A DNA stretch of 64,000 nucleotides from an uncultured Veillonellaceae bacterium (GTDB taxonomy: Bacteria; Bacillota; Negativicutes; Selenomonadales; Selenomonadaceae), in the NCBI GenBank assembly GCA_945949525.1, contig CAMFES010000001.1, positions 35,323 to 99,322 of the forward strand, in the 5' to 3' direction. The translations under genes and the position numbers were made by a program. Numbering within the stretch: the first letter of the stretch is position 1; the number at the start of each line of letters is the position of its first letter. Below are positions 1 through 64,000 of this stretch, one piece after another. A model generated the notes under the pieces. It ran no database searches. It was not told where the DNA came from and saw only the letters and a program-made list of their open reading frames with translations.

Positions 1-22
1 TTTTGCCAAGTTTGCAAATCCT

Positions 23-559
23 GTGAAAATCAAGGTTCGCTATGATGATAGTGAGCTGGGGCAGGGAATATATGAGTTCAGGCAGAAGTTTGGCAAGCTG
101 ACGGATAAGCTGGTCTGGGAGGAGGAGAAGGCCGAGGGGATTCCCGGCATGGAGCTTTTCCGGCATGATGGCAGTCCGACAGGTGTTACATATCATGCGG
201 TGCCTGGGGGCCATGAGCTTCAGTCCTTTGTGCTGGCGCTGTACAATACGGCAGGGCCGGGGCAGGAGGTGCCTGACGATGTAAGGTCAGGACTGGAAGC
301 AATAGATGGCAAGCACAATATTCAGGTTATGATGACGATGACCTGCAGTATGTGCCCGGAGGCTGTTACAGCAGCTCAGCGGCTGGCAATTCTTTCTGAC
401 AATATCACTGCGGAGATATTTGATGTGATACGTTTTCAGGATATTATAGACAGGTACAACATCAAGGCCGTTCCATGTATTGTCATAGATGATGAGCATG
501 TTACATTTGGCAAGAAGAATATCAGTGAAATGCTGGCTCTGGTGCAGAATGCAAAATAA
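23..559 (+). CDS. Thioredoxin/glutaredoxin-fold protein resembling the N-terminal domain of AhpF; may be 5'-truncated by the window edge
   Basis: ORF; TCSMCPEA CxxC-type motif and KAVPCIVIDDEH thioredoxin-like cis-Pro segment. Confidence 0.55.
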   Translation: MKIKVRYDDSELGQGIYEFRQKFGKLTDKLVWEEEKAEGIPGMELFRHDGSPTGVTYHAVPGGHELQSFVLALYNTAGPGQEVPDDVRSGLEAIDGKHNIQVMMTMTCSMCPEAVTAAQRLAILSDNITAEIFDVIRFQDIIDRYNIKAVPCIVIDDEHVTFGKKNISEMLALVQNAK

Positions 560-742
560 GGGAGCAGGCATTACGGTGATTCTTCGCCAGGTGTCATAAA
601 GCGGCTGAGGTACCATCCGCCTTTGGGAGCTACAGGACGGGCAGTATGCTGCCTGGCCTGTGGGTACCGGGAATCCTGTATTTTGTGCGGGAGTGTGCCG
701 AGAGGTAAATATTAAAATATTAAAAGAAAGAGGGAATTGATT

Positions 743-1075
743 ATGAAGAAGTTGCAGATTTTCGAGGGTGCTGTTTGTGCTAGTGATGGTATGTGCGGTC
801 TGAGCGTTGATCAGGAGCTGATGCGCATTGATACCGTGGTTAAGGTGCTGCAGAATAACGCGTACGATGTTGATAGATATATTATGCCGGATGACCGCAA
901 GGCATTCCTGGAGAACGAGGTTGCAGGCGAGTTCCTGCGCCAGAACGGCAATGAGGCCCTGCCTCTGATTCTGCTGGATGGCGAGAAGGTGCTGAATGGC
1001 AGATTCCCGACCAATGATGAGATTGCACAGTGGCTGGAGGTACCAAACCTGCCGAAGCTTCTGGAGAAGAAATAA
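743..1075 (+). CDS. ArsD-like (arsenical metallochaperone family) protein
   Basis: MKKLQIFEGAVCASDGMCG... resembles the ArsD N-terminus, but the adjacent-Cys pair is not conserved. Confidence 0.6.
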   Translation: MKKLQIFEGAVCASDGMCGLSVDQELMRIDTVVKVLQNNAYDVDRYIMPDDRKAFLENEVAGEFLRQNGNEALPLILLDGEKVLNGRFPTNDEIAQWLEVPNLPKLLEKK

Positions 1076-1209
1076 TCTATAGGGTATATGGCGGTCATGC
1101 AGGAGAAAAAGGCTCATGCATGGCCGTTTTCTTATTATTGCAGATTTTACCCTTGATAATCACAAAAAATCATTGATATTAGAGCGGTTTTTGTATAAAA
1201 TTATATTTA

Positions 1210-2985
1210 GTGGTATTTGATTTTGATACATTGAATTCGTGGTGTATGTATATGGAGCAGGTAATGAAGAAAAGATGTCAGATTCCTCGTAACTCTGTAT
1301 TGAGGCGTATTCAGGGCTACTTCAGGATGCTGTGTGCTTCCTCTGATGATTATTTCTTTGCTACAGATATAGCTGAGAATATCGTTATGCTTTCGCCTAA
1401 TATGGTTACGGACTTCGGCATGCCGGCCGAGGTGTTTTTCAACATGGATGAAGAATGGCTGCCGAGAATCCATAGTGATGATTATGACGATTACATAAAA
1501 ACGCTGAAGAAGAACTTTACGCCCGAAGATAATATGCATGACGCTTTTTATCGTGTGCGGGATGCGAAGGACAATTATGTGTGGGTACATTGCAAGGGAC
1601 AGATGGCTTTTGGCAGGGATGGCCGGCCGGAGCTTTTTGCGGGCATCATTACGCCTATGGAGCAGAAGGCACAGGCTGATGCCAATACGGGGCTGTTGAC
1701 AAAATATCAGTTTGAAAAGGCGGTAAAGGCTGCCCTGGTTAGAGTTGATGGGGAATTCACTAACGGGGCCGTGCTGATTTTTGGTATAGACAATTTCAAG
1801 ATTATCAATGAATCTTTCAACAGGCGTTTTGGCGATATTTTGCTGAGGATAGCGGCAAAGAGCATCGCTGATGTTTTGCCGGAGGGTGTGATGCTCTACA
1901 AGCTGGATGGGGACGAGTTTGCTGTGATTGTTCCCGGTATGGATGAGGAGCTGGCTGTCTCTTTGTTTGAAGCGGTTCAGAGATCATTCTGCAGGCCCCA
2001 TGTTATTGAGGGGCGCAGCATGTTCTGCACGATTTCTGCCGGTACGGTTCTTTATCCTCAGGGCGGCAAGGATTACCTTGTGCTGCATAAGCATGCAGAG
2101 GCGGCTTTGGATCAGGCCAAGCGTGAGGGAAAGAACAAGAACATCATTTTTTCCAAGGAGCAGTACAATCGCTGGCTCAGGTCAATTACCATGCGTGATA
2201 TGCTGCAGGACAGCATAGAGAGGCAGTTTGAGGGCTTTTCGTTGTTCTATCAGCCCCAGGTGAATGCCAGAACCCAGCGGCTGATTGGCGCAGAAGCCTT
2301 GTTGCGTTGGAAAAGCCCCAAGGGGCGCATGGTGTCTCCGATGGAGTTTGTGCGTATTTTGGAAGAAACAAAGATGATTATTCCAGTGGGGCGCTGGATT
2401 TTTGATACGGCTGTAAGGCAGTGCAAGGCTTGGCAGGAAAAGTGGCCGGGGATGCGCATCAGCATCAACCTGTCCTATGAGCAGATAAAGGAAAGTGGCT
2501 TTAAGGAGTTTGCTCTGGAATGCCTGAAAAAGCATGATTTGCCTCCGTACCTGATTGTGCTGGAGCTGACGGAAACGGCGATTGTTTCTGACTGGAACAA
2601 TGTAAATACCCAGTTTCAGGAGTTCAGAAAGATGGGCATCAGCATTGCCATGGACGATTTTGGTACAGGGTATTCCTCTTTGGCGTATCTGAAGAATCTT
2701 GCCTGTGATATTGTGAAGATTGACAGGGCTTTTGTAACCCATATTACGGAGGAAGATAACGAATTCGATCGCCAGCTGGTGAAATCAACGATAGAGCTTT
2801 GTCACAGTGTGAGCATTGACTGTTGTATTGAAGGCGTGGAAACGATTAAGGAATACGAGCTTTTACGGGATTTCTGCCACGCGGACAGTATTCAGGGATA
2901 TTTTTTTGGGCGGCCTGAGTCACCGGAGGATTTTGAGCAAAAGTTTTTTGTAGAACCGGAAAATCCTTATCTGACCGGCTGCTGA
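1210..2985 (+). CDS. PAS-GGDEF-EAL cyclic-di-GMP signalling protein
   Basis: LDGDEF (degenerate GGDEF), GAEALLRW (EAL), DDFGTGYSSLAYLK, EGVET motifs. Confidence 0.88.
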   Translation: MVFDFDTLNSWCMYMEQVMKKRCQIPRNSVLRRIQGYFRMLCASSDDYFFATDIAENIVMLSPNMVTDFGMPAEVFFNMDEEWLPRIHSDDYDDYIKTLKKNFTPEDNMHDAFYRVRDAKDNYVWVHCKGQMAFGRDGRPELFAGIITPMEQKAQADANTGLLTKYQFEKAVKAALVRVDGEFTNGAVLIFGIDNFKIINESFNRRFGDILLRIAAKSIADVLPEGVMLYKLDGDEFAVIVPGMDEELAVSLFEAVQRSFCRPHVIEGRSMFCTISAGTVLYPQGGKDYLVLHKHAEAALDQAKREGKNKNIIFSKEQYNRWLRSITMRDMLQDSIERQFEGFSLFYQPQVNARTQRLIGAEALLRWKSPKGRMVSPMEFVRILEETKMIIPVGRWIFDTAVRQCKAWQEKWPGMRISINLSYEQIKESGFKEFALECLKKHDLPPYLIVLELTETAIVSDWNNVNTQFQEFRKMGISIAMDDFGTGYSSLAYLKNLACDIVKIDRAFVTHITEEDNEFDRQLVKSTIELCHSVSIDCCIEGVETIKEYELLRDFCHADSIQGYFFGRPESPEDFEQKFFVEPENPYLTGC

Positions 2986-3007
2986 GGTAGTTTTGTAAAG
3001 GTGGATT

Positions 3008-3505
3008 ATGAGCAGAGATAGAGCGGAGATGCCTGAGATTACGCTTTTGGGCAATCAGAATACGAAATATAGCTTTGATTACAGGCCGGATGTGCTGGAG
3101 ACATTTGATAACAAGCATCCTGACAGGGATTACTGGGTGAAGTTCAACTGTCCGGAGTTTACCAGCCTTTGTCCGATTACCGGTCAGCCGGATTTTGCGA
3201 CGATTTACATTTCCTATGTGCCTGACATCAGGATGGTAGAAAGCAAGTCCTTGAAGCTGTATCTGTTCAGTTTTCGCAATCATGGGGATTTTCATGAGGA
3301 TGTGGTGAATATCATCATGAAGGATTTGGTAAGGCTGCTGGAGCCTCGTTATCTGGAGGTGTGGGGGAAGTTCCTGCCGCGAGGTGGTATTTCCATTGAC
3401 CCCTATACCAATTATGGCAAGCCGGATACCAAATTTGAGGAGCTGGCCTGGCAACGGTTCAGCCAGCATGATTTGGTCTTGCTGGAAAAGGTTGATAACA
3501 GGTGA
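3008..3505 (+). CDS. queF: NADPH-dependent 7-cyano-7-deazaguanine reductase
   Basis: [50 protein letters not shown]. Confidence 0.93.
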
Positions 3506-3615
3506 TGTGCAGTGGTGCTTGAAGCGTGCAGATGGCGCGTACAGCCTGATGAGGATATGAGGATTGAAGATATCTGGGAAAGGCGTGGCATATACGCCTA
3601 GGAGGAGTGAGCAGC

Positions 3616-4164
3616 ATGAATAATCTCATGCGTAAGATTCTGCTTAGACGCAGCATCTATAATTTTTCTGATACAACTTTAAGGGATGCGGATTTGCTTT
3701 CTATTTTGGAGGAGGGGCGTGCTTTATCCAACGTGGAAAAGAACGCATCCTGGCATTTTACGGCTGTGCAGAACAGCAATGTAATCAGGATGCTGCTGGA
3801 CAGCACCGGACAGCAGACCATGGGCAGGCTGGGAGTCGTAAATGGCAGGGATCTTTACAGCGGCAGTGATTTGCTGAAAAATATACCTACCCTGCTGGTG
3901 ATTTCCGGCAGTGGCGATGTAAAATACGCTGAGGATGCGGCCAACACATTGTTTGGCAGTATGATGCTGGCAGCGGAGAAATATAATGTCTGCTCCTGCT
4001 GGCTGTCTACCCGTTCCGAGCTGAGCGAGTCCGGCGTGGCGGAGATATGCCATCTGCTGCAGATACCTGATGATTATGTGCCTCTGTCCATAGGTGCATT
4101 TGGATACAAGATGGACGAGGTGAAGATTACGGCCCTGAGCAATCTGGTCAATATTATTAGATAA
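3616..4164 (+). CDS. Nitroreductase family protein
   Basis: RRSIYNFSDTTLRDADLLSILEEGRALSNVEKNASW; FMN nitroreductase-like. Confidence 0.8.
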   Translation: MNNLMRKILLRRSIYNFSDTTLRDADLLSILEEGRALSNVEKNASWHFTAVQNSNVIRMLLDSTGQQTMGRLGVVNGRDLYSGSDLLKNIPTLLVISGSGDVKYAEDAANTLFGSMMLAAEKYNVCSCWLSTRSELSESGVAEICHLLQIPDDYVPLSIGAFGYKMDEVKITALSNLVNIIR

Positions 4165-4388
4165 TATTAATATCCCTGGCAGGCAGTGATGAAAAACGGC
4201 GGTGTGATGCACCGCTGTTTTTTTTGCCTAAAAAAATCAGCTTTTGATGCCTGCAAACCTGTGAATCGTAGAACTTTGGCGAAGGTTCGCTGTTTTTATA
4301 TTATATATAATATGGGGAATTTTTGGGCAGTTGAAAGAGCGGCCTGTCAATGCTATATTGTTATCAGATTGAGTAACGGGGTGATAGG

Positions 4389-5057
4389 ATGCCGATGTTT
4401 AAGCGGAGCATGGCCGTCCTGCTGCTGATTGCCGCTGTGGTGGCAGGCATGACGGTTTATGAGCTGTATGCAGATGAAGGGGCGCAGACCCTGCCAACGG
4501 GAGAAACAGGCCGGGAGGAAAGGCTGCTGGCGGGAGCGTCAGAGGGCGCCGGAAGCGATACAAGGCAGATTGCCGTATATGTAACAGGCGAGGTGCAGAA
4601 GCCCGGCGTGGTGTATGTGGCTTTTGACGGCAGGGTGGCAGATGCCGTCAACGCCTGTGGCGGGGTGCTGCCTACGGCTGATTTGAACAAGGTAAATATG
4701 GCGCAGCCGGTGAAGGACGGGCTGCATGTCAGAGTGCCGGAGAAGACGGAGGCAGGAACGGGTGCTGTAGCGGCCGGAGGGACAACGCCTCGCAAGGAAA
4801 ACGGGACGCCAGGTCAGGATGGCGGCAGGTCCGGCAAAGGGCAGTCAGCTTCTCCGGCATCAGGGGATACAGTAAATATCAATACGGCAGATGCTGCGGA
4901 GCTGACGAAGCTGAAGGGTATAGGCCCTGCCATGGCACAGCGGATTGTGGAGTATCGGGAGGAAAATGGTGCCTTCCAGTCCCTGGAGGAGCTGCAGAGG
5001 GTCAGGGGCATAGGCAAGGCCAAATTTGCCAAGCTGAAGGAACAGATTACTTTGTGA
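4389..5057 (+). CDS. comEA: ComEA: SLBB plus helix-hairpin-helix DNA-binding competence protein
   Basis: VYVTGEVQKPGVVYV (SLBB); VNINTADAAELTKLKGIGPAMAQRIVEYREENGAFQSLEELQRVRGIG (HhH); directly upstream of comEC. Confidence 0.92.
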   Translation: MPMFKRSMAVLLLIAAVVAGMTVYELYADEGAQTLPTGETGREERLLAGASEGAGSDTRQIAVYVTGEVQKPGVVYVAFDGRVADAVNACGGVLPTADLNKVNMAQPVKDGLHVRVPEKTEAGTGAVAAGGTTPRKENGTPGQDGGRSGKGQSASPASGDTVNINTADAAELTKLKGIGPAMAQRIVEYREENGAFQSLEELQRVRGIGKAKFAKLKEQITL

Positions 5058-5058
5058 G

Positions 5059-6834
5059 GTGGAAAGAGTGGGTCAGCATCCCAAGGAATTTCTGGTTTTT
5101 CTGCTGGCAGTGCTGTGCGCAGGGATTTTTCTGGGGCATTGCTGGCAGGGCGGAGCTGAGTACGCGCCATGTATCTGGGCGGGGGTCTGGGCGTGTCTGT
5201 GCCTGGCGGCACTGGCTGTTCGCCGCGGGCATGGGGTTAGCTGGCTGGCCGTGGGGGCATGTATTTTCTTGCTGGGGCTGGGCCGCTACTATGCTGTGGC
5301 TGTTCTAGCTGAGGACGATATTGGCAGGATGGCTGGACAGAGGGTGAAGCTGGAGGGGCGGCTCACCGGTGCGCCGGAGATAACTGTAGATGAGGCAGGC
5401 GGGCTGCATGTACGCTATGAGGTGGAGTGTGAAAAGCTGGCAGGCAGGGGCAGCATCAGGGGAAGGCTGATAGTTTACGGCAATGAAGGTTCCCTGCACA
5501 GCAGGGATATAATGGCGCAGGTACCCGTGAAAAGGCGGGACGGGGAGGAAAGGGCCGACTGGGAGATGGCTGACAGGGCTATTCTGGGGCGCTCCGGTGA
5601 CAGACTTTGTGTGTCGGGAACGGTGAAGGCACTGCGTGACTATGGCAATCCGGGCAGGACGAACAGGGAGATGTCACTGTTCGCCAGGGGAATCCACGGA
5701 CAGATGATGGCCGACAAGTACAGCCTGCAGCTGCTGCCGGAGGAGGGGGACTGGCTGGCGCGGCTGTCGGAGAGGATTCGCAGTGCCTACAGGGAGTACA
5801 TGGAGCGTGCCATGCCGAAGCAGGATGCGGCAGCTGTTTTTGCCATGCTGTTCGGCGGCTATCAGGGCATCAGGCCGGAGCTTTTGGAAGCCTTTACCAT
5901 AACGGGAATTGTGCATATTTTGTCGGTTTCCGGTTCCCATATTACATTGATGGCCGGGACGGCAGGCATCCTGGGACGGATGTTGCACCTTCCTGACAAA
6001 GTGACGGCGGGAATGGGCGTTGTGACCATTGTGTTTTACGGGGTGCTGGCAGGTGCCATACCGCCTGTTGTCAGGTCAGCCCTGATGGGGATTTTGACGC
6101 TGCTGGCCCTTACGCTGGGCAGGGAGAAGGATGCCCGCCACCTTTTGAGCATTGTGGCACTGGGGCTTTTGCTGTACTCGCCGCCGCTTCTGTATGATAT
6201 CAGCTTCCAGCTGTCCTTTGGTGCAACGGCAGGCCTTTTGTATATTGCCCCTGTACTAAGGGGCTGGCTGCGAAAAAGACTGCCGGTATTTGCAGCTGAC
6301 AGCCTGGCGGTGACTATGGGGGCACAGATGTCGGTATTGCCGCTTCTGGCCTGGTATTTTAATGCGGTTTCCATTAGCTCCCTGCTGGCAAACCTGATTA
6401 TTACGCCGGTGGTGGAGTGGATTATTGTCATCGGCCTGCTGGCAGGAATAGCGGGAAGCCTGCTGCCGCTGGCAGGACATCTGGTATTCATGGGGGCCGC
6501 CCTGCTTTTGGGGCTGGTGTATGAGCTGTCGCGGCTTACGGCATCCCTGCCCTTCAGCCAGGTATATGTACCGGCACCGGAGCTTTTTGGCTGTACAGTG
6601 TACTATGGGGGGCTGGGCTGGCTGATTGCACCGGCAGGAACAAGGGCAGCACTGGCAGAGAGGGTGAAGGGGAGCGCGCTTTTGACGAGATGTGCCCTTT
6701 TGACCGGATTTTTGGAAAGGCGCCGAGAGTTCCGGCCTGTCCTCACTGTGATGGTTGCGATACTGCTGCTGAGTGCCGGATATGGCAGCTTCTCCGCGGC
6801 TGACAGGCTGCAGGTGCATTTCATAGATACCTAG
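5059..6834 (+). CDS. comEC: ComEC N-terminal part (OB and competence membrane domain), truncated by prophage insertion
   Basis: HILSVSGSHITLMAG..., multi-TM competence domain; ends LQVHFIDT* where the prophage begins; continuation at 63038. Confidence 0.93.
   Translation: MERVGQHPKEFLVFLLAVLCAGIFLGHCWQGGAEYAPCIWAGVWACLCLAALAVRRGHGVSWLAVGACIFLLGLGRYYAVAVLAEDDIGRMAGQRVKLEGRLTGAPEITVDEAGGLHVRYEVECEKLAGRGSIRGRLIVYGNEGSLHSRDIMAQVPVKRRDGEERADWEMADRAILGRSGDRLCVSGTVKALRDYGNPGRTNREMSLFARGIHGQMMADKYSLQLLPEEGDWLARLSERIRSAYREYMERAMPKQDAAAVFAMLFGGYQGIRPELLEAFTITGIVHILSVSGSHITLMAGTAGILGRMLHLPDKVTAGMGVVTIVFYGVLAGAIPPVVRSALMGILTLLALTLGREKDARHLLSIVALGLLLYSPPLLYDISFQLSFGATAGLLYIAPVLRGWLRKRLPVFAADSLAVTMGAQMSVLPLLAWYFNAVSISSLLANLIITPVVEWIIVIGLLAGIAGSLLPLAGHLVFMGAALLLGLVYELSRLTASLPFSQVYVPAPELFGCTVYYGGLGWLIAPAGTRAALAERVKGSALLTRCALLTGFLERRREFRPVLTVMVAILLLSAGYGSFSAADRLQVHFIDT
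6824..6828. repeat. attL core (TAGAT)
   Basis: Shared by both comEC junctions; joining at the core restores HFIDVGQGDA. Confidence 0.85.
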
Positions 6835-7346
6835 ATGCCTTGGTTGATACAATGAAAAGCCTTTGCTTCTAGGGTTTGTGAGATATTGCGTGTAACAATT
6901 CGGCTTAAAAAAATAAGCACATAGATAACCGATTATTGGGTTGAATACGGTTTGAACGATTAAATTTATGTGTCTGACAGCCTCCAGTCTGAAAGAGACT
7001 GGTGATAAAGAATAGTTAATTTATCCTTAATTATAGCCTGCAGCAATGCAGGATTTTTAGCGTATAACAGCGAATATAGCTATGGATTTTATAAGGTGCC
7101 GGAAAAGAGGGACCTCGGACTATGCAGTATGAAAAGAAAAAGCCTATACCTGAGGGGGGATAGGTTCTTTGCTAATAGGATAAGGAAATATGTATTAAAC
7201 CCTGAGCAGGATAAAGAACTTGAACGGGAGATAAGAGCAGGAAAACATCCCGGACTGCAATGCCTGCTGTCGATTGATGAAATGGAAAACCATTAGGTAT
7301 TATAATAATAGATTGAGTTTGATGTGTATCAAAGGAGGATTTTGCA

Positions 7347-7793
7347 ATGCCGAGTTTGAAATGGTCCGAGCTGAATCACCTCCAACTGGGAAAATATGCT
7401 GAGTATTATGCTAAGATGGAGTTTACTTCGTACAAATATGAAGTATATACCTCTGAGGTTGACGACCATGGAGTAGATTTTGTTGCCAAAGCTCCAAATA
7501 GCACTGATTTTTATGAAATACAGGTTAAGAGTGTCAGGAAAACAAATTATGCGTTTGTGCCAAAGGACAAGATTGTTTTTGATGATAAGCATCTCGTATG
7601 CTTTTTGAAATTTACTGATGATAAGATGCCGGATGTATATATCATTCCTATAACTGCATGGGCGAAGCCAAATGCGGTGCTGGTAAGTCATGATTATGGA
7701 AAAGGAGAATGGGGTATAAATTATTCCAAAAAGAATAAGCACTTGTTAGAACCTTATAGGCTGGAAAACTTCTTTTCTGCTTTGATAAAATGA
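7347..7793 (+). CDS. PD-(D/E)XK nuclease-like (DUF4365-type) protein
   Basis: EVDDHGVDFVAKAPNSTDFYEIQVKSVR: D...E-x-Q-V-K pattern. Confidence 0.6.
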   Translation: MPSLKWSELNHLQLGKYAEYYAKMEFTSYKYEVYTSEVDDHGVDFVAKAPNSTDFYEIQVKSVRKTNYAFVPKDKIVFDDKHLVCFLKFTDDKMPDVYIIPITAWAKPNAVLVSHDYGKGEWGINYSKKNKHLLEPYRLENFFSALIK

Positions 7794-7822
7794 AACAGGA
7801 GTAATGGGAGTGATGTTTTTTT

Positions 7823-8062
7823 TTGAAAGGTGCAGGTTTTTGTATGGGGGCGGCCATAGTGCTGAACGCCGCATATTTTTTTATGTACATCAGGGACATG
7901 CATTATCTGGGGACGGCGTTCCTGGTTGCAGCTGTATTCTTGCTGATGAAAGAAAACAAGGAGCAGCGTGAGTTCATTAGATACATCACGCAGGAGTATA
8001 AAAGACAGCGTAGGGACGATGAAAAAATAAATACACTTAGGGTACTGGTATTTTGTGTGTAA
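7823..8062 (+). CDS. Small membrane protein, unknown
   Basis: ORF with hydrophobic N-terminal segment. Confidence 0.4.
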   Translation: MKGAGFCMGAAIVLNAAYFFMYIRDMHYLGTAFLVAAVFLLMKENKEQREFIRYITQEYKRQRRDDEKINTLRVLVFCV

Positions 8063-8169
8063 GTCTGATATAATTATATTATTTGTACTTATGCCCAAAA
8101 CCGGCTCAGCCTTGATGCTGGAAGGGCTTTTCTTAGTTAGAAAGCGTACAGCAGAAAGGCGGAGTTACA

Positions 8170-8997
8170 ATGTCAAAAGCATCGGACGCATTTGAGAATG
8201 AGATAGTTAATATGGTTAATTTCCATCGTGGCGAAACACTCCCATCGGTATTGCCAAGATGGCTTATAAACGAAGGTGTAAGACCTGGAGCAAGAATCCT
8301 TTATGCTGAAGGAATAGGAAGTAAGGATAAGAATAATAAGACGGATGTGGTTGTTTACCTCGAAGATTCAGAACCGATAAAGATTTCTGCGAAACTGATG
8401 AATGCAGACTATTTCGGAAACTGGTATGGGCACAAACGTTTTTTGGCTGAATTTGGAGAAGCTGCTTTTTATCGTATGACAGTAGCATCGACTGCTTTTG
8501 CTAATAGTTGGGCGAGAACTGCTACAGCTCCCTATGTCGGCGTTAGCATTTGCTTTGGACGAAGAACCGGAAGGACCGGGCAGGATTTTACGGATATTTT
8601 TACAACTGAAGATATTCTTACGGTTGCCCGCGGATATGGCAATGGTATTTCTACGGCAAACTGTATGTATATTTCTGATTCTAGCGCGAGAGATATCCCA
8701 GGACTTATCAGAAATATTGAGGCCATCACGGTAGCCTCTGTTAATCAGGCAACAGAGAACTTTAAGGTAGCACATAGACCTATAAATCCGATGACAGAGG
8801 GTACTAACAGAGGGAAAAATGTTTATACTCGTTTTCAGCCGTACAGAAGGTTGTCGAGCAGAACAATCATTACTGATCCGCAGGAGTTATTCCGCTTAGG
8901 TGAGTTTGTAACTGTAGAACCTACGAGTTTGAACCATAATCACATTCTTGATGATTTAGAGGCAAATTATAATATCATCGTTCCTAGAAAGCGCTAA
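8170..8997 (+). CDS. Probable type II restriction endonuclease (partner of the downstream methyltransferase)
   Basis: Unknown-fold ORF immediately upstream of a C5-MTase; KTDVVVYLEDSEPIKISAKL resembles an endonuclease D..xK core. Confidence 0.65.
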   Translation: MSKASDAFENEIVNMVNFHRGETLPSVLPRWLINEGVRPGARILYAEGIGSKDKNNKTDVVVYLEDSEPIKISAKLMNADYFGNWYGHKRFLAEFGEAAFYRMTVASTAFANSWARTATAPYVGVSICFGRRTGRTGQDFTDIFTTEDILTVARGYGNGISTANCMYISDSSARDIPGLIRNIEAITVASVNQATENFKVAHRPINPMTEGTNRGKNVYTRFQPYRRLSSRTIITDPQELFRLGEFVTVEPTSLNHNHILDDLEANYNIIVPRKR

Positions 8998-9066
8998 TAT
9001 TTAAGTTGCTATATCAGGAAACTAGAGGTATACTCTGTCTACCTTCAAGACAAAGGAGAGAAAACA

Positions 9067-10071
9067 ATGAATGTAATTAGTTTGTTCAGCGGTTGCGGTG
9101 GACTTGATCTCGGTTTTGAAAGAGCCGGATTCGATATTCCGGTCGCAAACGAATTTGATAAGACAATCTGGGAAACCTTCAAAGCTAATCATCCTCGCAC
9201 CAATCTTATTGAGGGTGATGTCCGTCAGATTACTAAGGCAGATATGGAGCCGTTTATTTCGGGTGAGGTTGACGGTATTATTGGTGGACCTCCTTGTCAG
9301 TCATGGTCTGAAGCTGGATCGCTGAAGGGCATCGAAGATGCAAGAGGTCAGCTTTTCTTCGACTATATAAGAATTCTTACGGAATTCAAACCGAAGTTTT
9401 TCCTGGCAGAGAATGTTAGCGGTATGCTTGCCAATAGACATTCTGAGGCAGTACAGAACATTCTGCATCTTTTTGAGGAAGCTGGATATGATGTTTCTTT
9501 GACTTTGGTAAACGCTAAGGATTATGGTGTTGCCGAAGAGAGAAAAAGAGTGTTTTACATCGGCTTTAGAAAAGATCTGGGCATCAGCTTTGAATTCCCT
9601 CACGGCTCAACAGAAGATGACTCCAAGAAAATAACATTGAGGGATATTATTTGGGATCTTCAGGAAACAGCAGTACCTTCTGGTCCTAAGAATCATCACA
9701 ACCCTGAAGCAATTAACAACAACGAGTATTTCACGGGAGCATTTTCTCCGATATTTATGAGTCGAAATCGTGTTAAGAGTTGGGATGAGCAGGCTTTCAC
9801 CGTTCAGGCATCTGGTAGACAGTGCCAGCTTCATCCGCAGGCCCCGAAAATGGTCAAGCATGGTAAAAATGACTGTCGTTTTGTTGAAGGAAAAGAAGAT
9901 CTTTACAGACGAATGACCATCCGTGAAGTTGCGAGAGTGCAGGGATTCCCTGATGATTTCCAGTTTATTTATGAAGACACTAATAATGCCTATAAGATGA
10001 TTGGTAACGCTGTTCCGGTCAATCTTGCATACGAAATCGCAGTAGCAATAAAGAAAACCCTTGAGGCGTAA
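9067..10071 (+). CDS. DNA (cytosine-5-)-methyltransferase, M.HaeIII-like
   Basis: [92 protein letters not shown]. Confidence 0.95.
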
Positions 10072-10079
10072 GCGAAAAT

Positions 10080-10119
10080 AAAAGGCCCCGGTCATTTAAA
10101 TTGACCAGGGCTTTTTTCA
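10080..10119. terminator. Rho-independent terminator after the R-M operon
   Basis: GGCCCCGGTCATTTAAATTGACCAGGGCTTTTTT stem and T-run. Confidence 0.75.
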
Positions 10120-10129
10120 TTCTATGTTA

Positions 10130-10330
10130 TCAGAATTCATCGTTCTCGGAATCATCCAGAGAGAGGTTTTCTTTTAGTATTTCATATTTATGTTGTTTAC
10201 CTTTTGTGTTTTTACTCACGATTGAATGAAATCCGTTAAGGGATTTGTTCATTTGCTTAGCACAGCTTATGGATGAACCACTAGCTATAATTTCATCAGT
10301 TCGCTTAAGATATACTGTGTAGAAAATCAT
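10130..10330 (-). CDS. Small hypothetical protein
   Basis: ORF only. Confidence 0.35.
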   Translation of the reverse strand: MIFYTVYLKRTDEIIASGSSISCAKQMNKSLNGFHSIVSKNTKGKQHKYEILKENLSLDDSENDEF

Positions 10331-10369
10331 GGAAAGACCACCTCCGGGAATGAGTGTTCAATAGAAGTA

Positions 10370-10882
10370 CTAATTCTGTATTTTTATCACTTCTATTTCA
10401 TTTCTTATTGCATATTCAATGGTGTTCTTGGTACCGCCGGATTCGCCGTTGAATACGGCTATTACCCGGTTGCTATGGTTGACCATCCATTCGTTTCTTA
10501 TCTGAAAGGACGCCATGCTGTAGCCCTTGGAGATGTATCTGACGAGGTCGGCATACTCAAGTATGAAGTTATACTGGTCTTGCCAAGACTTCGACCATCG
10601 ACTCTCAAAGCCTTTATATGGGACGGCTGCGATGAGATGGATGGCAGGATTGTTGGCTCGGAAACGGAGAACAATCTGTGCTGCCCAGATGTCAACACCA
10701 CGAGCCATGCCGGAGATGAAGGTGGTGTATCCATCAGCTATGGCCTGTCGTATGGCTTTTTCAAGTTCGGCTTTGATGAATGTTTCTGGCTGATGCAATT
10801 TCTCCGGTCGATGTCCAGTAAAGCAACAGCGGTGTAAGCGTAGTTCCTGTTCGGTTGGCATTCTTTTCACCTCTTGTCCCAT
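10370..10882 (-). CDS. SLOG-superfamily (DUF1273/YpsA-like) protein
   Basis: CCFTGHRPEKL..., TFISGMARGVDIWAAQIVL. Confidence 0.75.
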   Translation of the reverse strand: MGQEVKRMPTEQELRLHRCCFTGHRPEKLHQPETFIKAELEKAIRQAIADGYTTFISGMARGVDIWAAQIVLRFRANNPAIHLIAAVPYKGFESRWSKSWQDQYNFILEYADLVRYISKGYSMASFQIRNEWMVNHSNRVIAVFNGESGGTKNTIEYAIRNEIEVIKIQN

Positions 10883-10887
10883 TTGTT

Positions 10888-11289
10888 TTATCGCAGTAAT
10901 CCTTTTTCCTTCAGGTCTGCAAATATCAATTGATCCACCGGGGAGCTAGACATTGCATCTGATGAGGAAAGCCACACCATTTCCTCAATCTCGTTATCGG
11001 GCGAAGGGGTGCCGGAGAAGTCGGCTGTGTAGCAGGTCATCCTTACAATGACTCCTTCGGCATGGCCATGTGCCTGTGCCTCAAAAATTCCGTACAGCAG
11101 AGCAGTGTCGGGTTTTATATCGACAGACAGTTCCTCCTTGATTTCCCGCACAAGGGTCTGAATATCTGTTTCGTTCCCTTCGCGCTTTCCTCCGGGGATA
11201 TAATACTTATCTTTTCCCTTGGAACGGGTACTAAGAATGCACCCGTCCTTGAGATGAATCCAGGCAATCTTATCTATCAGCTTCGCCAT
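10888..11289 (-). CDS. NUDIX hydrolase
   Basis: PGGKREGNETDIQTLVREIKEELSVD Nudix box. Confidence 0.85.
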   Translation of the reverse strand: MAKLIDKIAWIHLKDGCILSTRSKGKDKYYIPGGKREGNETDIQTLVREIKEELSVDIKPDTALLYGIFEAQAHGHAEGVIVRMTCYTADFSGTPSPDNEIEEMVWLSSSDAMSSSPVDQLIFADLKEKGLLR

Positions 11290-11787
11290 TATAATTGCCC
11301 TCCCTTGATTTTTCTAAAGAAACGGCTGTCGTGCTGCATAGGGATATTAAAGTCGTATCCCAGCTTGTTCATTTCCTGCATCTTGATGAGCATGAGGTTC
11401 ACATCGGTTCCCATGATCTGAGACATGGTAAACACATCATGCCCCTCCCTGGCGAGAGAGTAGACTTCATCGTTGGGCAGGAGAATATGAAGCGAAAGCA
11501 TTCGCTTCATATTCAGTTGTGTCTTTCATTCTGAAAAGGCTGAATTCCTTTAACGGCTGTCCAGCTTTGGCAATGTCCCTGTGGCGCTGGTCATGCCCAA
11601 GTTCATGAGCAACAACCATCTCCTTTAACTGTCCGTCAATTCTGGGGTTCAGGAACATGAGACGGTGATTCCATCGGAAGGTGTACATTCCGAGTAAATC
11701 GTCAAAGGCTTCTTCATAATATATCCAGATGCCGAGTTCACGGGCGATCTGTTCCGCATTTCGGGTGCCACACTGCCGGACAAGGTT
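11289..11787 (-). pseudogene. ImmA/IrrE-type metallopeptidase remnant, frameshifted and lacking its start
   Basis: ...VAHELGHDQRHRD...TTEYEANAFAS in one frame continues as HILLPNDEVYSLAREG... in another; no start in the upstream frame. Confidence 0.75.
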
Positions 11788-12104
11788 ATCAGCCTGGCGT
11801 TATGGAATTTCTGCTGCCGGTAATAAAACGGCTGTTGAAATGGTCGCTTTTCTGGGCAGATTTATAGAAGAAGTCCTTATTTGTATCATACTGCGCGCTG
11901 ATGAACCTCATCATCTTCTGGCTTCTAGCAAAAGCACAGGCAAGCAGGGCATCGATGCACAGGTTTCTGTCTGGATTATATTTTGGAAAAGCATCTAGGT
12001 TCAATGGTTATGGGCTCCTTTGTAAATATGTTATAGACCTATTAAATCTTAATTCCGTTCAAAAATCAATGCCCCACTTGAGATTTGTCAAGTGGGGCAT
12101 CATT

Positions 12105-12314
12105 TTATCTTTTAGCCCGGTTGAATATTTCAGTCTGCATGTAAATGCTTTCTGCAGAAAGTGCCTCAATTATATTCTTGAATTTTGGCAAGAGAGTAAC
12201 CGGTATTTGTTTTTCAAAATCAGTTATCAGTTTATCATTGTGGTTTCTAATTATGTTGTATTCTTTGGTGGTGGCAATGTCTGCCAGTACTGTATCTGAA
12301 TAATCGTATTCCAT
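12105..12314 (-). CDS. Small hypothetical protein of the lysogeny region
   Basis: ORF only. Confidence 0.35.
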   Translation of the reverse strand: MEYDYSDTVLADIATTKEYNIIRNHNDKLITDFEKQIPVTLLPKFKNIIEALSAESIYMQTEIFNRAKR

Positions 12315-12337
12315 ATTTTACATTCCTCCAACAAGTA

Positions 12338-12715
12338 TCAGGCGGTTAACATATAGTCTTTGCTGGAGAAGCGGGTGCTTGGATGATACACGCAGGCAAT
12401 CATACTCATAAGTGAAAGAGAAAGAAGATTCAGTGTATCATGGACATGTCTGTAGTGTCGTGCATAGTCGCTAAGTAGATTGATGACTATGTATTTCAGT
12501 GCCATCAAACTACGAAAGTAAAATGCGGTTGCAATTTTTAGTTTGGTGAGTGCGTTCTTAATTTGCTCTTTAGGGTTGCAAATTACATCATCAATAAATT
12601 TGCAAAGGGCGTCATATATTTCACTGAACACTCTGCGGACAACCATATTGATTAATCTGTTATCATCATCTCCTTTGGTAATACCTGAAAAAATAGAAAG
12701 GGTGTCATAGCTCAT
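12338..12715 (-). CDS. Hypothetical protein of the lysogeny region
   Basis: ORF only. Confidence 0.35.
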   Translation of the reverse strand: MSYDTLSIFSGITKGDDDNRLINMVVRRVFSEIYDALCKFIDDVICNPKEQIKNALTKLKIATAFYFRSLMALKYIVINLLSDYARHYRHVHDTLNLLSLSLMSMIACVYHPSTRFSSKDYMLTA

Positions 12716-12758
12716 ATTCTCACATCCTTATTGAGCAAAAGTGGGTTCGATAAACATA

Positions 12759-13367
12759 TTATACTACAGCATTTGATTTGAAACAAGTGTTTGTGATACA
12801 CGGATGTTTTTTTATCATATCAATTTCAAAATCCTGATAATCCTTGGGGCCTTGATACAGCCAACGCTCATAATAAATGTAAGCGTATGTAGCAGCTTGC
12901 TTTGATAGGTTAAAACAAATAGCTACATCATTGGAATCATGGCATTTTGCACCATGGATGATTGGTGGAGGAGCCATAAGGTATTTTGCAAAAAAATTGG
13001 CTTCTGCCTCATAATCTCCATTATCTGGTGCATCATGGTGCCCCAGATAAATATGACCGATTTCATGAGCTATGCTCCAGTCTATACGTTCAGATGTTGT
13101 GCAGTAATCATTATAGTAAATTATGTAGCGATTCATGCCAGTATCATCTTCTTCAATTGTAGAATAGGCATCATCGCTGATTGCGATTGCTGTGTTATAG
13201 CTAGTAGCATCAAGCTCAGAATAAGGAATGATTATGTAGTCTAGAAGCCTTGCAATTTCCATTGGATTTAAAGGATAACACATCCCAGGACATTCATCTA
13301 ATAGAGAACATACCTCTAGTTTGATTTCCTCATATCTGCGATAAGATAATTTTTTGCCTCGTGCCAT
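12759..13367 (-). CDS. ImmA/IrrE family metallo-endopeptidase
   Basis: IDWSIAHEIGHIYLGHHDAPDNGDYEAEANFFAKYLMAPPPII: HExxH and EAN..A..LLAP-type motifs. Confidence 0.88.
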   Translation of the reverse strand: MARGKKLSYRRYEEIKLEVCSLLDECPGMCYPLNPMEIARLLDYIIIPYSELDATSYNTAIAISDDAYSTIEEDDTGMNRYIIYYNDYCTTSERIDWSIAHEIGHIYLGHHDAPDNGDYEAEANFFAKYLMAPPPIIHGAKCHDSNDVAICFNLSKQAATYAYIYYERWLYQGPKDYQDFEIDMIKKHPCITNTCFKSNAVV

Positions 13368-13377
13368 GGAACTCCTT

Positions 13378-13701
13378 TCAGGTCTGAACGAGAGCAGAAA
13401 TCAGGTCATTCTTTTGCTTCTGTGACCATTCTTTGCAGTTGCGAGCTATCATACGCTGAACCTTGTAATACTCCAATTCGGCATCTTCAGTAGTTTCCTG
13501 ACCAAGCAGATAGTCAGAAGTAGTATTCAGTGCCTTGGCTATATTAGCAATGATCGGGCCTTTAGGAATACGCTCTCCCTTTACATAGCGGGACATAGAA
13601 ACATCAGTGACATGTACCTTGCTGGCAAGCTCTCGCTGAGTCATACCATTTTGTAAAAGTAATTCAGAAATTCTCTCCCCTAAAGTTTTATTCATATGCA
13701 T
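13378..13701 (-). CDS. XRE-family HTH repressor (CI-like)
   Basis: LGERISELLLQNGMTQRELASKVHVTDVSMSRYVKGERIPKGPIIANIAKALNTTSDYLLG. Confidence 0.9.
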   Translation of the reverse strand: MHMNKTLGERISELLLQNGMTQRELASKVHVTDVSMSRYVKGERIPKGPIIANIAKALNTTSDYLLGQETTEDAELEYYKVQRMIARNCKEWSQKQKNDLISALVQT

Positions 13702-13883
13702 ACCTCTTTCTAAGTCAGCTGATTTCCATATTAAAATATGGAGCTGACAGGGTGTTATGTATTAAATTAGTTATTTATTGATTAAAAATTAAAGACATTC
13801 ATTTTAGTCGTAGTAGCTTGATATGGATATCTTGCGGCTGCGATTTTTTGTTTAGAAAAAGGAAGGTATTTCTGATTACCAAT

Positions 13884-13912
13884 AATATAACATAAATTAC
13901 CATTTGTGTCAA
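13884..13912 (-). promoter_or_regulatory. Predicted repressor-operon promoter (PRM-like)
   Basis: On minus strand TTGACA-N17-TATATT, with AAATGGT just after the -35. Confidence 0.7.
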
Positions 13913-13984
13913 TAAATTAAACGAACGGAGCATAAAAAAGAAGATTATTCGTAGTTGAATTAACCAAAAGGTAAAAATACACTA

Positions 13985-14016
13985 TTGACAAGTAACCATT
14001 TGTTTAATAAAATGGT
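13985..14016 (+). promoter_or_regulatory. Predicted divergent early promoter (PR-like) with embedded operator
   Basis: TTGACA-N17-TAAAAT; inverted repeat ACCATTT-N8-AAATGGT at 13995-14016. Confidence 0.72.
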
Positions 14017-14045
14017 GTGTAGATATAATGAAAGGAGAATAGACT

Positions 14046-14267
14046 ATGAACGTCCGAAAGTTAAAAGCCAAGAGAATTGAGGCAGGATTGCTGCAAAAAG
14101 ACTTAGCAAAGGAGTTGGGGATTTCAACCAAGACTATGTGCGTAAAGGAGTGCAATCCTACGAATCGTTTTACTATTGACGAAATAATCGTACTGTCCAG
14201 AGTGCTCCATTTAAGCATTGATGATGTTAACAATATTTTTTTTGATCATAAGTTACCAAATGTATAA
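14046..14267 (+). CDS. Cro-like HTH transcriptional regulator
   Basis: KLKAKRIEAGLLQKDLAKELGISTKTM...; divergent from the repressor. Confidence 0.8.
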   Translation: MNVRKLKAKRIEAGLLQKDLAKELGISTKTMCVKECNPTNRFTIDEIIVLSRVLHLSIDDVNNIFFDHKLPNV

Positions 14268-14320
14268 AAGATAACGCTAATAATTACCTTTGGTGATGGT
14301 TGTGTCAATTGAAATAGTAT

Positions 14321-14346
14321 CTAAAGGGGTTCTAAGTACCCCTTTT
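14321..14346 (+). terminator. Terminator/attenuator downstream of cro-like gene
   Basis: AAAGGGGT-loop-ACCCCTTTTT. Confidence 0.65.
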
Positions 14347-14440
14347 TACTGCTTATAGATAGATGCTGCAATCAAGGGCCAAGTCAATTGGCTCCTGACT
14401 GGAGCACCTAGCTCTAAAAATAAATTTCGTTGTCTAAGTG

Positions 14441-14550
14441 TACATAGGACGGCGGAGTCACATAGCGGTTTCCCATTATGCCAAAAGGCTAGGTGGGAAA
14501 TGCTACAGGCTTCCCGTTATTTCCTATGTGCATTTTTAGTTAGGAAGCCT
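14441..14550 (+). ncRNA. Candidate structured leader RNA
   Basis: ACATAGGA(14442-49)/TCCTATGT(14522-29); nested TAGC-TTTCCCA-GCC-aaaa-GGC-TGGGAAA-GCTA; competing AGGCTTCC(14507-14)/GGAAGCCT(14543-50). Confidence 0.5.
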
Positions 14551-14570
14551 TTAGCTGCTACCGGCTATGT

Positions 14571-14607
14571 CCTCTCGTCCGTCCTGTGCTCTGGACGGAA
14601 AGAGAGG
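14571..14607 (+). promoter_or_regulatory. RBS-sequestering hairpin upstream of 14615 ORF
   Basis: CCTCTC-gt-CCGTCC-loop-GGACGG-aaa-GAGAGG; GAGAGG is the likely Shine-Dalgarno for ATG 14615. Confidence 0.55.
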
Positions 14608-14614
14608 AAAAGCT

Positions 14615-15100
14615 ATGACAAAGTACATCTACATTAATGCGGCAAAGGAAAAGTTCTATGTGACCGAAGAGGAGTATAAGGCATTTTACAGAGAGGTAGA
14701 TGCCAAACGTAAGCGTGAGCAGTATCATCACCGCTGCGTATGCCCAAAGGAATTCATCTGGAAATGTGATGGCGACTGTGACATCTGTGAATTTCACCGC
14801 AGCGGGGATATGTACTCCCTGGACTATAAGAATGATGATGGTGAGGGCCTCATGGATAAGATGGCTGAAGACAAGGTAATGGAAGACCTTATAGCTGATT
14901 CTATGCTCTTAGAATCTTTAATACAGAAGCTATGTGAGCTAGACCCTGATGGAGCAAAGATAATTGAGATTTGGAAGGAAAATCCCAAGGCATCAGACCG
15001 TGAAATTGCCCGTCAGCTTGGGCGCAAGCAGCGGACTTTTTCTAATCATATGAAAAAGATACGAGAAATTTTAAAATCTGTTGCTCAAACCGAAGATTAA
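14615..15100 (+). CDS. Phage sigma-like/HTH protein
   Basis: C-terminal IIEIWKENPKASDREIARQLGRKQRTFSNHMKKIREIL helix-turn-helix. Confidence 0.6.
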   Translation: MTKYIYINAAKEKFYVTEEEYKAFYREVDAKRKREQYHHRCVCPKEFIWKCDGDCDICEFHRSGDMYSLDYKNDDGEGLMDKMAEDKVMEDLIADSMLLESLIQKLCELDPDGAKIIEIWKENPKASDREIARQLGRKQRTFSNHMKKIREILKSVAQTED

Positions 15101-15115
15101 TCTCCAGTGGTATGT
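15082..15115 (+). repeat. Dispersed element copy A
   Basis: TGCTCAAAC-N11-CTCCAGTGGTATGT. Confidence 0.7.
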
Positions 15116-15258
15116 GTAAGGCAAATGAGCCTGCAGATTGGAGGTGGTTAATATGAGTGCGAAGGAGTTAGCTGACCTGCTAGATGAAATCAGTGAGGTG
15201 AGCAGAAGAATGTCACATAATCTGAAGAAGATAAGTGCCAGAAAGGAGAAAAAGAAAA

Positions 15259-15534
15259 ATGTCGGATATTATGTCAAAGCTCAGAGATGCTGCGCGTCTC
15301 ATTAATGAAGTAGTGGACGAGTTGGCCGCTCAGCAGGAAGAAACACCTTCTGTTGATAAGCCACAAATCAGTTTCACTGATGTCCGGGCGGTATTAGCTC
15401 AGAAGGCAGCAGCCGGCTTTAAGGCGGAGGTAAAGTCTCTGCTTGGTAAGTTCAATGCCGAGAAGCTCTCAGATATCCGCCCAGAGGATTATGAAGAGCT
15501 GATGAAGGAAGCGGAGGGGATTGGCAATGCCTAG
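15259..15534 (+). CDS. Hypothetical phage protein
   Basis: ORF with RBS, overlapping the next gene. Confidence 0.5.
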   Translation: MSDIMSKLRDAARLINEVVDELAAQQEETPSVDKPQISFTDVRAVLAQKAAAGFKAEVKSLLGKFNAEKLSDIRPEDYEELMKEAEGIGNA

Positions 15535-16648
15535 TGTACACGCGTTATTATCCGCTTCATCAGCGTCAAGGTGGATTCACTGTACTCCATCCGCCCGGCT
15601 TGGCGAAAACTATGATGACCAGCCTAGTGAATATGCAGCTGAAGGTACTGAAGCCCATGCTTTAGGAGAGTATAAGGTTCTTAAGTCTCTGAAGCGTAAG
15701 GCAACTAATCCAACTAAAAAGCTGAAGTATTTCTCTGAAGAGATGGATGTCTGCACCGATGGCTATCGCGATATAGTCATGGAGCTGGTCATGGAAGCCA
15801 AGGAGTTCTGCAATGACCCGCAGGTGCTGATTGAGCAGCGGGTTAATTTCTCCAGATGGGTTCCAGAAGGCTTCGGCACAGCAGATGCCCTTATCGTAGC
15901 AGATGGCATCCTTACTATATGCGATTACAAGCATGGGAAAGGCGTAGCAGTGGACGCAACGGATAATGCTCAGCTCAAATGCTATGCCTTGGGTGCCCTT
16001 GATATGTTTGATGGCATTTATGACATCAGTACGGTACGGATGATTATCTATCAGCCACGAAGGGAAAATATTAGCGAGTTCCAGATGTCAAAGGATGACC
16101 TCTATAAATGGGCGGAGGAAGAACTGAAGCCTAAGGCAGAGCTTGCCTACAAGGGCGAGGGGGAATTCTCCTGCGGTGCATGGTGCAGGTTCTGCAGGGC
16201 AAAGCATGAGTGCCGTGCTAGAGCAGAAGCCAATCTTACCCTAACTAAGCTAGATTTCCAGCTGCCGCCGACACTGACTGATGCAGAGGTTGCATATGTC
16301 CTAGATAAGGCAGACGAGCTGGTGGCATGGGTCAGTGACATCAAGGAGTATGCCTTAAAGGCAGCTCTTGCAGGCAAGTCATTTCAGGGATGGAAGCTGG
16401 TGGAAGGTAGGTCAAACCGCAAGATTTCAGATGAAGCCGCGGTCATTGAAGCTGTGTCCAAGGAAGGCAAGGATCCGTTTGAGAAGAAGCTCCTGGGGGT
16501 AACCGCTCTGGAGAAGCTTCTCGGCAAATCCAGATTCAATGAAATTCTAGGTCAATATGTTGTAAAACCTCAGGGCAAACCAACATTGGTTCCTGAGAGT
16601 GATAAAAGAGAGCCAATTGGCAGTGATTTTAAGGAGGAAAAATTATGA
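15527..16648 (+). CDS. DUF2800-family (PD-(D/E)XK exonuclease-like) phage protein
   Basis: HALLSASSASRWIHCTPSARL..., EGFGTADALIVADGILTICDYKHGKGV, CGAWCRFCRAKHECR. Confidence 0.85.
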   Translation: MPSVHALLSASSASRWIHCTPSARLGENYDDQPSEYAAEGTEAHALGEYKVLKSLKRKATNPTKKLKYFSEEMDVCTDGYRDIVMELVMEAKEFCNDPQVLIEQRVNFSRWVPEGFGTADALIVADGILTICDYKHGKGVAVDATDNAQLKCYALGALDMFDGIYDISTVRMIIYQPRRENISEFQMSKDDLYKWAEEELKPKAELAYKGEGEFSCGAWCRFCRAKHECRARAEANLTLTKLDFQLPPTLTDAEVAYVLDKADELVAWVSDIKEYALKAALAGKSFQGWKLVEGRSNRKISDEAAVIEAVSKEGKDPFEKKLLGVTALEKLLGKSRFNEILGQYVVKPQGKPTLVPESDKREPIGSDFKEEKL

Positions 16649-17199
16649 ACAATCCTATGAAAGTAATTACCGGTGTTAATACTCGTTGGTCCTATGCGAA
16701 TGTTTGGGAGCCTAAGTCTATTCAGGGCAGCGCTCCTAAGTGTTCTGTCAGTCTCATTATCCCAAAGGACGATGTGGAGACTGTAAATAAGATTGAAGCA
16801 GCTATCAAGGCGGCTTATACCGAGGGGGCAAGCAAGCTGAAGGGCAATGGCAAGTCTGTACCAGCGCTTTCTGCAATTAAGACTCCGCTTCGTGATGGTG
16901 ATACCGAGCGTCCGGATGATGAGGCTTATGCTAACAGCTACTTCGTTAATGCCAACAGCCCTAATCCGCCAGGCATCGTAGATGCAGATTGCCAGCCTAT
17001 CATTGAGCGCAGCGAGGTTTATAGCGGTGTTTACGGCCGTGCCAGCATCAGCTTTTATGCCTATAACAAGAATGGCAACCGCGGAATTGCCTGTGGCCTT
17101 AATAACCTGCAGAAGATTCGTGATGGTGAGCCGCTGGGCGGTCGCAGCTCTGCAGCTGATGACTTCGGTAGCCTGCCTAATGATGATTTTCTGAACTGA
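16645..17199 (+). CDS. DUF2815-family (ssDNA-binding-like) phage protein
   Basis: KVITGVNTRWSYANVWEPKSIQGSAPKCSVSLIIPK. Confidence 0.85.
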   Translation: MNNPMKVITGVNTRWSYANVWEPKSIQGSAPKCSVSLIIPKDDVETVNKIEAAIKAAYTEGASKLKGNGKSVPALSAIKTPLRDGDTERPDDEAYANSYFVNANSPNPPGIVDADCQPIIERSEVYSGVYGRASISFYAYNKNGNRGIACGLNNLQKIRDGEPLGGRSSAADDFGSLPNDDFLN

Positions 17200-17210
17200 G
17201 GTGACAAGAT

Positions 17211-17360
17211 ATGGAATTCAAGGATTTTGCAACAATGTTTAACTTTATGGTGATGTACTATCTACTGCTGGTAGCTGTCAGCTTTTTGGGAATGGAGACA
17301 TACCCTTGGCTGAAAAAGAAATACATCAGCTGGCGTGAGAAGAAATCTGTAAAGGACTAA
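17211..17360 (+). CDS. 49-aa single-TM protein
   Basis: MEFKDFATMFNFMVMYYLLLVAVSFLGMETYPWLKKKYISWREKKSVKD with upstream AGGTGA; not in supplied ORF track. Confidence 0.45.
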   Translation: MEFKDFATMFNFMVMYYLLLVAVSFLGMETYPWLKKKYISWREKKSVKD

Positions 17361-17421
17361 GATAGTGAGCGGGCGGCAGGGGGAAACCTTTGCCGCTTTG
17401 CTCTTATATGGAGGGCTAGAG

Positions 17422-19377
17422 ATGAAAAGTGTCTCAATCGATATTGAGTCGTTTTCCGATGTTGATTTGAATAAATGCGGTGTCTACAAATACTGCGAAT
17501 CAGATAATTTTGAAATTCTGCTATTTGCCTACTCGGTAGATAACACTGATGTCTGTGTCATAGATATCGCCCAAGGTGAGAAAATCCCAGATGATGTACT
17601 AAAGGCGTTAGCAGACACATTTGTTACGAAGTGGGCATTTAACAGCCAGTTTGAGCGGGTGGCACTGTCGGCATACCTTCATAAGCATTACCCGGGTATG
17701 CTGAAAGACAGCTTTCTAAATCCCCACAATTGGAAGTGCTCCATGACATGGTGTGCTTATATGGGACTTCCTATGTCTTTGGCAGGTGCTGGTGCGGTAC
17801 TTGGCTTGGAGCAGCAGAAGTTGACGGAAGGCAAGGAACTTATTCGTTATTTCTGTGTACCATGCAAGCCGACTAAAACCAACGGTGGCAGGGAAAGAAA
17901 CCGCCCGGAGCATGATACTGAGAAGTGGACTGCCTTCAAAAAATATAACAAGCGTGATGTAGAGGTGGAGATGGCGATACAGAAAAAACTCACCAATTTT
18001 CCTGTGCCGGACGCTGTGTGGGAAGAGTTCTGGCTAGATCAGGATATTAACGACCGCGGCATTGAGGTAGATATGACACTTGCCAGCAATGCCATAGAGC
18101 TGGACAAGCTATCAAGAGAAACTCTTATGGATGAGATTAAGACTGTTACAGGTCTGGATAACCCCAATAGTGTATTGCAGCTGAAGGAATGGTTACAGTC
18201 ACAGGGAGTGGAATCTGAGAGCCTTGATAAGAAGGCTATTGCTGCCATGCTTCCGGCAGCACCACCTCTGGTACAGAAGGTTCTTAGGATAAGGCAGAAG
18301 CTGGCAAAGTCATCTGTAAAGAAGTATCAGGCAATGGAGAATGCTGTGTGTAAAGACAGCAGGGCAAGAGGTATGTTCAGATTCTATGGGGCATCGAGAA
18401 CAGGGCGGTTCTCAGGAAAATTGGTGCAGCTTCAAAATCTCCCGCAGAACCACATTGCTGATTTGGCTGAGGCGAGGGCTTTGGTGAAATCGGGAATGTT
18501 TGATGTGATGGGGATGCTCTATGATGACATCCCCGACACCTTATCTCAGCTTATCCGCACAGCCTTTGTGCCAAGGTCTGGGTATAAGTTTGTGGTGGCA
18601 GACTTCAGTGCAATTGAGGCCCGTGTGCTTGCTTACCTTGCAGGGGAGCAGTGGGTGCTGGATACCTTTGCAAGAGGAGAGGATATCTACTGTGCTACAG
18701 CAAGCAGAATGTTTCATTGTAATGTTGTGAAGAATGGCGAGAATGGAGAGCTTCGCCAGAAGGGGAAGCAGGCTACTTTATCCTGTGGTTATGGTGGCGG
18801 GGTCGGTGCTCTTGTTGCCATGGGAGCCTTGGAATCTGGTATGACAGAGGATGAGCTGCAGCCACTAGTGGATGCCTGGCGAAAAGCTAACCCACACATC
18901 GTGAATTTCTGGTGGGAAGTAGACAGGGCGGCCAAAGAGGCCGTTGTTGATAGAACAGTCACATCCGCCCAAGGAATACGGTTTATCTGCCAAAGCGGTA
19001 TGCTCTTCATTGAACTTCCAAGCGGCAGAAGGCTCTCCTATGTTAAGCCCAAGATGGGAGAGAACCGTTTCGGGACCGAGGCTGTTACCTATGAAGGGAC
19101 AAATGGGACTACCAAGAAGTGGGATCGCCTAGAGACCTTCGGTGGCAAGCTGGTGGAAAACATTACTCAGGCGGTAGCAAGGGATATTCTGATGTTTGCT
19201 ATCGGAACACTTAAGGATTACAGGATTGTAGCCCATGTGCATGATGAAGTTATTATCGAATGCCCAGAGGATGTGGGCGTAGATACAATCTGCCAGCTTA
19301 TGGCAAAGACACCTTCCTGGGCGGAAGGCCTGCAGCTTAAGGCTGAAGGATACGAAGGAAAATTTTATAAAAAATAA
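17422..19377 (+). CDS. Family A DNA polymerase (phage type)
   Basis: SIDIESFSDVDL (3'-5' exo), RFYGASRTGRFSGKLVQLQNLP, VVADFSAIEARVLAYLAGE, RQKGKQATLSCGYGGG, IVAHVHDEVIIE. Confidence 0.95.
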   Translation: MKSVSIDIESFSDVDLNKCGVYKYCESDNFEILLFAYSVDNTDVCVIDIAQGEKIPDDVLKALADTFVTKWAFNSQFERVALSAYLHKHYPGMLKDSFLNPHNWKCSMTWCAYMGLPMSLAGAGAVLGLEQQKLTEGKELIRYFCVPCKPTKTNGGRERNRPEHDTEKWTAFKKYNKRDVEVEMAIQKKLTNFPVPDAVWEEFWLDQDINDRGIEVDMTLASNAIELDKLSRETLMDEIKTVTGLDNPNSVLQLKEWLQSQGVESESLDKKAIAAMLPAAPPLVQKVLRIRQKLAKSSVKKYQAMENAVCKDSRARGMFRFYGASRTGRFSGKLVQLQNLPQNHIADLAEARALVKSGMFDVMGMLYDDIPDTLSQLIRTAFVPRSGYKFVVADFSAIEARVLAYLAGEQWVLDTFARGEDIYCATASRMFHCNVVKNGENGELRQKGKQATLSCGYGGGVGALVAMGALESGMTEDELQPLVDAWRKANPHIVNFWWEVDRAAKEAVVDRTVTSAQGIRFICQSGMLFIELPSGRRLSYVKPKMGENRFGTEAVTYEGTNGTTKKWDRLETFGGKLVENITQAVARDILMFAIGTLKDYRIVAHVHDEVIIECPEDVGVDTICQLMAKTPSWAEGLQLKAEGYEGKFYKK

Positions 19378-19411
19378 TGCTCAAACTCGGCATTTATCTC
19401 CAGTGGTATGT
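19378..19411 (+). repeat. Dispersed element copy B
   Basis: TGCTCAAAC-N11-CTCCAGTGGTATGT; followed by CAGTTCTAAAAATCG at 19461-19475. Confidence 0.7.
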
Positions 19412-19581
19412 AGGAAGATAAATGCCGATGGCGCTTATCTTCAAAAATTTTGATAAGTGCCAGTTCTAAAAATCGGGCTGTCTGTCCTTGAACTAATGAA
19501 GGATAAGACGCTCCGTGTAAGGCGCTTATCTTATCAAATTCAGGATAGGCGCTTTTTTAGTGCCGGAAAGCGAGGTTTTTT

Positions 19582-20271
19582 ATGAAACCATTAGTGCCAA
19601 TGGACGATTATGGCATATTCGCAGACAGCCATGATATCGCCCGAGTTGACAGCCTATATGTGGCAAGAGCATTTGAGAAGCAGCATAAGAATGTACTGCG
19701 AGACATTGCAAGAATCACTGACCCAAAATCTGGACTCAGTGAAGAATTTAACCGGCTCAATTTTGAGCTGGTTAATTACAAGGATGCCAAAGGCGAAAAA
19801 CGGCCTTGTTACTACCTTACCCGTGATGGATTTACCATGCTGACAATGGGATACACCGGTAAGAAGGCAATGAAGTTCAAGGAAAAGTACATCAGACGCT
19901 TCAACGAGATGGAAGAGCAGATCAAGAGTCTGGTCAAAGCACGTCAGCAGTTTCCAAAGCTCACTAGGATGGTCAAGTCCATACATGACAATCCGAAGCC
20001 GTACCACTATTCCAATGAGTGTGATCTCTTGAACCGTTTAGTGCTGGGGATGAGTGCCAAGCAGTTCAGGGAGAGGCATGGAATCGCAAAGGGCGAGTCT
20101 ATCAGACCATACCTTACAGCTGCACAGATTGCAGCTCTTGATTATCTGCAGGATGTGGATGTTGGTCTTCTGGTTGGTGTACCAGACTTCAATCAGCGCA
20201 AGATGTTGCTGCAGTGGAGTCTGATGAATTACAGAGGCGAGTGCGAGAAACTGTGCAATCCAAGTAACTGA
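19582..20271 (+). CDS. Rha-family phage regulatory protein
   Basis: DSHDIARVDSLYVARAFEKQHKNVLRDIARI...YYLTRDGFTMLTMGYTGKKAMKFKEKYI. Confidence 0.88.
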   Translation: MKPLVPMDDYGIFADSHDIARVDSLYVARAFEKQHKNVLRDIARITDPKSGLSEEFNRLNFELVNYKDAKGEKRPCYYLTRDGFTMLTMGYTGKKAMKFKEKYIRRFNEMEEQIKSLVKARQQFPKLTRMVKSIHDNPKPYHYSNECDLLNRLVLGMSAKQFRERHGIAKGESIRPYLTAAQIAALDYLQDVDVGLLVGVPDFNQRKMLLQWSLMNYRGECEKLCNPSN

Positions 20272-20345
20272 GTCCAATTTTGGGCTGAGTAAATTACGGG
20301 GGTGGCTGGACTGGTCACCCCTATGAATCCAAGGAGGAATTAACC

Positions 20346-20561
20346 ATGTTTTACATTAAGGAACGCATCAATGATGCAATGGAAGTAACTGTTGAGATTA
20401 ACGATGAGAATGTTTTCTGCACCTGCCCTGAGTGCGGTGATGAGGTGCAGGTTGACCTTGAAGCCCTAAGTAAGGATGAGCCGTTGGACCTTTTCGGTAT
20501 GGCGGTGTGCTGCGCTGAGTGCTCAAGGAAGATGCTCAGAAAGGGTGAGCGGTTTGAATAA
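20346..20561 (+). CDS. Small zinc-ribbon-like protein
   Basis: FCTCPECGDEVQVDL...CCAECSRKM. Confidence 0.5.
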   Translation: MFYIKERINDAMEVTVEINDENVFCTCPECGDEVQVDLEALSKDEPLDLFGMAVCCAECSRKMLRKGERFE

Positions 20562-20886
20562 GGCGTATATCAGCAGCCCTCTTCGCGGCAATGAAGAGGA
20601 GAACATGTTCAGGGCAAGATGGTACTCAAGGTTTGCAGCAGATGAGGGCGTAATTCCGGTTACGCCCCATATCTACTTTACACAGTTCCTGCGTGACCAT
20701 ATCCCGGAAGAGAGGGAGCTGGCAATGAGGATGAATAAGGTGCTGCTTCTGGAGTGCTCCGAAGTTTGGGTGTTTCAGGGCTATGGTATTTCTTCTGGAA
20801 TGCAGCAGGAAATTGAATGGGCGAAAGAAGCAGGTATTAAAATCAGGTATTTTGATGAGAGGATGGTGGAAGTATGCGGGGACTAG
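20545..20886 (+). CDS. DUF4406-like protein
   Basis: NKAYISSPLRGNEEENMFRARWYSRFAADEGVIPVTPHIYF...SSGMQQEIEWAKEAGIKIRYF; GTG/TTG start. Confidence 0.65.
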   Translation: MSGLNKAYISSPLRGNEEENMFRARWYSRFAADEGVIPVTPHIYFTQFLRDHIPEERELAMRMNKVLLLECSEVWVFQGYGISSGMQQEIEWAKEAGIKIRYFDERMVEVCGD

Positions 20887-23294
20887 GAATCTCCTATGGG
20901 AAAAATAGGCATGCTAAGACCTGGTCAAATAAGACCATAAGCTTTGATGATCTCTGCCACAGGCTGGAAAAAACAGTAAGGACTTCTGAAACTGCGGCAG
21001 AGTACCAGAATATGAATAAGGACGATAGGGACAATGTAAAAGACCATGGCGGGTTTGTGGGCGGTGTCCTTGAAAACGGCAGAAGAAAGCTTGAAGCGGT
21101 AAAGCTAAGGTCCATGCTGACACTTGATGCTGATTCCGCCCCAGCAGACTTTATTGAAGAGTATTGCAGGAAAGCAAAATATGCATCCTGCATTTATACA
21201 ACCCATAGCCATACACCTGAAAACGCGAGGGTCAGGATTATTGTTCCTTTATGCAGGGATGTAACGGCAGATGAATATGCAGCTCTTAGCAGGCTTTATG
21301 CCAAGGAATGGAATATCGACTATTTTGATTCATGCTCTTACAAGGCAAATCAGCTGATGTACTGGCCTACCACGCCATCTGATGGGGAGTATATTTTCAG
21401 ACGGATAGAAGGTGAATGGCTTAATCCCGATTTGTTTAGGGACAATGTGCCAAAACGCAGACAGCAGGATCCTCTGGAAAAGAAAGGCATAGTCGGTGCA
21501 TTCTGCAAGGTACATTCAGTAGCTGATGTGATGGAAAATATTCTGCCTGATGTATACAGACCATCTTCAAATGTGAGCGGGCGATATGACTACATCAAAG
21601 GCGAGTCTACTGCAGGAGTTGTTGTCTATGATGGCAAGTTTGTATACAGCCACCATGCAACAGATCCTGCCGGAAGAAAGCTTCTTAATGCCTTTGACCT
21701 TGTAAGAATCCACAGATTTGGTAATGGGGATAGTTCATATAAGGAAATGTGCGATTATGCTGTCCGAGATGAGGCTGTAAAGAAGATACTGGAATCCGAC
21801 AAGCTGGAGGATGCTATAAGGGAATTTGAACTCTCATGGGATGAGCCGATTCCCATTTCAAGGGAGACACTACCGGATTTTCCTATCAACGCATTGCCAA
21901 AGGCTCTCAGGGAGTATGCACTAGCAGTATCTGAGTCTACCCAGACCTCCGTAGATATGGCAGCAGTTGGAACACTTACGGTTGTATCAGCTTGTATGCG
22001 TAACCTCTACAAGGTTGAGGGAAGCCCTGAATGGCATGAGCCTACCAACATATACAGCGTTATTATCGCAGACCCGTCAGAGCGTAAATCAGCAAATATC
22101 GTATTGGCCAAAAAGCCTATTGATGAATTCGTGAAGGAGTATAACGCAGCGCATAAGGTGGAGTTTGAAATGTCAAAAGCCACTAAGCAGCGTCTTGAAA
22201 ATAAGAAGAATAGCCTGCTGAGCACATCAAAGAAAAAAGGGGCGGATGATTTCAATGACGAGCTTCGGGGTGTGGTAGAGCAGCTGGTAAATTTTGAGGA
22301 GAAAAAGCCATTGAAGGTGTATGTGGATGATACGACCCCGGAAAAACTGGTTGAGACACTGGCAGGCAACAATAATGCAATCTCCATAATTTCCTCTGAG
22401 GGCGGTATCTTTGATGTCCTATCTGGAGCATATTCCAGCAAGGTAAATATCGATGTGTTCCTGAAAGCATATTCTGGGGAGAACATTTCTGTTGACCGCA
22501 TTATGCGCACATCACTGTCCGTAGAAGATGCCTGCCTTACGATTCTTCTTTCCGTACAGCCTGTAGTGATAGGTGACCTCATGAAGAACAAGCGCTTCAG
22601 GCACAGGGGACTTACTGCAAGATTCCTTTATACCCATCCAAGGACTCTGGTAGGTGAGCGAAAGCTGAATACAAGGCCAATGGCTCCTGCGGTGTACGAG
22701 GCTTACAAAAAGGTTGTCTACAATATCCTGAAGGAAGAACGCGGGGCAAAGCCTGAAATCATCAGGCTTACTGATGGTGCCAGAAAATGCCTTGCTGAAT
22801 ATTATGACTGGGCGGAACAGATGATGTCCGGGGAGTTTTCGTTCTATGGGGATTGGATGGGCAAGCTTGTAGGCAATACGCTGCGTATTGCCGGCATCAT
22901 GGCCAGGGCATCTGTCCATAAAACGGATGCGTTCCTGGAAATAGAAAAACCTATCTTCATCACAGAAGAGGTCATGTCAAACGCTGTCCTCATTGGTAAA
23001 TACTTCATGGCACACTCCATCAGTGCATATTCCAAAATGGGAGTGTATTCTCATTCCCTGGTTCTTATCAAGGCATTGAAGAAGATGCAGGAGAAGAATG
23101 AAGGGGTTATCTGCAGGCGGGAACTTATGCGTATCTGCAGGTGGATCCCATCAGCTGATGAAGCACAGACGATTCTGGCATCTCTAGAGGATTATGGTTA
23201 TCTGCGGCTCATCGCTGTTGATGATTCGGATAAAATTCGTGGCGGCAGACCTAGAAATCCTGTGTATGCCGTCCATCCTATGGCATTTTCATAG
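20874..23294 (+). CDS. Phage replication protein with DUF3987 helicase/primase-type domain
   Basis: C-terminal DUF3987-like region: YSVIIADPSERKSANI, NAISIISSEGGIFDVLSGAYSSKVNIDVFLKAYSGE. Confidence 0.8.
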   Translation: MRGLGISYGKNRHAKTWSNKTISFDDLCHRLEKTVRTSETAAEYQNMNKDDRDNVKDHGGFVGGVLENGRRKLEAVKLRSMLTLDADSAPADFIEEYCRKAKYASCIYTTHSHTPENARVRIIVPLCRDVTADEYAALSRLYAKEWNIDYFDSCSYKANQLMYWPTTPSDGEYIFRRIEGEWLNPDLFRDNVPKRRQQDPLEKKGIVGAFCKVHSVADVMENILPDVYRPSSNVSGRYDYIKGESTAGVVVYDGKFVYSHHATDPAGRKLLNAFDLVRIHRFGNGDSSYKEMCDYAVRDEAVKKILESDKLEDAIREFELSWDEPIPISRETLPDFPINALPKALREYALAVSESTQTSVDMAAVGTLTVVSACMRNLYKVEGSPEWHEPTNIYSVIIADPSERKSANIVLAKKPIDEFVKEYNAAHKVEFEMSKATKQRLENKKNSLLSTSKKKGADDFNDELRGVVEQLVNFEEKKPLKVYVDDTTPEKLVETLAGNNNAISIISSEGGIFDVLSGAYSSKVNIDVFLKAYSGENISVDRIMRTSLSVEDACLTILLSVQPVVIGDLMKNKRFRHRGLTARFLYTHPRTLVGERKLNTRPMAPAVYEAYKKVVYNILKEERGAKPEIIRLTDGARKCLAEYYDWAEQMMSGEFSFYGDWMGKLVGNTLRIAGIMARASVHKTDAFLEIEKPIFITEEVMSNAVLIGKYFMAHSISAYSKMGVYSHSLVLIKALKKMQEKNEGVICRRELMRICRWIPSADEAQTILASLEDYGYLRLIAVDDSDKIRGGRPRNPVYAVHPMAFS

Positions 23295-23587
23295 TATTGT
23301 CCCATTATCCCATGTGTTTTTAGAAATAAGCGATACTGTTCTCTTACTGTTATTATGGGGATATTTGTGGCGTAGAGACAAGGCAGATATGTTTTGTCCC
23401 AATATTCCGCAGTTTCTTATATATATCTATATAAAAATATGAACAATAATAATAATTTCTAAAAAGACATATCTATATAAAGCGACAGTGGGACAAAAAT
23501 AAACAGCCTCCGTAAATACTGGGCTGAATGAGTTCAATACCTAAAAATGGGCTGTGGGGCATAGGGACAAATGAAAGAAGGAGTATT

Positions 23588-24106
23588 ATGGACGGACATA
23601 TTTCAAAATGCATGAAGAGACTTAAGGAATGGAATGCCCCTCTGACTGGCTGGAGATGTGACAAGGTAGTTGATGTCAGGGAGGACCAGGAAGATATACC
23701 TCTAGATATGAGAAGCCGACTTAGCAAGTGTGAGCTATGTGATTGCGATAAGGTCAGATACGAGCACTGGATGGTCAATGATCTGTATTTTGAGCCTGTT
23801 ATTGTCGGCTGCATATGTGCAGGAATCATGGAAGGGGATATCATGGCGGCGAAGGAACGTGAGAGAGTAATCCGTAACCGCCAGAAGAGAAGAAGGAATT
23901 TTGTCAAAAGGCGCTGGGTAGTGAATAAACAGGGCGTTTTCACCAGGTCATATAGGCACAAGAGGATTTTTATCAGAAAAATCAATGGCTTTTACGACAT
24001 TAGATGCGGTTCAAAATGGTGCAACAGATATAAGGGCAAGCTGATAACAGATATGCTGTCAGCTTCCTATGCTGCATTTGAGCTTGCAGACCCAAGGAGG
24101 AGATAA
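23588..24106 (+). CDS. Hypothetical phage protein
   Basis: ORF with Cys-rich segment CELCDCDKVRYEH. Confidence 0.5.
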   Translation: MDGHISKCMKRLKEWNAPLTGWRCDKVVDVREDQEDIPLDMRSRLSKCELCDCDKVRYEHWMVNDLYFEPVIVGCICAGIMEGDIMAAKERERVIRNRQKRRRNFVKRRWVVNKQGVFTRSYRHKRIFIRKINGFYDIRCGSKWCNRYKGKLITDMLSASYAAFELADPRRR

Positions 24107-24108
24107 AT

Positions 24109-24390
24109 ATGCTTGAAAAACAGATTGAGCGAAAGCTCTGTGATGAAGTAGATAAATTAGGCGGGATGTGCTTAAAACAGAATGGCATTGCTGGTATTCC
24201 AGACAGACTGGTACTCCTGCCAAATGGCAGGTGTGCCTTTGTGGAACTTAAGGCTCCAGGAGAAAAGCCACGGAAGCTGCAGGTGATTCGGATGAAGCAG
24301 CTGCAGAAGATGGGCTTCAGGTGCTTTGTGATTGATGACCAGACACAGATAGGGAAATTACTTAGCAAGCTGGAAGGAGGAGAATCCTAA
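24109..24390 (+). CDS. VRR-NUC domain nuclease
   Basis: GGMCLKQNGIAGIPDRLVLLPNGRCAFVELKAPGEKPRKLQ. Confidence 0.88.
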   Translation: MLEKQIERKLCDEVDKLGGMCLKQNGIAGIPDRLVLLPNGRCAFVELKAPGEKPRKLQVIRMKQLQKMGFRCFVIDDQTQIGKLLSKLEGGES

Positions 24391-25070
24391 TGAATGATTT
24401 ACATGTTTTAGAACATAACAATATTCGGGTAATGACTACGGAACAATTGGCGGAGGCATATGGTTGCGTAGCTCAGCAGATAAAACAGAATTTTAATAAT
24501 AATAAGAATCGGTTTGTGGAAGGGAAGCACTATTATCGTTTGGAAGGCACAGACCTTAAGGACTTCAAGAGGTATGTCGAAAATATAGACTTACCTATAA
24601 GCAAGTTTTCTCCAACGATTTATCTTTGGACGAAGCAAGGAGCGGCACGCCATAGCAAGATGCTGGGGACAGACAGAGCATGGGATGTTTTTGATGAGTT
24701 GGAAGAACATTACTTCAATCCTACAAAGAGCCTGACTCCGGAGGAATTTCTGCTTTATAGTGCCAAGCAGATAGTAGAGCAGGCAAAAGCCATCAAGGCT
24801 GCCAATGCCCGTATTGATAAGGTGGATGAAAGGCTGCTTGAAGTGGAATCAAAGCAGATGACGATTGACCGCTGCCATTATACCATCATTGGTTATGCCA
24901 ACCTTATGGGTATTCGGGGTGTGGATAGAAGAGCTGCAGCAACACTTGGCCGTAAGGCATCTGGGATGTCTAGAAAGCAGGGGTACCACATTGGTAAGGA
25001 GTACGATGCCAAGTATGGAGTGGTGAACACCTACCATGCGGATATTTTGCAGGAAGTTTTTAGGAGGTGA
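24390..25070 (+). CDS. ORF6N-domain antirepressor-like protein
   Basis: IRVMTTEQLAEAYGCVAQQIKQNFNNNKNRFVEGKHYYRLEG. Confidence 0.8.
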   Translation: MNDLHVLEHNNIRVMTTEQLAEAYGCVAQQIKQNFNNNKNRFVEGKHYYRLEGTDLKDFKRYVENIDLPISKFSPTIYLWTKQGAARHSKMLGTDRAWDVFDELEEHYFNPTKSLTPEEFLLYSAKQIVEQAKAIKAANARIDKVDERLLEVESKQMTIDRCHYTIIGYANLMGIRGVDRRAAATLGRKASGMSRKQGYHIGKEYDAKYGVVNTYHADILQEVFRR

Positions 25071-25076
25071 TGCCCA

Positions 25077-26414
25077 ATGAAGTTCATACCACATGATTAT
25101 CAGAAATGTGCTGTGGCTTTTATCGAAAAGAACGAGATTGCCTGTCTGCTATTAGATATGGGCTTAGGCAAAACAGTGATTACCCTTACGGCTTTGAAAC
25201 ATCTTCTGGATAATGGAGTAGTGAGGCGGATATTAATCGTTGGGCCATTAAGAGTCGCAAGAGATACATGGCCTGCCGAAATAAAAAAGTGGGATCATCT
25301 GAAAGGTCTTAAATATTCTGTGGCTGTTGGCAGCACAGCAAAAAGGATTGAAGCCATAAATGACAAGACCGCCCAGATTGTTATTATTAACCGCGAGAAT
25401 GTGGACTGGCTTATTAAGCACAACAGCTTTGACTATGACATGGTGGTGATTGATGAGCTGAGCAGCTTCAAGAGCCATAAGAGCAAGCGATTCAAGGCAC
25501 TTATGAGCAAGCGGCCATTTGTTAAAAGGATTGTAGGCCTAACCGGTACTCCTAGTTCCAATGGTCTGATGGACCTCTGGGCGGAGTTCAAGGTGCTGGA
25601 TATGGGTAAAAGGCTTGGGCGGTTCATCGGAAACTACCGGGAGTGGTACTTCCGCCCGGATAAGATGAATGGACCTATCGTATATTCCTATAAGCCTATG
25701 CCATTTGCTGAGAAGGAAATCTATGAAAAGATATCTGACATTACAATATCCATGTCAGCCCTTGACCATCTGAAAATGCCAGAGCTGATAATAAACGAGG
25801 TGGAGGTAGAAATGAATCCCCACGAGCGCAGGAAGTACAATGATTTAAAAGATGAGCTGGTTCTTGAAATTCCAGACGGAGTCATCACCGCAGCCAATGC
25901 TGCAAGCCTTACCAATAAGCTGTGTCAGATGGCCAATGGCAGGATCTACGATGAGGATAAGAACATCATCCACATCCATGACCGAAAGCTTGATGCCCTT
26001 GAGGATATTATAGAATCCGCCAATGGGCAGCCTGTGCTGATAGCATACTGGTTCAAGCATGACCTTGAAGCTATCAGTAGCAGGTTCAAGGTCAGAGAGA
26101 TTAAGACATCAGCTGATATTGCTGACTGGAATGATAAGAAAATCCCTGTGGCTGTTATCCATCCAGCGTCAGCTGGTCATGGCCTTAATCTTCAGTCGGG
26201 CGGTAACATCCTTGTCTGGTATGGTCTTACCTGGTCGTTGGAGCTGTATCAGCAGACCAATGCAAGGCTTTGGCGTCAGGGTCAGACCTCTGGCACAGTG
26301 GTTATCCAGCATATTGTCTGCAAGGACACGGTTGACGGTAACATTCTGAAGGCTTTGAAGGCCAAAGACACAACTCAGGCAGCACTAATTGAAGCGGTAA
26401 AGGCGGTGGTCTGA
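25077..26414 (+). CDS. SNF2-like DEAD/DEAH helicase
   Basis: LLLDMGLGKTVITLTAL (Walker A), VVIDELSSFKSHKSKRFKAL, GLTGTPSSNGLMDLW, TNARLWRQGQT. Confidence 0.92.
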   Translation: MKFIPHDYQKCAVAFIEKNEIACLLLDMGLGKTVITLTALKHLLDNGVVRRILIVGPLRVARDTWPAEIKKWDHLKGLKYSVAVGSTAKRIEAINDKTAQIVIINRENVDWLIKHNSFDYDMVVIDELSSFKSHKSKRFKALMSKRPFVKRIVGLTGTPSSNGLMDLWAEFKVLDMGKRLGRFIGNYREWYFRPDKMNGPIVYSYKPMPFAEKEIYEKISDITISMSALDHLKMPELIINEVEVEMNPHERRKYNDLKDELVLEIPDGVITAANAASLTNKLCQMANGRIYDEDKNIIHIHDRKLDALEDIIESANGQPVLIAYWFKHDLEAISSRFKVREIKTSADIADWNDKKIPVAVIHPASAGHGLNLQSGGNILVWYGLTWSLELYQQTNARLWRQGQTSGTVVIQHIVCKDTVDGNILKALKAKDTTQAALIEAVKAVV

Positions 26415-26620
26415 TGGAGTATGAGATGTGCGAGCAGGGAATAGAGAATCTAGTAACAGGCATTGTGACACAGGCAGCAAAGGATTATCGCAAGGTCAGG
26501 CACTTGGAGAATTCCTACGAAAAGCGTGAGCTGGAGGAGTTCTTCTTATCAACATGGTTTCATCAGCTGACAGGACTTGATGGACAGATGGTGCTGGATA
26601 AATTAAAGGCAGGTGATTGA
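26414..26620 (+). CDS. Hypothetical phage protein
   Basis: ORF, operon overlap. Confidence 0.5.
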   Translation: MEYEMCEQGIENLVTGIVTQAAKDYRKVRHLENSYEKRELEEFFLSTWFHQLTGLDGQMVLDKLKAGD

Positions 26621-26623
26621 TAC

Positions 26624-27043
26624 ATGAACGCAAAGGAATATCTTGAGCAGGCACACTCCATGGACCTGCAGATAAAAAGCAAGATAGCACAGCTTAAAAG
26701 TATTCAGTCTTTATCCCAAAAGGTAACACAGGTGCTGACGGATATGCCAAAAGCACAAATGCTGTCTTCTTCTCTTGAAGATACTGTATGTAAGGCTGTA
26801 GATCTTGAACATGAAATAAAGGAGGCTGTATCATGCCTTGGTGCTATAAGACATGATATTGAGGATAAGGTAGCATTGGTTAAACCGACAGAGGTAAGGT
26901 CAGTGTTGGAGCTTAGGTATCTAGCATTTATGGACTGGGACGAGGTAGCAGCAAGCATGAATTACACTAGACGCTGGGTGCTGAAACTTCATTCCAGGGG
27001 ATTGGAGCAGGTGGATGAACTATTAAAAAGAGGAGGAACTTAA
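26624..27043 (+). CDS. DUF1492-like / sigma-region-4-like phage protein
   Basis: VLELRYLAFMDWDEVAASMNYTRRWVLKLHSRGLEQVDELL. Confidence 0.7.
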   Translation: MNAKEYLEQAHSMDLQIKSKIAQLKSIQSLSQKVTQVLTDMPKAQMLSSSLEDTVCKAVDLEHEIKEAVSCLGAIRHDIEDKVALVKPTEVRSVLELRYLAFMDWDEVAASMNYTRRWVLKLHSRGLEQVDELLKRGGT

Positions 27044-27129
27044 ATATGAGTTACAAAGAAGCATTGAGAGATATGATTCCAGTGACTAAGACCCAAGAGT
27101 ATTGATGAAGTTCTAAAAAAAAGAAAGTG

Positions 27130-27176
27130 TTCACATTAATTCACTTACAAGACTTGATTATAAGTGGTATTATATA
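27130..27176 (+). promoter_or_regulatory. Candidate phage late promoter
   Basis: TTCACATTAATTCACTTACAAGACTTGATTATAAGTGGTATTATATA between early and late modules. Confidence 0.45.
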
Positions 27177-27186
27177 CCTAGCGAAC

Positions 27187-27220
27187 AAAGGCCACCGCGG
27201 AGAAATCTACGGTGGCTTTT
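27187..27220 (+). terminator. Terminator immediately downstream of the candidate late promoter
   Basis: AAAGGCCACCG-cggagaaatcta-CGGTGGCTTTT. Confidence 0.7.
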
Positions 27221-27237
27221 CTATTGGAGTGATTAAC

Positions 27238-27609
27238 ATGCCAAGAAAACCGATGAAGCCTTGCAAGCATCCTGGATGCCCAAAGCTGACAGATGGGAAT
27301 TTCTGCAGGGAGCACGAACTCCAGCACATGAGAGAGTACGAGAAGTATGAACGTAAGCCCGCGGAAAGGCAGCGGTACAATTATCAGTGGCGTAAGCTGC
27401 GGAAGGCTTATGTGAAGGACCATCCGGTATGTGAGCTGTGTCTCTTGGAGCACAGGGCAACTCCTGTTGAAGAGGTGCACCATATCTATCCGCTAGATCA
27501 TGGCGGTACCAACACACCGCTTAATCTTCTTAGCCTCTGCAAGTCCTGCCACAGCAGGATAACAGCAGCCATGGGAGACAGATGGAACAAGCGAGAATAT
27601 AAATACTGA
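27238..27609 (+). CDS. HNH endonuclease (packaging-associated)
   Basis: CELCLLEHRATPVEEVHHIYPLDHGGTNTPLNLLSLCKSCHSRIT; adjacent to TerS. Confidence 0.92.
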   Translation: MPRKPMKPCKHPGCPKLTDGNFCREHELQHMREYEKYERKPAERQRYNYQWRKLRKAYVKDHPVCELCLLEHRATPVEEVHHIYPLDHGGTNTPLNLLSLCKSCHSRITAAMGDRWNKREYKY

Positions 27610-27700
27610 CCCCCAGGGGGAGGTCAAATCTCTAAAAATGAACAAATGTGCACCGGGGGCATCCCTTCGTGCAGAAAAAGTGCGATTTCAGAAGGGCAAA
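27607..27700. other. Candidate cos region
   Basis: GACCCCCAGGGGGAGGTCAAATCTCTAAAAATG...GCACCGGGGGCATCCCTTCGTGC between HNH and TerS; noncoding. Confidence 0.4.
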
Positions 27701-27717
27701 AGGAAGGAGGGTTCGGT

Positions 27718-28287
27718 TTGCCAACAAAATCTAATAATACGGGAGGGCGTGGCGGTGCCAGACCAGGTGCCGGGAGAAAGAAAAAATCCCTGGCAGACAA
27801 AGTGGCAGCAGGCAATCCTGGTGGCAGACCGTTAGTTGTGCTCGATATTCCGGATATGCCTGAACCTGTGGAACTTGAAGGTGCTGACATGCCTGAGCCT
27901 CGTGAGTTCATGACCGCCCAGCAGCGTGACGGCAGTGAACTTCAGGCTAAAGAAATATATACAGAAACATGGAACTGGCTGAAGAGGATAGGAATGCATA
28001 CCAAGGTCAGCAAGCAGATGCTTGAGAGGTATGCCATGTGTTCCGCCCGGTGGATTCAATGCGAGGAGCTTACCTCAAAGATGGGTATGCTCAGCAAGCA
28101 TCCAACATCCGGCAAGCCTATCACCAGCCCGTTCATCAATATAGGAATAAACTACATGAACCAGGCCAACAGGCTATGGGCGGAGATATTCCAGATAGTA
28201 AAAGAGAATTGCATAACCGGCTATGAGGGAGACACACCGTCAGATGACTTGATGGAAAGACTGCTGAGAGCCAGGGAACGGAGGTAA
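27718..28287 (+). CDS. P27-family-like phage terminase small subunit
   Basis: TTG start with AAGGAGGG RBS; TGGRGGARPGAGRKKKSLADKVAAGNPGGRPL. Confidence 0.85.
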   Translation: MPTKSNNTGGRGGARPGAGRKKKSLADKVAAGNPGGRPLVVLDIPDMPEPVELEGADMPEPREFMTAQQRDGSELQAKEIYTETWNWLKRIGMHTKVSKQMLERYAMCSARWIQCEELTSKMGMLSKHPTSGKPITSPFINIGINYMNQANRLWAEIFQIVKENCITGYEGDTPSDDLMERLLRARERR

Positions 28288-28290
28288 TTT

Positions 28291-29583
28291 ATGAACGAAC
28301 TCAAATATGAGCTGGTTGATGTCGATAGGCTGATACCATATATCAATAATGCAAGAACACATTCTGCTGACCAGGTATCGAAGCTGGCTAGTGCAATAAA
28401 GGAATTTGGCTTTATCAATCCTGTGATTACTGATGGGGAGAATGGCATCCTCGCGGGGCATGGACGCATCATGGCTGCAAAGCAGCTGGGGATTCAGCAG
28501 GTGCCATGTATATCGGCAGCTTATCTTACCGAAGCGCAGAAAAAAGCCTATATTCTGGCAGACAACAGATTGTCCCTTGATGCAGGTTGGGATAATGAAC
28601 TCTTAAAAATAGAGATAGAATCCTTGCAGACTGATGGCTTTGACATCGGCCTTACTGGATTTGACGAAAAAGAGCTGGCAGACCTCTTTGCTACAGACAA
28701 CGAAGCTGAAGAGGATGATTTCGATGTCAATGCGGCTTTAGATGCGGCAGCCTTTGTTGAGAAAGGTGATTTGTGGCTTTTGGGTGAGCATAGGCTTCTT
28801 TGCGGTGACTCTACTAATCCAGAAGATGTAGCTACACTTATGAATGGGCAGAAAGCCAATGTTTGTATTACCGACCCACCTTATAACTGTGCTTATAAAG
28901 GTGGGACAGGAATGACCATCATGAACGATAAGTGGTCAGACAGCGAAGCTTTTTATCATTTTCTGCATGATGCTTTTACAAATGCTTACAACAACCTAGT
29001 GGACGGGGGCGCGTTCTATGCTTTCCATTCCGATGCTGAGAAGTGTAACTTCTATAATGCAGCAGTAAACGCTGGACTGCATTATTCAACTACCTGTGTA
29101 TGGGTTAAAAATGCTTTAGTTATCGGAAGGATGGACTATCAGATGCGCCATGAGCCGGTGTTATATTGTTTCAAGGATACAGCCAAGCATAAATTCTATG
29201 GTGACCGTAAGCAGACAACGGTGTGGGAGTTTGATAAACCGACCAAATCTAAGCTTCATCCAACTCAGAAGCCACTGCCACTAATCGCATATCCGATGCA
29301 GAATTCATGCCAGGAAAACGGTATAGTTCTAGACCTGTTCGGTGGCAGTGGCTCAACATTGATGGCATCCGCCCAGCTGAATAGAATATCGTACCTTATG
29401 GAACTTGATCCCAAATATGCATCCGCTATAGTCAGACGCTTTGCAGCAAGCTATGGTACGGATGCTATTTTTGTGGTCAGAAATGGAGAGAAGCTGTCAT
29501 GTTTGGATGTATATGTTCCAAGTGATGATGAACTCGATTTTAAGGAAACATCCGTAAATGACAAGCAGAAAGGAAGGAAATGA
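28291..29583 (+). CDS. ParB-like N-terminal domain plus DNA adenine/cytosine-N4 methyltransferase
   Basis: LIPYINNARTHSADQVSKLASAIKEFGFINPV; ITDPPYNCAYKG; VLDLFGGSGSTLMA. Confidence 0.93.
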   Translation: MNELKYELVDVDRLIPYINNARTHSADQVSKLASAIKEFGFINPVITDGENGILAGHGRIMAAKQLGIQQVPCISAAYLTEAQKKAYILADNRLSLDAGWDNELLKIEIESLQTDGFDIGLTGFDEKELADLFATDNEAEEDDFDVNAALDAAAFVEKGDLWLLGEHRLLCGDSTNPEDVATLMNGQKANVCITDPPYNCAYKGGTGMTIMNDKWSDSEAFYHFLHDAFTNAYNNLVDGGAFYAFHSDAEKCNFYNAAVNAGLHYSTTCVWVKNALVIGRMDYQMRHEPVLYCFKDTAKHKFYGDRKQTTVWEFDKPTKSKLHPTQKPLPLIAYPMQNSCQENGIVLDLFGGSGSTLMASAQLNRISYLMELDPKYASAIVRRFAASYGTDAIFVVRNGEKLSCLDVYVPSDDELDFKETSVNDKQKGRK

Positions 29584-30233
29584 TGGGAAGTAATGTAACA
29601 TATTCATTTTCTGCAGATGGCAACATATGTTATGGAAGATTGGCTAATGGGAAACAATTCATTATAGATAGTGATATGTACCCGCTTATAGAAAATATAA
29701 AGTTTTACTTGGTATATGGTGACAGAGTGGATAGAGTACCGTATATATCAGATGCTAAAGGGAATTTGCTTCATACGTACATTATGCCAAAAATAAAAGG
29801 AATGGAAATCGACCATGTAAATATGGATACAATGGATAACAGAAAATCAAATTTAAGAATATGCACACATCAGCAAAACCAAATGAATCAGGATTTGCAG
29901 AAGAATAATACATCTGGAGTGACAGGTGTAAGCTATTATAAGCCAAGAGGAAAATATAGAGCCAGAATAAAAATAGGGCAACATGATATACATTTAGGGT
30001 ACTACAAGACATTTCAAGAAGCTGTGCAGGCTAGAAATGTTGGGATGGAGTGTATGTTTGGTGAGTATGGTAGATATAATGCTGTGCCCAAAGCACCGAA
30101 TTGGATAAAAGACCAGGTAAAGAAAAAATGCCTACGCTTTGCAGAATTGTCAGTCTGCAGAGCTTTTTTATTGTCTGAAAGTAGCATATGGACTGGAGAT
30201 GAAGCGAAACATGAAATTAGGAAGCCTGTTTGA
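29580..30233 (+). CDS. HNH/AP2-type homing endonuclease
   Basis: MEIDHVNMDTMDNRKSNLRICTHQQNQMNQ; SGVTGVSYYKPRGKYRARIKIGQHDIHLGYYKTFQEA. Confidence 0.85.
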   Translation: MMGSNVTYSFSADGNICYGRLANGKQFIIDSDMYPLIENIKFYLVYGDRVDRVPYISDAKGNLLHTYIMPKIKGMEIDHVNMDTMDNRKSNLRICTHQQNQMNQDLQKNNTSGVTGVSYYKPRGKYRARIKIGQHDIHLGYYKTFQEAVQARNVGMECMFGEYGRYNAVPKAPNWIKDQVKKKCLRFAELSVCRAFLLSESSIWTGDEAKHEIRKPV

Positions 30234-32361
30234 TGGTTCGGGCGGATTCCCACTGGGGGCAAAGCTTGCTGGTATTGAACCGAAGTGGGCATCCGAAATT
30301 GAGCCTTTTCCGCTTCTGGTAACCAGCAGGCGGTTTCCGGATATGAAGCATCTGGGAAATATACAGAATATCAATGGAGCAGAGATTGAACCAGTTGATG
30401 TGATAACAGGCGGTTCACCCTGCCAGGACCTTTCACTGGCCGGCAAGAGAGCTGGTCTTATTGAAGGCTCAAGGTCAAATCTGTTCTTTGAGTATATGCG
30501 TATCGTAAGAGAAATGAGGGAAGCAACTGATGGAAGATACCCGAGATTCATCGTCTGGGAAAATGTCTTCGGAGCGTTCTCCAGCAACAAGGGAGAGGAC
30601 TTCAAGGCAGTCCTTGACGCAATCATTAAAATCAAAAATCCAGAGGCTGCCGAGGTGCCTATGCCTAAGGATGGGAAGTGGCCCTATGCCGACATACTTA
30701 TGGGAGACGGATGGAGCATTGCGTACAGAACTCTTGACGCACAGTATTGGGGAGTCCCCCAGCGCCGCCGTAGAATCTACCTTGTCGCAGATTTTAGAGG
30801 TCGATGTGCAGGAAAAATATTATTTGAGTCAGAGAGCCTGTCAGGGAATACTCAGAAGGGCTGCTGCAAGAGGCAAGGAACTGCCGATGGTTCTGAAGAA
30901 AGCCCTGGAGCGGCAGGCTGTGGCACATTCGATTTAAGGTTTACTTCAGACGGGACAAAAAATGCCCGCGGACATTGCTACGGCACAGATATTTCAAGGG
31001 CACTTGATACAGGAGGTCAGAATCCTGACAGCAATCATGGCGGTGTTGTGTGCCTGAAGGCGCAGGGGATAGATGGCTACAACCATGAACTGACAGGGGA
31101 TAAGGCTGCTTCATTAGGGCAGAACTGCGGGATGTCGACCGGGAGGAACGGCGTGATGTGCTTGAATGACCAGGGCGGTCAGCGCATGGATGTGTCCGAA
31201 GATATGACTGGCACACTCAGAGCTCAGGCAAACCATCCGCCCCTGGTATTTGAAAATCATGGGCAGGACAACAGATTCAAAGGTCCAATCAATGTGGCGC
31301 AGACAGTCATGTCTACATACGGCACCGGAGGCAATAATCAGCCTTTTGTTGTTGAGACACCAAAGACATTGAAAATCCGCAGCGGATGTGAGGGCGGTGG
31401 CAAGGGAGCGCTGATTCAAGATGATAAATCCGCTACCCTTGGCTGCAGCAATGACCAGACTGTGTTTGTACCAAAAGCCTATGGTATCAGTTCCTTTGAC
31501 AGCAACGCCATGAAATCAGCTAACCCTAAAGCTGGTATCTATGAAGCGGATACCGCCCGGACACTGGATTTGAATGGCGGCAACCCTGGATGCAATCAGG
31601 GCGGTATTGCTGTAGTGGAGGGGAATGGAAGCAGGCCATCACACCTTGGGGATGGATTCCGTGAAGATGGTTCAATGTACACGCTCAATACCGTTGACCG
31701 CCATGCAGTGGCATATGGTCTTGACAGGGCATCATACAACCAGGGCAGAAATGCAAAGTTTGACTTCTCGGTTGAAAAAGAGCTTGAGCCGCCTATTCTG
31801 GCAAAAGGTCCAGGAGCGGTAGCGGTTGGCAGTTTTTACCCTCAGATGAAGGCTGAAAGTCAGTGCTACCGTGAAGATGGCAAGAGCAACACATTAGTGA
31901 ACGGGACTAATCCGGGGCATCAGAATGCTGTTACCTATGCCGTAACAGCAGGCTGCTTTACCCATGTTGAAAAGGAAAAATCTCCGACACTCGCCGCAAG
32001 GGATTATAAAGATCCGAATGTTGTAAATGACCGCCCAGAAGATAACGCTGAATACATCGTCCGCCGTCTGACACCGAAGGAGTGTGCAAGGCTGCAGGGA
32101 TTTCCTGACTGGTGGTGCGATGGTCTGGCTATAGAGAATCCAACCGATGAAGAGACAGCAAAGTGGATAGATATTTTTTCTGTCTACAATAAAGCTATGG
32201 GCAAGGAAGTAAAATCAAAGACTCCTAATCAGATCAGGAAATGGCTGAAGAACCCGTATAGCGATGCAGCTGAATATAAGCTGTGGGGAAATGGTGTGGC
32301 TTTGCCATGCGTACAGCTGGTCATGAACGGCATTACGTATTACGGCCGGAATTTACTTTAG
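30199..32361 (+). CDS. DNA (cytosine-5-)-methyltransferase with long repetitive target-recognition insert
   Basis: LGSLFDGSGGFPLGAKLAGI, GGSPCQDLSLAGKRAGL, WENVFGAF, QRRRRIYLVADF, ECARLQGFPDWW, WGNGVALP. Confidence 0.93.
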   Translation: MKRNMKLGSLFDGSGGFPLGAKLAGIEPKWASEIEPFPLLVTSRRFPDMKHLGNIQNINGAEIEPVDVITGGSPCQDLSLAGKRAGLIEGSRSNLFFEYMRIVREMREATDGRYPRFIVWENVFGAFSSNKGEDFKAVLDAIIKIKNPEAAEVPMPKDGKWPYADILMGDGWSIAYRTLDAQYWGVPQRRRRIYLVADFRGRCAGKILFESESLSGNTQKGCCKRQGTADGSEESPGAAGCGTFDLRFTSDGTKNARGHCYGTDISRALDTGGQNPDSNHGGVVCLKAQGIDGYNHELTGDKAASLGQNCGMSTGRNGVMCLNDQGGQRMDVSEDMTGTLRAQANHPPLVFENHGQDNRFKGPINVAQTVMSTYGTGGNNQPFVVETPKTLKIRSGCEGGGKGALIQDDKSATLGCSNDQTVFVPKAYGISSFDSNAMKSANPKAGIYEADTARTLDLNGGNPGCNQGGIAVVEGNGSRPSHLGDGFREDGSMYTLNTVDRHAVAYGLDRASYNQGRNAKFDFSVEKELEPPILAKGPGAVAVGSFYPQMKAESQCYREDGKSNTLVNGTNPGHQNAVTYAVTAGCFTHVEKEKSPTLAARDYKDPNVVNDRPEDNAEYIVRRLTPKECARLQGFPDWWCDGLAIENPTDEETAKWIDIFSVYNKAMGKEVKSKTPNQIRKWLKNPYSDAAEYKLWGNGVALPCVQLVMNGITYYGRNLL

Positions 32362-32423
32362 TATGGTGTGGTTGGAAACTGCAGAAGTTAAAGTATACTT
32401 TATATTTTCCCTGAAAAAGAAAA

Positions 32424-32456
32424 AAGGCCCCCGAAGGGGCCCGCCTTTATGGCTTT
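32424..32456. terminator. Terminator between convergent genes
   Basis: AAAGGCCCCCGAAGGGGCCCGCCTTT. Confidence 0.6.
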
Positions 32457-32459
32457 GGG

Positions 32460-32885
32460 TTAGTCAATGCTGAAAATGTAGGCTGGCTTTTGGTCATAGC
32501 CTTCGCTGAAAGTTTTCTTTGAGGTGTTTATCATTGTCATGCCCTTAAGGGTGCAGCCGTTTTGGATGAATACCCATGCAATCTCGTTGGCGCTGCTCCA
32601 GGTTGAGCTGTAGGTGAATTCCTTAATCTTGCAATCCCTGAAGTCTTTTATAAGAAGGTCTGCATCATTGCTCCAAAGTCCATCTCCGTTAAGGTCAATC
32701 AGGTTATTCTCCTTTTCGCGGCTGGCTTCGTAAAGCCAGAAGATGCGGCTGAAGGCCTGTCCCTGGGATTCAAGTTCTTTTTCAAACTTTTTGTAATCCG
32801 CCCGGATGGCGTTCTTCTGTTCCTCAGTGGTGGCTGCATCAAAGGCGTTATGTAGTTCCTTCAAGGTGTTGTAATGTTTTTCCAT
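32460..32885 (-). CDS. Accessory hypothetical protein in reverse orientation
   Basis: ORF with own promoter (32932-32961) and AGGAGG RBS. Confidence 0.6.
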   Translation of the reverse strand: MEKHYNTLKELHNAFDAATTEEQKNAIRADYKKFEKELESQGQAFSRIFWLYEASREKENNLIDLNGDGLWSNDADLLIKDFRDCKIKEFTYSSTWSSANEIAWVFIQNGCTLKGMTMINTSKKTFSEGYDQKPAYIFSID

Positions 32886-32931
32886 TTTTGTTTTCCTCCT
32901 CGTTTTGGGGTGTTCCCCTTTGGTTGTGTAT

Positions 32932-32961
32932 ATATATCACTCTAAACGCCATGAAAGTCAA
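32932..32961 (-). promoter_or_regulatory. TTTAGAG-type promoter (copy 1)
   Basis: TTGACT-N18-ATATAT with GTTTAGAGTG in spacer. Confidence 0.65.
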
Positions 32962-33006
32962 CGATTATGTAGAAAATAAATAAATTATATTTATCGAAAA
33001 TATAGC

Positions 33007-33036
33007 TTGCTATTTATGTGATTTAGAGCGAATATG
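33007..33036 (+). promoter_or_regulatory. TTTAGAG-type promoter (copy 2)
   Basis: TTGCTA-N18-AATATG with ATTTAGAGCG in spacer. Confidence 0.65.
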
Positions 33037-33077
33037 CACATACCGAAAGGAAAACAACATATCAGGAGGATGAAAAA

Positions 33078-33806
33078 ATGGAACTGAATTTTAATGTAAC
33101 AGGAGCAAGACGCAAGGAGCTGGTCGATGAGATTGCAGCCATTGATGGAAGCCCAAAGGAGTACCTTGGTGTTCCAAGTTGCGCCTACAGGGTGGGGGAT
33201 TTCCACATCAGCAAGGGAGGCACAGTTACAGCAGATGATAGGAAGCTGATGGATATTCTTGAGACCTTGAAGCTGGCAGGATTTGAGCCGGTTAATATGC
33301 CCACTGTTTCCGCCCAGGAGGCCGACAGTGCAGAGGCAAATGAAGAGCCAAAGGATGAGCCAAGCGCAGAGGAAGAAGCCCCACAGGGCGAAGCTACTGC
33401 CCTTACAATCGAGATGCCACTGGATGGCTTTGATGAGATCTCACTTGGGAATCTGAGTAACCTGATTAAGGCAAAGGGCAGCCTTATCAAAAAAGCCATT
33501 GGTGTTGATGACCTTCCTATCAAAATTGGCGAGCACACGATGAAATTCCCTTGGTTCACTGAAATGCCTGAGCCGGATGAGGTTAATGCCTTCAGCATGC
33601 TGATTTCCAAGCTTTGTGAGCATGCCAAAAATCAGAAGCGCATTAATTCCAAGGAAAAGGAAGTTGAAAATGAGAAGTACGCATTCAGATGCTTCCTTTT
33701 GAGACTCGGCTTTATTGGAACAGAATACAAGCTGCAGAGGAAAATCCTTCTGAAAAGACTGGAAGGGTCAAGCGCCTTCAAGGCAGGAAGGCCGTCAGCA
33801 GAATAA
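33078..33806 (+). CDS. Conserved accessory protein of unknown function sharing its C-terminal motif with the downstream amidoligase
   Basis: NEKYAFRCFLLRLGFIGTEYKLQRKILLKRLEGSSAF C-terminus. Confidence 0.7.
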   Translation: MELNFNVTGARRKELVDEIAAIDGSPKEYLGVPSCAYRVGDFHISKGGTVTADDRKLMDILETLKLAGFEPVNMPTVSAQEADSAEANEEPKDEPSAEEEAPQGEATALTIEMPLDGFDEISLGNLSNLIKAKGSLIKKAIGVDDLPIKIGEHTMKFPWFTEMPEPDEVNAFSMLISKLCEHAKNQKRINSKEKEVENEKYAFRCFLLRLGFIGTEYKLQRKILLKRLEGSSAFKAGRPSAE

Positions 33807-33863
33807 GGCTTCAAAAGGGTACCGCCCAGGACGGTGCCCTTTTTGTATACTTACAAAAAAGAC

Positions 33864-33893
33864 TTGCTATTATGTGGCTTTAGAGTGATATAT
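33864..33893 (+). promoter_or_regulatory. TTTAGAG-type promoter (copy 3)
   Basis: TTGCTA-N18-ATATAT with CTTTAGAGTG in spacer. Confidence 0.65.
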
Positions 33894-33930
33894 GTACATG
33901 CCAAAAGGCAATACATAAAAACGGGAGGAT

Positions 33931-34164
33931 ATGAAAATGAGATTTCCAAACAAGGAATTAATCGAAAGCCTGCGCAAGCAGTACCCAGAAGGGGCTAGGG
34001 TGGTACTCGACCACATGGATGATGTGCAGGCTCCGCCAATCGGTTCAAAGGGCACGGTGCGTGGAGTAGATGCTATCGGCAGCATCATGGTGGATTGGGA
34101 CGAGGGCGGAAGCCTGAGCGTGGTCTACGGAGAGGACCGCTGCCATGTTGTGAAGGAGGGCTGA
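33931..34164 (+). CDS. DUF4314-like protein
   Basis: LRKQYPEGARVVLDHMDDVQAPPIGSKGTVRGVDAIGSIMVDWDEGGSLSVVYGED. Confidence 0.8.
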   Translation: MKMRFPNKELIESLRKQYPEGARVVLDHMDDVQAPPIGSKGTVRGVDAIGSIMVDWDEGGSLSVVYGEDRCHVVKEG

Positions 34165-34166
34165 GC

Positions 34167-34340
34167 ATGACGGAAGAGATTAAAAATCAGATTTTAGCGG
34201 TTCGCCAGACCGGGGCAACCAACATGTTTGATATCATCCGGGTCATGGAAATAGCCAGAGAGCTGGATTTTGATGAGCTTGTTGACTACCTTCCTGACAA
34301 CAAAGCAGAGTATGTGAACTTCATCCTTTACGGCAAATAA
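34167..34340 (+). CDS. Small accessory protein (DUF5049-like)
   Basis: MTEEIKNQILAVRQTGATNMFDIIRVMEIARELDFDELVDYL. Confidence 0.55.
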   Translation: MTEEIKNQILAVRQTGATNMFDIIRVMEIARELDFDELVDYLPDNKAEYVNFILYGK

Positions 34341-34433
34341 GCTGGGCTGGGGCGGAGGGAAAATGTCTGAACCCCCAGTATTTTCAAGGCTTTATGTATC
34401 CTAAAATACATTGAAATACTTTCTGTAAATAAC

Positions 34434-34463
34434 TTGCTATTAGTACAGATGTACGGTAATATA
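34434..34463 (+). promoter_or_regulatory. Variant promoter of the same family before amidoligase
   Basis: TTGCTA-N18-AATATA; spacer carries GTACAGATGTAC instead of TTTAGAGTG. Confidence 0.55.
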
Positions 34464-34509
34464 CACACAACAAAAGACAAGCAAGGCAAAACAGAAAGGA
34501 TGACAAAAA

Positions 34510-35400
34510 ATGACAAACATGAGAGAACAGACCTTCGGAGTAGAGATTGAGATGACAGGGATTACGAGAAGCAGGGCAGCAAAGACCATCGCCGCCTACT
34601 TCGGAACCGAGGAAGAACACTACGGCGGCAGCTACGATGCCTACCAGGCAAAAGACCAGCAGGGAAGAACCTGGAAGGCCATGAGCGACTCAAGCATCAG
34701 AGCACAGAGGAAGGACGGCTCAAGCGCGACCAGCCTTTACAGAACCGAGGTGGTAACCCCAATCCTTAGATACAGCGACATCGAGGACCTGCAGGAAATC
34801 CTCAGAAAGCTCAGAAAAGCAGGAGCGGTTGTAAACGAAAGCACAGGAATTCACATCCACATCGGAGCAGAGAATTTCACCCCCGCCACCCTTTGCAACC
34901 TCCTCAAAAACATCAGAAGCAAGGAGGACATCCTTTACAGGGCCTTGAGAGTAGGGGCAGGCAGAGCAAGGTACTGCAGAAAGACCAATCAGAAGCTCAT
35001 TGAGATGATTGAAAGCCACCGCCCAGCAACAAGGCAGAAGCTTGCAGACCTCTGGTACGCAGAAGCTCCTTACGGAAGGAACGACCATTACAACAGCAGC
35101 AGATACCACGGACTTAACCTCCACGCCTACTTCACCAAGGGAACGGTTGAGTTCAGGCTTTTCAACAGCACCCTCCACGCAGGGGAACTTAAGGCCTACA
35201 TACAGTTCTGCATGGCGGTTACCGCAAAGGCGGTAAATACCAGGAAGGCAAGCTCAAAGCCAAGCAGCAGCGACAACGAAAAATACACCTTCAGATGCTG
35301 GCTTCTCCGCCTTGGCCTTAACGGAGACGAATTCAAGACCTGCAGGTTTCACCTTTTAAAGCACCTTGAAGGCAACAGCGCCTGGAGGCACCTTTCCTAG
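34510..35400 (+). CDS. Amidoligase-family enzyme
   Basis: TFGVEIEMTGITRSRAAKTIAAYFG, TEVVTPILRYSDIEDLQEILRKLRKAGAVVNESTGIHIHIG, GTVEFRLFNSTLHAGELKAYIQF. Confidence 0.9.
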   Translation: MTNMREQTFGVEIEMTGITRSRAAKTIAAYFGTEEEHYGGSYDAYQAKDQQGRTWKAMSDSSIRAQRKDGSSATSLYRTEVVTPILRYSDIEDLQEILRKLRKAGAVVNESTGIHIHIGAENFTPATLCNLLKNIRSKEDILYRALRVGAGRARYCRKTNQKLIEMIESHRPATRQKLADLWYAEAPYGRNDHYNSSRYHGLNLHAYFTKGTVEFRLFNSTLHAGELKAYIQFCMAVTAKAVNTRKASSKPSSSDNEKYTFRCWLLRLGLNGDEFKTCRFHLLKHLEGNSAWRHLS

Positions 35401-35481
35401 AGGGAATTAACCCACCGCCCCGCAAGGGGCCTTTAGGTGGTAGGAAACGAATTAATTTCTTCTAGGAAGGGAGTCTTCAGA

Positions 35482-35937
35482 ATGAAAAAAACAATTTACT
35501 TAGCCTATGGAAGCAACATGAGCCTCCAGCAGATGTACCACCGCTGCCCTGATGCTGAGCCGATTGGCAAGGGAATCCTCAAGGGATGGCGGCTGATGTT
35601 CAAGGGTTCGCAGAGCGGAAATTATGCCACCATCGAAAAGGAAGCGGGGTGTAAGGTTCCCGTGGTGGTGTGGGCCATCAGCCCGGCAGACGAAAAGAAT
35701 CTTGACCGCTACGAAGGCTGGCCATCCTTTTATGTAAAGGAAGATATCGAATTCGACTACATCGGAGACCGTCCAGGCAGACGGGCAAAGGGAGCCGGCA
35801 TGGCCTACATCATGCCACCTGAGAATTCGAAGCTGGGGCTTCCGACCAGGCAGTACTTTGATGGGATTTTGGAAGGCTACGAAAGATTCGGGCTGGATAC
35901 GAAAATCCTCTATGAAGCCCTTAAGTACAGCGAGTAA
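35482..35937 (+). CDS. Gamma-glutamylcyclotransferase-like (GGCT/AIG2) protein
   Basis: IYLAYGSNMSLQQMYHRCPDAEPIGKGILKGWRLMFKG, LDRYEGWPSFYVKEDI. Confidence 0.92.
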   Translation: MKKTIYLAYGSNMSLQQMYHRCPDAEPIGKGILKGWRLMFKGSQSGNYATIEKEAGCKVPVVVWAISPADEKNLDRYEGWPSFYVKEDIEFDYIGDRPGRRAKGAGMAYIMPPENSKLGLPTRQYFDGILEGYERFGLDTKILYEALKYSE

Positions 35938-36129
35938 AAGTTTCAGGAAAGGCTCTCTTCGGAGGGCCTTTTGGTCGTACTGAAATCTAGTGCCTTGGTA
36001 TCAAGTATTCTTTATATCAAAGTAATGAATTACAGAGCACAGTATCCACTGTGTGTTAGTCTTGAAAGTTTTATCATACTAAAGTGTCCGCTCCAACAAG
36101 GGGCGGTTTTTTGATGGGAGGAATCAGGT

Positions 36130-38733
36130 GTGGCAAAGTACAAGCCTACAAAATTTAAGCTGAAAACATCATATTATGATCAGGAGAAGGCTGACTTTGC
36201 TGTTGGTTTCATCGAGTGCCTGTGCCATACCAAGGGCAGATGGGCAGGAAAGCCCTTCAAGCTGCTACCATGGCAAGAACAGATAGTAAGGGATATATTC
36301 GGCACTGTAAAGGCTGATGGGACAAGGCAGTTCACTACAGCCTATATTGAAATACCAAAGAAGAATGGAAAGCAATTAGCGTTAGATACTCCAATTCCGA
36401 CAACAAAAGGTTGGTCAACCATGGGAGAACTCAAGGTCGGTGATATGGTTTTTGACGAAGAGGGGAATCCATGTCATGTAGTAGCAAAAAGTATGATTGA
36501 CGATACAGAGCAAGCATATAAATTAACATTTAGGGACGGCAGTTCGATAATTGCCGGTGAACGGCATCTTTGGGATTCGGAGTACATATATGGTAAAAAC
36601 AAATATGTACAATGGACTACCGGAGAAATTTTCAGAAGGACTATGGCGTACAGAAAACATTCTGACGATGGTCGTTCTATTATTAGAATACCAGTAACAA
36701 AGCCTTTAAAAAATGATTATACAGTATTGCCAGTGGATGCTTATTTATATGGATATTGGTTGGGCAATGGCGCAGCTAATAAGCCATGTATAACAGTAAG
36801 GGACAGTGATGTAAGTGAACTGCTTTCATATATTCCTTATGATGTACACAATAAGTATCCTCAAAAATGTGGTGGGAGTTACATAGTTTACTATTATGAA
36901 CTAAAGCCAATCCTGGTAAAATCATTCAGGGATAAGGTGATACGGCCTGAGTACCTCAGGGCATCTGAACAGCAGCGTTGGGAATTATTGCAGGGATTGA
37001 TGGATTCAGATGGTTGTATTGCAACTAGAAAAGCACAGAGTATTTATGTAAGTACAATTAAACAATTAGCAGAATCAGTAAGGGAACTTTTGTGGAGTCT
37101 TGGAATAAAAAATTCAATGACAACTGCCGCTTCAACAAGACATGGAAAGCCAACAGGAGAAACATTGTATCAGATAAGGTTTACCACCTTTGATGACCAA
37201 CCAACTTCAAAACTTAATAGAAAAATCTCCAGAAAGCGGGAGCGTGTAAAGCAAACACGCTCCTGTTTTCATTATCTGGAAGATATTGAGGCATTGGATT
37301 ACCCCGTACAAATGCAGTGTATTCAGGTGGATAGTCCAAGTCATTGCTATCTAGCAGGGCCAAGTATGGTGCCTACACATAACAGTGAACTTGCAGCTGC
37401 CGTTGCACTGTATCTTTTGTTTGCCGATGGTGAGGCGGCCCCGGAGGTTTACGGAGCTGCAGCTGACCGCCAGCAGGCAGCCATTGTGTTTGATGTGGCC
37501 AATCAGATGGTGAAGCTGACCCCGGCATTGGCGAAACGGTCAAAGAGCCTTGGAGCAAATAAACGGATTGTGTCCCATTTGAATAATGGCTTTTACCAGG
37601 TGCTTTCGGCAGAGGTTGGAACCAAGCATGGCCTGAATGTTTCAGGACTGGTACTGGATGAGGTACATACCCAGCCAAACAGAAAGCTCTATGATGTTCT
37701 TACCAAGGGTTCCGGTGATGCAAGAGAACAGCCTCTGTACTTTCTCATAACCACAGCCGGGAACGACACCAACTCCATTTGTTATGAGCTTCACCAAAAG
37801 GCATTGGATATCATTGAGGGGCGGAAGTTTGACCCCACATTTTATCCCGTTATCTATGGAGCACCTGATGATGCAGATTGGACAGACCCTGAGGTATGGA
37901 AAAAAGCTAATCCTTCCCTTGGTGAAACAATCACCATAGATAAAGTGGAGGCTGCATGTGAATCAGCCAAGCAGAACCCCGCAGAGGAGAACTCCTTCCG
38001 GCAGCTTCGCCTAAACCAGTGGGTAAAGCAGGCTGTCAGATGGATGCCGATGGATAAATGGGATGCCTGCGATTTTGTTGTAAATGAGGATGAACTGGCA
38101 GGCCGGGTATGCTATGGCGGTCTTGACCTTTCCAGTACCACAGATATTACAGCTTTTGTGCTGGTGTTCCCGCCTCTGGATGAAGAGGATAAATACCACA
38201 TCCTGCCATACTTCTGGATTCCAGAGGATAATGTCGACCTTCGGGTAAGGCGCGACCATGTTCCTTATGATCTCTGGGAGCGGCAGGGAACCTTGCTGAC
38301 CACAGAAGGGAATGTGGTTCATTACGGCTACATCGAGAAATTTATCGAAAGGCTCAATGAACGCTTCAATATCCGTGAAATTGCCTATGACCGTTGGGGA
38401 GCTGTACAGATGGTGCAGAATCTTGAAGGCATGGGATTTACGGTAGTTCCCTTTGGACAGGGCTTTAAGGATATGAACCCGCCTACCAAGGAGCTTATGA
38501 AGCTGACATTGGAGAAAAGAATAGCTCATGGGGGCCACCCGGTGCTTAGATGGATGATGGATAATATCTTCATAAAAACTGATCCGGCGGGGAATATAAA
38601 GCCGGACAAAGAAAAATCCACAGAGAAGATTGACGGTGTGGTAGCAACTATAATGGCTCTTGACCGTGCAATCCGCTGCGGATTGGATAATGGTGAAAGT
38701 GTGTACGATGAACGAGGTATATTGCTGATTTAA
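36130..38733 (+). CDS. Phage terminase large subunit interrupted by an intein
   Basis: PWQEQIVRDIFG...IEIPKKNGK|intein|SELAAAVALYLL...GLVLDEVHTQPN; GTG start. Confidence 0.95.
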   Translation: MAKYKPTKFKLKTSYYDQEKADFAVGFIECLCHTKGRWAGKPFKLLPWQEQIVRDIFGTVKADGTRQFTTAYIEIPKKNGKQLALDTPIPTTKGWSTMGELKVGDMVFDEEGNPCHVVAKSMIDDTEQAYKLTFRDGSSIIAGERHLWDSEYIYGKNKYVQWTTGEIFRRTMAYRKHSDDGRSIIRIPVTKPLKNDYTVLPVDAYLYGYWLGNGAANKPCITVRDSDVSELLSYIPYDVHNKYPQKCGGSYIVYYYELKPILVKSFRDKVIRPEYLRASEQQRWELLQGLMDSDGCIATRKAQSIYVSTIKQLAESVRELLWSLGIKNSMTTAASTRHGKPTGETLYQIRFTTFDDQPTSKLNRKISRKRERVKQTRSCFHYLEDIEALDYPVQMQCIQVDSPSHCYLAGPSMVPTHNSELAAAVALYLLFADGEAAPEVYGAAADRQQAAIVFDVANQMVKLTPALAKRSKSLGANKRIVSHLNNGFYQVLSAEVGTKHGLNVSGLVLDEVHTQPNRKLYDVLTKGSGDAREQPLYFLITTAGNDTNSICYELHQKALDIIEGRKFDPTFYPVIYGAPDDADWTDPEVWKKANPSLGETITIDKVEAACESAKQNPAEENSFRQLRLNQWVKQAVRWMPMDKWDACDFVVNEDELAGRVCYGGLDLSSTTDITAFVLVFPPLDEEDKYHILPYFWIPEDNVDLRVRRDHVPYDLWERQGTLLTTEGNVVHYGYIEKFIERLNERFNIREIAYDRWGAVQMVQNLEGMGFTVVPFGQGFKDMNPPTKELMKLTLEKRIAHGGHPVLRWMMDNIFIKTDPAGNIKPDKEKSTEKIDGVVATIMALDRAIRCGLDNGESVYDERGILLI
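36373..37383 (+). other. Intein (337 aa) with LAGLIDADG homing endonuclease; class 3-like
   Basis: QLALDTPIPTTKGWSTMGELKVGDMVFDE (Q1), GERHLW (W at B:12), LYGYWLGNGAANKP and LLQGLMDSDGCI (LAGLIDADG), MQCIQVDSPSHCYLAGPSMVPTHN|S (C at F:4). Confidence 0.93.
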
Positions 38734-38791
38734 TAGCAAACATTTCATGATAGTGATATAATTAAAAAAAACTTGATTTGAGGTACAGAAT

Positions 38792-39256
38792 ATGGCAAAG
38801 AGTTTCAGGGATTCGGCAAGCTTTGGAAAACGCATGGAATATAGGCTGATTGGCGATATGCTGATGGAAGGACTGGATTGTTATGTTCCATTGGTAGATG
38901 ATCATGGTGTGGACTTAGTAATAAAAAAGCAGGACGGCACCTTTATTGAAGTTCAGATTAAAGCAAGAGGCACAGATATAAAAGCTGGTGATGCTGCTTT
39001 ATTCTCAGCAATTTCACATGAATTAACAGCAAATTTCTATTTTGTTTTTCACTCTGAGCGCATGGGTAAAACATGGATTATGTCCTCAGAAGAATTCATA
39101 CAGAATTGCAGCCTGAATAAAAATGGAAAAAATGCAGGCAAACGATCTATATGGCTCAACGGCTATAGAATGAATAAAGAGAAAGGCTGTAAAGAAGAAT
39201 ACTGCCTGCCTAGATATGAGCAGTTTCTTGTAACAGATTTTTCGAGATTTAAATAA
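38792..39256 (+). CDS. PD-(D/E)XK nuclease-like (DUF4365-type) protein, second copy
   Basis: LVDDHGVDLVIKKQDGTFIEVQIKAR. Confidence 0.6.
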   Translation: MAKSFRDSASFGKRMEYRLIGDMLMEGLDCYVPLVDDHGVDLVIKKQDGTFIEVQIKARGTDIKAGDAALFSAISHELTANFYFVFHSERMGKTWIMSSEEFIQNCSLNKNGKNAGKRSIWLNGYRMNKEKGCKEEYCLPRYEQFLVTDFSRFK

Positions 39257-39315
39257 TAATCAAGCGTCAGTCTTATGGCTGGCGCTTTTATATTTCAAAA
39301 AGGAGGCATCAGCCT

Positions 39316-40572
39316 ATGAATTTATTTTCTAAACTCTTTCGCTCAAGGGACAAGCCGATAAACTTTATATCCAGCCACTGGCCGTTCCTATGGGGGCAGA
39401 CCACATCCGGACGGTCAGTCAATGACAGGACCGCTATGCAGGTTACAGCTGTCTATGCCTGTGTTCGCATCTTGGCTGAAGCTATTGCAGGTCTGCCGCT
39501 TAATGTGTATCAGTACCGACCGGATGGCAGCAAGGAAAAGCTGTACAATCATCCGCTTTATCATCTGCTGCATGACGAGCCGAATCCTGAAATGACCAGC
39601 TTCATCTTCAGGGAAACCATGATGAGCCACCTGCTTCTTCATGGAAATGCCTATGCCCAGATTATAAGAAACGGGCGGGGTGAGGTTGTGGCTTTGTATC
39701 CTCTGCTTCCAGACAAAATGGATGTAAGCAGGGATAAGGGCGGAAAACTCTACTACACCTATACCAGAAATGCTGATGAACCGAACGGCAGAGAGCGTTT
39801 TGAGCAGGTGGTCCTTAGAAAAGAAGATGTGCTTCATATTCCAGGCCTTGGCTTTGATGGACTTATAGGTTACAGCCCTATTGCTATGGCGAAAAATGCT
39901 ATAGGCATTGCCATTGCTACTGAGGAGTATGGTGCCACATTCTTTGCAAATGGGGCAACGCCGGGCGGAATTCTTGAGCACCCAGGTATCGTAAAAGATC
40001 CTGAGCGCTTAAGGCAGAGCTGGCAGTCTCAGTTCACCGGAAAGAACAGCCACAGTGTTGCTGTTTTAGAAGAAGGCATGACATTCAAGCAGATGGCCAT
40101 ACCGCCCAATGAAGCACAGTTTTTAGAGACTAGAAAATTTCAGATTAACGAGATAGCTCGAATTTTCAGAGTACCTCCACACATGGTGGGTGACCTTGAA
40201 AAGTCGAGCTTTTCTAATATTGAGCAGCAGTCTCTGGATTTTGTGATGTACACTCTTAATCCTTGGATTGTGCGATGGGAACAGGCCATGCAGCAGGCAA
40301 TTCTTTTGCCGGCAGAAAAAGGCAGGCTGTCCTTTAGGTTCAATGTGGATGGACTTCTAAGGGGAGATTACCAGAGCCGCATGAATGGTTATGCGGTAGC
40401 AAGGCAGAATGGCTGGATGTCTGCCAACGATATCCGGGAGCTGGAGAATATGAATCCAATCCCTGATGAGGAAGGCGGTAATCTGTACCTTATCAATGGT
40501 AATTTAACAAAGCTTAAAGACGCAGGTCTGTTTGCGCAGCCTGCAGGAAGGAATGATTTAGATGAGTCGTAA
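39316..40572 (+). CDS. HK97-family portal protein
   Basis: TAVYACVRILAEAIAGLPLNVYQ, MMSHLLLHGNAYAQI, RIFRVPPHMVGDLEKSSFSNIEQQSLDFVMYTL. Confidence 0.95.
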   Translation: MNLFSKLFRSRDKPINFISSHWPFLWGQTTSGRSVNDRTAMQVTAVYACVRILAEAIAGLPLNVYQYRPDGSKEKLYNHPLYHLLHDEPNPEMTSFIFRETMMSHLLLHGNAYAQIIRNGRGEVVALYPLLPDKMDVSRDKGGKLYYTYTRNADEPNGRERFEQVVLRKEDVLHIPGLGFDGLIGYSPIAMAKNAIGIAIATEEYGATFFANGATPGGILEHPGIVKDPERLRQSWQSQFTGKNSHSVAVLEEGMTFKQMAIPPNEAQFLETRKFQINEIARIFRVPPHMVGDLEKSSFSNIEQQSLDFVMYTLNPWIVRWEQAMQQAILLPAEKGRLSFRFNVDGLLRGDYQSRMNGYAVARQNGWMSANDIRELENMNPIPDEEGGNLYLINGNLTKLKDAGLFAQPAGRNDLDES

Positions 40573-41260
40573 ATTTTGGAACTGGGTAAGAAATGATAAC
40601 GATGAAAGAATACTTATGCTCAACGGTGAAATCTCTAATGAGACTTGGTTCGGTGATGAAATCACGCCTAAAGAGTTTCGTGGTGAGCTTAACAGCGGAC
40701 AAGGTAAGGTCACTGTTTGGATTAATTCTCCTGGTGGAGATTGCTTTGCTGCTGCACAGATTTACAACATGCTCATGGAATATAGCGGACCTGTTGATGT
40801 ACACATCGACGGTATTGCTGCTTCAGCTGCTTCTGTTATAGCAATGGCTGGAAACCATGTGGCAATTTCCCCTGTGGGAATGATGATGATTCATAACCCT
40901 GCAACTGTCTCCATTGGGGACGAAAGGGAAATGAAGAAGGCCATGGAGATGTTGTCTGAGGTCAAGGAAAGCATCATCAATGCCTATGAGCTAAAGACTG
41001 GCCTTCCACGTAAGCAGCTGTCCAATATGATGAATGCTGAGTCCTGGATGAATGCCAAGAAGGCTCTGGAACTTGGCTTTGCAGACAGTATTCTCTATGA
41101 CGGTGATGATGAGGGTGATGAGCCGGAGGGGATGATTTTTTCTCGTGCAGCTGTCACTAATTCACTGCTCAATAAGTTAAAGGCGCAGGTGCCAAAGCCG
41201 GATAACCGTGTTGATGCATCTGTACTTAATAAGCGTTTGGATTTGATTGGAGGAATGTAA
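40562..41260 (+). CDS. ClpP-like head maturation protease
   Basis: VWINSPGGDCFAAAQIYNML, DGIAASAASVIAMAGNHVAISPVGMMMIHNP. Confidence 0.95.
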   Translation: MSRKFWNWVRNDNDERILMLNGEISNETWFGDEITPKEFRGELNSGQGKVTVWINSPGGDCFAAAQIYNMLMEYSGPVDVHIDGIAASAASVIAMAGNHVAISPVGMMMIHNPATVSIGDEREMKKAMEMLSEVKESIINAYELKTGLPRKQLSNMMNAESWMNAKKALELGFADSILYDGDDEGDEPEGMIFSRAAVTNSLLNKLKAQVPKPDNRVDASVLNKRLDLIGGM

Positions 41261-41261
41261 A

Positions 41262-42458
41262 ATGGATAAGATTTTAGAAATGTGTGATAAGCGCGCAAAG
41301 CTGTGGAATGATGCAAAGGCTTTCCTGGATTCCCATACTGATGGTGATGGCAAGCTCTCCGCTGAAGATGCTGCCGCCTATGAAAAGATGGAAGCCGATG
41401 TAGTTGAAATGAAGAAAGCTATTGACCGCCTTGAGCGTCAGGCTGCCATTGACCGTGAGCTGGATAAGCCTACTTCCAAGCCTATTGTTAATGAGCCACA
41501 GAAGGCAAAGCCTATGGGCGGTTTCCGTGCTACCGATGAATACAAGCAGGATATGCTGACTGCTATGCGTACCCGCTTCCGTGATATCAGCAATGTGCTG
41601 CAGGAGGGTAATGATCAGCAGGGCGGTTATCTGGTGCCGGTAGAGTATGATAAGCGCCTCGTTGATGTGCTGAACGAGGAAAATATCATGCGCAGCCTTG
41701 CTACCAAGATTACTACTTCTGGTGAGCACAAGATTAACATTGCAGCTACCAAGCCAGCTGCAGCATGGATTGAGGAGGGCGGTGCACTGTCCTTTGGTGA
41801 TGCTACCTTCGACCAGATTATGATGGATGCATATAAGCTTCATGTGGCTATTAAGGTTACTGAGGAGCTTCTCTATGATGCTGCCTTCAATCTTGAGGGC
41901 TATATCATTGACAACTTCGGCAAGGCACTGGCCAATGCTGAAGAAGATGCCTTCCTGAATGGTGATGGCAAGGGTAAGCCTATGGGTATCTTTGACACCA
42001 AGCAAGGCGGTCAGTATGGCACTACCACTTCTGCAGCATCTATCGGTGCAGACGATATCATCAATCTCGTCTACAATCTGAAGCGCCCATATCGCAAGAA
42101 TGCGGCTTTCATCACCAATGACAAGACTCTGGCAGCTCTTCGTAAGCTGAAGGACAACAATGGTGTATACCTCTGGCAGCCAGCTCTCACTGCAGGTGAG
42201 CCTGACCGTCTCTTTGGCTATGCAATCCATACTTCCCAGTTTGCACCTGAAGCCACAGCAGGCAAGGCGGCTATGGCCTTTGGTGATTTCTCCTACTATA
42301 ACATCGGTGACCGTGGTTCTCGTTCCATGCAGGAACTGAAGGAACTCTTTGCTGGCAACGGCATGGTAGGTTATGTGATGAAGGAGCGTGTGGATGGCCG
42401 CCTTATCCTTCCAGAGGCTGTTCAGATTCTGAAGATGAAGGGCACTGCTTCTTCCTAA
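41262..42458 (+). CDS. Major capsid protein (HK97 family)
   Basis: QGGYLVPVEYDKRLVDVLNEENIMRSLATKI..., ALANAEEDAFLNGDGKGKPMGIF. Confidence 0.95.
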   Translation: MDKILEMCDKRAKLWNDAKAFLDSHTDGDGKLSAEDAAAYEKMEADVVEMKKAIDRLERQAAIDRELDKPTSKPIVNEPQKAKPMGGFRATDEYKQDMLTAMRTRFRDISNVLQEGNDQQGGYLVPVEYDKRLVDVLNEENIMRSLATKITTSGEHKINIAATKPAAAWIEEGGALSFGDATFDQIMMDAYKLHVAIKVTEELLYDAAFNLEGYIIDNFGKALANAEEDAFLNGDGKGKPMGIFDTKQGGQYGTTTSAASIGADDIINLVYNLKRPYRKNAAFITNDKTLAALRKLKDNNGVYLWQPALTAGEPDRLFGYAIHTSQFAPEATAGKAAMAFGDFSYYNIGDRGSRSMQELKELFAGNGMVGYVMKERVDGRLILPEAVQILKMKGTASS

Positions 42459-42471
42459 TGGGGTGAGGTAA

Positions 42472-42747
42472 ATGCTTGTCACTTTAGAAGAAGCAAAGGA
42501 ATATTTGAGGATTGATGGAGAATACGATGATGGGCTGATTGATGGCCTTATTGCCACAGCTCAGAGTTTGTGCCTTACAATCCTTCGTAAAGAGGAGCAG
42601 GATTTGGCTGGGGACGAACCCCAGCTGAAGACTGCAGTTTTTTATGCTGTGGCATATCTCTATGAGCATCGCGAGGAAGCCGACCACAAGGGTCTGGCAT
42701 TGACCCTTCGTGCACTTCTGGCTGGGCTTCGGAGGGAGGAATTCTAA
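42472..42747 (+). CDS. Head-tail connector (gp6-like)
   Basis: VTLEEAKEYLRIDGEYDDGLIDGLIATAQSL. Confidence 0.9.
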   Translation: MLVTLEEAKEYLRIDGEYDDGLIDGLIATAQSLCLTILRKEEQDLAGDEPQLKTAVFYAVAYLYEHREEADHKGLALTLRALLAGLRREEF

Positions 42748-43061
42748 TGAAAATAGCAAGGCTACGTCATCGTGTGACGCTTTTAAAGCCAATAAGGGCA
42801 CCGGATGAATATGGCGGTGCAAGGGTTGAATATGAGAAAGTTGCTGTGAGCTGGGCGGATTTTCTTCGTCCAAACTTCGGTCACCAGAATCTGCAAGGTT
42901 CATCTGATGTGCTTGTTATTTCTCAGGGTATAAGGCTTCGTAAAACTACAGTGGAGCGTGGCTGGAGAGTGCAGCAAGGAGAAAGAATCTTTGATGTGCT
43001 GGATGTAGATGAGTCTGTTCCTGGAGAAGTTATTCTTACAACGCAGGAGGTTGAACGCTGA
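42747..43061 (+). CDS. Head-tail adaptor/head closure protein
   Basis: IARLRHRVTLLKPIRAPDEYGGARVEYEKV. Confidence 0.88.
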   Translation: MKIARLRHRVTLLKPIRAPDEYGGARVEYEKVAVSWADFLRPNFGHQNLQGSSDVLVISQGIRLRKTTVERGWRVQQGERIFDVLDVDESVPGEVILTTQEVER

Positions 43062-43504
43062 TGGCTAGAAAGTTTTGGGTCAATACTAACCGAAATGCTA
43101 CTGTAACTAAAGCTATCAAGGACATAGATAAGTATTCTGTTTCTGCTCAGGAAAGAATAAAATCTGCTATCATAGCATCTACAGCAGATGTGCATAATGG
43201 TGCAAAATCAAGAGTGCCTGTTAAAACAGGAGCACTGAAGAAATCTATAGATTCTGATATATCCAAGGATGGGCTTTCAGGCTATGTGTTTTCTAAATCT
43301 CCTGTAGCTCACCTTATAGAATTTGGCGTATCTGCCTCTTATGTTGAACCACAGAAAGCCAAGGCACTGAAGATTGGAGAAGGCTTTGCTGCTCATGCAC
43401 TTATCCCGGAGCGTAAGGCAAAGCCCTTCATGCGCCCTGCGGCTGACAGCGAAAAGCAGAATCTTGAAAGAAGGATAAAGGAGGCAATTGATGGCAAGGC
43501 TTAA
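43061..43504 (+). CDS. HK97-gp10-like protein
   Basis: VHNGAKSRVPVKTGALKKSI...AHLIEFGV. Confidence 0.88.
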   Translation: MARKFWVNTNRNATVTKAIKDIDKYSVSAQERIKSAIIASTADVHNGAKSRVPVKTGALKKSIDSDISKDGLSGYVFSKSPVAHLIEFGVSASYVEPQKAKALKIGEGFAAHALIPERKAKPFMRPAADSEKQNLERRIKEAIDGKA

Positions 43505-43901
43505 GACAAGGGTTCCCATACTTGCTGTCCAGAAGGGATTAGTATCACTTCTTAAGGCTGGGCAGTCCACTAAAATTTATGACGATGTTGTTCCTAAAGC
43601 TAAACTCCCGTATATAAGCATAGGGGCAATAAATGTAAAACCTAATGGAAGCAAGGACAGTGCAATCTATGATGTATCTGTCCAGCTTCATCTCTGGTCA
43701 GACTACCAGGGAAAATTTGAGATCAATTCCATGATGAACGATGTGGCCACGGTGCTGTCCTATGCACCTATAGACACATCAGCGGATGGCTTCAGTATTA
43801 TTTCTCAAGAAACAGATTTCTTTGAGGTCTTTTCCGAAGAAGTCCATGGCTATCATGGAGTAATAACTGTAGTTATAACAATACAGGATATGGAGGTATA
43901 G
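43491..43901 (+). CDS. DUF3168-like tail terminator/completion protein
   Basis: KAKLPYISIGAINVKPNGSKDSAIYDVSVQLHLWSD. Confidence 0.8.
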   Translation: MARLKTRVPILAVQKGLVSLLKAGQSTKIYDDVVPKAKLPYISIGAINVKPNGSKDSAIYDVSVQLHLWSDYQGKFEINSMMNDVATVLSYAPIDTSADGFSIISQETDFFEVFSEEVHGYHGVITVVITIQDMEV

Positions 43902-43905
43902 AAAA

Positions 43906-44409
43906 ATGGCTACTACATTGGATAATATTAACCTGCCATCCAACCCTGACCTTGGGGCGGCAGAGGTAGGCAAGGATTTTCTGCTTTTCGTTAATACCGG
44001 CACAGTCAGCACTCCCGAATGGCAGATGATTGGCGGTCAGCGTAATTCTGGCCTTACCCGTCAGGCTGAAACCATTGATGTATCGCATAAGACATCCGGC
44101 GGATGGTCTGCAACAAAGGCAGGACTTAGAAGCTGGAGCATTGACCTTTCTGGCCTTGTGCTGTTGCAGGATATTGGTGTTCATGCACTGGCTAAGGCTT
44201 TTGAGGAAGGCAAGGATGTGTTCCTGAAGCTCAAGTATCCGGATGATTCCTATCGTACAGGCTGGGCATCTGTAACCGAGTTTTCTTTGGACATTCCGCA
44301 TGATGGGGCGGCTACCATTTCTGGTACTCTTTCCGGTAATGGTATTCTTTCTGGTCTTACCAAGGATAGTGCTCCATCCACTACATCTGCAGGAGGTACT
44401 AAGGCATGA
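43906..44409 (+). CDS. Major tail tube protein
   Basis: KDFLLFVNTGTVSTPEWQMIGGQRNSGLTRQAETIDVSHKTSGGWSATKAGLRSWSIDLSG. Confidence 0.88.
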   Translation: MATTLDNINLPSNPDLGAAEVGKDFLLFVNTGTVSTPEWQMIGGQRNSGLTRQAETIDVSHKTSGGWSATKAGLRSWSIDLSGLVLLQDIGVHALAKAFEEGKDVFLKLKYPDDSYRTGWASVTEFSLDIPHDGAATISGTLSGNGILSGLTKDSAPSTTSAGGTKA

Positions 44410-44741
44410 AGAAATCAGTAGAATTTAAGCTTTGCGGCAAGGAAGCAAAGCTGGAGTTTAACATCATGAGGCTCGCCAAGTTTGAAAAAGCACTTGGACA
44501 GAGCCTTTTTTACATTATGAGCACCAATGGTATCCTGCGTTCTATGGATATCAATTTTACCATTGCGGGCCTTGCTTATGGCCTTGAGAAGGAGCTGACT
44601 ATTGAGGAAGCAGCAGATACCATCCAGAAGCACTGCGATGAGGGCGGCATTCTCGATGATATCAATGACGCAATCTATCGGGGGATTATTGCTTCTGGCC
44701 TTTTTATCAAGGCCGCAGCAAAGGAAGCGGCAGAAGAGTAA
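44406..44741 (+). CDS. Tail assembly chaperone (gpG-like)
   Basis: Position before tape measure; short ORF followed by out-of-frame extension. Confidence 0.75.
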   Translation: MKKSVEFKLCGKEAKLEFNIMRLAKFEKALGQSLFYIMSTNGILRSMDINFTIAGLAYGLEKELTIEEAADTIQKHCDEGGILDDINDAIYRGIIASGLFIKAAAKEAAEE

Positions 44742-45049
44742 AGAGCTTTGAAGAGTGGGCGGATGAGGCAGAGAAGCTGGCATATAGTATGCTCTGCTTG
44801 AAACCGCGGGAATTTGAGGAGCTTCAGCCGGGAGAGTTCTATAAGCTGTCAGAAGGATATGAAATAAGGCATGACGCGGAAGTGACCGCCCATGCCTATT
44901 TTGTATCTAATCTTATGAACCTCTTTGGTAAATCCTTGAAGCAGAATATGTCCGTGGATAGACTGGCTAAACCGTTAAGGTTGAGGGAAACAGACTCATC
45001 ATCTCGTGATGAGGACGAGCAATATTTAAGAGAAAAATTCGGGCTGTAA
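44742..45049 (+). CDS. Tail assembly chaperone extension (gpT-like), probably expressed by -1 frameshift
   Basis: Open frame KSFEEWADEAEKLAYSMLCLKPREFEELQPGEFYKL lies -1 relative to gpG ORF and continues across its stop. Confidence 0.55.
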
Positions 45050-45061
45050 GGAGGGAGCAGA

Positions 45062-48000
45062 ATGTCAGTAATATCAAGCCTGATGGTAAAAATAGGAGCG
45101 GATTCATCTGGACTTAAGAAGGAATTATCTAATGCCCAGGCTGCCATTAACAGCTCCTTTGATACAGCTGCTGTAAATAAATTCAGTTCCCATGTGGAGC
45201 AGAGTGCAAAGCAGGTAGAAGGGCTTATCGGTAAGGTAAAGACATTTGCTGCTGTGGCTGCTGCAGGTTTTGGGCTTTCAAGCTTCATAAAAGGCACAGC
45301 AGAAGCCGGGGATAACCTTTACAGGCTGTCTCAGAGGATACACATTACAGCTGCTGAAGCCGGAATGCTCTCTAAGATCATGAGCCTTACGGGCGGTGAT
45401 GTGGGAAGCCTTTCTACAGCTATGATGCGTCTGGATAAATCCTTTACGGCATCCAGCGAGGATGGAGAAAAGACCAGGCAGATTTTAAGTGCTGTTGGTG
45501 TGTCATTAACAGATACAACTGGGCGGTTATTGCCTATAAATGAGCAGCTTAAATCTTTAGCCGAGGGCTATAAAAAGGCAACGGCCGCAGGCTATGGGCA
45601 GGAATTTGTCATGAACACATTAGGTGTTCGTGGCATGGCCCTTGTGTCTACTTTGGAGCAGTACAATGAAGCTGCAGAAGCTGCGGGCAAGGTGAAAAGC
45701 GTAGGGATGAACCCGAAGGAAATGCATGAGCTTAACATGCAGCTTAAGATTATGCAGATGGAGGCCTCCCAGATTTCTACTGCCATGGTTCTAGGCTTTG
45801 GGCCAATCCTGCAGGAGTTCCTTCCAGGCATTATGACTGGCCTTCAGCAGACTGCTTTGTTCCTGAAGGCGAATAAGACTGAGATTGCAGGAGTCACCAA
45901 GGCTGCTGTTGAGTTCTATGCAGTAATGAAGGGCATCAGCATATTGGGAAAAGCTGCTGCTTCCATGCAGGCATTCTGGGCATCCATAAGGGTATCCGCA
46001 ACTCAGACCACAGCTGTGGAGACAGCTGCCAGCAATGAGCTAACCGCAAAACAGATAGCCAATATCAATAAGGTGGTGGCTAGGTCTGAGGCAGCATATC
46101 TAAAAATGCAGAATGATGCCATCAAGGCCGCCCAGAAGGAGGGCCTGGCATCTGATGAAGCAAGGATGGTACTGGAAAAGAACCTTCTTCGTATTCAGAC
46201 TGAGTCGGAAGCTGCCTCTGCTCGGATCAGGCTTGCCTTTGAAAAACACTTCAGAGGTATAAATGTGGCAGCAGCTGAGATGGCAGCTGGGGTCAATACT
46301 TCTCTTGCAGCTACTGCCAAGGGAACAGCAACGGCAACAGCAGGTGAAGCTGTGCTTACCAAGGCTATTATGGCTGAAGGGGCTGCAGCCACAACTGCAG
46401 GAGCAGCCAATGTTGCGGCTAAGACCACAGCTACAAGGGCTACTGCGACACAGACCACAGCTACCACGGCTCTTGCAGCAGCCCATGTGGCAGAAGGAAA
46501 TGCAGCGGCTGCGGCTGGTGCAAAATCCATAACCTTTTCGGCCACAGCCCTTCGAGGGGTAAAGGCTCTGCAGGCGGGTGTGCTTGCACTAACTGGCGGA
46601 TGGATTGGCTTAGCAGCTGCCATTGCCTATGCAGGATATTGCCTTTACGAGTACAATTCGGAAAAGCTGCATCAGGAAAAAGAGCATACCTACAATGTGG
46701 ATGGTTTTGATTATGAAGAAAAGAATGGCTATTTCTATACAAAAGACAGGATAAATCCTGATTGGCAGCCTGACCTATCAAATGAATACAGTTACCTTGA
46801 TGAGAACCGCATTATTAAGGGCGGTGAGCTGGTAACAGATGAAGCCCTTAATGAAAAGCTCCAGTCTGCATGGTGGGAGCGCCACAAGGATGATGAGGAC
46901 TACAAGGCACAGCTTGAAAAGGAAGCGGCTGAGAAAAGATTAGCTGAGTCTGATGCCAAGCTTGCGGAACTCATGCAGAACCTTAATGCAGGAGATGTAA
47001 GCAGTTCAGAAAAAGCATCTAGCGCAGTAAAAGATGTATCTTACAAAGTTGATGTGCCTATTGGTGAGGATGTCGTAACTTCTGCCATGAATCATCTGGG
47101 GGAGTCTTGGGGCGAAAATACCTGCTCAATATTTGCATCTTCAATGCTTGAGGAAGCGGGTATCTATGGCTTGTCAGATCCTAATGGAGATAATATGGCT
47201 CAAAAGGCAGGTGCTGCCTACCATGACAAGAACGATGGGTACCAGCCGAAAGCCGGAGATATTATCGAGTGGAGAGGTCATGTAGGTATCTATGATGGTG
47301 CTGGCGGTTATATTGCCAGCAATACTAAAACCGGTATCCACCATGGTTCCATGGAAGAAGCAGAGGATTGGTTTGGTCCGGTAGAGGGGTATATAAGCAC
47401 AGCTGAGTATACCGGCAATCAGACTGTGACCAAGACCATGGGTGAGGATGCTAAAAAGGTGGAGGATGCTGTTCAGAAGCTCAATAAGGCAAAAGAGGAT
47501 GCAGCAAGGCTTTTTGCTTCCATGGAAAATGAGATAGGCAGGGAGACTAAATCTGATTATGCTTACCAGATGGATCAGTTGGATAACAACATTCGTAAAA
47601 AACAGCTGGAGATAAATGAAATCAAGGCTGCAGGGGCTGATGTGACCCTTCTTGAAAGTGAGCTGTCAGATTATAAATCTGTGCTGGAAGCAAAGATTGT
47701 TAAAAGCTGGAAGGAAGCTAATGAAGATATTATCTCTGACACAGCTAAGACTATAGCAGAGGTTGAAAGCGATTATCGTACTCTGGCTGAAGAGGAATAC
47801 CGCATCACAATGCAGAGGCTTCAGAGAGAACGTGAAGATAAGGAAAAGGAAGTCCTTAGAAATAGGGAAGATGCCGAGTCAATGCTGAATATTGATCGCT
47901 GGTATGCTGCTGAAGCTGCAAAGGCTATGGATGACAAAAACAAGGCCATACGGGACAGTTTAAAAAAGACACTCGAGGATTTGAGAACTCTTGGTGATAT

Positions 48001-48778
48001 GGCAAAAATCAAGGTTGCCCTGCAGTCTGATGATGCCAGGAACATGATGGTGCTTCAGGGACAGCAGGCTATAGCTGACCAGTATATTGCTATCTGGAAG
48101 GAAGCCCATAAAACCAATGAGGAAATGGTTGCAGACCTGGCATCAAGCGTTAATTCCAATCTTGCATCAACGCTGAAGAATTTTATTCAGGGGTCTGCTA
48201 CAGCCATGGATGTGGTTCATGACCTTGGCAATACAATCCTCAGTACCATTGCTGAAATCGTGGCAAAGAAGGCTGCGGCACAGATGGTAACTTCCATTTT
48301 TGGTATCAGTTTCAGTTATGGCGGTGAACTTCCGGGCTTTGCTTCGGGCGGTGCTCTGGCAGGCGGCCTGATTGAGGGTGCTGGTACAGGAACATCGGAC
48401 AGCATTCTGGCATACCTTGAGAGCACAGGGCATTTCGTAAGGCTGTCTGATGGTGAGTTTGTCATGACGGCTGAAGCCACAAGGAAGAACCGCCCGATGC
48501 TTGAAGCTATGAATAAGGGCGCATTCAGGAATGGTGGTGCAATATATGCTCCATCTATTCCGGGTGGTTTCAGCTATACCTCTGCAGGAAATTCTGCTTC
48601 ACAGCAGAAAGCGGGCATTATCGTCAATATCACTAATAACACCGACAGTCAGGTAACAGCAACTGAGGGCGGTTTTGACCAACAGGCCCAGAGGTTCATC
48701 CTGGATGTGGTTATTGACGGAGCACAAAGGAATGTAAACGGATTCGGTTCTAATCTCAGAACCATGATGGGGAGTTAG
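45062..48778 (+). CDS. Tape measure protein with internal NlpC/P60- or CHAP-like peptidoglycan hydrolase domain
   Basis: 1238 aa, Ala/Thr-rich and coiled-coil; internal ENTCSIFASSMLEEAG...AGDIIEWRGHVGIYDGAGGYIASN. Confidence 0.93.
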   Translation: MSVISSLMVKIGADSSGLKKELSNAQAAINSSFDTAAVNKFSSHVEQSAKQVEGLIGKVKTFAAVAAAGFGLSSFIKGTAEAGDNLYRLSQRIHITAAEAGMLSKIMSLTGGDVGSLSTAMMRLDKSFTASSEDGEKTRQILSAVGVSLTDTTGRLLPINEQLKSLAEGYKKATAAGYGQEFVMNTLGVRGMALVSTLEQYNEAAEAAGKVKSVGMNPKEMHELNMQLKIMQMEASQISTAMVLGFGPILQEFLPGIMTGLQQTALFLKANKTEIAGVTKAAVEFYAVMKGISILGKAAASMQAFWASIRVSATQTTAVETAASNELTAKQIANINKVVARSEAAYLKMQNDAIKAAQKEGLASDEARMVLEKNLLRIQTESEAASARIRLAFEKHFRGINVAAAEMAAGVNTSLAATAKGTATATAGEAVLTKAIMAEGAAATTAGAANVAAKTTATRATATQTTATTALAAAHVAEGNAAAAAGAKSITFSATALRGVKALQAGVLALTGGWIGLAAAIAYAGYCLYEYNSEKLHQEKEHTYNVDGFDYEEKNGYFYTKDRINPDWQPDLSNEYSYLDENRIIKGGELVTDEALNEKLQSAWWERHKDDEDYKAQLEKEAAEKRLAESDAKLAELMQNLNAGDVSSSEKASSAVKDVSYKVDVPIGEDVVTSAMNHLGESWGENTCSIFASSMLEEAGIYGLSDPNGDNMAQKAGAAYHDKNDGYQPKAGDIIEWRGHVGIYDGAGGYIASNTKTGIHHGSMEEAEDWFGPVEGYISTAEYTGNQTVTKTMGEDAKKVEDAVQKLNKAKEDAARLFASMENEIGRETKSDYAYQMDQLDNNIRKKQLEINEIKAAGADVTLLESELSDYKSVLEAKIVKSWKEANEDIISDTAKTIAEVESDYRTLAEEEYRITMQRLQREREDKEKEVLRNREDAESMLNIDRWYAAEAAKAMDDKNKAIRDSLKKTLEDLRTLGDMAKIKVALQSDDARNMMVLQGQQAIADQYIAIWKEAHKTNEEMVADLASSVNSNLASTLKNFIQGSATAMDVVHDLGNTILSTIAEIVAKKAAAQMVTSIFGISFSYGGELPGFASGGALAGGLIEGAGTGTSDSILAYLESTGHFVRLSDGEFVMTAEATRKNRPMLEAMNKGAFRNGGAIYAPSIPGGFSYTSAGNSASQQKAGIIVNITNNTDSQVTATEGGFDQQAQRFILDVVIDGAQRNVNGFGSNLRTMMGS

Positions 48779-48780
48779 CT

Positions 48781-49140
48781 ATGTTAAGTTTTCCGGATAT
48801 AGAACCAAATATCTCAGCAGCTGATTCCTGCGGGGACAGCTACAAGATGTCTATAAAGGACAGCACTGTTTCAACAACCACAGACGCCAATTATAAGCAG
48901 ACAAGGCCACGCACTACTAGGATGGTAGCTGTGTGGTCTTTTTCGTGGGTTGCGCTGTCTGACGATGATTTTTCAAGGATTACGGATTTCTTCAGGAAGG
49001 TAGGCACCTTTCAGAAGTTTGAATTCAGGAACCCTGCCAATAATAAGGTTATGGTGGTGCGCTTCTCAGAAGCGCTGACTAATTGGCAGTATGTCCATCC
49101 TTACGGATGGCAGGGCAGCCTGAAGTTTGAGGAGGTGTAG
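48781..49140 (+). CDS. Minor tail protein (lambda gpM-like position)
   Basis: FRKVGTFQKFEFRNPANNKVMVVRFSEAL; position between TMP and L/K/J-like genes. Confidence 0.7.
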   Translation: MLSFPDIEPNISAADSCGDSYKMSIKDSTVSTTTDANYKQTRPRTTRMVAVWSFSWVALSDDDFSRITDFFRKVGTFQKFEFRNPANNKVMVVRFSEALTNWQYVHPYGWQGSLKFEEV

Positions 49141-49143
49141 CTT

Positions 49144-49728
49144 ATGCAGGTCTGGTCACAGGCAGCAACGCTGGCAAAGAACAGCCTTGCATCAGATACA
49201 CCTTTCCTGCTGCTGGTTGAGGTTATTTCAAAGGAATTGGCAGAACCTATATGCCTTGTCAGGAATACTGAGAATATTGTATGGCGGGATAAGGTCTGGA
49301 CAGCCTTTCCTGTGGAAATTGAATCCACCTCAGAGGATGGGAAGACAATCCCGTCCATCAATATCCGTATCAGCAACTGTGGCGGCATGATAGGAAGCTA
49401 TATCCAGCAGTATAACGGCCTTGTGGACTCCGAGGTAAGGATTTATGTGGTGCTGGCTAGTAACCTTGCTGTGCCAGATGCCGAGTTTGAGCTTGCCTTC
49501 ATGATTACGGAGGCAAAGTACACAGAGCAGTGGATTACCTTTATCTTAGGGGCAAGCCCGGAAATGGTTAATCGTTTTCCAAGGTTCAGGTACAACAAGA
49601 ATTTCTGCCCCTTTGCATGCGGGGATATCCGCTGCGGATATACCGGCAAGGAAAGGTGCATAAACACACTTGAAACCTGCCTGATACCTAAGAGATTTGG
49701 CGGAGAGCCAGGGATGGTGAGTGCGTGA
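49144..49728 (+). CDS. Minor tail protein (lambda gpL/DUF1833-like)
   Basis: FPRFRYNKNFCPFACGDIRCGYTGKERCINTLETC Cys-cluster typical of gpL-like proteins. Confidence 0.75.
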   Translation: MQVWSQAATLAKNSLASDTPFLLLVEVISKELAEPICLVRNTENIVWRDKVWTAFPVEIESTSEDGKTIPSINIRISNCGGMIGSYIQQYNGLVDSEVRIYVVLASNLAVPDAEFELAFMITEAKYTEQWITFILGASPEMVNRFPRFRYNKNFCPFACGDIRCGYTGKERCINTLETCLIPKRFGGEPGMVSA

Positions 49729-50102
49729 TGTATGAGGATTTGATAGGAGTGCCCTTCATGGATGGTGGAAGGGACAAAAATGGTATGGACTGCTGGGGGC
49801 TTGTAAGGGAATGCTTCAAAAGGCAGGGCATTGCTGTGAAGGATTATGGAATCTCAGCAGCAGAGGAACTGAAAATATCAGAGCAGATGAAAAAGGAGCG
49901 CCCTTATTGGGAAAAGCTGGATGAGCCAAGGGATGGCTGTTTAGTGCTTATAAGGACGGAGCCTAAGCTATGGGCAAACCATGTAGGTATCTACATTGGA
50001 AATGGCAGGTTTATTCATGCATACCTTATGGCAGGGGTCTGCGTATCAACAATTAAGAGGTGGAAAAGCCACATCGTTGGCTATTATTATCCAAGGAAGT
50101 GA
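49725..50102 (+). CDS. NlpC/P60-family tail hydrolase (gpK-like)
   Basis: GMDCWGLVRECFKRQGIAVKDY...NHVGIYIGNGRFIHA. Confidence 0.88.
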   Translation: MMYEDLIGVPFMDGGRDKNGMDCWGLVRECFKRQGIAVKDYGISAAEELKISEQMKKERPYWEKLDEPRDGCLVLIRTEPKLWANHVGIYIGNGRFIHAYLMAGVCVSTIKRWKSHIVGYYYPRK

Positions 50103-50106
50103 TTAG

Positions 50107-53100
50107 ATGGTAAGGCTGATTGTTATTGAAAATCCCTTTGAGCCGAGGGTACATAAGCTGGAGAAGTTGGTTTGTACCAATATGCCGGTAACGAATTACA
50201 CCGCCCTTCAGGGCAGGGATGTGTTCATTAACGGACGGCCTGCCACAGAGCTTTCTATTCCGGCTGATGGGGATGATATTATCTCCATGCCCCATATTGA
50301 AGGTGGCGGTATAGGCAAGGTTTTAGGCTTTGTGGCTATGGTAGCTTTAACAGTCATTACTAGTGGCATTGCAGCAAATGGTGTGACAGGCTTTCTGGGG
50401 TTAACCATAAAAGGCGGTACTCTTGCCAGCTGTCTGGCTGCAGGTGCAGTTATGTATCTGGGTGGGCGTGTCATTAATAGCGTATTTCCGCAGCAGGCAG
50501 CTACCATGGACAACAGAAGCTTTATGGATAATCAGAAAAGCCAGACCTATGGATGGGATTTGCCTACAGTCTGTACTCAGGAAGGCGGCATTATCGGGGA
50601 AACCTATGGAACCGTCATTCCCCAGCCACAGCTTTTGGAGGAGCACGTTGAAACCATAGGTGGTAAGCAGTATTTGAATCTCCTGTACTGTGGCGGGTAT
50701 GGTGAGGTGGATTGCATTACCGACCTTCGGATTGACTCTACGCCCATAGACTGTTTTTCAAATGTACAGATTGAAAAGCGTCTCGGTACCAATGACCAGG
50801 AGCCTATCAGATTCTTTGATAACACACCAACAGACCAGGGTGTGGGTCTGCTTCTTGACTTGAACAAGCCTCTCATTCGTACCACAGATTCAACGAAGGC
50901 ATCTGCTCTTGAGGTGACTTTGGAGTGGTCAAATGGCCTTTATCATCTCAACAACGATGGCGGCTATGAGTCAGCAAGCATTGTCTGCAGGATAGATTAT
51001 AGGAAAACAGGCACTACAGAGTGGATTTATCATAACAGCTATACAGTATCTAATTCCTCGGCAGATGGATTTAGAAAATCCTTCAAGTGGGCTGTGGGAG
51101 AGGCGGCCCAGTATGATGTGAAGCTGGTGCTGACCTCAAAGCCATCCGGTTCCAGATATATGACCTATACCAGCTGGTCACTTCTTACATCCTATAATTC
51201 CGGGCGGTATGCTAGGCCAAATAAGGTCCTTGTGGCTCTAAGGATACTGGCTACAAATCAGCTCTCTGGCGGTGTTCCTAATCTCACATGGAAGCAGACC
51301 AGAAGTAAGGTTTATGTCTATAATCCAAAGATTCAGCGTTATGAGATAAAGGCGGCTACCAATCCTATTTGGGCGGCCTATGATATTCTCCATGGCTGCA
51401 GGTACATCAAGAACATCAATACCGGGCGGTATGAGTATGTGGTTGATGGCTGTGCCCATGAGCATTTAGATCCTTATTTTGATGAGTGGGAAAGTGCTGC
51501 TGCCTATGCTGATGAAGAGATAACAAATCATGATGGTGAAAAGGAAAAGCGCTTTGAGTTTGATGCTTTCTATGACACTTCACAGCGTAGGTATGAGGCA
51601 GCGGTAAAAGCTGCAGCTGTTGGTCATAGCAACATCATTATCCATGGCTGCAATTATGGTATTACTGTAGACAGGCCTGGAATGATAACCCAAATCTTTA
51701 GTGAAGGCAGGACTACACAAGGCTCTGTACATGGCTCATTTTTGAGCCGAGAGGAAAGAGCGCGTTCCATCGAGATAACCTATAACGATGAGCAGAATGA
51801 CTACAAGAATACGCAGTTTACCTTGCGCAGTGAATCCTATGCCCGTGATGATCAGCAGGACAACACCGCCCAGCTCACTCTTTTTGGAGTAAGGCGGAGA
51901 AGTCAGGCATACCGGGAAGCTGTTATGGCATTGGCCACAGCCGAAAGGCAGCTCCAGACCATAGAGCTTTCAACGGATATAAACGGAATCACAGCAGAAT
52001 ATGGTGATATTGTGGGCTATGCTCATAGTATCAGCAGGATTGGCATTGCGTCTGGCAGGCTGATCAGCGGAAACAGGAATATCATAAAGCTGGATAAGGC
52101 TGTGAATATGGAGCAGGGAAAATCCTATGAGGTCTATATTCAGACCCAGATGGATAAGCTGCTGCACCGCTTCGTGAAAACAGAGGCGGGGACTTCAGAT
52201 AGCCTTACCCTTATGGAGCCGATAGAAGGAAAACTCACAGAAGCGGATTGCTACACCTTTGGTGAAGCTGAACGGGCGGTAAAGCCATTCAGGATTGTTG
52301 GTGCTGAGCGTGATGGGGATTTGCTCGTCAAGCTGAAACTCATTGAATATGATGAAGCAGTCTATGCTACAGAACTGGATTACTCCAAGTATCCAAGGAT
52401 TGACTACACTTTTTCTGAAAGCTTTTCAACGGAGAATGTGACAGCGGCTGAGGAAACCATTGTGGAAAAGGATGGTACTGTGGTGTCCTTTATCAATATC
52501 TCTTGGGAAAGCCCGGATGGGTATTCCTCATCTGCGGATGGCTACAGTGTCCTTATTACCAATATGGATACCGAAGAAACAGAGGAATTTTCTACTACCG
52601 CACTTAGCTATAGATATAAAGGTGCAAAGGCAGGAACTACATACAAGATTCAGATTAAGCTCTGCATCAATGGCAATAGGGTAAATGGTGGCAGTACCTC
52701 TATTACCATTGTGGGAAAGGACACACCGCCAGAGAATGTATCCTATATGTCCCTAGTGCAGGCAGATGAAAATATAACGGCCGTAATTACTCCGGTAAAG
52801 GATACAGACCTTAGTCACTATGAACTCAGAATGGGGGTTAGCTGGGAGAATTCCTTCAAGATTGCGGATTTCACTAGTACATCTCTTACCTTTAGAGCAA
52901 GTTCAAACGGTACTTGTACTTATTTGGTAAAAGCTGTTGATACCTCTGGCAATAAGTCTGAAAAGGAATGCCGACAGATTATAAATATCTCTGCCCTTGC
53001 TGCTGAAAACATCATCTTCAAAAAGACTTATGGGGTGGATGATTTTGCACAGAGTATAAATCTATACCGCCACAGGGATTCACTTTGGATGCTGGATAAC

Positions 53101-53799
53101 AGGCAGATTAAGGACTATGAGTATTTCCGTGAAATCTTTGATAAGCTGACCTACATCGATGGTGAGGTATATCTGCCTCTTATTGATTTAGGAGAAAACA
53201 TCATTGACAGCGATTGTTATTACATCGACAGCCATGGCATCATCCATCAGCAGGAAGAAAAGCGGATAAGGGATTATGCCTTTTTTAGAGAAATCTTTGA
53301 GGGCGGTCATGAGCTTACAGCACCTGTTTCCCTTGCCAGCACCTTTCTAGGGATTTCTGTTGAGGGAGATAGCAGCAGTGATGTGGTGAAAGAGATAACC
53401 TACAGGACAAGCATTGACGGGTACACCTTCAGCCACTGGATACCAGCCGATCAGGCAGTGTTCCGTGGTCGGTTTGTGCAGATTAGGATTAGCCTTAAAA
53501 GCATTTCTGGGCATACCCAAGGACAGCTGAAAAGAGTCACAGTCAGCATTGATGTGCCGGATACTGAGGTGAACCTGGAAAATGTTCTCCTTCAGGCAGG
53601 GGACAATTATGTGGCTTTTAACCACAGGTTCATAGCGGTGCCAAGCTCTGTGGCAGTCTTTACATCAGATATGGATGGCAAGGCTGTAACATGGCAGGTC
53701 ACTGACTATGACGAAAGGGGCTGCCATATAACGCTCTTTGATGAGAAGGGCGAGCCTTGCGAGGGCAAGATTGTAAGAGCCATTATTCGTGGCTACTAA
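50107..53799 (+). CDS. Tail tip / host-specificity protein (gpJ-like, with gpI-like N-terminal region)
   Basis: 1230 aa; N-terminal hydrophobic Gly-rich region then YGWDLPTVCTQEGGIIGETYGTV...; fibronectin-like repeats. Confidence 0.88.
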   Translation: MVRLIVIENPFEPRVHKLEKLVCTNMPVTNYTALQGRDVFINGRPATELSIPADGDDIISMPHIEGGGIGKVLGFVAMVALTVITSGIAANGVTGFLGLTIKGGTLASCLAAGAVMYLGGRVINSVFPQQAATMDNRSFMDNQKSQTYGWDLPTVCTQEGGIIGETYGTVIPQPQLLEEHVETIGGKQYLNLLYCGGYGEVDCITDLRIDSTPIDCFSNVQIEKRLGTNDQEPIRFFDNTPTDQGVGLLLDLNKPLIRTTDSTKASALEVTLEWSNGLYHLNNDGGYESASIVCRIDYRKTGTTEWIYHNSYTVSNSSADGFRKSFKWAVGEAAQYDVKLVLTSKPSGSRYMTYTSWSLLTSYNSGRYARPNKVLVALRILATNQLSGGVPNLTWKQTRSKVYVYNPKIQRYEIKAATNPIWAAYDILHGCRYIKNINTGRYEYVVDGCAHEHLDPYFDEWESAAAYADEEITNHDGEKEKRFEFDAFYDTSQRRYEAAVKAAAVGHSNIIIHGCNYGITVDRPGMITQIFSEGRTTQGSVHGSFLSREERARSIEITYNDEQNDYKNTQFTLRSESYARDDQQDNTAQLTLFGVRRRSQAYREAVMALATAERQLQTIELSTDINGITAEYGDIVGYAHSISRIGIASGRLISGNRNIIKLDKAVNMEQGKSYEVYIQTQMDKLLHRFVKTEAGTSDSLTLMEPIEGKLTEADCYTFGEAERAVKPFRIVGAERDGDLLVKLKLIEYDEAVYATELDYSKYPRIDYTFSESFSTENVTAAEETIVEKDGTVVSFINISWESPDGYSSSADGYSVLITNMDTEETEEFSTTALSYRYKGAKAGTTYKIQIKLCINGNRVNGGSTSITIVGKDTPPENVSYMSLVQADENITAVITPVKDTDLSHYELRMGVSWENSFKIADFTSTSLTFRASSNGTCTYLVKAVDTSGNKSEKECRQIINISALAAENIIFKKTYGVDDFAQSINLYRHRDSLWMLDNRQIKDYEYFREIFDKLTYIDGEVYLPLIDLGENIIDSDCYYIDSHGIIHQQEEKRIRDYAFFREIFEGGHELTAPVSLASTFLGISVEGDSSSDVVKEITYRTSIDGYTFSHWIPADQAVFRGRFVQIRISLKSISGHTQGQLKRVTVSIDVPDTEVNLENVLLQAGDNYVAFNHRFIAVPSSVAVFTSDMDGKAVTWQVTDYDERGCHITLFDEKGEPCEGKIVRAIIRGY

Positions 53800-53811
53800 G
53801 GAGGGATATAA

Positions 53812-56169
53812 ATGATAAAGTTTTATGACAGTATGGGAGCAGCCCAGGGAATATCAGTGCTTTCAGACCTTGTGGATGCCTGTGACTTCTGGCAGAGTGA
53901 GCAGGCGGTAAATGTCGGTGATATAGCTAGAAGTTCTACGGACAGCCTTATATATGCTGAATGTATTCTGGGCGGTATTACTGGCATGGTTGAGCCTGCC
54001 TGGGGGAATGAGGAAGGTGTAAGTGTTATTGATGGCAGTGCAAAATGGCTGGTGCATGACCTTCGAAACGCAAAAACAGCCAATGAAGCTGAAAAGCTTA
54101 CCAATGCCAGAAAGATAAATGGCATCGAGTTTGATGGTTCCAAGGATATTGTACTTCCATCCGATACTGTGGATGATTCAACCTATATCGCAAAAGGCAT
54201 CAAGGTAGCAGGCTTTGACAGCCATGAGGTGTACATCTCTAGCGGCATTGCTAAGATTAATGGCAGCACAGTTAATTTCAACGGTGGCTCATTGAAGCTG
54301 GGGCAGAGGGAAACCGCTCTTATGCACCTTGACAGCGAAGGGAAGTTAGGAAAGGTAATAGCCAAATACCCGACAGACTGGATTGATGACCACACGCTAG
54401 GATTTTGGATTTTCAATAAGACTATTGCAGGTGAGAATGTTCCTAATATAGCTGTTGGGAAGTCTGCCATAGCACAGGAGAACGATTTTATCCCTTATGG
54501 CGGTATTGCTTCCGTTGATGGCTGGGCGGATTATGCTCTCCAGACAGATGGCCTTACTGGATACTTTGAGCTTGCCAATAATCTGGGATTCATGACAGGC
54601 AATGTGCCATTTGAGTACGATATCCTGATTACACCGGATAAGATTGACGGCTCTGCGGATTATATCTTCAATTACGCAGGAAATGTGACTACTATCTACA
54701 TTAACAGTAATGGCCTTTTGTATTGCGGCGGTCAGAACACAGGCTATGTCTGTGAGACAGGAAAGACCTTTTTCTTGAGCTTTGTCTACGATAGCAGGAT
54801 TGCCCATGTGTATATTGATGGAAAGCAGGTATTCCAAGTTACGGTTAACTGGAATCTTACCCTTAATAGCAGCCAGAATACCCGCATTGGCTGTGCTTAT
54901 GATAAGTCGGATATGCTTCCTGCAACATTCCACTATCTGGAGATTAGGAATGCTATAAGAAGCCCGGAGGAAATTGCAAAGATTTCCAATGAGCTGTTGC
55001 TGCCATGCTTTTATTACAAGGGAGCATCATGTTACCCATCTATGCCAGAAGGTAAGACAGGTTATGCTGAATGGCGATTTGATGATGAAACTCCAGATAT
55101 GGCAAAGGACAGCAACGAAATATATAGTGCTGTTCTTGGGAGTACCGTAGTTCCTGTAAAGGAGGACAGCAGCCTTGGGCTTGGCAAGGCACTCCGTTTT
55201 CCAGGAGATAATAACTGCTATCTTAATGTAGGAAGTATGACAATACCACAGGAGTTCACTCTTGTGGCTGTAGTTAATCCATTTCAGCTGGCAAGCTATG
55301 GCAGATTTTTTGCAAATACCTATAATACTTCCCAGACATTTATTGTTTCTACCTGCTGCGATGGCGGCGGTGGTCAGTTCGGCTTCTATACTGGAAACCA
55401 GAATGGCGGAGCATGGATCAACTCTGGCCTTGTAGCACAGGTAGGTCAGGAAAACTTTATGGCTCTTAGGGTTACCAGCAAGAATTATTATTTCAGAGTT
55501 AATCGCGACTGTATTATTAAACCCAATAATCATTGGAAGAAAAGCATTACTACAGAATGCTCCATTGGTTCTGGATATGGCACAGGTTATCCGCTGAAGG
55601 GGGCAATATCTTATATGCTCTTTGTACCAAAGGCTCTGAGTGATTCTGAGATTCAGATGATTTATGACAGCCTTATGGTAAGGGGCAGAAAGAATATCCT
55701 TGATGATTCCGTACCTTCCAATGCTGCTGCCATAGGCTTTATCCGGGCGGATACTAAATCTGTATTTGAATATAATGATACAGATTATAAGTATGGCAGG
55801 CGGGAAGGAGCGGTCGGCGGCAACAGGAAAGTCTTTCTTGGCTTCAAGTATTTCTCTGGGTCAGGGCCTATCTCATGGGATAATCCTTTTGGGACGCAGA
55901 AAGTAAAAAGATACTTCACATGGGCATCTGATTCCAAGGGGACTAATGAGATTGAAGCCATGAAGATGGTATATGTATATAACTCAGGATGGGGCGGTAT
56001 ATGGCCATTCTCTGATAGTGCCACAGGCAATGATGATATGAAGATTACCGCTTATATCAGTACAGCTTACGGTGGTGTGACTATGTACAACAGTGCATGG
56101 AAGTCATCCGGTTATATTGGCTGCTATGTTGAGGTGCTTGAAGATTATAAGGGGGTTGATGGCAGATGA
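53812..56169 (+). CDS. Tail fibre protein with LamG/concanavalin-like domains
   Basis: FFLSFVYDSRIAHVYIDGKQVFQVTVNWNLTLNSSQNTRIGCAYDKSDMLPATFHYLEIRNAIRSPEEIAKI. Confidence 0.8.
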   Translation: MIKFYDSMGAAQGISVLSDLVDACDFWQSEQAVNVGDIARSSTDSLIYAECILGGITGMVEPAWGNEEGVSVIDGSAKWLVHDLRNAKTANEAEKLTNARKINGIEFDGSKDIVLPSDTVDDSTYIAKGIKVAGFDSHEVYISSGIAKINGSTVNFNGGSLKLGQRETALMHLDSEGKLGKVIAKYPTDWIDDHTLGFWIFNKTIAGENVPNIAVGKSAIAQENDFIPYGGIASVDGWADYALQTDGLTGYFELANNLGFMTGNVPFEYDILITPDKIDGSADYIFNYAGNVTTIYINSNGLLYCGGQNTGYVCETGKTFFLSFVYDSRIAHVYIDGKQVFQVTVNWNLTLNSSQNTRIGCAYDKSDMLPATFHYLEIRNAIRSPEEIAKISNELLLPCFYYKGASCYPSMPEGKTGYAEWRFDDETPDMAKDSNEIYSAVLGSTVVPVKEDSSLGLGKALRFPGDNNCYLNVGSMTIPQEFTLVAVVNPFQLASYGRFFANTYNTSQTFIVSTCCDGGGGQFGFYTGNQNGGAWINSGLVAQVGQENFMALRVTSKNYYFRVNRDCIIKPNNHWKKSITTECSIGSGYGTGYPLKGAISYMLFVPKALSDSEIQMIYDSLMVRGRKNILDDSVPSNAAAIGFIRADTKSVFEYNDTDYKYGRREGAVGGNRKVFLGFKYFSGSGPISWDNPFGTQKVKRYFTWASDSKGTNEIEAMKMVYVYNSGWGGIWPFSDSATGNDDMKITAYISTAYGGVTMYNSAWKSSGYIGCYVEVLEDYKGVDGR

Positions 56170-56402
56170 TGTATTACAACAGAAAAACTCAGGAACTGAG
56201 CAGCACTCCACCATGGGGCGCTGCTTTTTTATTGCCACAGGTGAAGAAGGCAAGATATCCGGACTGGGAGGAAGTATCGGATGACTATCTTCCAGAGCAT
56301 AAAGAATGTTATGAGTTGGAGGAGGCTGATGTTAATCCTACAGAGATTCAGCTGGCAGAGGCACTTATTGAGATTTATGACATTTTGGAGGGAAAAGCAT
56401 GA
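56166..56402 (+). CDS. Hypothetical tail-associated protein
   Basis: ORF overlapping upstream and downstream genes. Confidence 0.5.
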   Translation: MMYYNRKTQELSSTPPWGAAFLLPQVKKARYPDWEEVSDDYLPEHKECYELEEADVNPTEIQLAEALIEIYDILEGKA

Positions 56403-56551
56403 AGATTTATAAGCACAAGGCAAAGGCTTATGCCGTACTGGTAAAAGCTGGTAAGTATATCCTCTCAGAAGATGAGAGGGAAAATAAAAAGCAGGAGCTT
56501 GTGCCTGCTGAGTATGTGGAAGCTGTGGCCATGGAGCTGATTGAGGAGTGA
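56399..56551 (+). CDS. 50-aa hypothetical protein
   Basis: ATG overlapping upstream stop; MKIYKHKAKAYAVLVKAGKYILSEDERENKKQELVPAEYVEAVAMELIEE; not in ORF track. Confidence 0.5.
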   Translation: MKIYKHKAKAYAVLVKAGKYILSEDERENKKQELVPAEYVEAVAMELIEE

Positions 56552-56555
56552 TGGT

Positions 56556-57041
56556 ATGACTACGGAACAGATTCTGATTATGCTTGCAACCGCCGCCCTG
56601 AGTTTTTTCTCTGGCAGGGCACAGAGCATGGCAAATAAGCATGATGCCGCAGTGGAAGCAAAGGAGAAGCTATTTCAGGATATGCTGGAGAACCAGAAAA
56701 AGTTCATTGCCTGGCAGGAAGAAATGAACAAGCAGAATGCTGAAATGCGGCAGGAACTTAAGGAGCTTAGGGTAAGCGTGAATCGCATTGCAAGCGGCGG
56801 CCTTGTTCTCCTTCGTGACCGTATTATCCAGTCCTGCAGGGCATTTATTGAACGCGGCAAGATTACCATCACCGCCCGGAACAACATCCGTGATATGTAT
56901 AAATGCTACCATGATGAGTTTAATGGCAACGGAGATGGTGAATACTACTACAATGAGATGATGGGGCTTCCTATAGACCAGGATGTTCCTATTGTCTCTC
57001 ATTTTCCGCTTGGGGGAGAAGTCTATGATAGAAAGAATTAA
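56556..57041 (+). CDS. Membrane-anchored phage protein of lysis module
   Basis: N-terminal TM segment then coiled coil. Confidence 0.55.
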   Translation: MTTEQILIMLATAALSFFSGRAQSMANKHDAAVEAKEKLFQDMLENQKKFIAWQEEMNKQNAEMRQELKELRVSVNRIASGGLVLLRDRIIQSCRAFIERGKITITARNNIRDMYKCYHDEFNGNGDGEYYYNEMMGLPIDQDVPIVSHFPLGGEVYDRKN

Positions 57042-57204
57042 TGTGCCTGATGTGATTGTGGTGGTAGCATTGTCTGCTGCCTTAATCATCAGTATATATG
57101 GAGGCCTTAACGAACTTAGCATGAGTATTGCTAGTGGTCTCTTAGGTTATATTGGCGGTGCTGGAAAGCACAGCTTTGAAAAGAAGGGAGAGAAGTATTT
57201 ATGA
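57025..57204 (+). CDS. Small holin-like membrane protein
   Basis: VPDVIVVVALSAALIISIYGGLNELSMSIASGLLGYIGG directly before endolysin. Confidence 0.6.
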   Translation: MIERINVPDVIVVVALSAALIISIYGGLNELSMSIASGLLGYIGGAGKHSFEKKGEKYL

Positions 57205-57737
57205 TGGTATTTATTAACGCGGGACACGCACCAAACGGTCATCCAGATCCTGGAGCCTGCAGCAGAAGCACAGGCCTTAGGGAGTGTGATGTGGCATTGA
57301 AGGTAGGGGAGCTTGTTGCAAAGTACCTTAATGCTGTGGGGATTGAAACAATGGTTCATCAGAATGACAGCCTGTCTGCGGTCTGCTCCAGGGCGAATTC
57401 CTTGGAGGCAGACCTTTTCATTTCCATCCACTGCAACAGCGTAGAGTCACCTTATGCAGAGGGCACAGAAACCTGGTATTGCAATGGTTCTAGCGCTGGA
57501 AGGATGCTTGCTGAATGTATTCAGGACCAGATTGTGAATTCACTTAATACAGTAGATAGGGGAATCAAGGTAGCAGTGCCTGGGCGGAATGGTCTTTATG
57601 TCCTCACCAATACGGATATGCCGGCGGTCCTTGTAGAGCTTGCCTTTATCTCCAATGAGGATGATGAGAAGCTCCTGAGAAATAATCAGGATGATTTTGC
57701 AAGGGCAATCGCAAGAGGTGTAACAGATTATTTATAA
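57201..57737 (+). CDS. N-acetylmuramoyl-L-alanine amidase (endolysin)
   Basis: VFINAGHAPNGHPDPGACSRSTGLRECDVALKVGELVAKYL, FISIHCNSVESPYAEGTETWY, ALPVLVELAFISNEDDEKLL-type motif. Confidence 0.93.
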   Translation: MMVFINAGHAPNGHPDPGACSRSTGLRECDVALKVGELVAKYLNAVGIETMVHQNDSLSAVCSRANSLEADLFISIHCNSVESPYAEGTETWYCNGSSAGRMLAECIQDQIVNSLNTVDRGIKVAVPGRNGLYVLTNTDMPAVLVELAFISNEDDEKLLRNNQDDFARAIARGVTDYL

Positions 57738-57747
57738 GGAGGGAACT

Positions 57748-58110
57748 ATGAATGCTAAAAAGATATTGGTGGCTTCTCTGCTTGGCTTTGCTGTCGGTGC
57801 CGCAATTGTCCTTTGCTTCAGAGGCTGTGGAGCCGATGTACATGGTGACGGAGAGCGATCTGACGAGGTTAGAACAGAACTTGACGGAGCTGTCCGAAAT
57901 CAACAGCAGTCAATCAGTGACCTTAGAGAAGCAGAAGGAACAGCTGATGGAATCGGACAGACAGTTACAGCAGGCCGAGGAGAAGTACAGTCTGCTATCC
58001 AGTCAAATGAAAAACTTGGAGAAGGAAATGCTAGAGCAGCAGAACTCATTGGAGAATGCCAGGATATACTTCGAGGAATTCGCCAGAGAGGAACAATTGA
58101 AGAGAGATAA
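57748..58110 (+). CDS. Dual-frame lysis ORF A (N-terminal TM plus helical domain; spanin candidate)
   Basis: MNAKKILVASLLGFAVGAAIVLCFRGCGADVHGDGE...; RBS AAGGAGGG. Confidence 0.65.
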   Translation: MNAKKILVASLLGFAVGAAIVLCFRGCGADVHGDGERSDEVRTELDGAVRNQQQSISDLREAEGTADGIGQTVTAGRGEVQSAIQSNEKLGEGNARAAELIGECQDILRGIRQRGTIEER

Positions 58111-58180
58111 GCTGAAGCGTGAGAAAACGGTAGCATGGATTATAGCCGGTGTGCTTCTGTGTGCATGTATAGCTAAATGA
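57752..58180 (+). CDS. Dual-frame lysis ORF B (signal peptide, coiled coil, C-terminal TM; spanin candidate)
   Basis: MLKRYWWLLCLALLSVPQLSFASEA...coiled coil...TVAWIIAGVLLCACIAK; start 4 nt after ORF A start. Confidence 0.75.
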   Translation: MLKRYWWLLCLALLSVPQLSFASEAVEPMYMVTESDLTRLEQNLTELSEINSSQSVTLEKQKEQLMESDRQLQQAEEKYSLLSSQMKNLEKEMLEQQNSLENARIYFEEFAREEQLKRDKLKREKTVAWIIAGVLLCACIAK

Positions 58181-58185
58181 CTAAT

Positions 58186-58233
58186 AGGCCTGCTTGGGGA
58201 ATTATTGAATCGCCCAAGCAGGCCTATTTTTAT
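58186..58233 (+). terminator. Late operon terminator
   Basis: AGGCCTGCTTGGG-N14-CCCAAGCAGGCCTATTTTTA. Confidence 0.9.
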
Positions 58234-58432
58234 TGGTTTATTATACTAAAGTAAATGTACACAGATACAGTTATATCAAGGGTTAACAGGATTATAGCCA
58301 AAAAGTCACATTATAATATTAGTTTTTTCCGTGCAAATAACTAATATATGTGATTTTTATTTGCACTTATAAAATTGCACTTATATACTTTGCTATAGAC
58401 GTCTAATTTTAATATTAAAGGGGACTTTTTTT

Positions 58433-58684
58433 ATGATTAAATCCTATTTGAATATTTCGTTGGGAGTATCTGCTCATGACAGATTTGAGCAGTTTGTAGT
58501 GGTTGATAGCCGGGTCACATTTTGTGATGCTGTGACAGGTGATTGGAATTATCTGCTACAGGCGGAACTTGAAGATGTTGCTGCACTTGATGGTTTCATT
58601 AAAGAACTCAAGACCAATTATCCTGTTATCAAGATTGCAGCATCTGCAGTGCTCCATAACTGTGTCAATGAGAAAATAGCCTAA
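58433..58684 (+). CDS. Hypothetical protein
   Basis: ORF with RBS AAAGGGG and promoter-like upstream region. Confidence 0.5.
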   Translation: MIKSYLNISLGVSAHDRFEQFVVVDSRVTFCDAVTGDWNYLLQAELEDVAALDGFIKELKTNYPVIKIAASAVLHNCVNEKIA

Positions 58685-58878
58685 AAACAGGACACCTAAA
58701 TTTGCATAAGAATTCTTGAGTGCTATAATTAAATTATCACCTGATTCGAATGTGCCAATAGCCATGTCTGGAGCCTGGGTATACCGTCATGGTTAATCGG
58801 CATCACTGCCAGGAGTGATGAGCAGCAGTGTTGGCTTTGCTGCTGATGGGTGATTATTTGTTAAGGAGTGTGGTATAT

Positions 58879-59085
58879 ATGAGTCCTGAATTAGCACAGA
58901 TGATAAGCCGTCTGGTTGATGATAATACTGCAGAAGCAAAGGATGTTACTAAGTTCTCGCAGGCATTGGAAGAACACTTGGCTGATGACCCCGCAGGAAG
59001 GGGAATATTAGCAAGTTATGAATTGGCTGTTGAACGGTTGCTGATGGCTGAGAGAATAAGGTTCTACGAACATGGAAAAAAATAA
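58879..59085 (+). CDS. Hypothetical protein
   Basis: ORF followed by terminator. Confidence 0.5.
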   Translation: MSPELAQMISRLVDDNTAEAKDVTKFSQALEEHLADDPAGRGILASYELAVERLLMAERIRFYEHGKK

Positions 59086-59091
59086 AATGCG

Positions 59092-59120
59092 AGCCGAGTT
59101 GAAAAACTCGGTTTATTTTT
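59092..59120 (+). terminator. Terminator
   Basis: CCGAGTTGAAAAACTCGGTTTATTTTTTT. Confidence 0.8.
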
Positions 59121-59121
59121 T

Positions 59122-59153
59122 TGCTCAAATATAATATTAACCTCCAGTGATAC
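59122..59153 (+). repeat. Dispersed element copy C
   Basis: TGCTCAAAT-N11-CTCCAGTGATAC; followed by CAGTTCTAAAAATCG at 59161-59175. Confidence 0.65.
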
Positions 59154-59201
59154 AAAGAGACAGTTCTAAAAATCGTTAATGCTGTCCTTGTATTTTTAGA
59201 G

Positions 59202-59609
59202 GTGATAAAAATGACGGAGTTTGAGAAACGTAGGATTGATGAATATCGCAGGCAGGGGCTTGGGTATATAAAGATCTCCCAGGAACTGAATATACCTGTG
59301 GGTACTATCAAAAGCTATTGCAGGAGAAATAAGGCAAGCAGTCCACAGATTGATGACAAGCATTACTGCAGATACTGTGGCAAGGCGGTGGAACAGACTA
59401 CGGGGCGGAAGGAGAAGAAGTTCTGTTCAGATGCCTGCCGTATGAAATGGTGGAATTCAAACAGAGATAAGGTTGACCATAGAGCACTTCGAAAGCGTAA
59501 CTGCCTTTTCTGTGGATCTGAATTTACAGCTTACAGCACATCAGCCAAGAAGTATTGTAGCCACAGCTGCTATATCGCTTTCAGGTTTGGGGGTGGCAGC
59601 CGTGAATAA
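59202..59609 (+). CDS. HTH plus zinc-finger protein upstream of serine recombinases
   Basis: KISQELNIPVGTIKSYCRRN; CRYCGKAVEQTTGRKEKKFCSDACRMKWWN; CLFCGSEFTAYSTSAKKYCSHSC. Confidence 0.75.
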   Translation: MIKMTEFEKRRIDEYRRQGLGYIKISQELNIPVGTIKSYCRRNKASSPQIDDKHYCRYCGKAVEQTTGRKEKKFCSDACRMKWWNSNRDKVDHRALRKRNCLFCGSEFTAYSTSAKKYCSHSCYIAFRFGGGSRE

Positions 59610-59757
59610 TTTCATTAGCTATGAGCTCATTATGGGACTGATGCGTTCTCTATATAGGAAAGGAACTATCAGCAAAAGGGAGTATGAAAAAGCTCAAAAG
59701 ATTATGCTAAAAAAGTACCGCCCAGCGGCTGGAAAAACATATTCGGACTTGCAATAA
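59602..59757 (+). CDS. SHOCT-like small protein
   Basis: GTG start overlapping upstream stop; MRSLYRKGTISKREYEKAQKIMLKKY. Confidence 0.7.
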   Translation: MNNFISYELIMGLMRSLYRKGTISKREYEKAQKIMLKKYRPAAGKTYSDLQ

Positions 59758-59778
59758 TAGCGGTTTAGAGTGATATAT
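59749..59778 (+). promoter_or_regulatory. TTTAGAG-type promoter (copy 4) before serine recombinase genes
   Basis: TTGCAA-N18-ATATAT with GTTTAGAGTG in spacer. Confidence 0.65.
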
Positions 59779-59799
59779 AGTGAGGGAAGGAGGCTTGTT

Positions 59800-61350
59800 A
59801 TGAAGATTACTAGAATGCTGCCTAAAGCATTGCCTGAATTGTTTGTTCTGAAGAAAGTTGCCGCATATGCAAGGGTATCTGTGGAAACCGAGAGGATGCA
59901 CCATTCCCTTTCGGAACAGGTCAGTTATTTCAGTGAGCTGATACAGTCAAATCCTGCATGGGAATATGTCGGTGTGTATTGTGATGAAGGTATCAGCGGT
60001 ACAAAAACAGACTCCCGTAAAGAGTTCCAGCGCATGATAGCTGACGCGGAAGCTGGAAAGATAGACATCATCCTTACAAAATCTATATCACGTTTTGCAA
60101 GAAACACGGTTGACCTTCTAAAGACAGTAAGATACCTCAGGAGCATAAATGTAGAAGTGAGATTTGAACGCGAAAACATCAATACACTTTCTACAGAGGG
60201 TGAGTTCTGGATTACAGTACTTGCAGCTTTTGCGGAAGCAGAAAGCGATACAACCAGTACAAATATTAAATGGGCTTTAAGAAAGAGATTTTCACAAGGA
60301 ATCCCAAGTGGAGCAGGAATTTATGGATATAGGCGTGAAGGGAGCGATTATAAGGTTGTTCCAGAAGAAGCTGCTATTGTTAAGCTGATATTTGAGAACT
60401 ACCTTAATGGCATATCTGCAGAACGCACGGCCGCACAGCTGAATGAGCAAGGGGTACGCTCTTATACAGGTGGTGATTTCAGCCCATGCTCCATAAGGGA
60501 TATGCTGTCAAACATTACCTACACGGGAGATTTGCTTTTGCAGAAAGAGTATGTTACCGATGACCTGCTCCGAAAGAAGGTCAAGAATAATGGCGAAGTA
60601 CCAAGATTCTATGTGAAGAATAACCACGAGCCTATTATCGACCGCGCAACTTTCGATAAGGTGCAAGAACGTATAGTGCAGAGGCGTGAAGAGCTGGTAT
60701 TCAGAAAGCCGGATATTCCTATTTATCCATTTACACAGAAAATGGTTTGTGGAATATGCGGAAGTACATATTGGAGAAGTGTTCGCCCTAGAACAAGGGC
60801 TGTTACATGGATTTGCAGGAAAAGGAGTAAGAATGCTGATGACTGTAGGGGAAGAATTATACCTGAATATGACCTCAGACGGGTAGTAGGTGAGATTTTT
60901 GGTGAGTGGACGGAAGATGATGTCAGAGAGCAGATTGACCAGATTACAGTAATTGGCGAAGATAAACTTAGCTTTAAAATGGCAGATGGAAGGGTTATAG
61001 AGAAAACATGGAAGCCTATGAGCCGCCATAAGAAATGGACTCCAGAGCGCACGAAAAACAATTCAAGAAAAAGAGGTTTTTCTATATTCAGCGGAATGGT
61101 TATCTGCGGAAAATGTGGAGGAACATATCATAACCGCAAGAAGCGAGCTGTAAATTATTGGCGTTGCTGTAATGCGCGTTATGGTTGTTCTGGAAAGAAT
61201 GTCTATACGGATTTTCTGAATGCAATCACAGAAGGATACTTAGAGGAATTGGATTTGACTGATATCTCAAGGATACTGAAATATGATGATTGCCTAATAT
61301 TTGAATACAATGATGGCAGAAGGGAGAAGGTTACATGGAAAGAGTTGTAA
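59800..61350 (+). CDS. Large serine recombinase 1
   Basis: AAYARVSVETERMHHSLSEQVSYFSELI, DEGISGTKTDSRKEFQRMIADAEAGKIDIILTKSISRFARNTVD, zinc ribbon. Confidence 0.96.
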   Translation: MKITRMLPKALPELFVLKKVAAYARVSVETERMHHSLSEQVSYFSELIQSNPAWEYVGVYCDEGISGTKTDSRKEFQRMIADAEAGKIDIILTKSISRFARNTVDLLKTVRYLRSINVEVRFERENINTLSTEGEFWITVLAAFAEAESDTTSTNIKWALRKRFSQGIPSGAGIYGYRREGSDYKVVPEEAAIVKLIFENYLNGISAERTAAQLNEQGVRSYTGGDFSPCSIRDMLSNITYTGDLLLQKEYVTDDLLRKKVKNNGEVPRFYVKNNHEPIIDRATFDKVQERIVQRREELVFRKPDIPIYPFTQKMVCGICGSTYWRSVRPRTRAVTWICRKRSKNADDCRGRIIPEYDLRRVVGEIFGEWTEDDVREQIDQITVIGEDKLSFKMADGRVIEKTWKPMSRHKKWTPERTKNNSRKRGFSIFSGMVICGKCGGTYHNRKKRAVNYWRCCNARYGCSGKNVYTDFLNAITEGYLEELDLTDISRILKYDDCLIFEYNDGRREKVTWKEL

Positions 61351-62894
61351 CAGCCTTACCTGTTATAAAAAGGCAGGAAAGTGTAAAGCAGAGGAAAAAT
61401 CGCAAAGTAGCAGCCTATGCCAGAGTATCCACTGATGCAGAAGAACAGCTTACAAGCTACAATGCACAGGTGAAGTATTATTCTGAACATATTAAGCATA
61501 GAGACGATTGGGAGTTTGCAGGAATCTATACCGATGAGGGAATATCCGGTACCAGTACAAAACATCGCGATGGCTTCAATCAGATGGTGAAGGACGCGCT
61601 GGACGGAAAGATTGATCTTATCATTACAAAGTCAGTCAGTCGTTTTGCAAGAAATACTGTGGATACTCTGGTGACAGTCAGAAAACTTAAGGAGCATGGC
61701 GTTGAGGTGTATTTTGAAAAGGAGAATATCTACACCATGGACAGCAAAGGGGAACTGCTCATCACCATAATGTCCTCGCTTGCGCAGGAGGAGTCACGCA
61801 GCATTTCAGAAAATGTCAAATGGGGTCATAGGAAACGCTTCAGGGACGGCAAGGCCAGTGTTGGCTTTGGCCGTTTTCTTGGCTATGACAGGGGAGAGGA
61901 TGGCTCCTTTAAGGTAAACCATAAGGAAGCAGAAATTGTAAGGCTCATCTATAAGATGTTCCTTTTAGGTATGGGCTATAAAAGTATTGCCACAGAGCTT
62001 ATGGAGAGAGGAATCAAGAGCCCAGGCGGCAAAGATAAATGGCATATAAATACCATTAGAAGCATCTTGACCAATGAGAAGTACAAGGGTGACGCCCTCT
62101 TGCAAAAGTCTTATACAGCTGATTTTTTGACCAAGAAGATAGTCAAGAATAAGGGGGAGGTTGAGCAGTTTTATGTTGAAAATAGCCATGAAGCTATAAT
62201 AGATAGAGAGATGTTTGATATGGTGCAGGCGGAGATTGAACGGCGCTCTGGTGCCAAGAGCAGGTACAGCAGCTCAAACATTATTGCTGGCAGGCTGAAA
62301 TGCAGCGACTGCGGTTCCTGGTTCGGGGCAAAGGTTTGGCATTCCAATGACCGGTATCGCAGGGTGATATTCAGGTGTAATCATAAATTTGAAGGGGGTC
62401 GGATTTGCAGTACTCCTCATGTAACCGAGGAGCAGGTGAAGGAGAGCTTCATAGAATTTGTGAACAGGCTACTATTTAATAGGAAAGAAGTTGTTGAAGG
62501 TTTACGGCAGATAAAGATGGCGCTCTTTTGTACAGAAGGGCTGCAGGACAAGCTAAAAGATGCCGAGGAATACATGGCAGAGCTTGCTGAGGCTGCCGCT
62601 AGATACATAAAGGTTAATGCCAGTGAGCGCATTGACCAGTCAATCTACAAAGCAAGGTATGAAGCACTCAGCAAGGAATACCAGCAAGCCAAGACGGAAA
62701 AGGAAGGATATGAAAAACAGCTTGAGAATAACAGCCAAAAGGCAGCTGTTCTGGATGATGTGATAGCAAGCCTTGATAAGCTGGATGAAATTGAGGAGTT
62801 TGATGAAAAGCTATGGGTGGCGCTGATAGAATTTGCCACTGTGGGCAAAGACGGAAACATCACCTTCACCTTGCGGGGAGGTATAGAGGCGTAA
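61335..62894 (+). CDS. Large serine recombinase 2
   Basis: AAYARVSTDAEEQLTSYNAQVKYYSEHI, DEGISGTSTKHRDGFNQMVKDALDGKIDLIITKSVSRFARNTVDTL, zinc ribbon, coiled coil. Confidence 0.96.
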   Translation: MERVVTALPVIKRQESVKQRKNRKVAAYARVSTDAEEQLTSYNAQVKYYSEHIKHRDDWEFAGIYTDEGISGTSTKHRDGFNQMVKDALDGKIDLIITKSVSRFARNTVDTLVTVRKLKEHGVEVYFEKENIYTMDSKGELLITIMSSLAQEESRSISENVKWGHRKRFRDGKASVGFGRFLGYDRGEDGSFKVNHKEAEIVRLIYKMFLLGMGYKSIATELMERGIKSPGGKDKWHINTIRSILTNEKYKGDALLQKSYTADFLTKKIVKNKGEVEQFYVENSHEAIIDREMFDMVQAEIERRSGAKSRYSSSNIIAGRLKCSDCGSWFGAKVWHSNDRYRRVIFRCNHKFEGGRICSTPHVTEEQVKESFIEFVNRLLFNRKEVVEGLRQIKMALFCTEGLQDKLKDAEEYMAELAEAAARYIKVNASERIDQSIYKARYEALSKEYQQAKTEKEGYEKQLENNSQKAAVLDDVIASLDKLDEIEEFDEKLWVALIEFATVGKDGNITFTLRGGIEA

Positions 62895-62904
62895 GAAGCG
62901 AAAG

Positions 62905-62938
62905 AACCCTAGATATTGCCTAGGGTTCTTTTTTTGTT
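62905..62938 (+). terminator. Terminator after recombinase operon
   Basis: GAACCCTAGATATTGCCTAGGGTTCTTTTTTTG. Confidence 0.9.
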
Positions 62939-63032
62939 GTCTGAAACCTTGATTTTACGGGCTTTGTAGGGGTATTCATCGTTCATTGGGTTTACCTCTA
63001 AAATGTTCAATTGTATCATTTTAGTATCTAGC

Positions 63033-63037
63033 TAGAT
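63033..63037. repeat. attR core (TAGAT)
   Basis: Shared by both comEC junctions; joining at the core restores HFIDVGQGDA. Confidence 0.85.
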
Positions 63038-63814
63038 GTGGGGCAGGGGGATGCGGCTCTGGTGATTACGCCTCACGGCCATGCCTTTATGGTGGATGCA
63101 GGCGGCGTCCGGGAGGGGGGCTATGATATCGGCAGGATGGTGGATGTGCCTTATCTGCTGCATTACGGCGTCAGACAGCTGGATTATATATTTTTGACAC
63201 ATGCCCACGATGACCATGCGGCAGGCGTCCGTGGTATTCTGGGCAGGATACCTGTCAGGGCGGTGATGATTGGCCATGAGGGAGCCGGTGAGTACCTGAA
63301 GGCCTTTGGACGGGGGGAGGCCGGCAGGACGGAAAAGCTGCTGGCGCCTCTGAAGGAAAATACCTATATGGAGCTGGACGGTGTAAGGATAGAGGTGTTG
63401 TATTCCCCTGAGCGCAGGGAGGTAATGCAGGGAAGCGTGGAGGCCACAGGCAATGAATATTCAAATCTCATCAGGGTGAGCTATGGAGATGCCAGCTTTT
63501 TGTTTACAGGGGATTTGGTTGCGGCTCAGGAGGCAGAGCTTTTGCGGCGGGGAACGCCGCTTCGGAGTACGGTGCTGAAGGTGGGGCATCATGGCAGCCG
63601 CACATCCAGCTCGGAAGGCTTTTTGCAGGCGGTAAAGCCGGGATGGGCGGTAATTTCTTGCGGGTATGGCAACAGCTTCGGGCATCCCCACAAGGAAATT
63701 GTTCAGCGGATTGCGGATGTGACCGGGGCGGAAATTTTGCGGACGGACGAGAAGGGGGCAGTTGTGTTCAGGACGGATGGCAAAAGCATGTCAGTGGAAT
63801 GCTACAGGGACTGA
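63038..63814 (+). CDS. comEC: ComEC C-terminal metallo-beta-lactamase-like domain, separated by the prophage
   Basis: VGQGDAALVITPHGHAFMVDAGG..., FLTHAHDDHAAG, VLKVGHHGSRTSSSE; in frame with 5059-6828 after excision. Confidence 0.93.
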   Translation: MGQGDAALVITPHGHAFMVDAGGVREGGYDIGRMVDVPYLLHYGVRQLDYIFLTHAHDDHAAGVRGILGRIPVRAVMIGHEGAGEYLKAFGRGEAGRTEKLLAPLKENTYMELDGVRIEVLYSPERREVMQGSVEATGNEYSNLIRVSYGDASFLFTGDLVAAQEAELLRRGTPLRSTVLKVGHHGSRTSSSEGFLQAVKPGWAVISCGYGNSFGHPHKEIVQRIADVTGAEILRTDEKGAVVFRTDGKSMSVECYRD

Positions 63815-64000
63815 TGATAGGGGAGGTAATATTGATAATGATTGAGGGGTTATTACATAAAAGTAGATGAGTTTGTACGGGCAATAGTGTGTGGTGTAAC
63901 TGCTTATAAGACTGAATAAGGAAATGACAGACTGTTTGGAATTTTTGGTTGATTGTATAATGAACTTGAACAGTTAATCAAAAAAATAAAAATCCATAGC

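Follow-up and report, generated by a model that had tools for sequence, protein, structure and literature searches.

We describe two phage genes, A and B, that overlap out of frame directly behind the endolysin gene of a prophage in a diderm Firmicutes host. It is near certain that both are genuinely coding and that selection acts on both frames, and the pair is probably a new kind of outer-membrane-breaking device in bacteria without the usual lipoprotein-sorting machinery.

Anatomy of the locus

The window, a stretch of 64,000 nucleotides from an uncultured Veillonellaceae bacterium, comes from an Anaerovibrio-like host of the Selenomonadaceae (Negativicutes). The same prophage harbors helicase, terminase, portal, and tape-measure genes. 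Coordinates, lengths, and frames of A and B, their overlap, and their single ribosome-binding site are exactly those given by the first-pass annotation (Table 1).

Table 1. Features of the lysis region in window coordinates
Feature	Position	Strand	Description
Small hydrophobic protein	57028-57204	+	58 aa; probable holin from position and two hydrophobic stretches, without family match
Endolysin, Amidase_3 (N-acetylmuramoyl-L-alanine amidase)	57201-57737	+	Pfam PF01520, E = 1.3e-42; phrog_435 endolysin, E = 2.5e-59
Shared Shine-Dalgarno AAGGAGGG	57736-57743	+	Overlaps the endolysin stop codon (57735-57737)
ORF A	57748-58110	+	120 aa; predicted N-terminal TM helix (type II), periplasmic domain with heptads and coiled coil, conserved C-terminal motif LIxECQxILxxIRxRG
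ORF B	57752-58180	+	142 aa, +1 frame of A; predicted SPI-type signal peptide, YxITExELxxLE motif, long coiled coil, C-terminal hydrophobic segment ending in Lys
Dual-coded A/B overlap	57752-58110	+	359 nt
Single-coded 3' part of B	58111-58180	+	Encodes the C-terminal hydrophobic anchor
Hairpin followed by a T-run, directly 3' of B	58183-58232	+	Probable operon terminator; fold -31.6 kcal/mol, z -6.5

The two start codons lie 4 nt apart (ATGAATG) behind a single Shine-Dalgarno, with spacers of about 4 and 8 nt to A and B, respectively, as read from the sequence. Within the overlap, the third codon positions of B are the first positions of A, and the third positions of A are the second positions of B. 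A terminates roughly where the single-coded tail of B begins; this part measures 52 to 82 nt in most homologues, with a mode of 64.

Both frames are under selection

Synonymous shuffles were performed in both directions. When B was re-coded with the codon usage of neighboring genes, frame A was open in only 0.4% of the trials (107 distinct overlaps), and permuting the codons of B within the gene left it open in 10%. In the reverse test, B was open in 1.3% (neighboring usage) and 17% (within-gene permutation) of the A-synonymous trials. Furthermore, the real A beat all 40 shuffles against the A profile in 106 of the 107 loci, with a median of 80 bits compared to 29 (permutation) and 10 for the shuffled sequences. 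The openness of A in real loci is partly given by construction, the stretch having been taken from the A match, and the independent part of this evidence consists of the scores and of the recovery of both frames at all loci (see below).

We also ran across homologues the dual-frame codon-substitution analysis that the first-pass annotation had proposed, and both frames proved to be constrained. Among the close pairs that were compared, substitutions at B codon positions 1, 2, and 3 numbered 407/451/647 in the overlap (27/30/43%) versus 521/373/1495 in the adjacent upstream genes (22/16/63%). In 22 of the 23 informative pairs, the B frame had a lower dS than the upstream gene; for the window and the named relative nearest to it, the values were 0.31 and 1.50, respectively.

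The proteins encoded by the two frames were also compared with what synonymous change would give. The TM hydropathy of A was 2.69, compared to a B-synonymous null median of 1.38. Both proteins are heptad-periodic, the heptad power of A being 9.1 versus 3.5 under B-synonymous resampling, and their heptads are phase-locked at the DNA level as a 21-nt periodicity in two frames (R = 0.96, 100 loci). A/B is also a deep example from nature of one DNA segment that encodes two coiled coils with their heptads locked in phase.

Taken together, the shuffles in both directions and the substitution pattern reject an artefact or a one-frame origin, and support the view of the first-pass annotation that both products look real. 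It is hardly credible that only B functions, with A as a conserved by-product of the composition of B and of the genetic code: the profile scores are stronger for B and part of the A score is inherited, permutations of B still giving a median of 29 bits, but real A scores far above its shuffles, is seldom open in them, and exceeds the null in hydropathy and heptad power, while the third positions of B, which are first positions of A, are suppressed and the B-frame dS is lowered. The converse, a functional A with B as its by-product, is just as implausible, since A alone would suit an i-spanin and B lacks a lipobox, but B is conserved past the overlap in its single-coded C-terminal anchor (K or R last in 89 of 102 homologues), its signal peptide and YxITExEL motif are conserved, and it too is rarely open after A-synonymous shuffling. 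Synonymous codon usage gave no distinction as to which frame is the older.

The pair is conserved throughout Negativicutes

The first-pass annotation had made the case for two genes depend on both frames being conserved in homologues, and they are: A and B were both present, overlapping, and in the same +1 phase at 110 of 110 homologous loci from about 80 genomes of many Negativicutes families. The overlap is usually 300 to 400 nt. These loci comprise 100 fetched loci, the window, and nine loci from named records. Nearly all of the fetched loci were picked from B matches alone, the exceptions being two (L222 and L223) picked with both genes known; since the loci share ancestry, tests across them are not independent events. 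The A and B profiles, run separately, match the same places across Negativicutes, and only a few copies were broken or clipped by contig ends (L116, L118, L151, L221, and G003:C80). The closest named relatives carrying the pair are Anaerovibrio lipolyticus, Anaerovibrio sp. JC8, and Pectinatus cerevisiiphilus.

Across 399 genomes sampled over the phylum, every match to the B profile (E <= 1e-9) fell within Negativicutes, and none fell in the genomes outside it, which number approximately 384, a figure read off the listing order. No match to the pair was found in the 50,697 phage records of INPHARED, and profile searches of the PDB with A and B returned generic coiled coils only, such as tropomyosin.

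Two genomes (G064 and G080) carry four or more separate copies of the pair at different places, which suggests several related prophages. One locus (L117) lies on a contig titled as a 'Lachnospiraceae bacterium' MAG; its pair is 99% identical in DNA to the Pectinatus pair, and the contig is probably mis-binned.

Near-coincident start codons and proposed dual initiation

The first-pass annotation had called the near-coincident starts unusual. This holds with respect to embedded spanins but not within the class-wide A/B family, where a near-coincident start pair behind one Shine-Dalgarno is the commonest arrangement (63 of 108 loci). The most frequent offset is 4 nt (ATGaATG, ATGtATG, GTGaATG, and TTGaATG), followed by -2 (ATGTG, TTGTG, and GTGTG); starts outside these two classes were assigned by a rough heuristic.

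Dual initiation from one Shine-Dalgarno has been shown for E. coli AUGUG/GUGUG sites, and the Thermus rnpA-rpmH pair (AUGGAUG) combines the 4-nt geometry with dual initiation; the latter was named as the sole bacterial case described before that study (PMC9841429). Given these precedents, the near-coincident arrangement is mechanistically workable, and we infer that A and B are translated by dual initiation at this locus, so that a single mRNA segment would yield both through the alternative use of starts 4 nt apart.

Like the A/B pair, the Thermus and E. coli sites have two starts 4 or 2 nt apart, one Shine-Dalgarno, and two out-of-frame products. Unlike it, they belong to other genes in cellular genomes, and they lack a class-wide phage family, a role in lysis, and a pairing of two envelope proteins. 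The hallmarks of dual-initiation overlapping genes, namely, two starts a few nucleotides apart behind one Shine-Dalgarno and selection on both frames, were both found in the window and in its homologues. A/B would add a case of dual initiation at near-coincident starts that is widespread and backed by evolutionary evidence.

Protein A resembles an i-spanin

The N-terminal TM segment ascribed to A by the first-pass annotation is well supported across homologues, in which the median N-terminal uncharged hydrophobic run is 19 residues and the remainder is coiled coil. A is thus predicted to be a membrane protein of type II whose coiled coil lies in the periplasm, a topology that would fit the description of an i-spanin. 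Cysteine is frequent in its C-terminal ECQ motif.

Protein B is a predicted exported helix without a lipobox

A signal-peptide-like N terminus had also been proposed for B. A signal is indeed present, but in the window it looks like one of the signal-peptidase-I type (SFA/SEA) and not like a lipoprotein signal. The lipobox [LVI][ASTVI][GAS]C is absent from the window B and occurs in only 3 of 102 B homologues, and no lipobox candidate was found on the sense strand between 20 and 63 kb of the window. We also considered B as a lipoprotein because many homologues have a conserved cysteine near the signal end (GTCSA, GICSA). This was rejected: these are not lipoboxes, position -1 being T, I, M, or F, and the window has SFASEA, without cysteine. 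Judging from the aligned motifs, the cysteine more plausibly belongs to an SPI site with Cys at -3.

The long coiled coil of the first-pass annotation was recovered. AlphaFold predicts residues 34 to 141 of B as one continuous helix (pLDDT mostly above 90); modeled this way, it would comprise about 108 residues and extend about 16 nm if straight. The hydrophobic C terminus, annotated as a TM segment, is likewise present but short (median uncharged run of 12, KD15 of 1.79), and from its composition, including the terminal K or R, it resembles a short anchor of the inner membrane more than one of the outer membrane. This would leave the pair without an obvious outer-membrane anchor. A and B may lie in parallel and bridge the envelope, the tail of B being inserted in the outer membrane, or they may lie antiparallel, both rooted in the inner membrane.

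In two lineages (L182 and L183/L227; 3501-3953 in L227), the B tail is replaced by beta-like sequence. The L227 protein ends in VILGYKFKF, which resembles the beta-signal of outer-membrane proteins, and these beta-tailed forms are possibly outer-membrane-anchored variants. Such an anchor in the L227 tail was not supported by AlphaFold, which gave it a pLDDT below 50, and no Pfam anchor family matched.

The pair is linked to the lysis cassette

In agreement with the position after the endolysin recognized in the first-pass annotation, A and B directly follow an Amidase_3 gene in the window, and the adjoining upstream ORF encodes a peptidoglycan hydrolase in about 60 of 83 loci. The families involved vary: Amidase_3 (21), Amidase_2 (18), GH25 (14), VgrG3-like (4), and others, including glucosaminidase and M15. 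In about a quarter of the loci, the chosen upstream ORF is not a recognized lytic enzyme. This linkage to hydrolases of varying families indicates that the A/B pair is a lysis module, and its persistence while the endolysin family changes fits a module whose action on the envelope comes after that of the endolysin.

In two viral contigs (L229:3045-3455 and L230:2973-3401), the gene ahead of the pair resembles, by eye, an L,D-transpeptidase fold and is perhaps an unrecognized type of endolysin.

The hosts have an outer membrane but no Lol pathway

The first-pass annotation had reasoned that a need for spanins would fit a diderm host. The host is indeed diderm, Omp85 being present in its own genome and in 60 of 61 relatives. 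LolA and LolB were found in none of 61 genomes, while the E. coli control scored. This is in agreement with the reported lack of LolA and LolB homologues in any Negativicutes genome (PMC5007114) and with a study of Veillonella parvula in which outer-membrane lipoproteins or Lol homologues were not identified (PMC10665443). In such hosts the known route for taking an o-spanin lipoprotein to the outer membrane would not be available, which we offer as a possible reason why B has no lipobox.

Veillonella MlaD and OmpM (PMC10665443, PMC10628300) provide a parallel, as envelope proteins of Negativicutes in which direct trans-envelope helices or coiled coils replace lipoprotein-dependent functions. 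Unlike A and B, these are host proteins with beta-barrels and other functions.

Comparison with known spanins

The first-pass annotation suggested an embedded pair of the Rz/Rz1 type. This was borne out for A, which has i-spanin topology, but not for B, which lacks a lipobox, starts together with A, and outruns it. Like lambda Rz/Rz1 (Kongari et al. 2018, PMC6139136), A/B sits in the lysis cassette after the endolysin, includes one predicted inner-membrane protein (A), in which an N-terminal TM is joined to a periplasmic coiled coil, and has an out-of-frame partner on the same strand, in the +1 phase as in lambda and T7. Unlike Rz/Rz1, the partner has no lipobox, and both proteins are coiled coils. 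The start geometry differs as well: about 70% of embedded Rz1-type o-spanins start at 0.4 to 0.5 of the i-spanin gene (PMC6139136), whereas A and B start within 4 nt of each other behind one Shine-Dalgarno. Moreover, B is longer than A, extending 70 nt beyond it, and the host lacks a Lol system.

B also shares features with unimolecular spanins of the T1 gp11 type (PMC6139136), namely, an N-terminal export signal, a C-terminal hydrophobic segment, and a place in the lysis cassette. It differs from them in lacking a lipobox, in having a helical coiled coil instead of a beta-rich periplasmic domain, and in the constant presence of the overlapping partner A.

Measured against two-component spanins, the pair thus has the predicted i-spanin topology, the lysis-cassette position, and the out-of-frame overlap, and lacks the o-spanin lipobox. 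Out-of-frame embedded or overlapped genes make up two of the three known spanin architectures, and the start geometry of A/B differs from that of known embedded spanins. Because B fails the lipobox test for both o-spanins and u-spanins, we filed the pair under neither two-component nor unimolecular spanins. Single members match PHROG 'Rz-like spanin' profiles weakly (E = 2e-4 to 7e-4), at the level of generic coiled-coil similarity.

The A/B family is not in the Kongari survey, the text of which mentions neither Firmicutes nor Selenomonas nor Veillonella (PMC6139136), and a recent spanin survey filters on the lipobox (PMC12596118). Negativicutes phages thus appear to lack spanins because spanins have been defined and searched for by the lipobox. 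We found no paper on the lysis genes of Negativicutes phages.

A probable lipoprotein-free, spanin-like system

We consider it likely that A/B is a lipoprotein-free, spanin-like, two-component outer-membrane disruption system of the lysis cassette, with both proteins made; a spanin function as such we judge likely to a similar or slightly lesser degree. A role in outer-membrane disruption is supported by the retention of the pair across endolysin families and by its restriction to a diderm class. The two proteins would interact, bridge the envelope, and serve as the last, outer-membrane step of the cassette. A would sit in the inner membrane through its N-terminal helix and extend its coiled coil into the periplasm. 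B would be exported by Sec and, once its signal peptide is removed, form a long helix that ends at its C terminus in a short hydrophobic anchor; its coiled coil and that of A probably associate. After removal of the peptidoglycan by the endolysin, A and B would pull the two membranes towards each other and disrupt the outer one as spanins do. No lipoprotein would be involved, in keeping with hosts without the Lol pathway.

With slightly more confidence than doubt, we further propose that the pair represents a class of its own, a two-component outer-membrane disruptor without a lipoprotein that phages of Lol-less diderm Firmicutes evolved. Its coiled-coil rods would be encoded in two frames of one 21-nt heptad-periodic DNA, and their ratio would be set by the ribosome's choice between starts 4 (or 2) nt apart that share one Shine-Dalgarno.

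Both frames might instead be translated as part of the lysis cassette and work at the inner membrane, where they would regulate the endolysin or form a holin/antiholin pair, without any role at the outer membrane. The inner-membrane-like hydrophobic segments of both proteins (N-terminal in A, C-terminal in B), the lack of a lipobox and of a classic outer-membrane anchor in most lineages, and the tight endolysin linkage would all suit such a pair. We nevertheless regard it as unlikely, since a small holin-like gene, distinct from A and B, is already found ahead of the endolysin gene, such a role would explain neither the long coiled coils of the periplasm nor the confinement to a diderm class seen across the phylum sample, and two lineages have beta-like B tails, one with an outer-membrane-protein-like end (GYKFKF).

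Small exported membrane proteins often serve in superinfection exclusion or surface modification, and A/B could be a dual-coded phage pair with such a non-lysis envelope function during lysogeny. This is rather improbable given that the pair lies directly after the endolysin gene and before a strong terminator, and that lytic enzymes precede it at most loci whatever their family.

If the spanin-like reading is true, the A/B family shows how phages rupture the outer membrane of bacteria that do not sort lipoproteins by Lol. It opens direct experiments in cultured Negativicutes or on the lambda Rz/Rz1 complementation platform.

Other genes of the prophage

Upstream of the holin-like gene, the window encodes a 161-aa protein with an N-terminal TM and a coiled coil (56556-57041), which matches PHROGs 4105 and 4257 of unknown function. 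An amidoligase-like gene (34510-35400; phrog_2443, E = 1.4e-102) lies among the prophage genes ahead of the terminase. Downstream of the lysis genes and adjoining the prophage end are two large tandem genes (59770-62894; 526 and 519 aa), assigned by eye from their translations as serine-recombinase-like.
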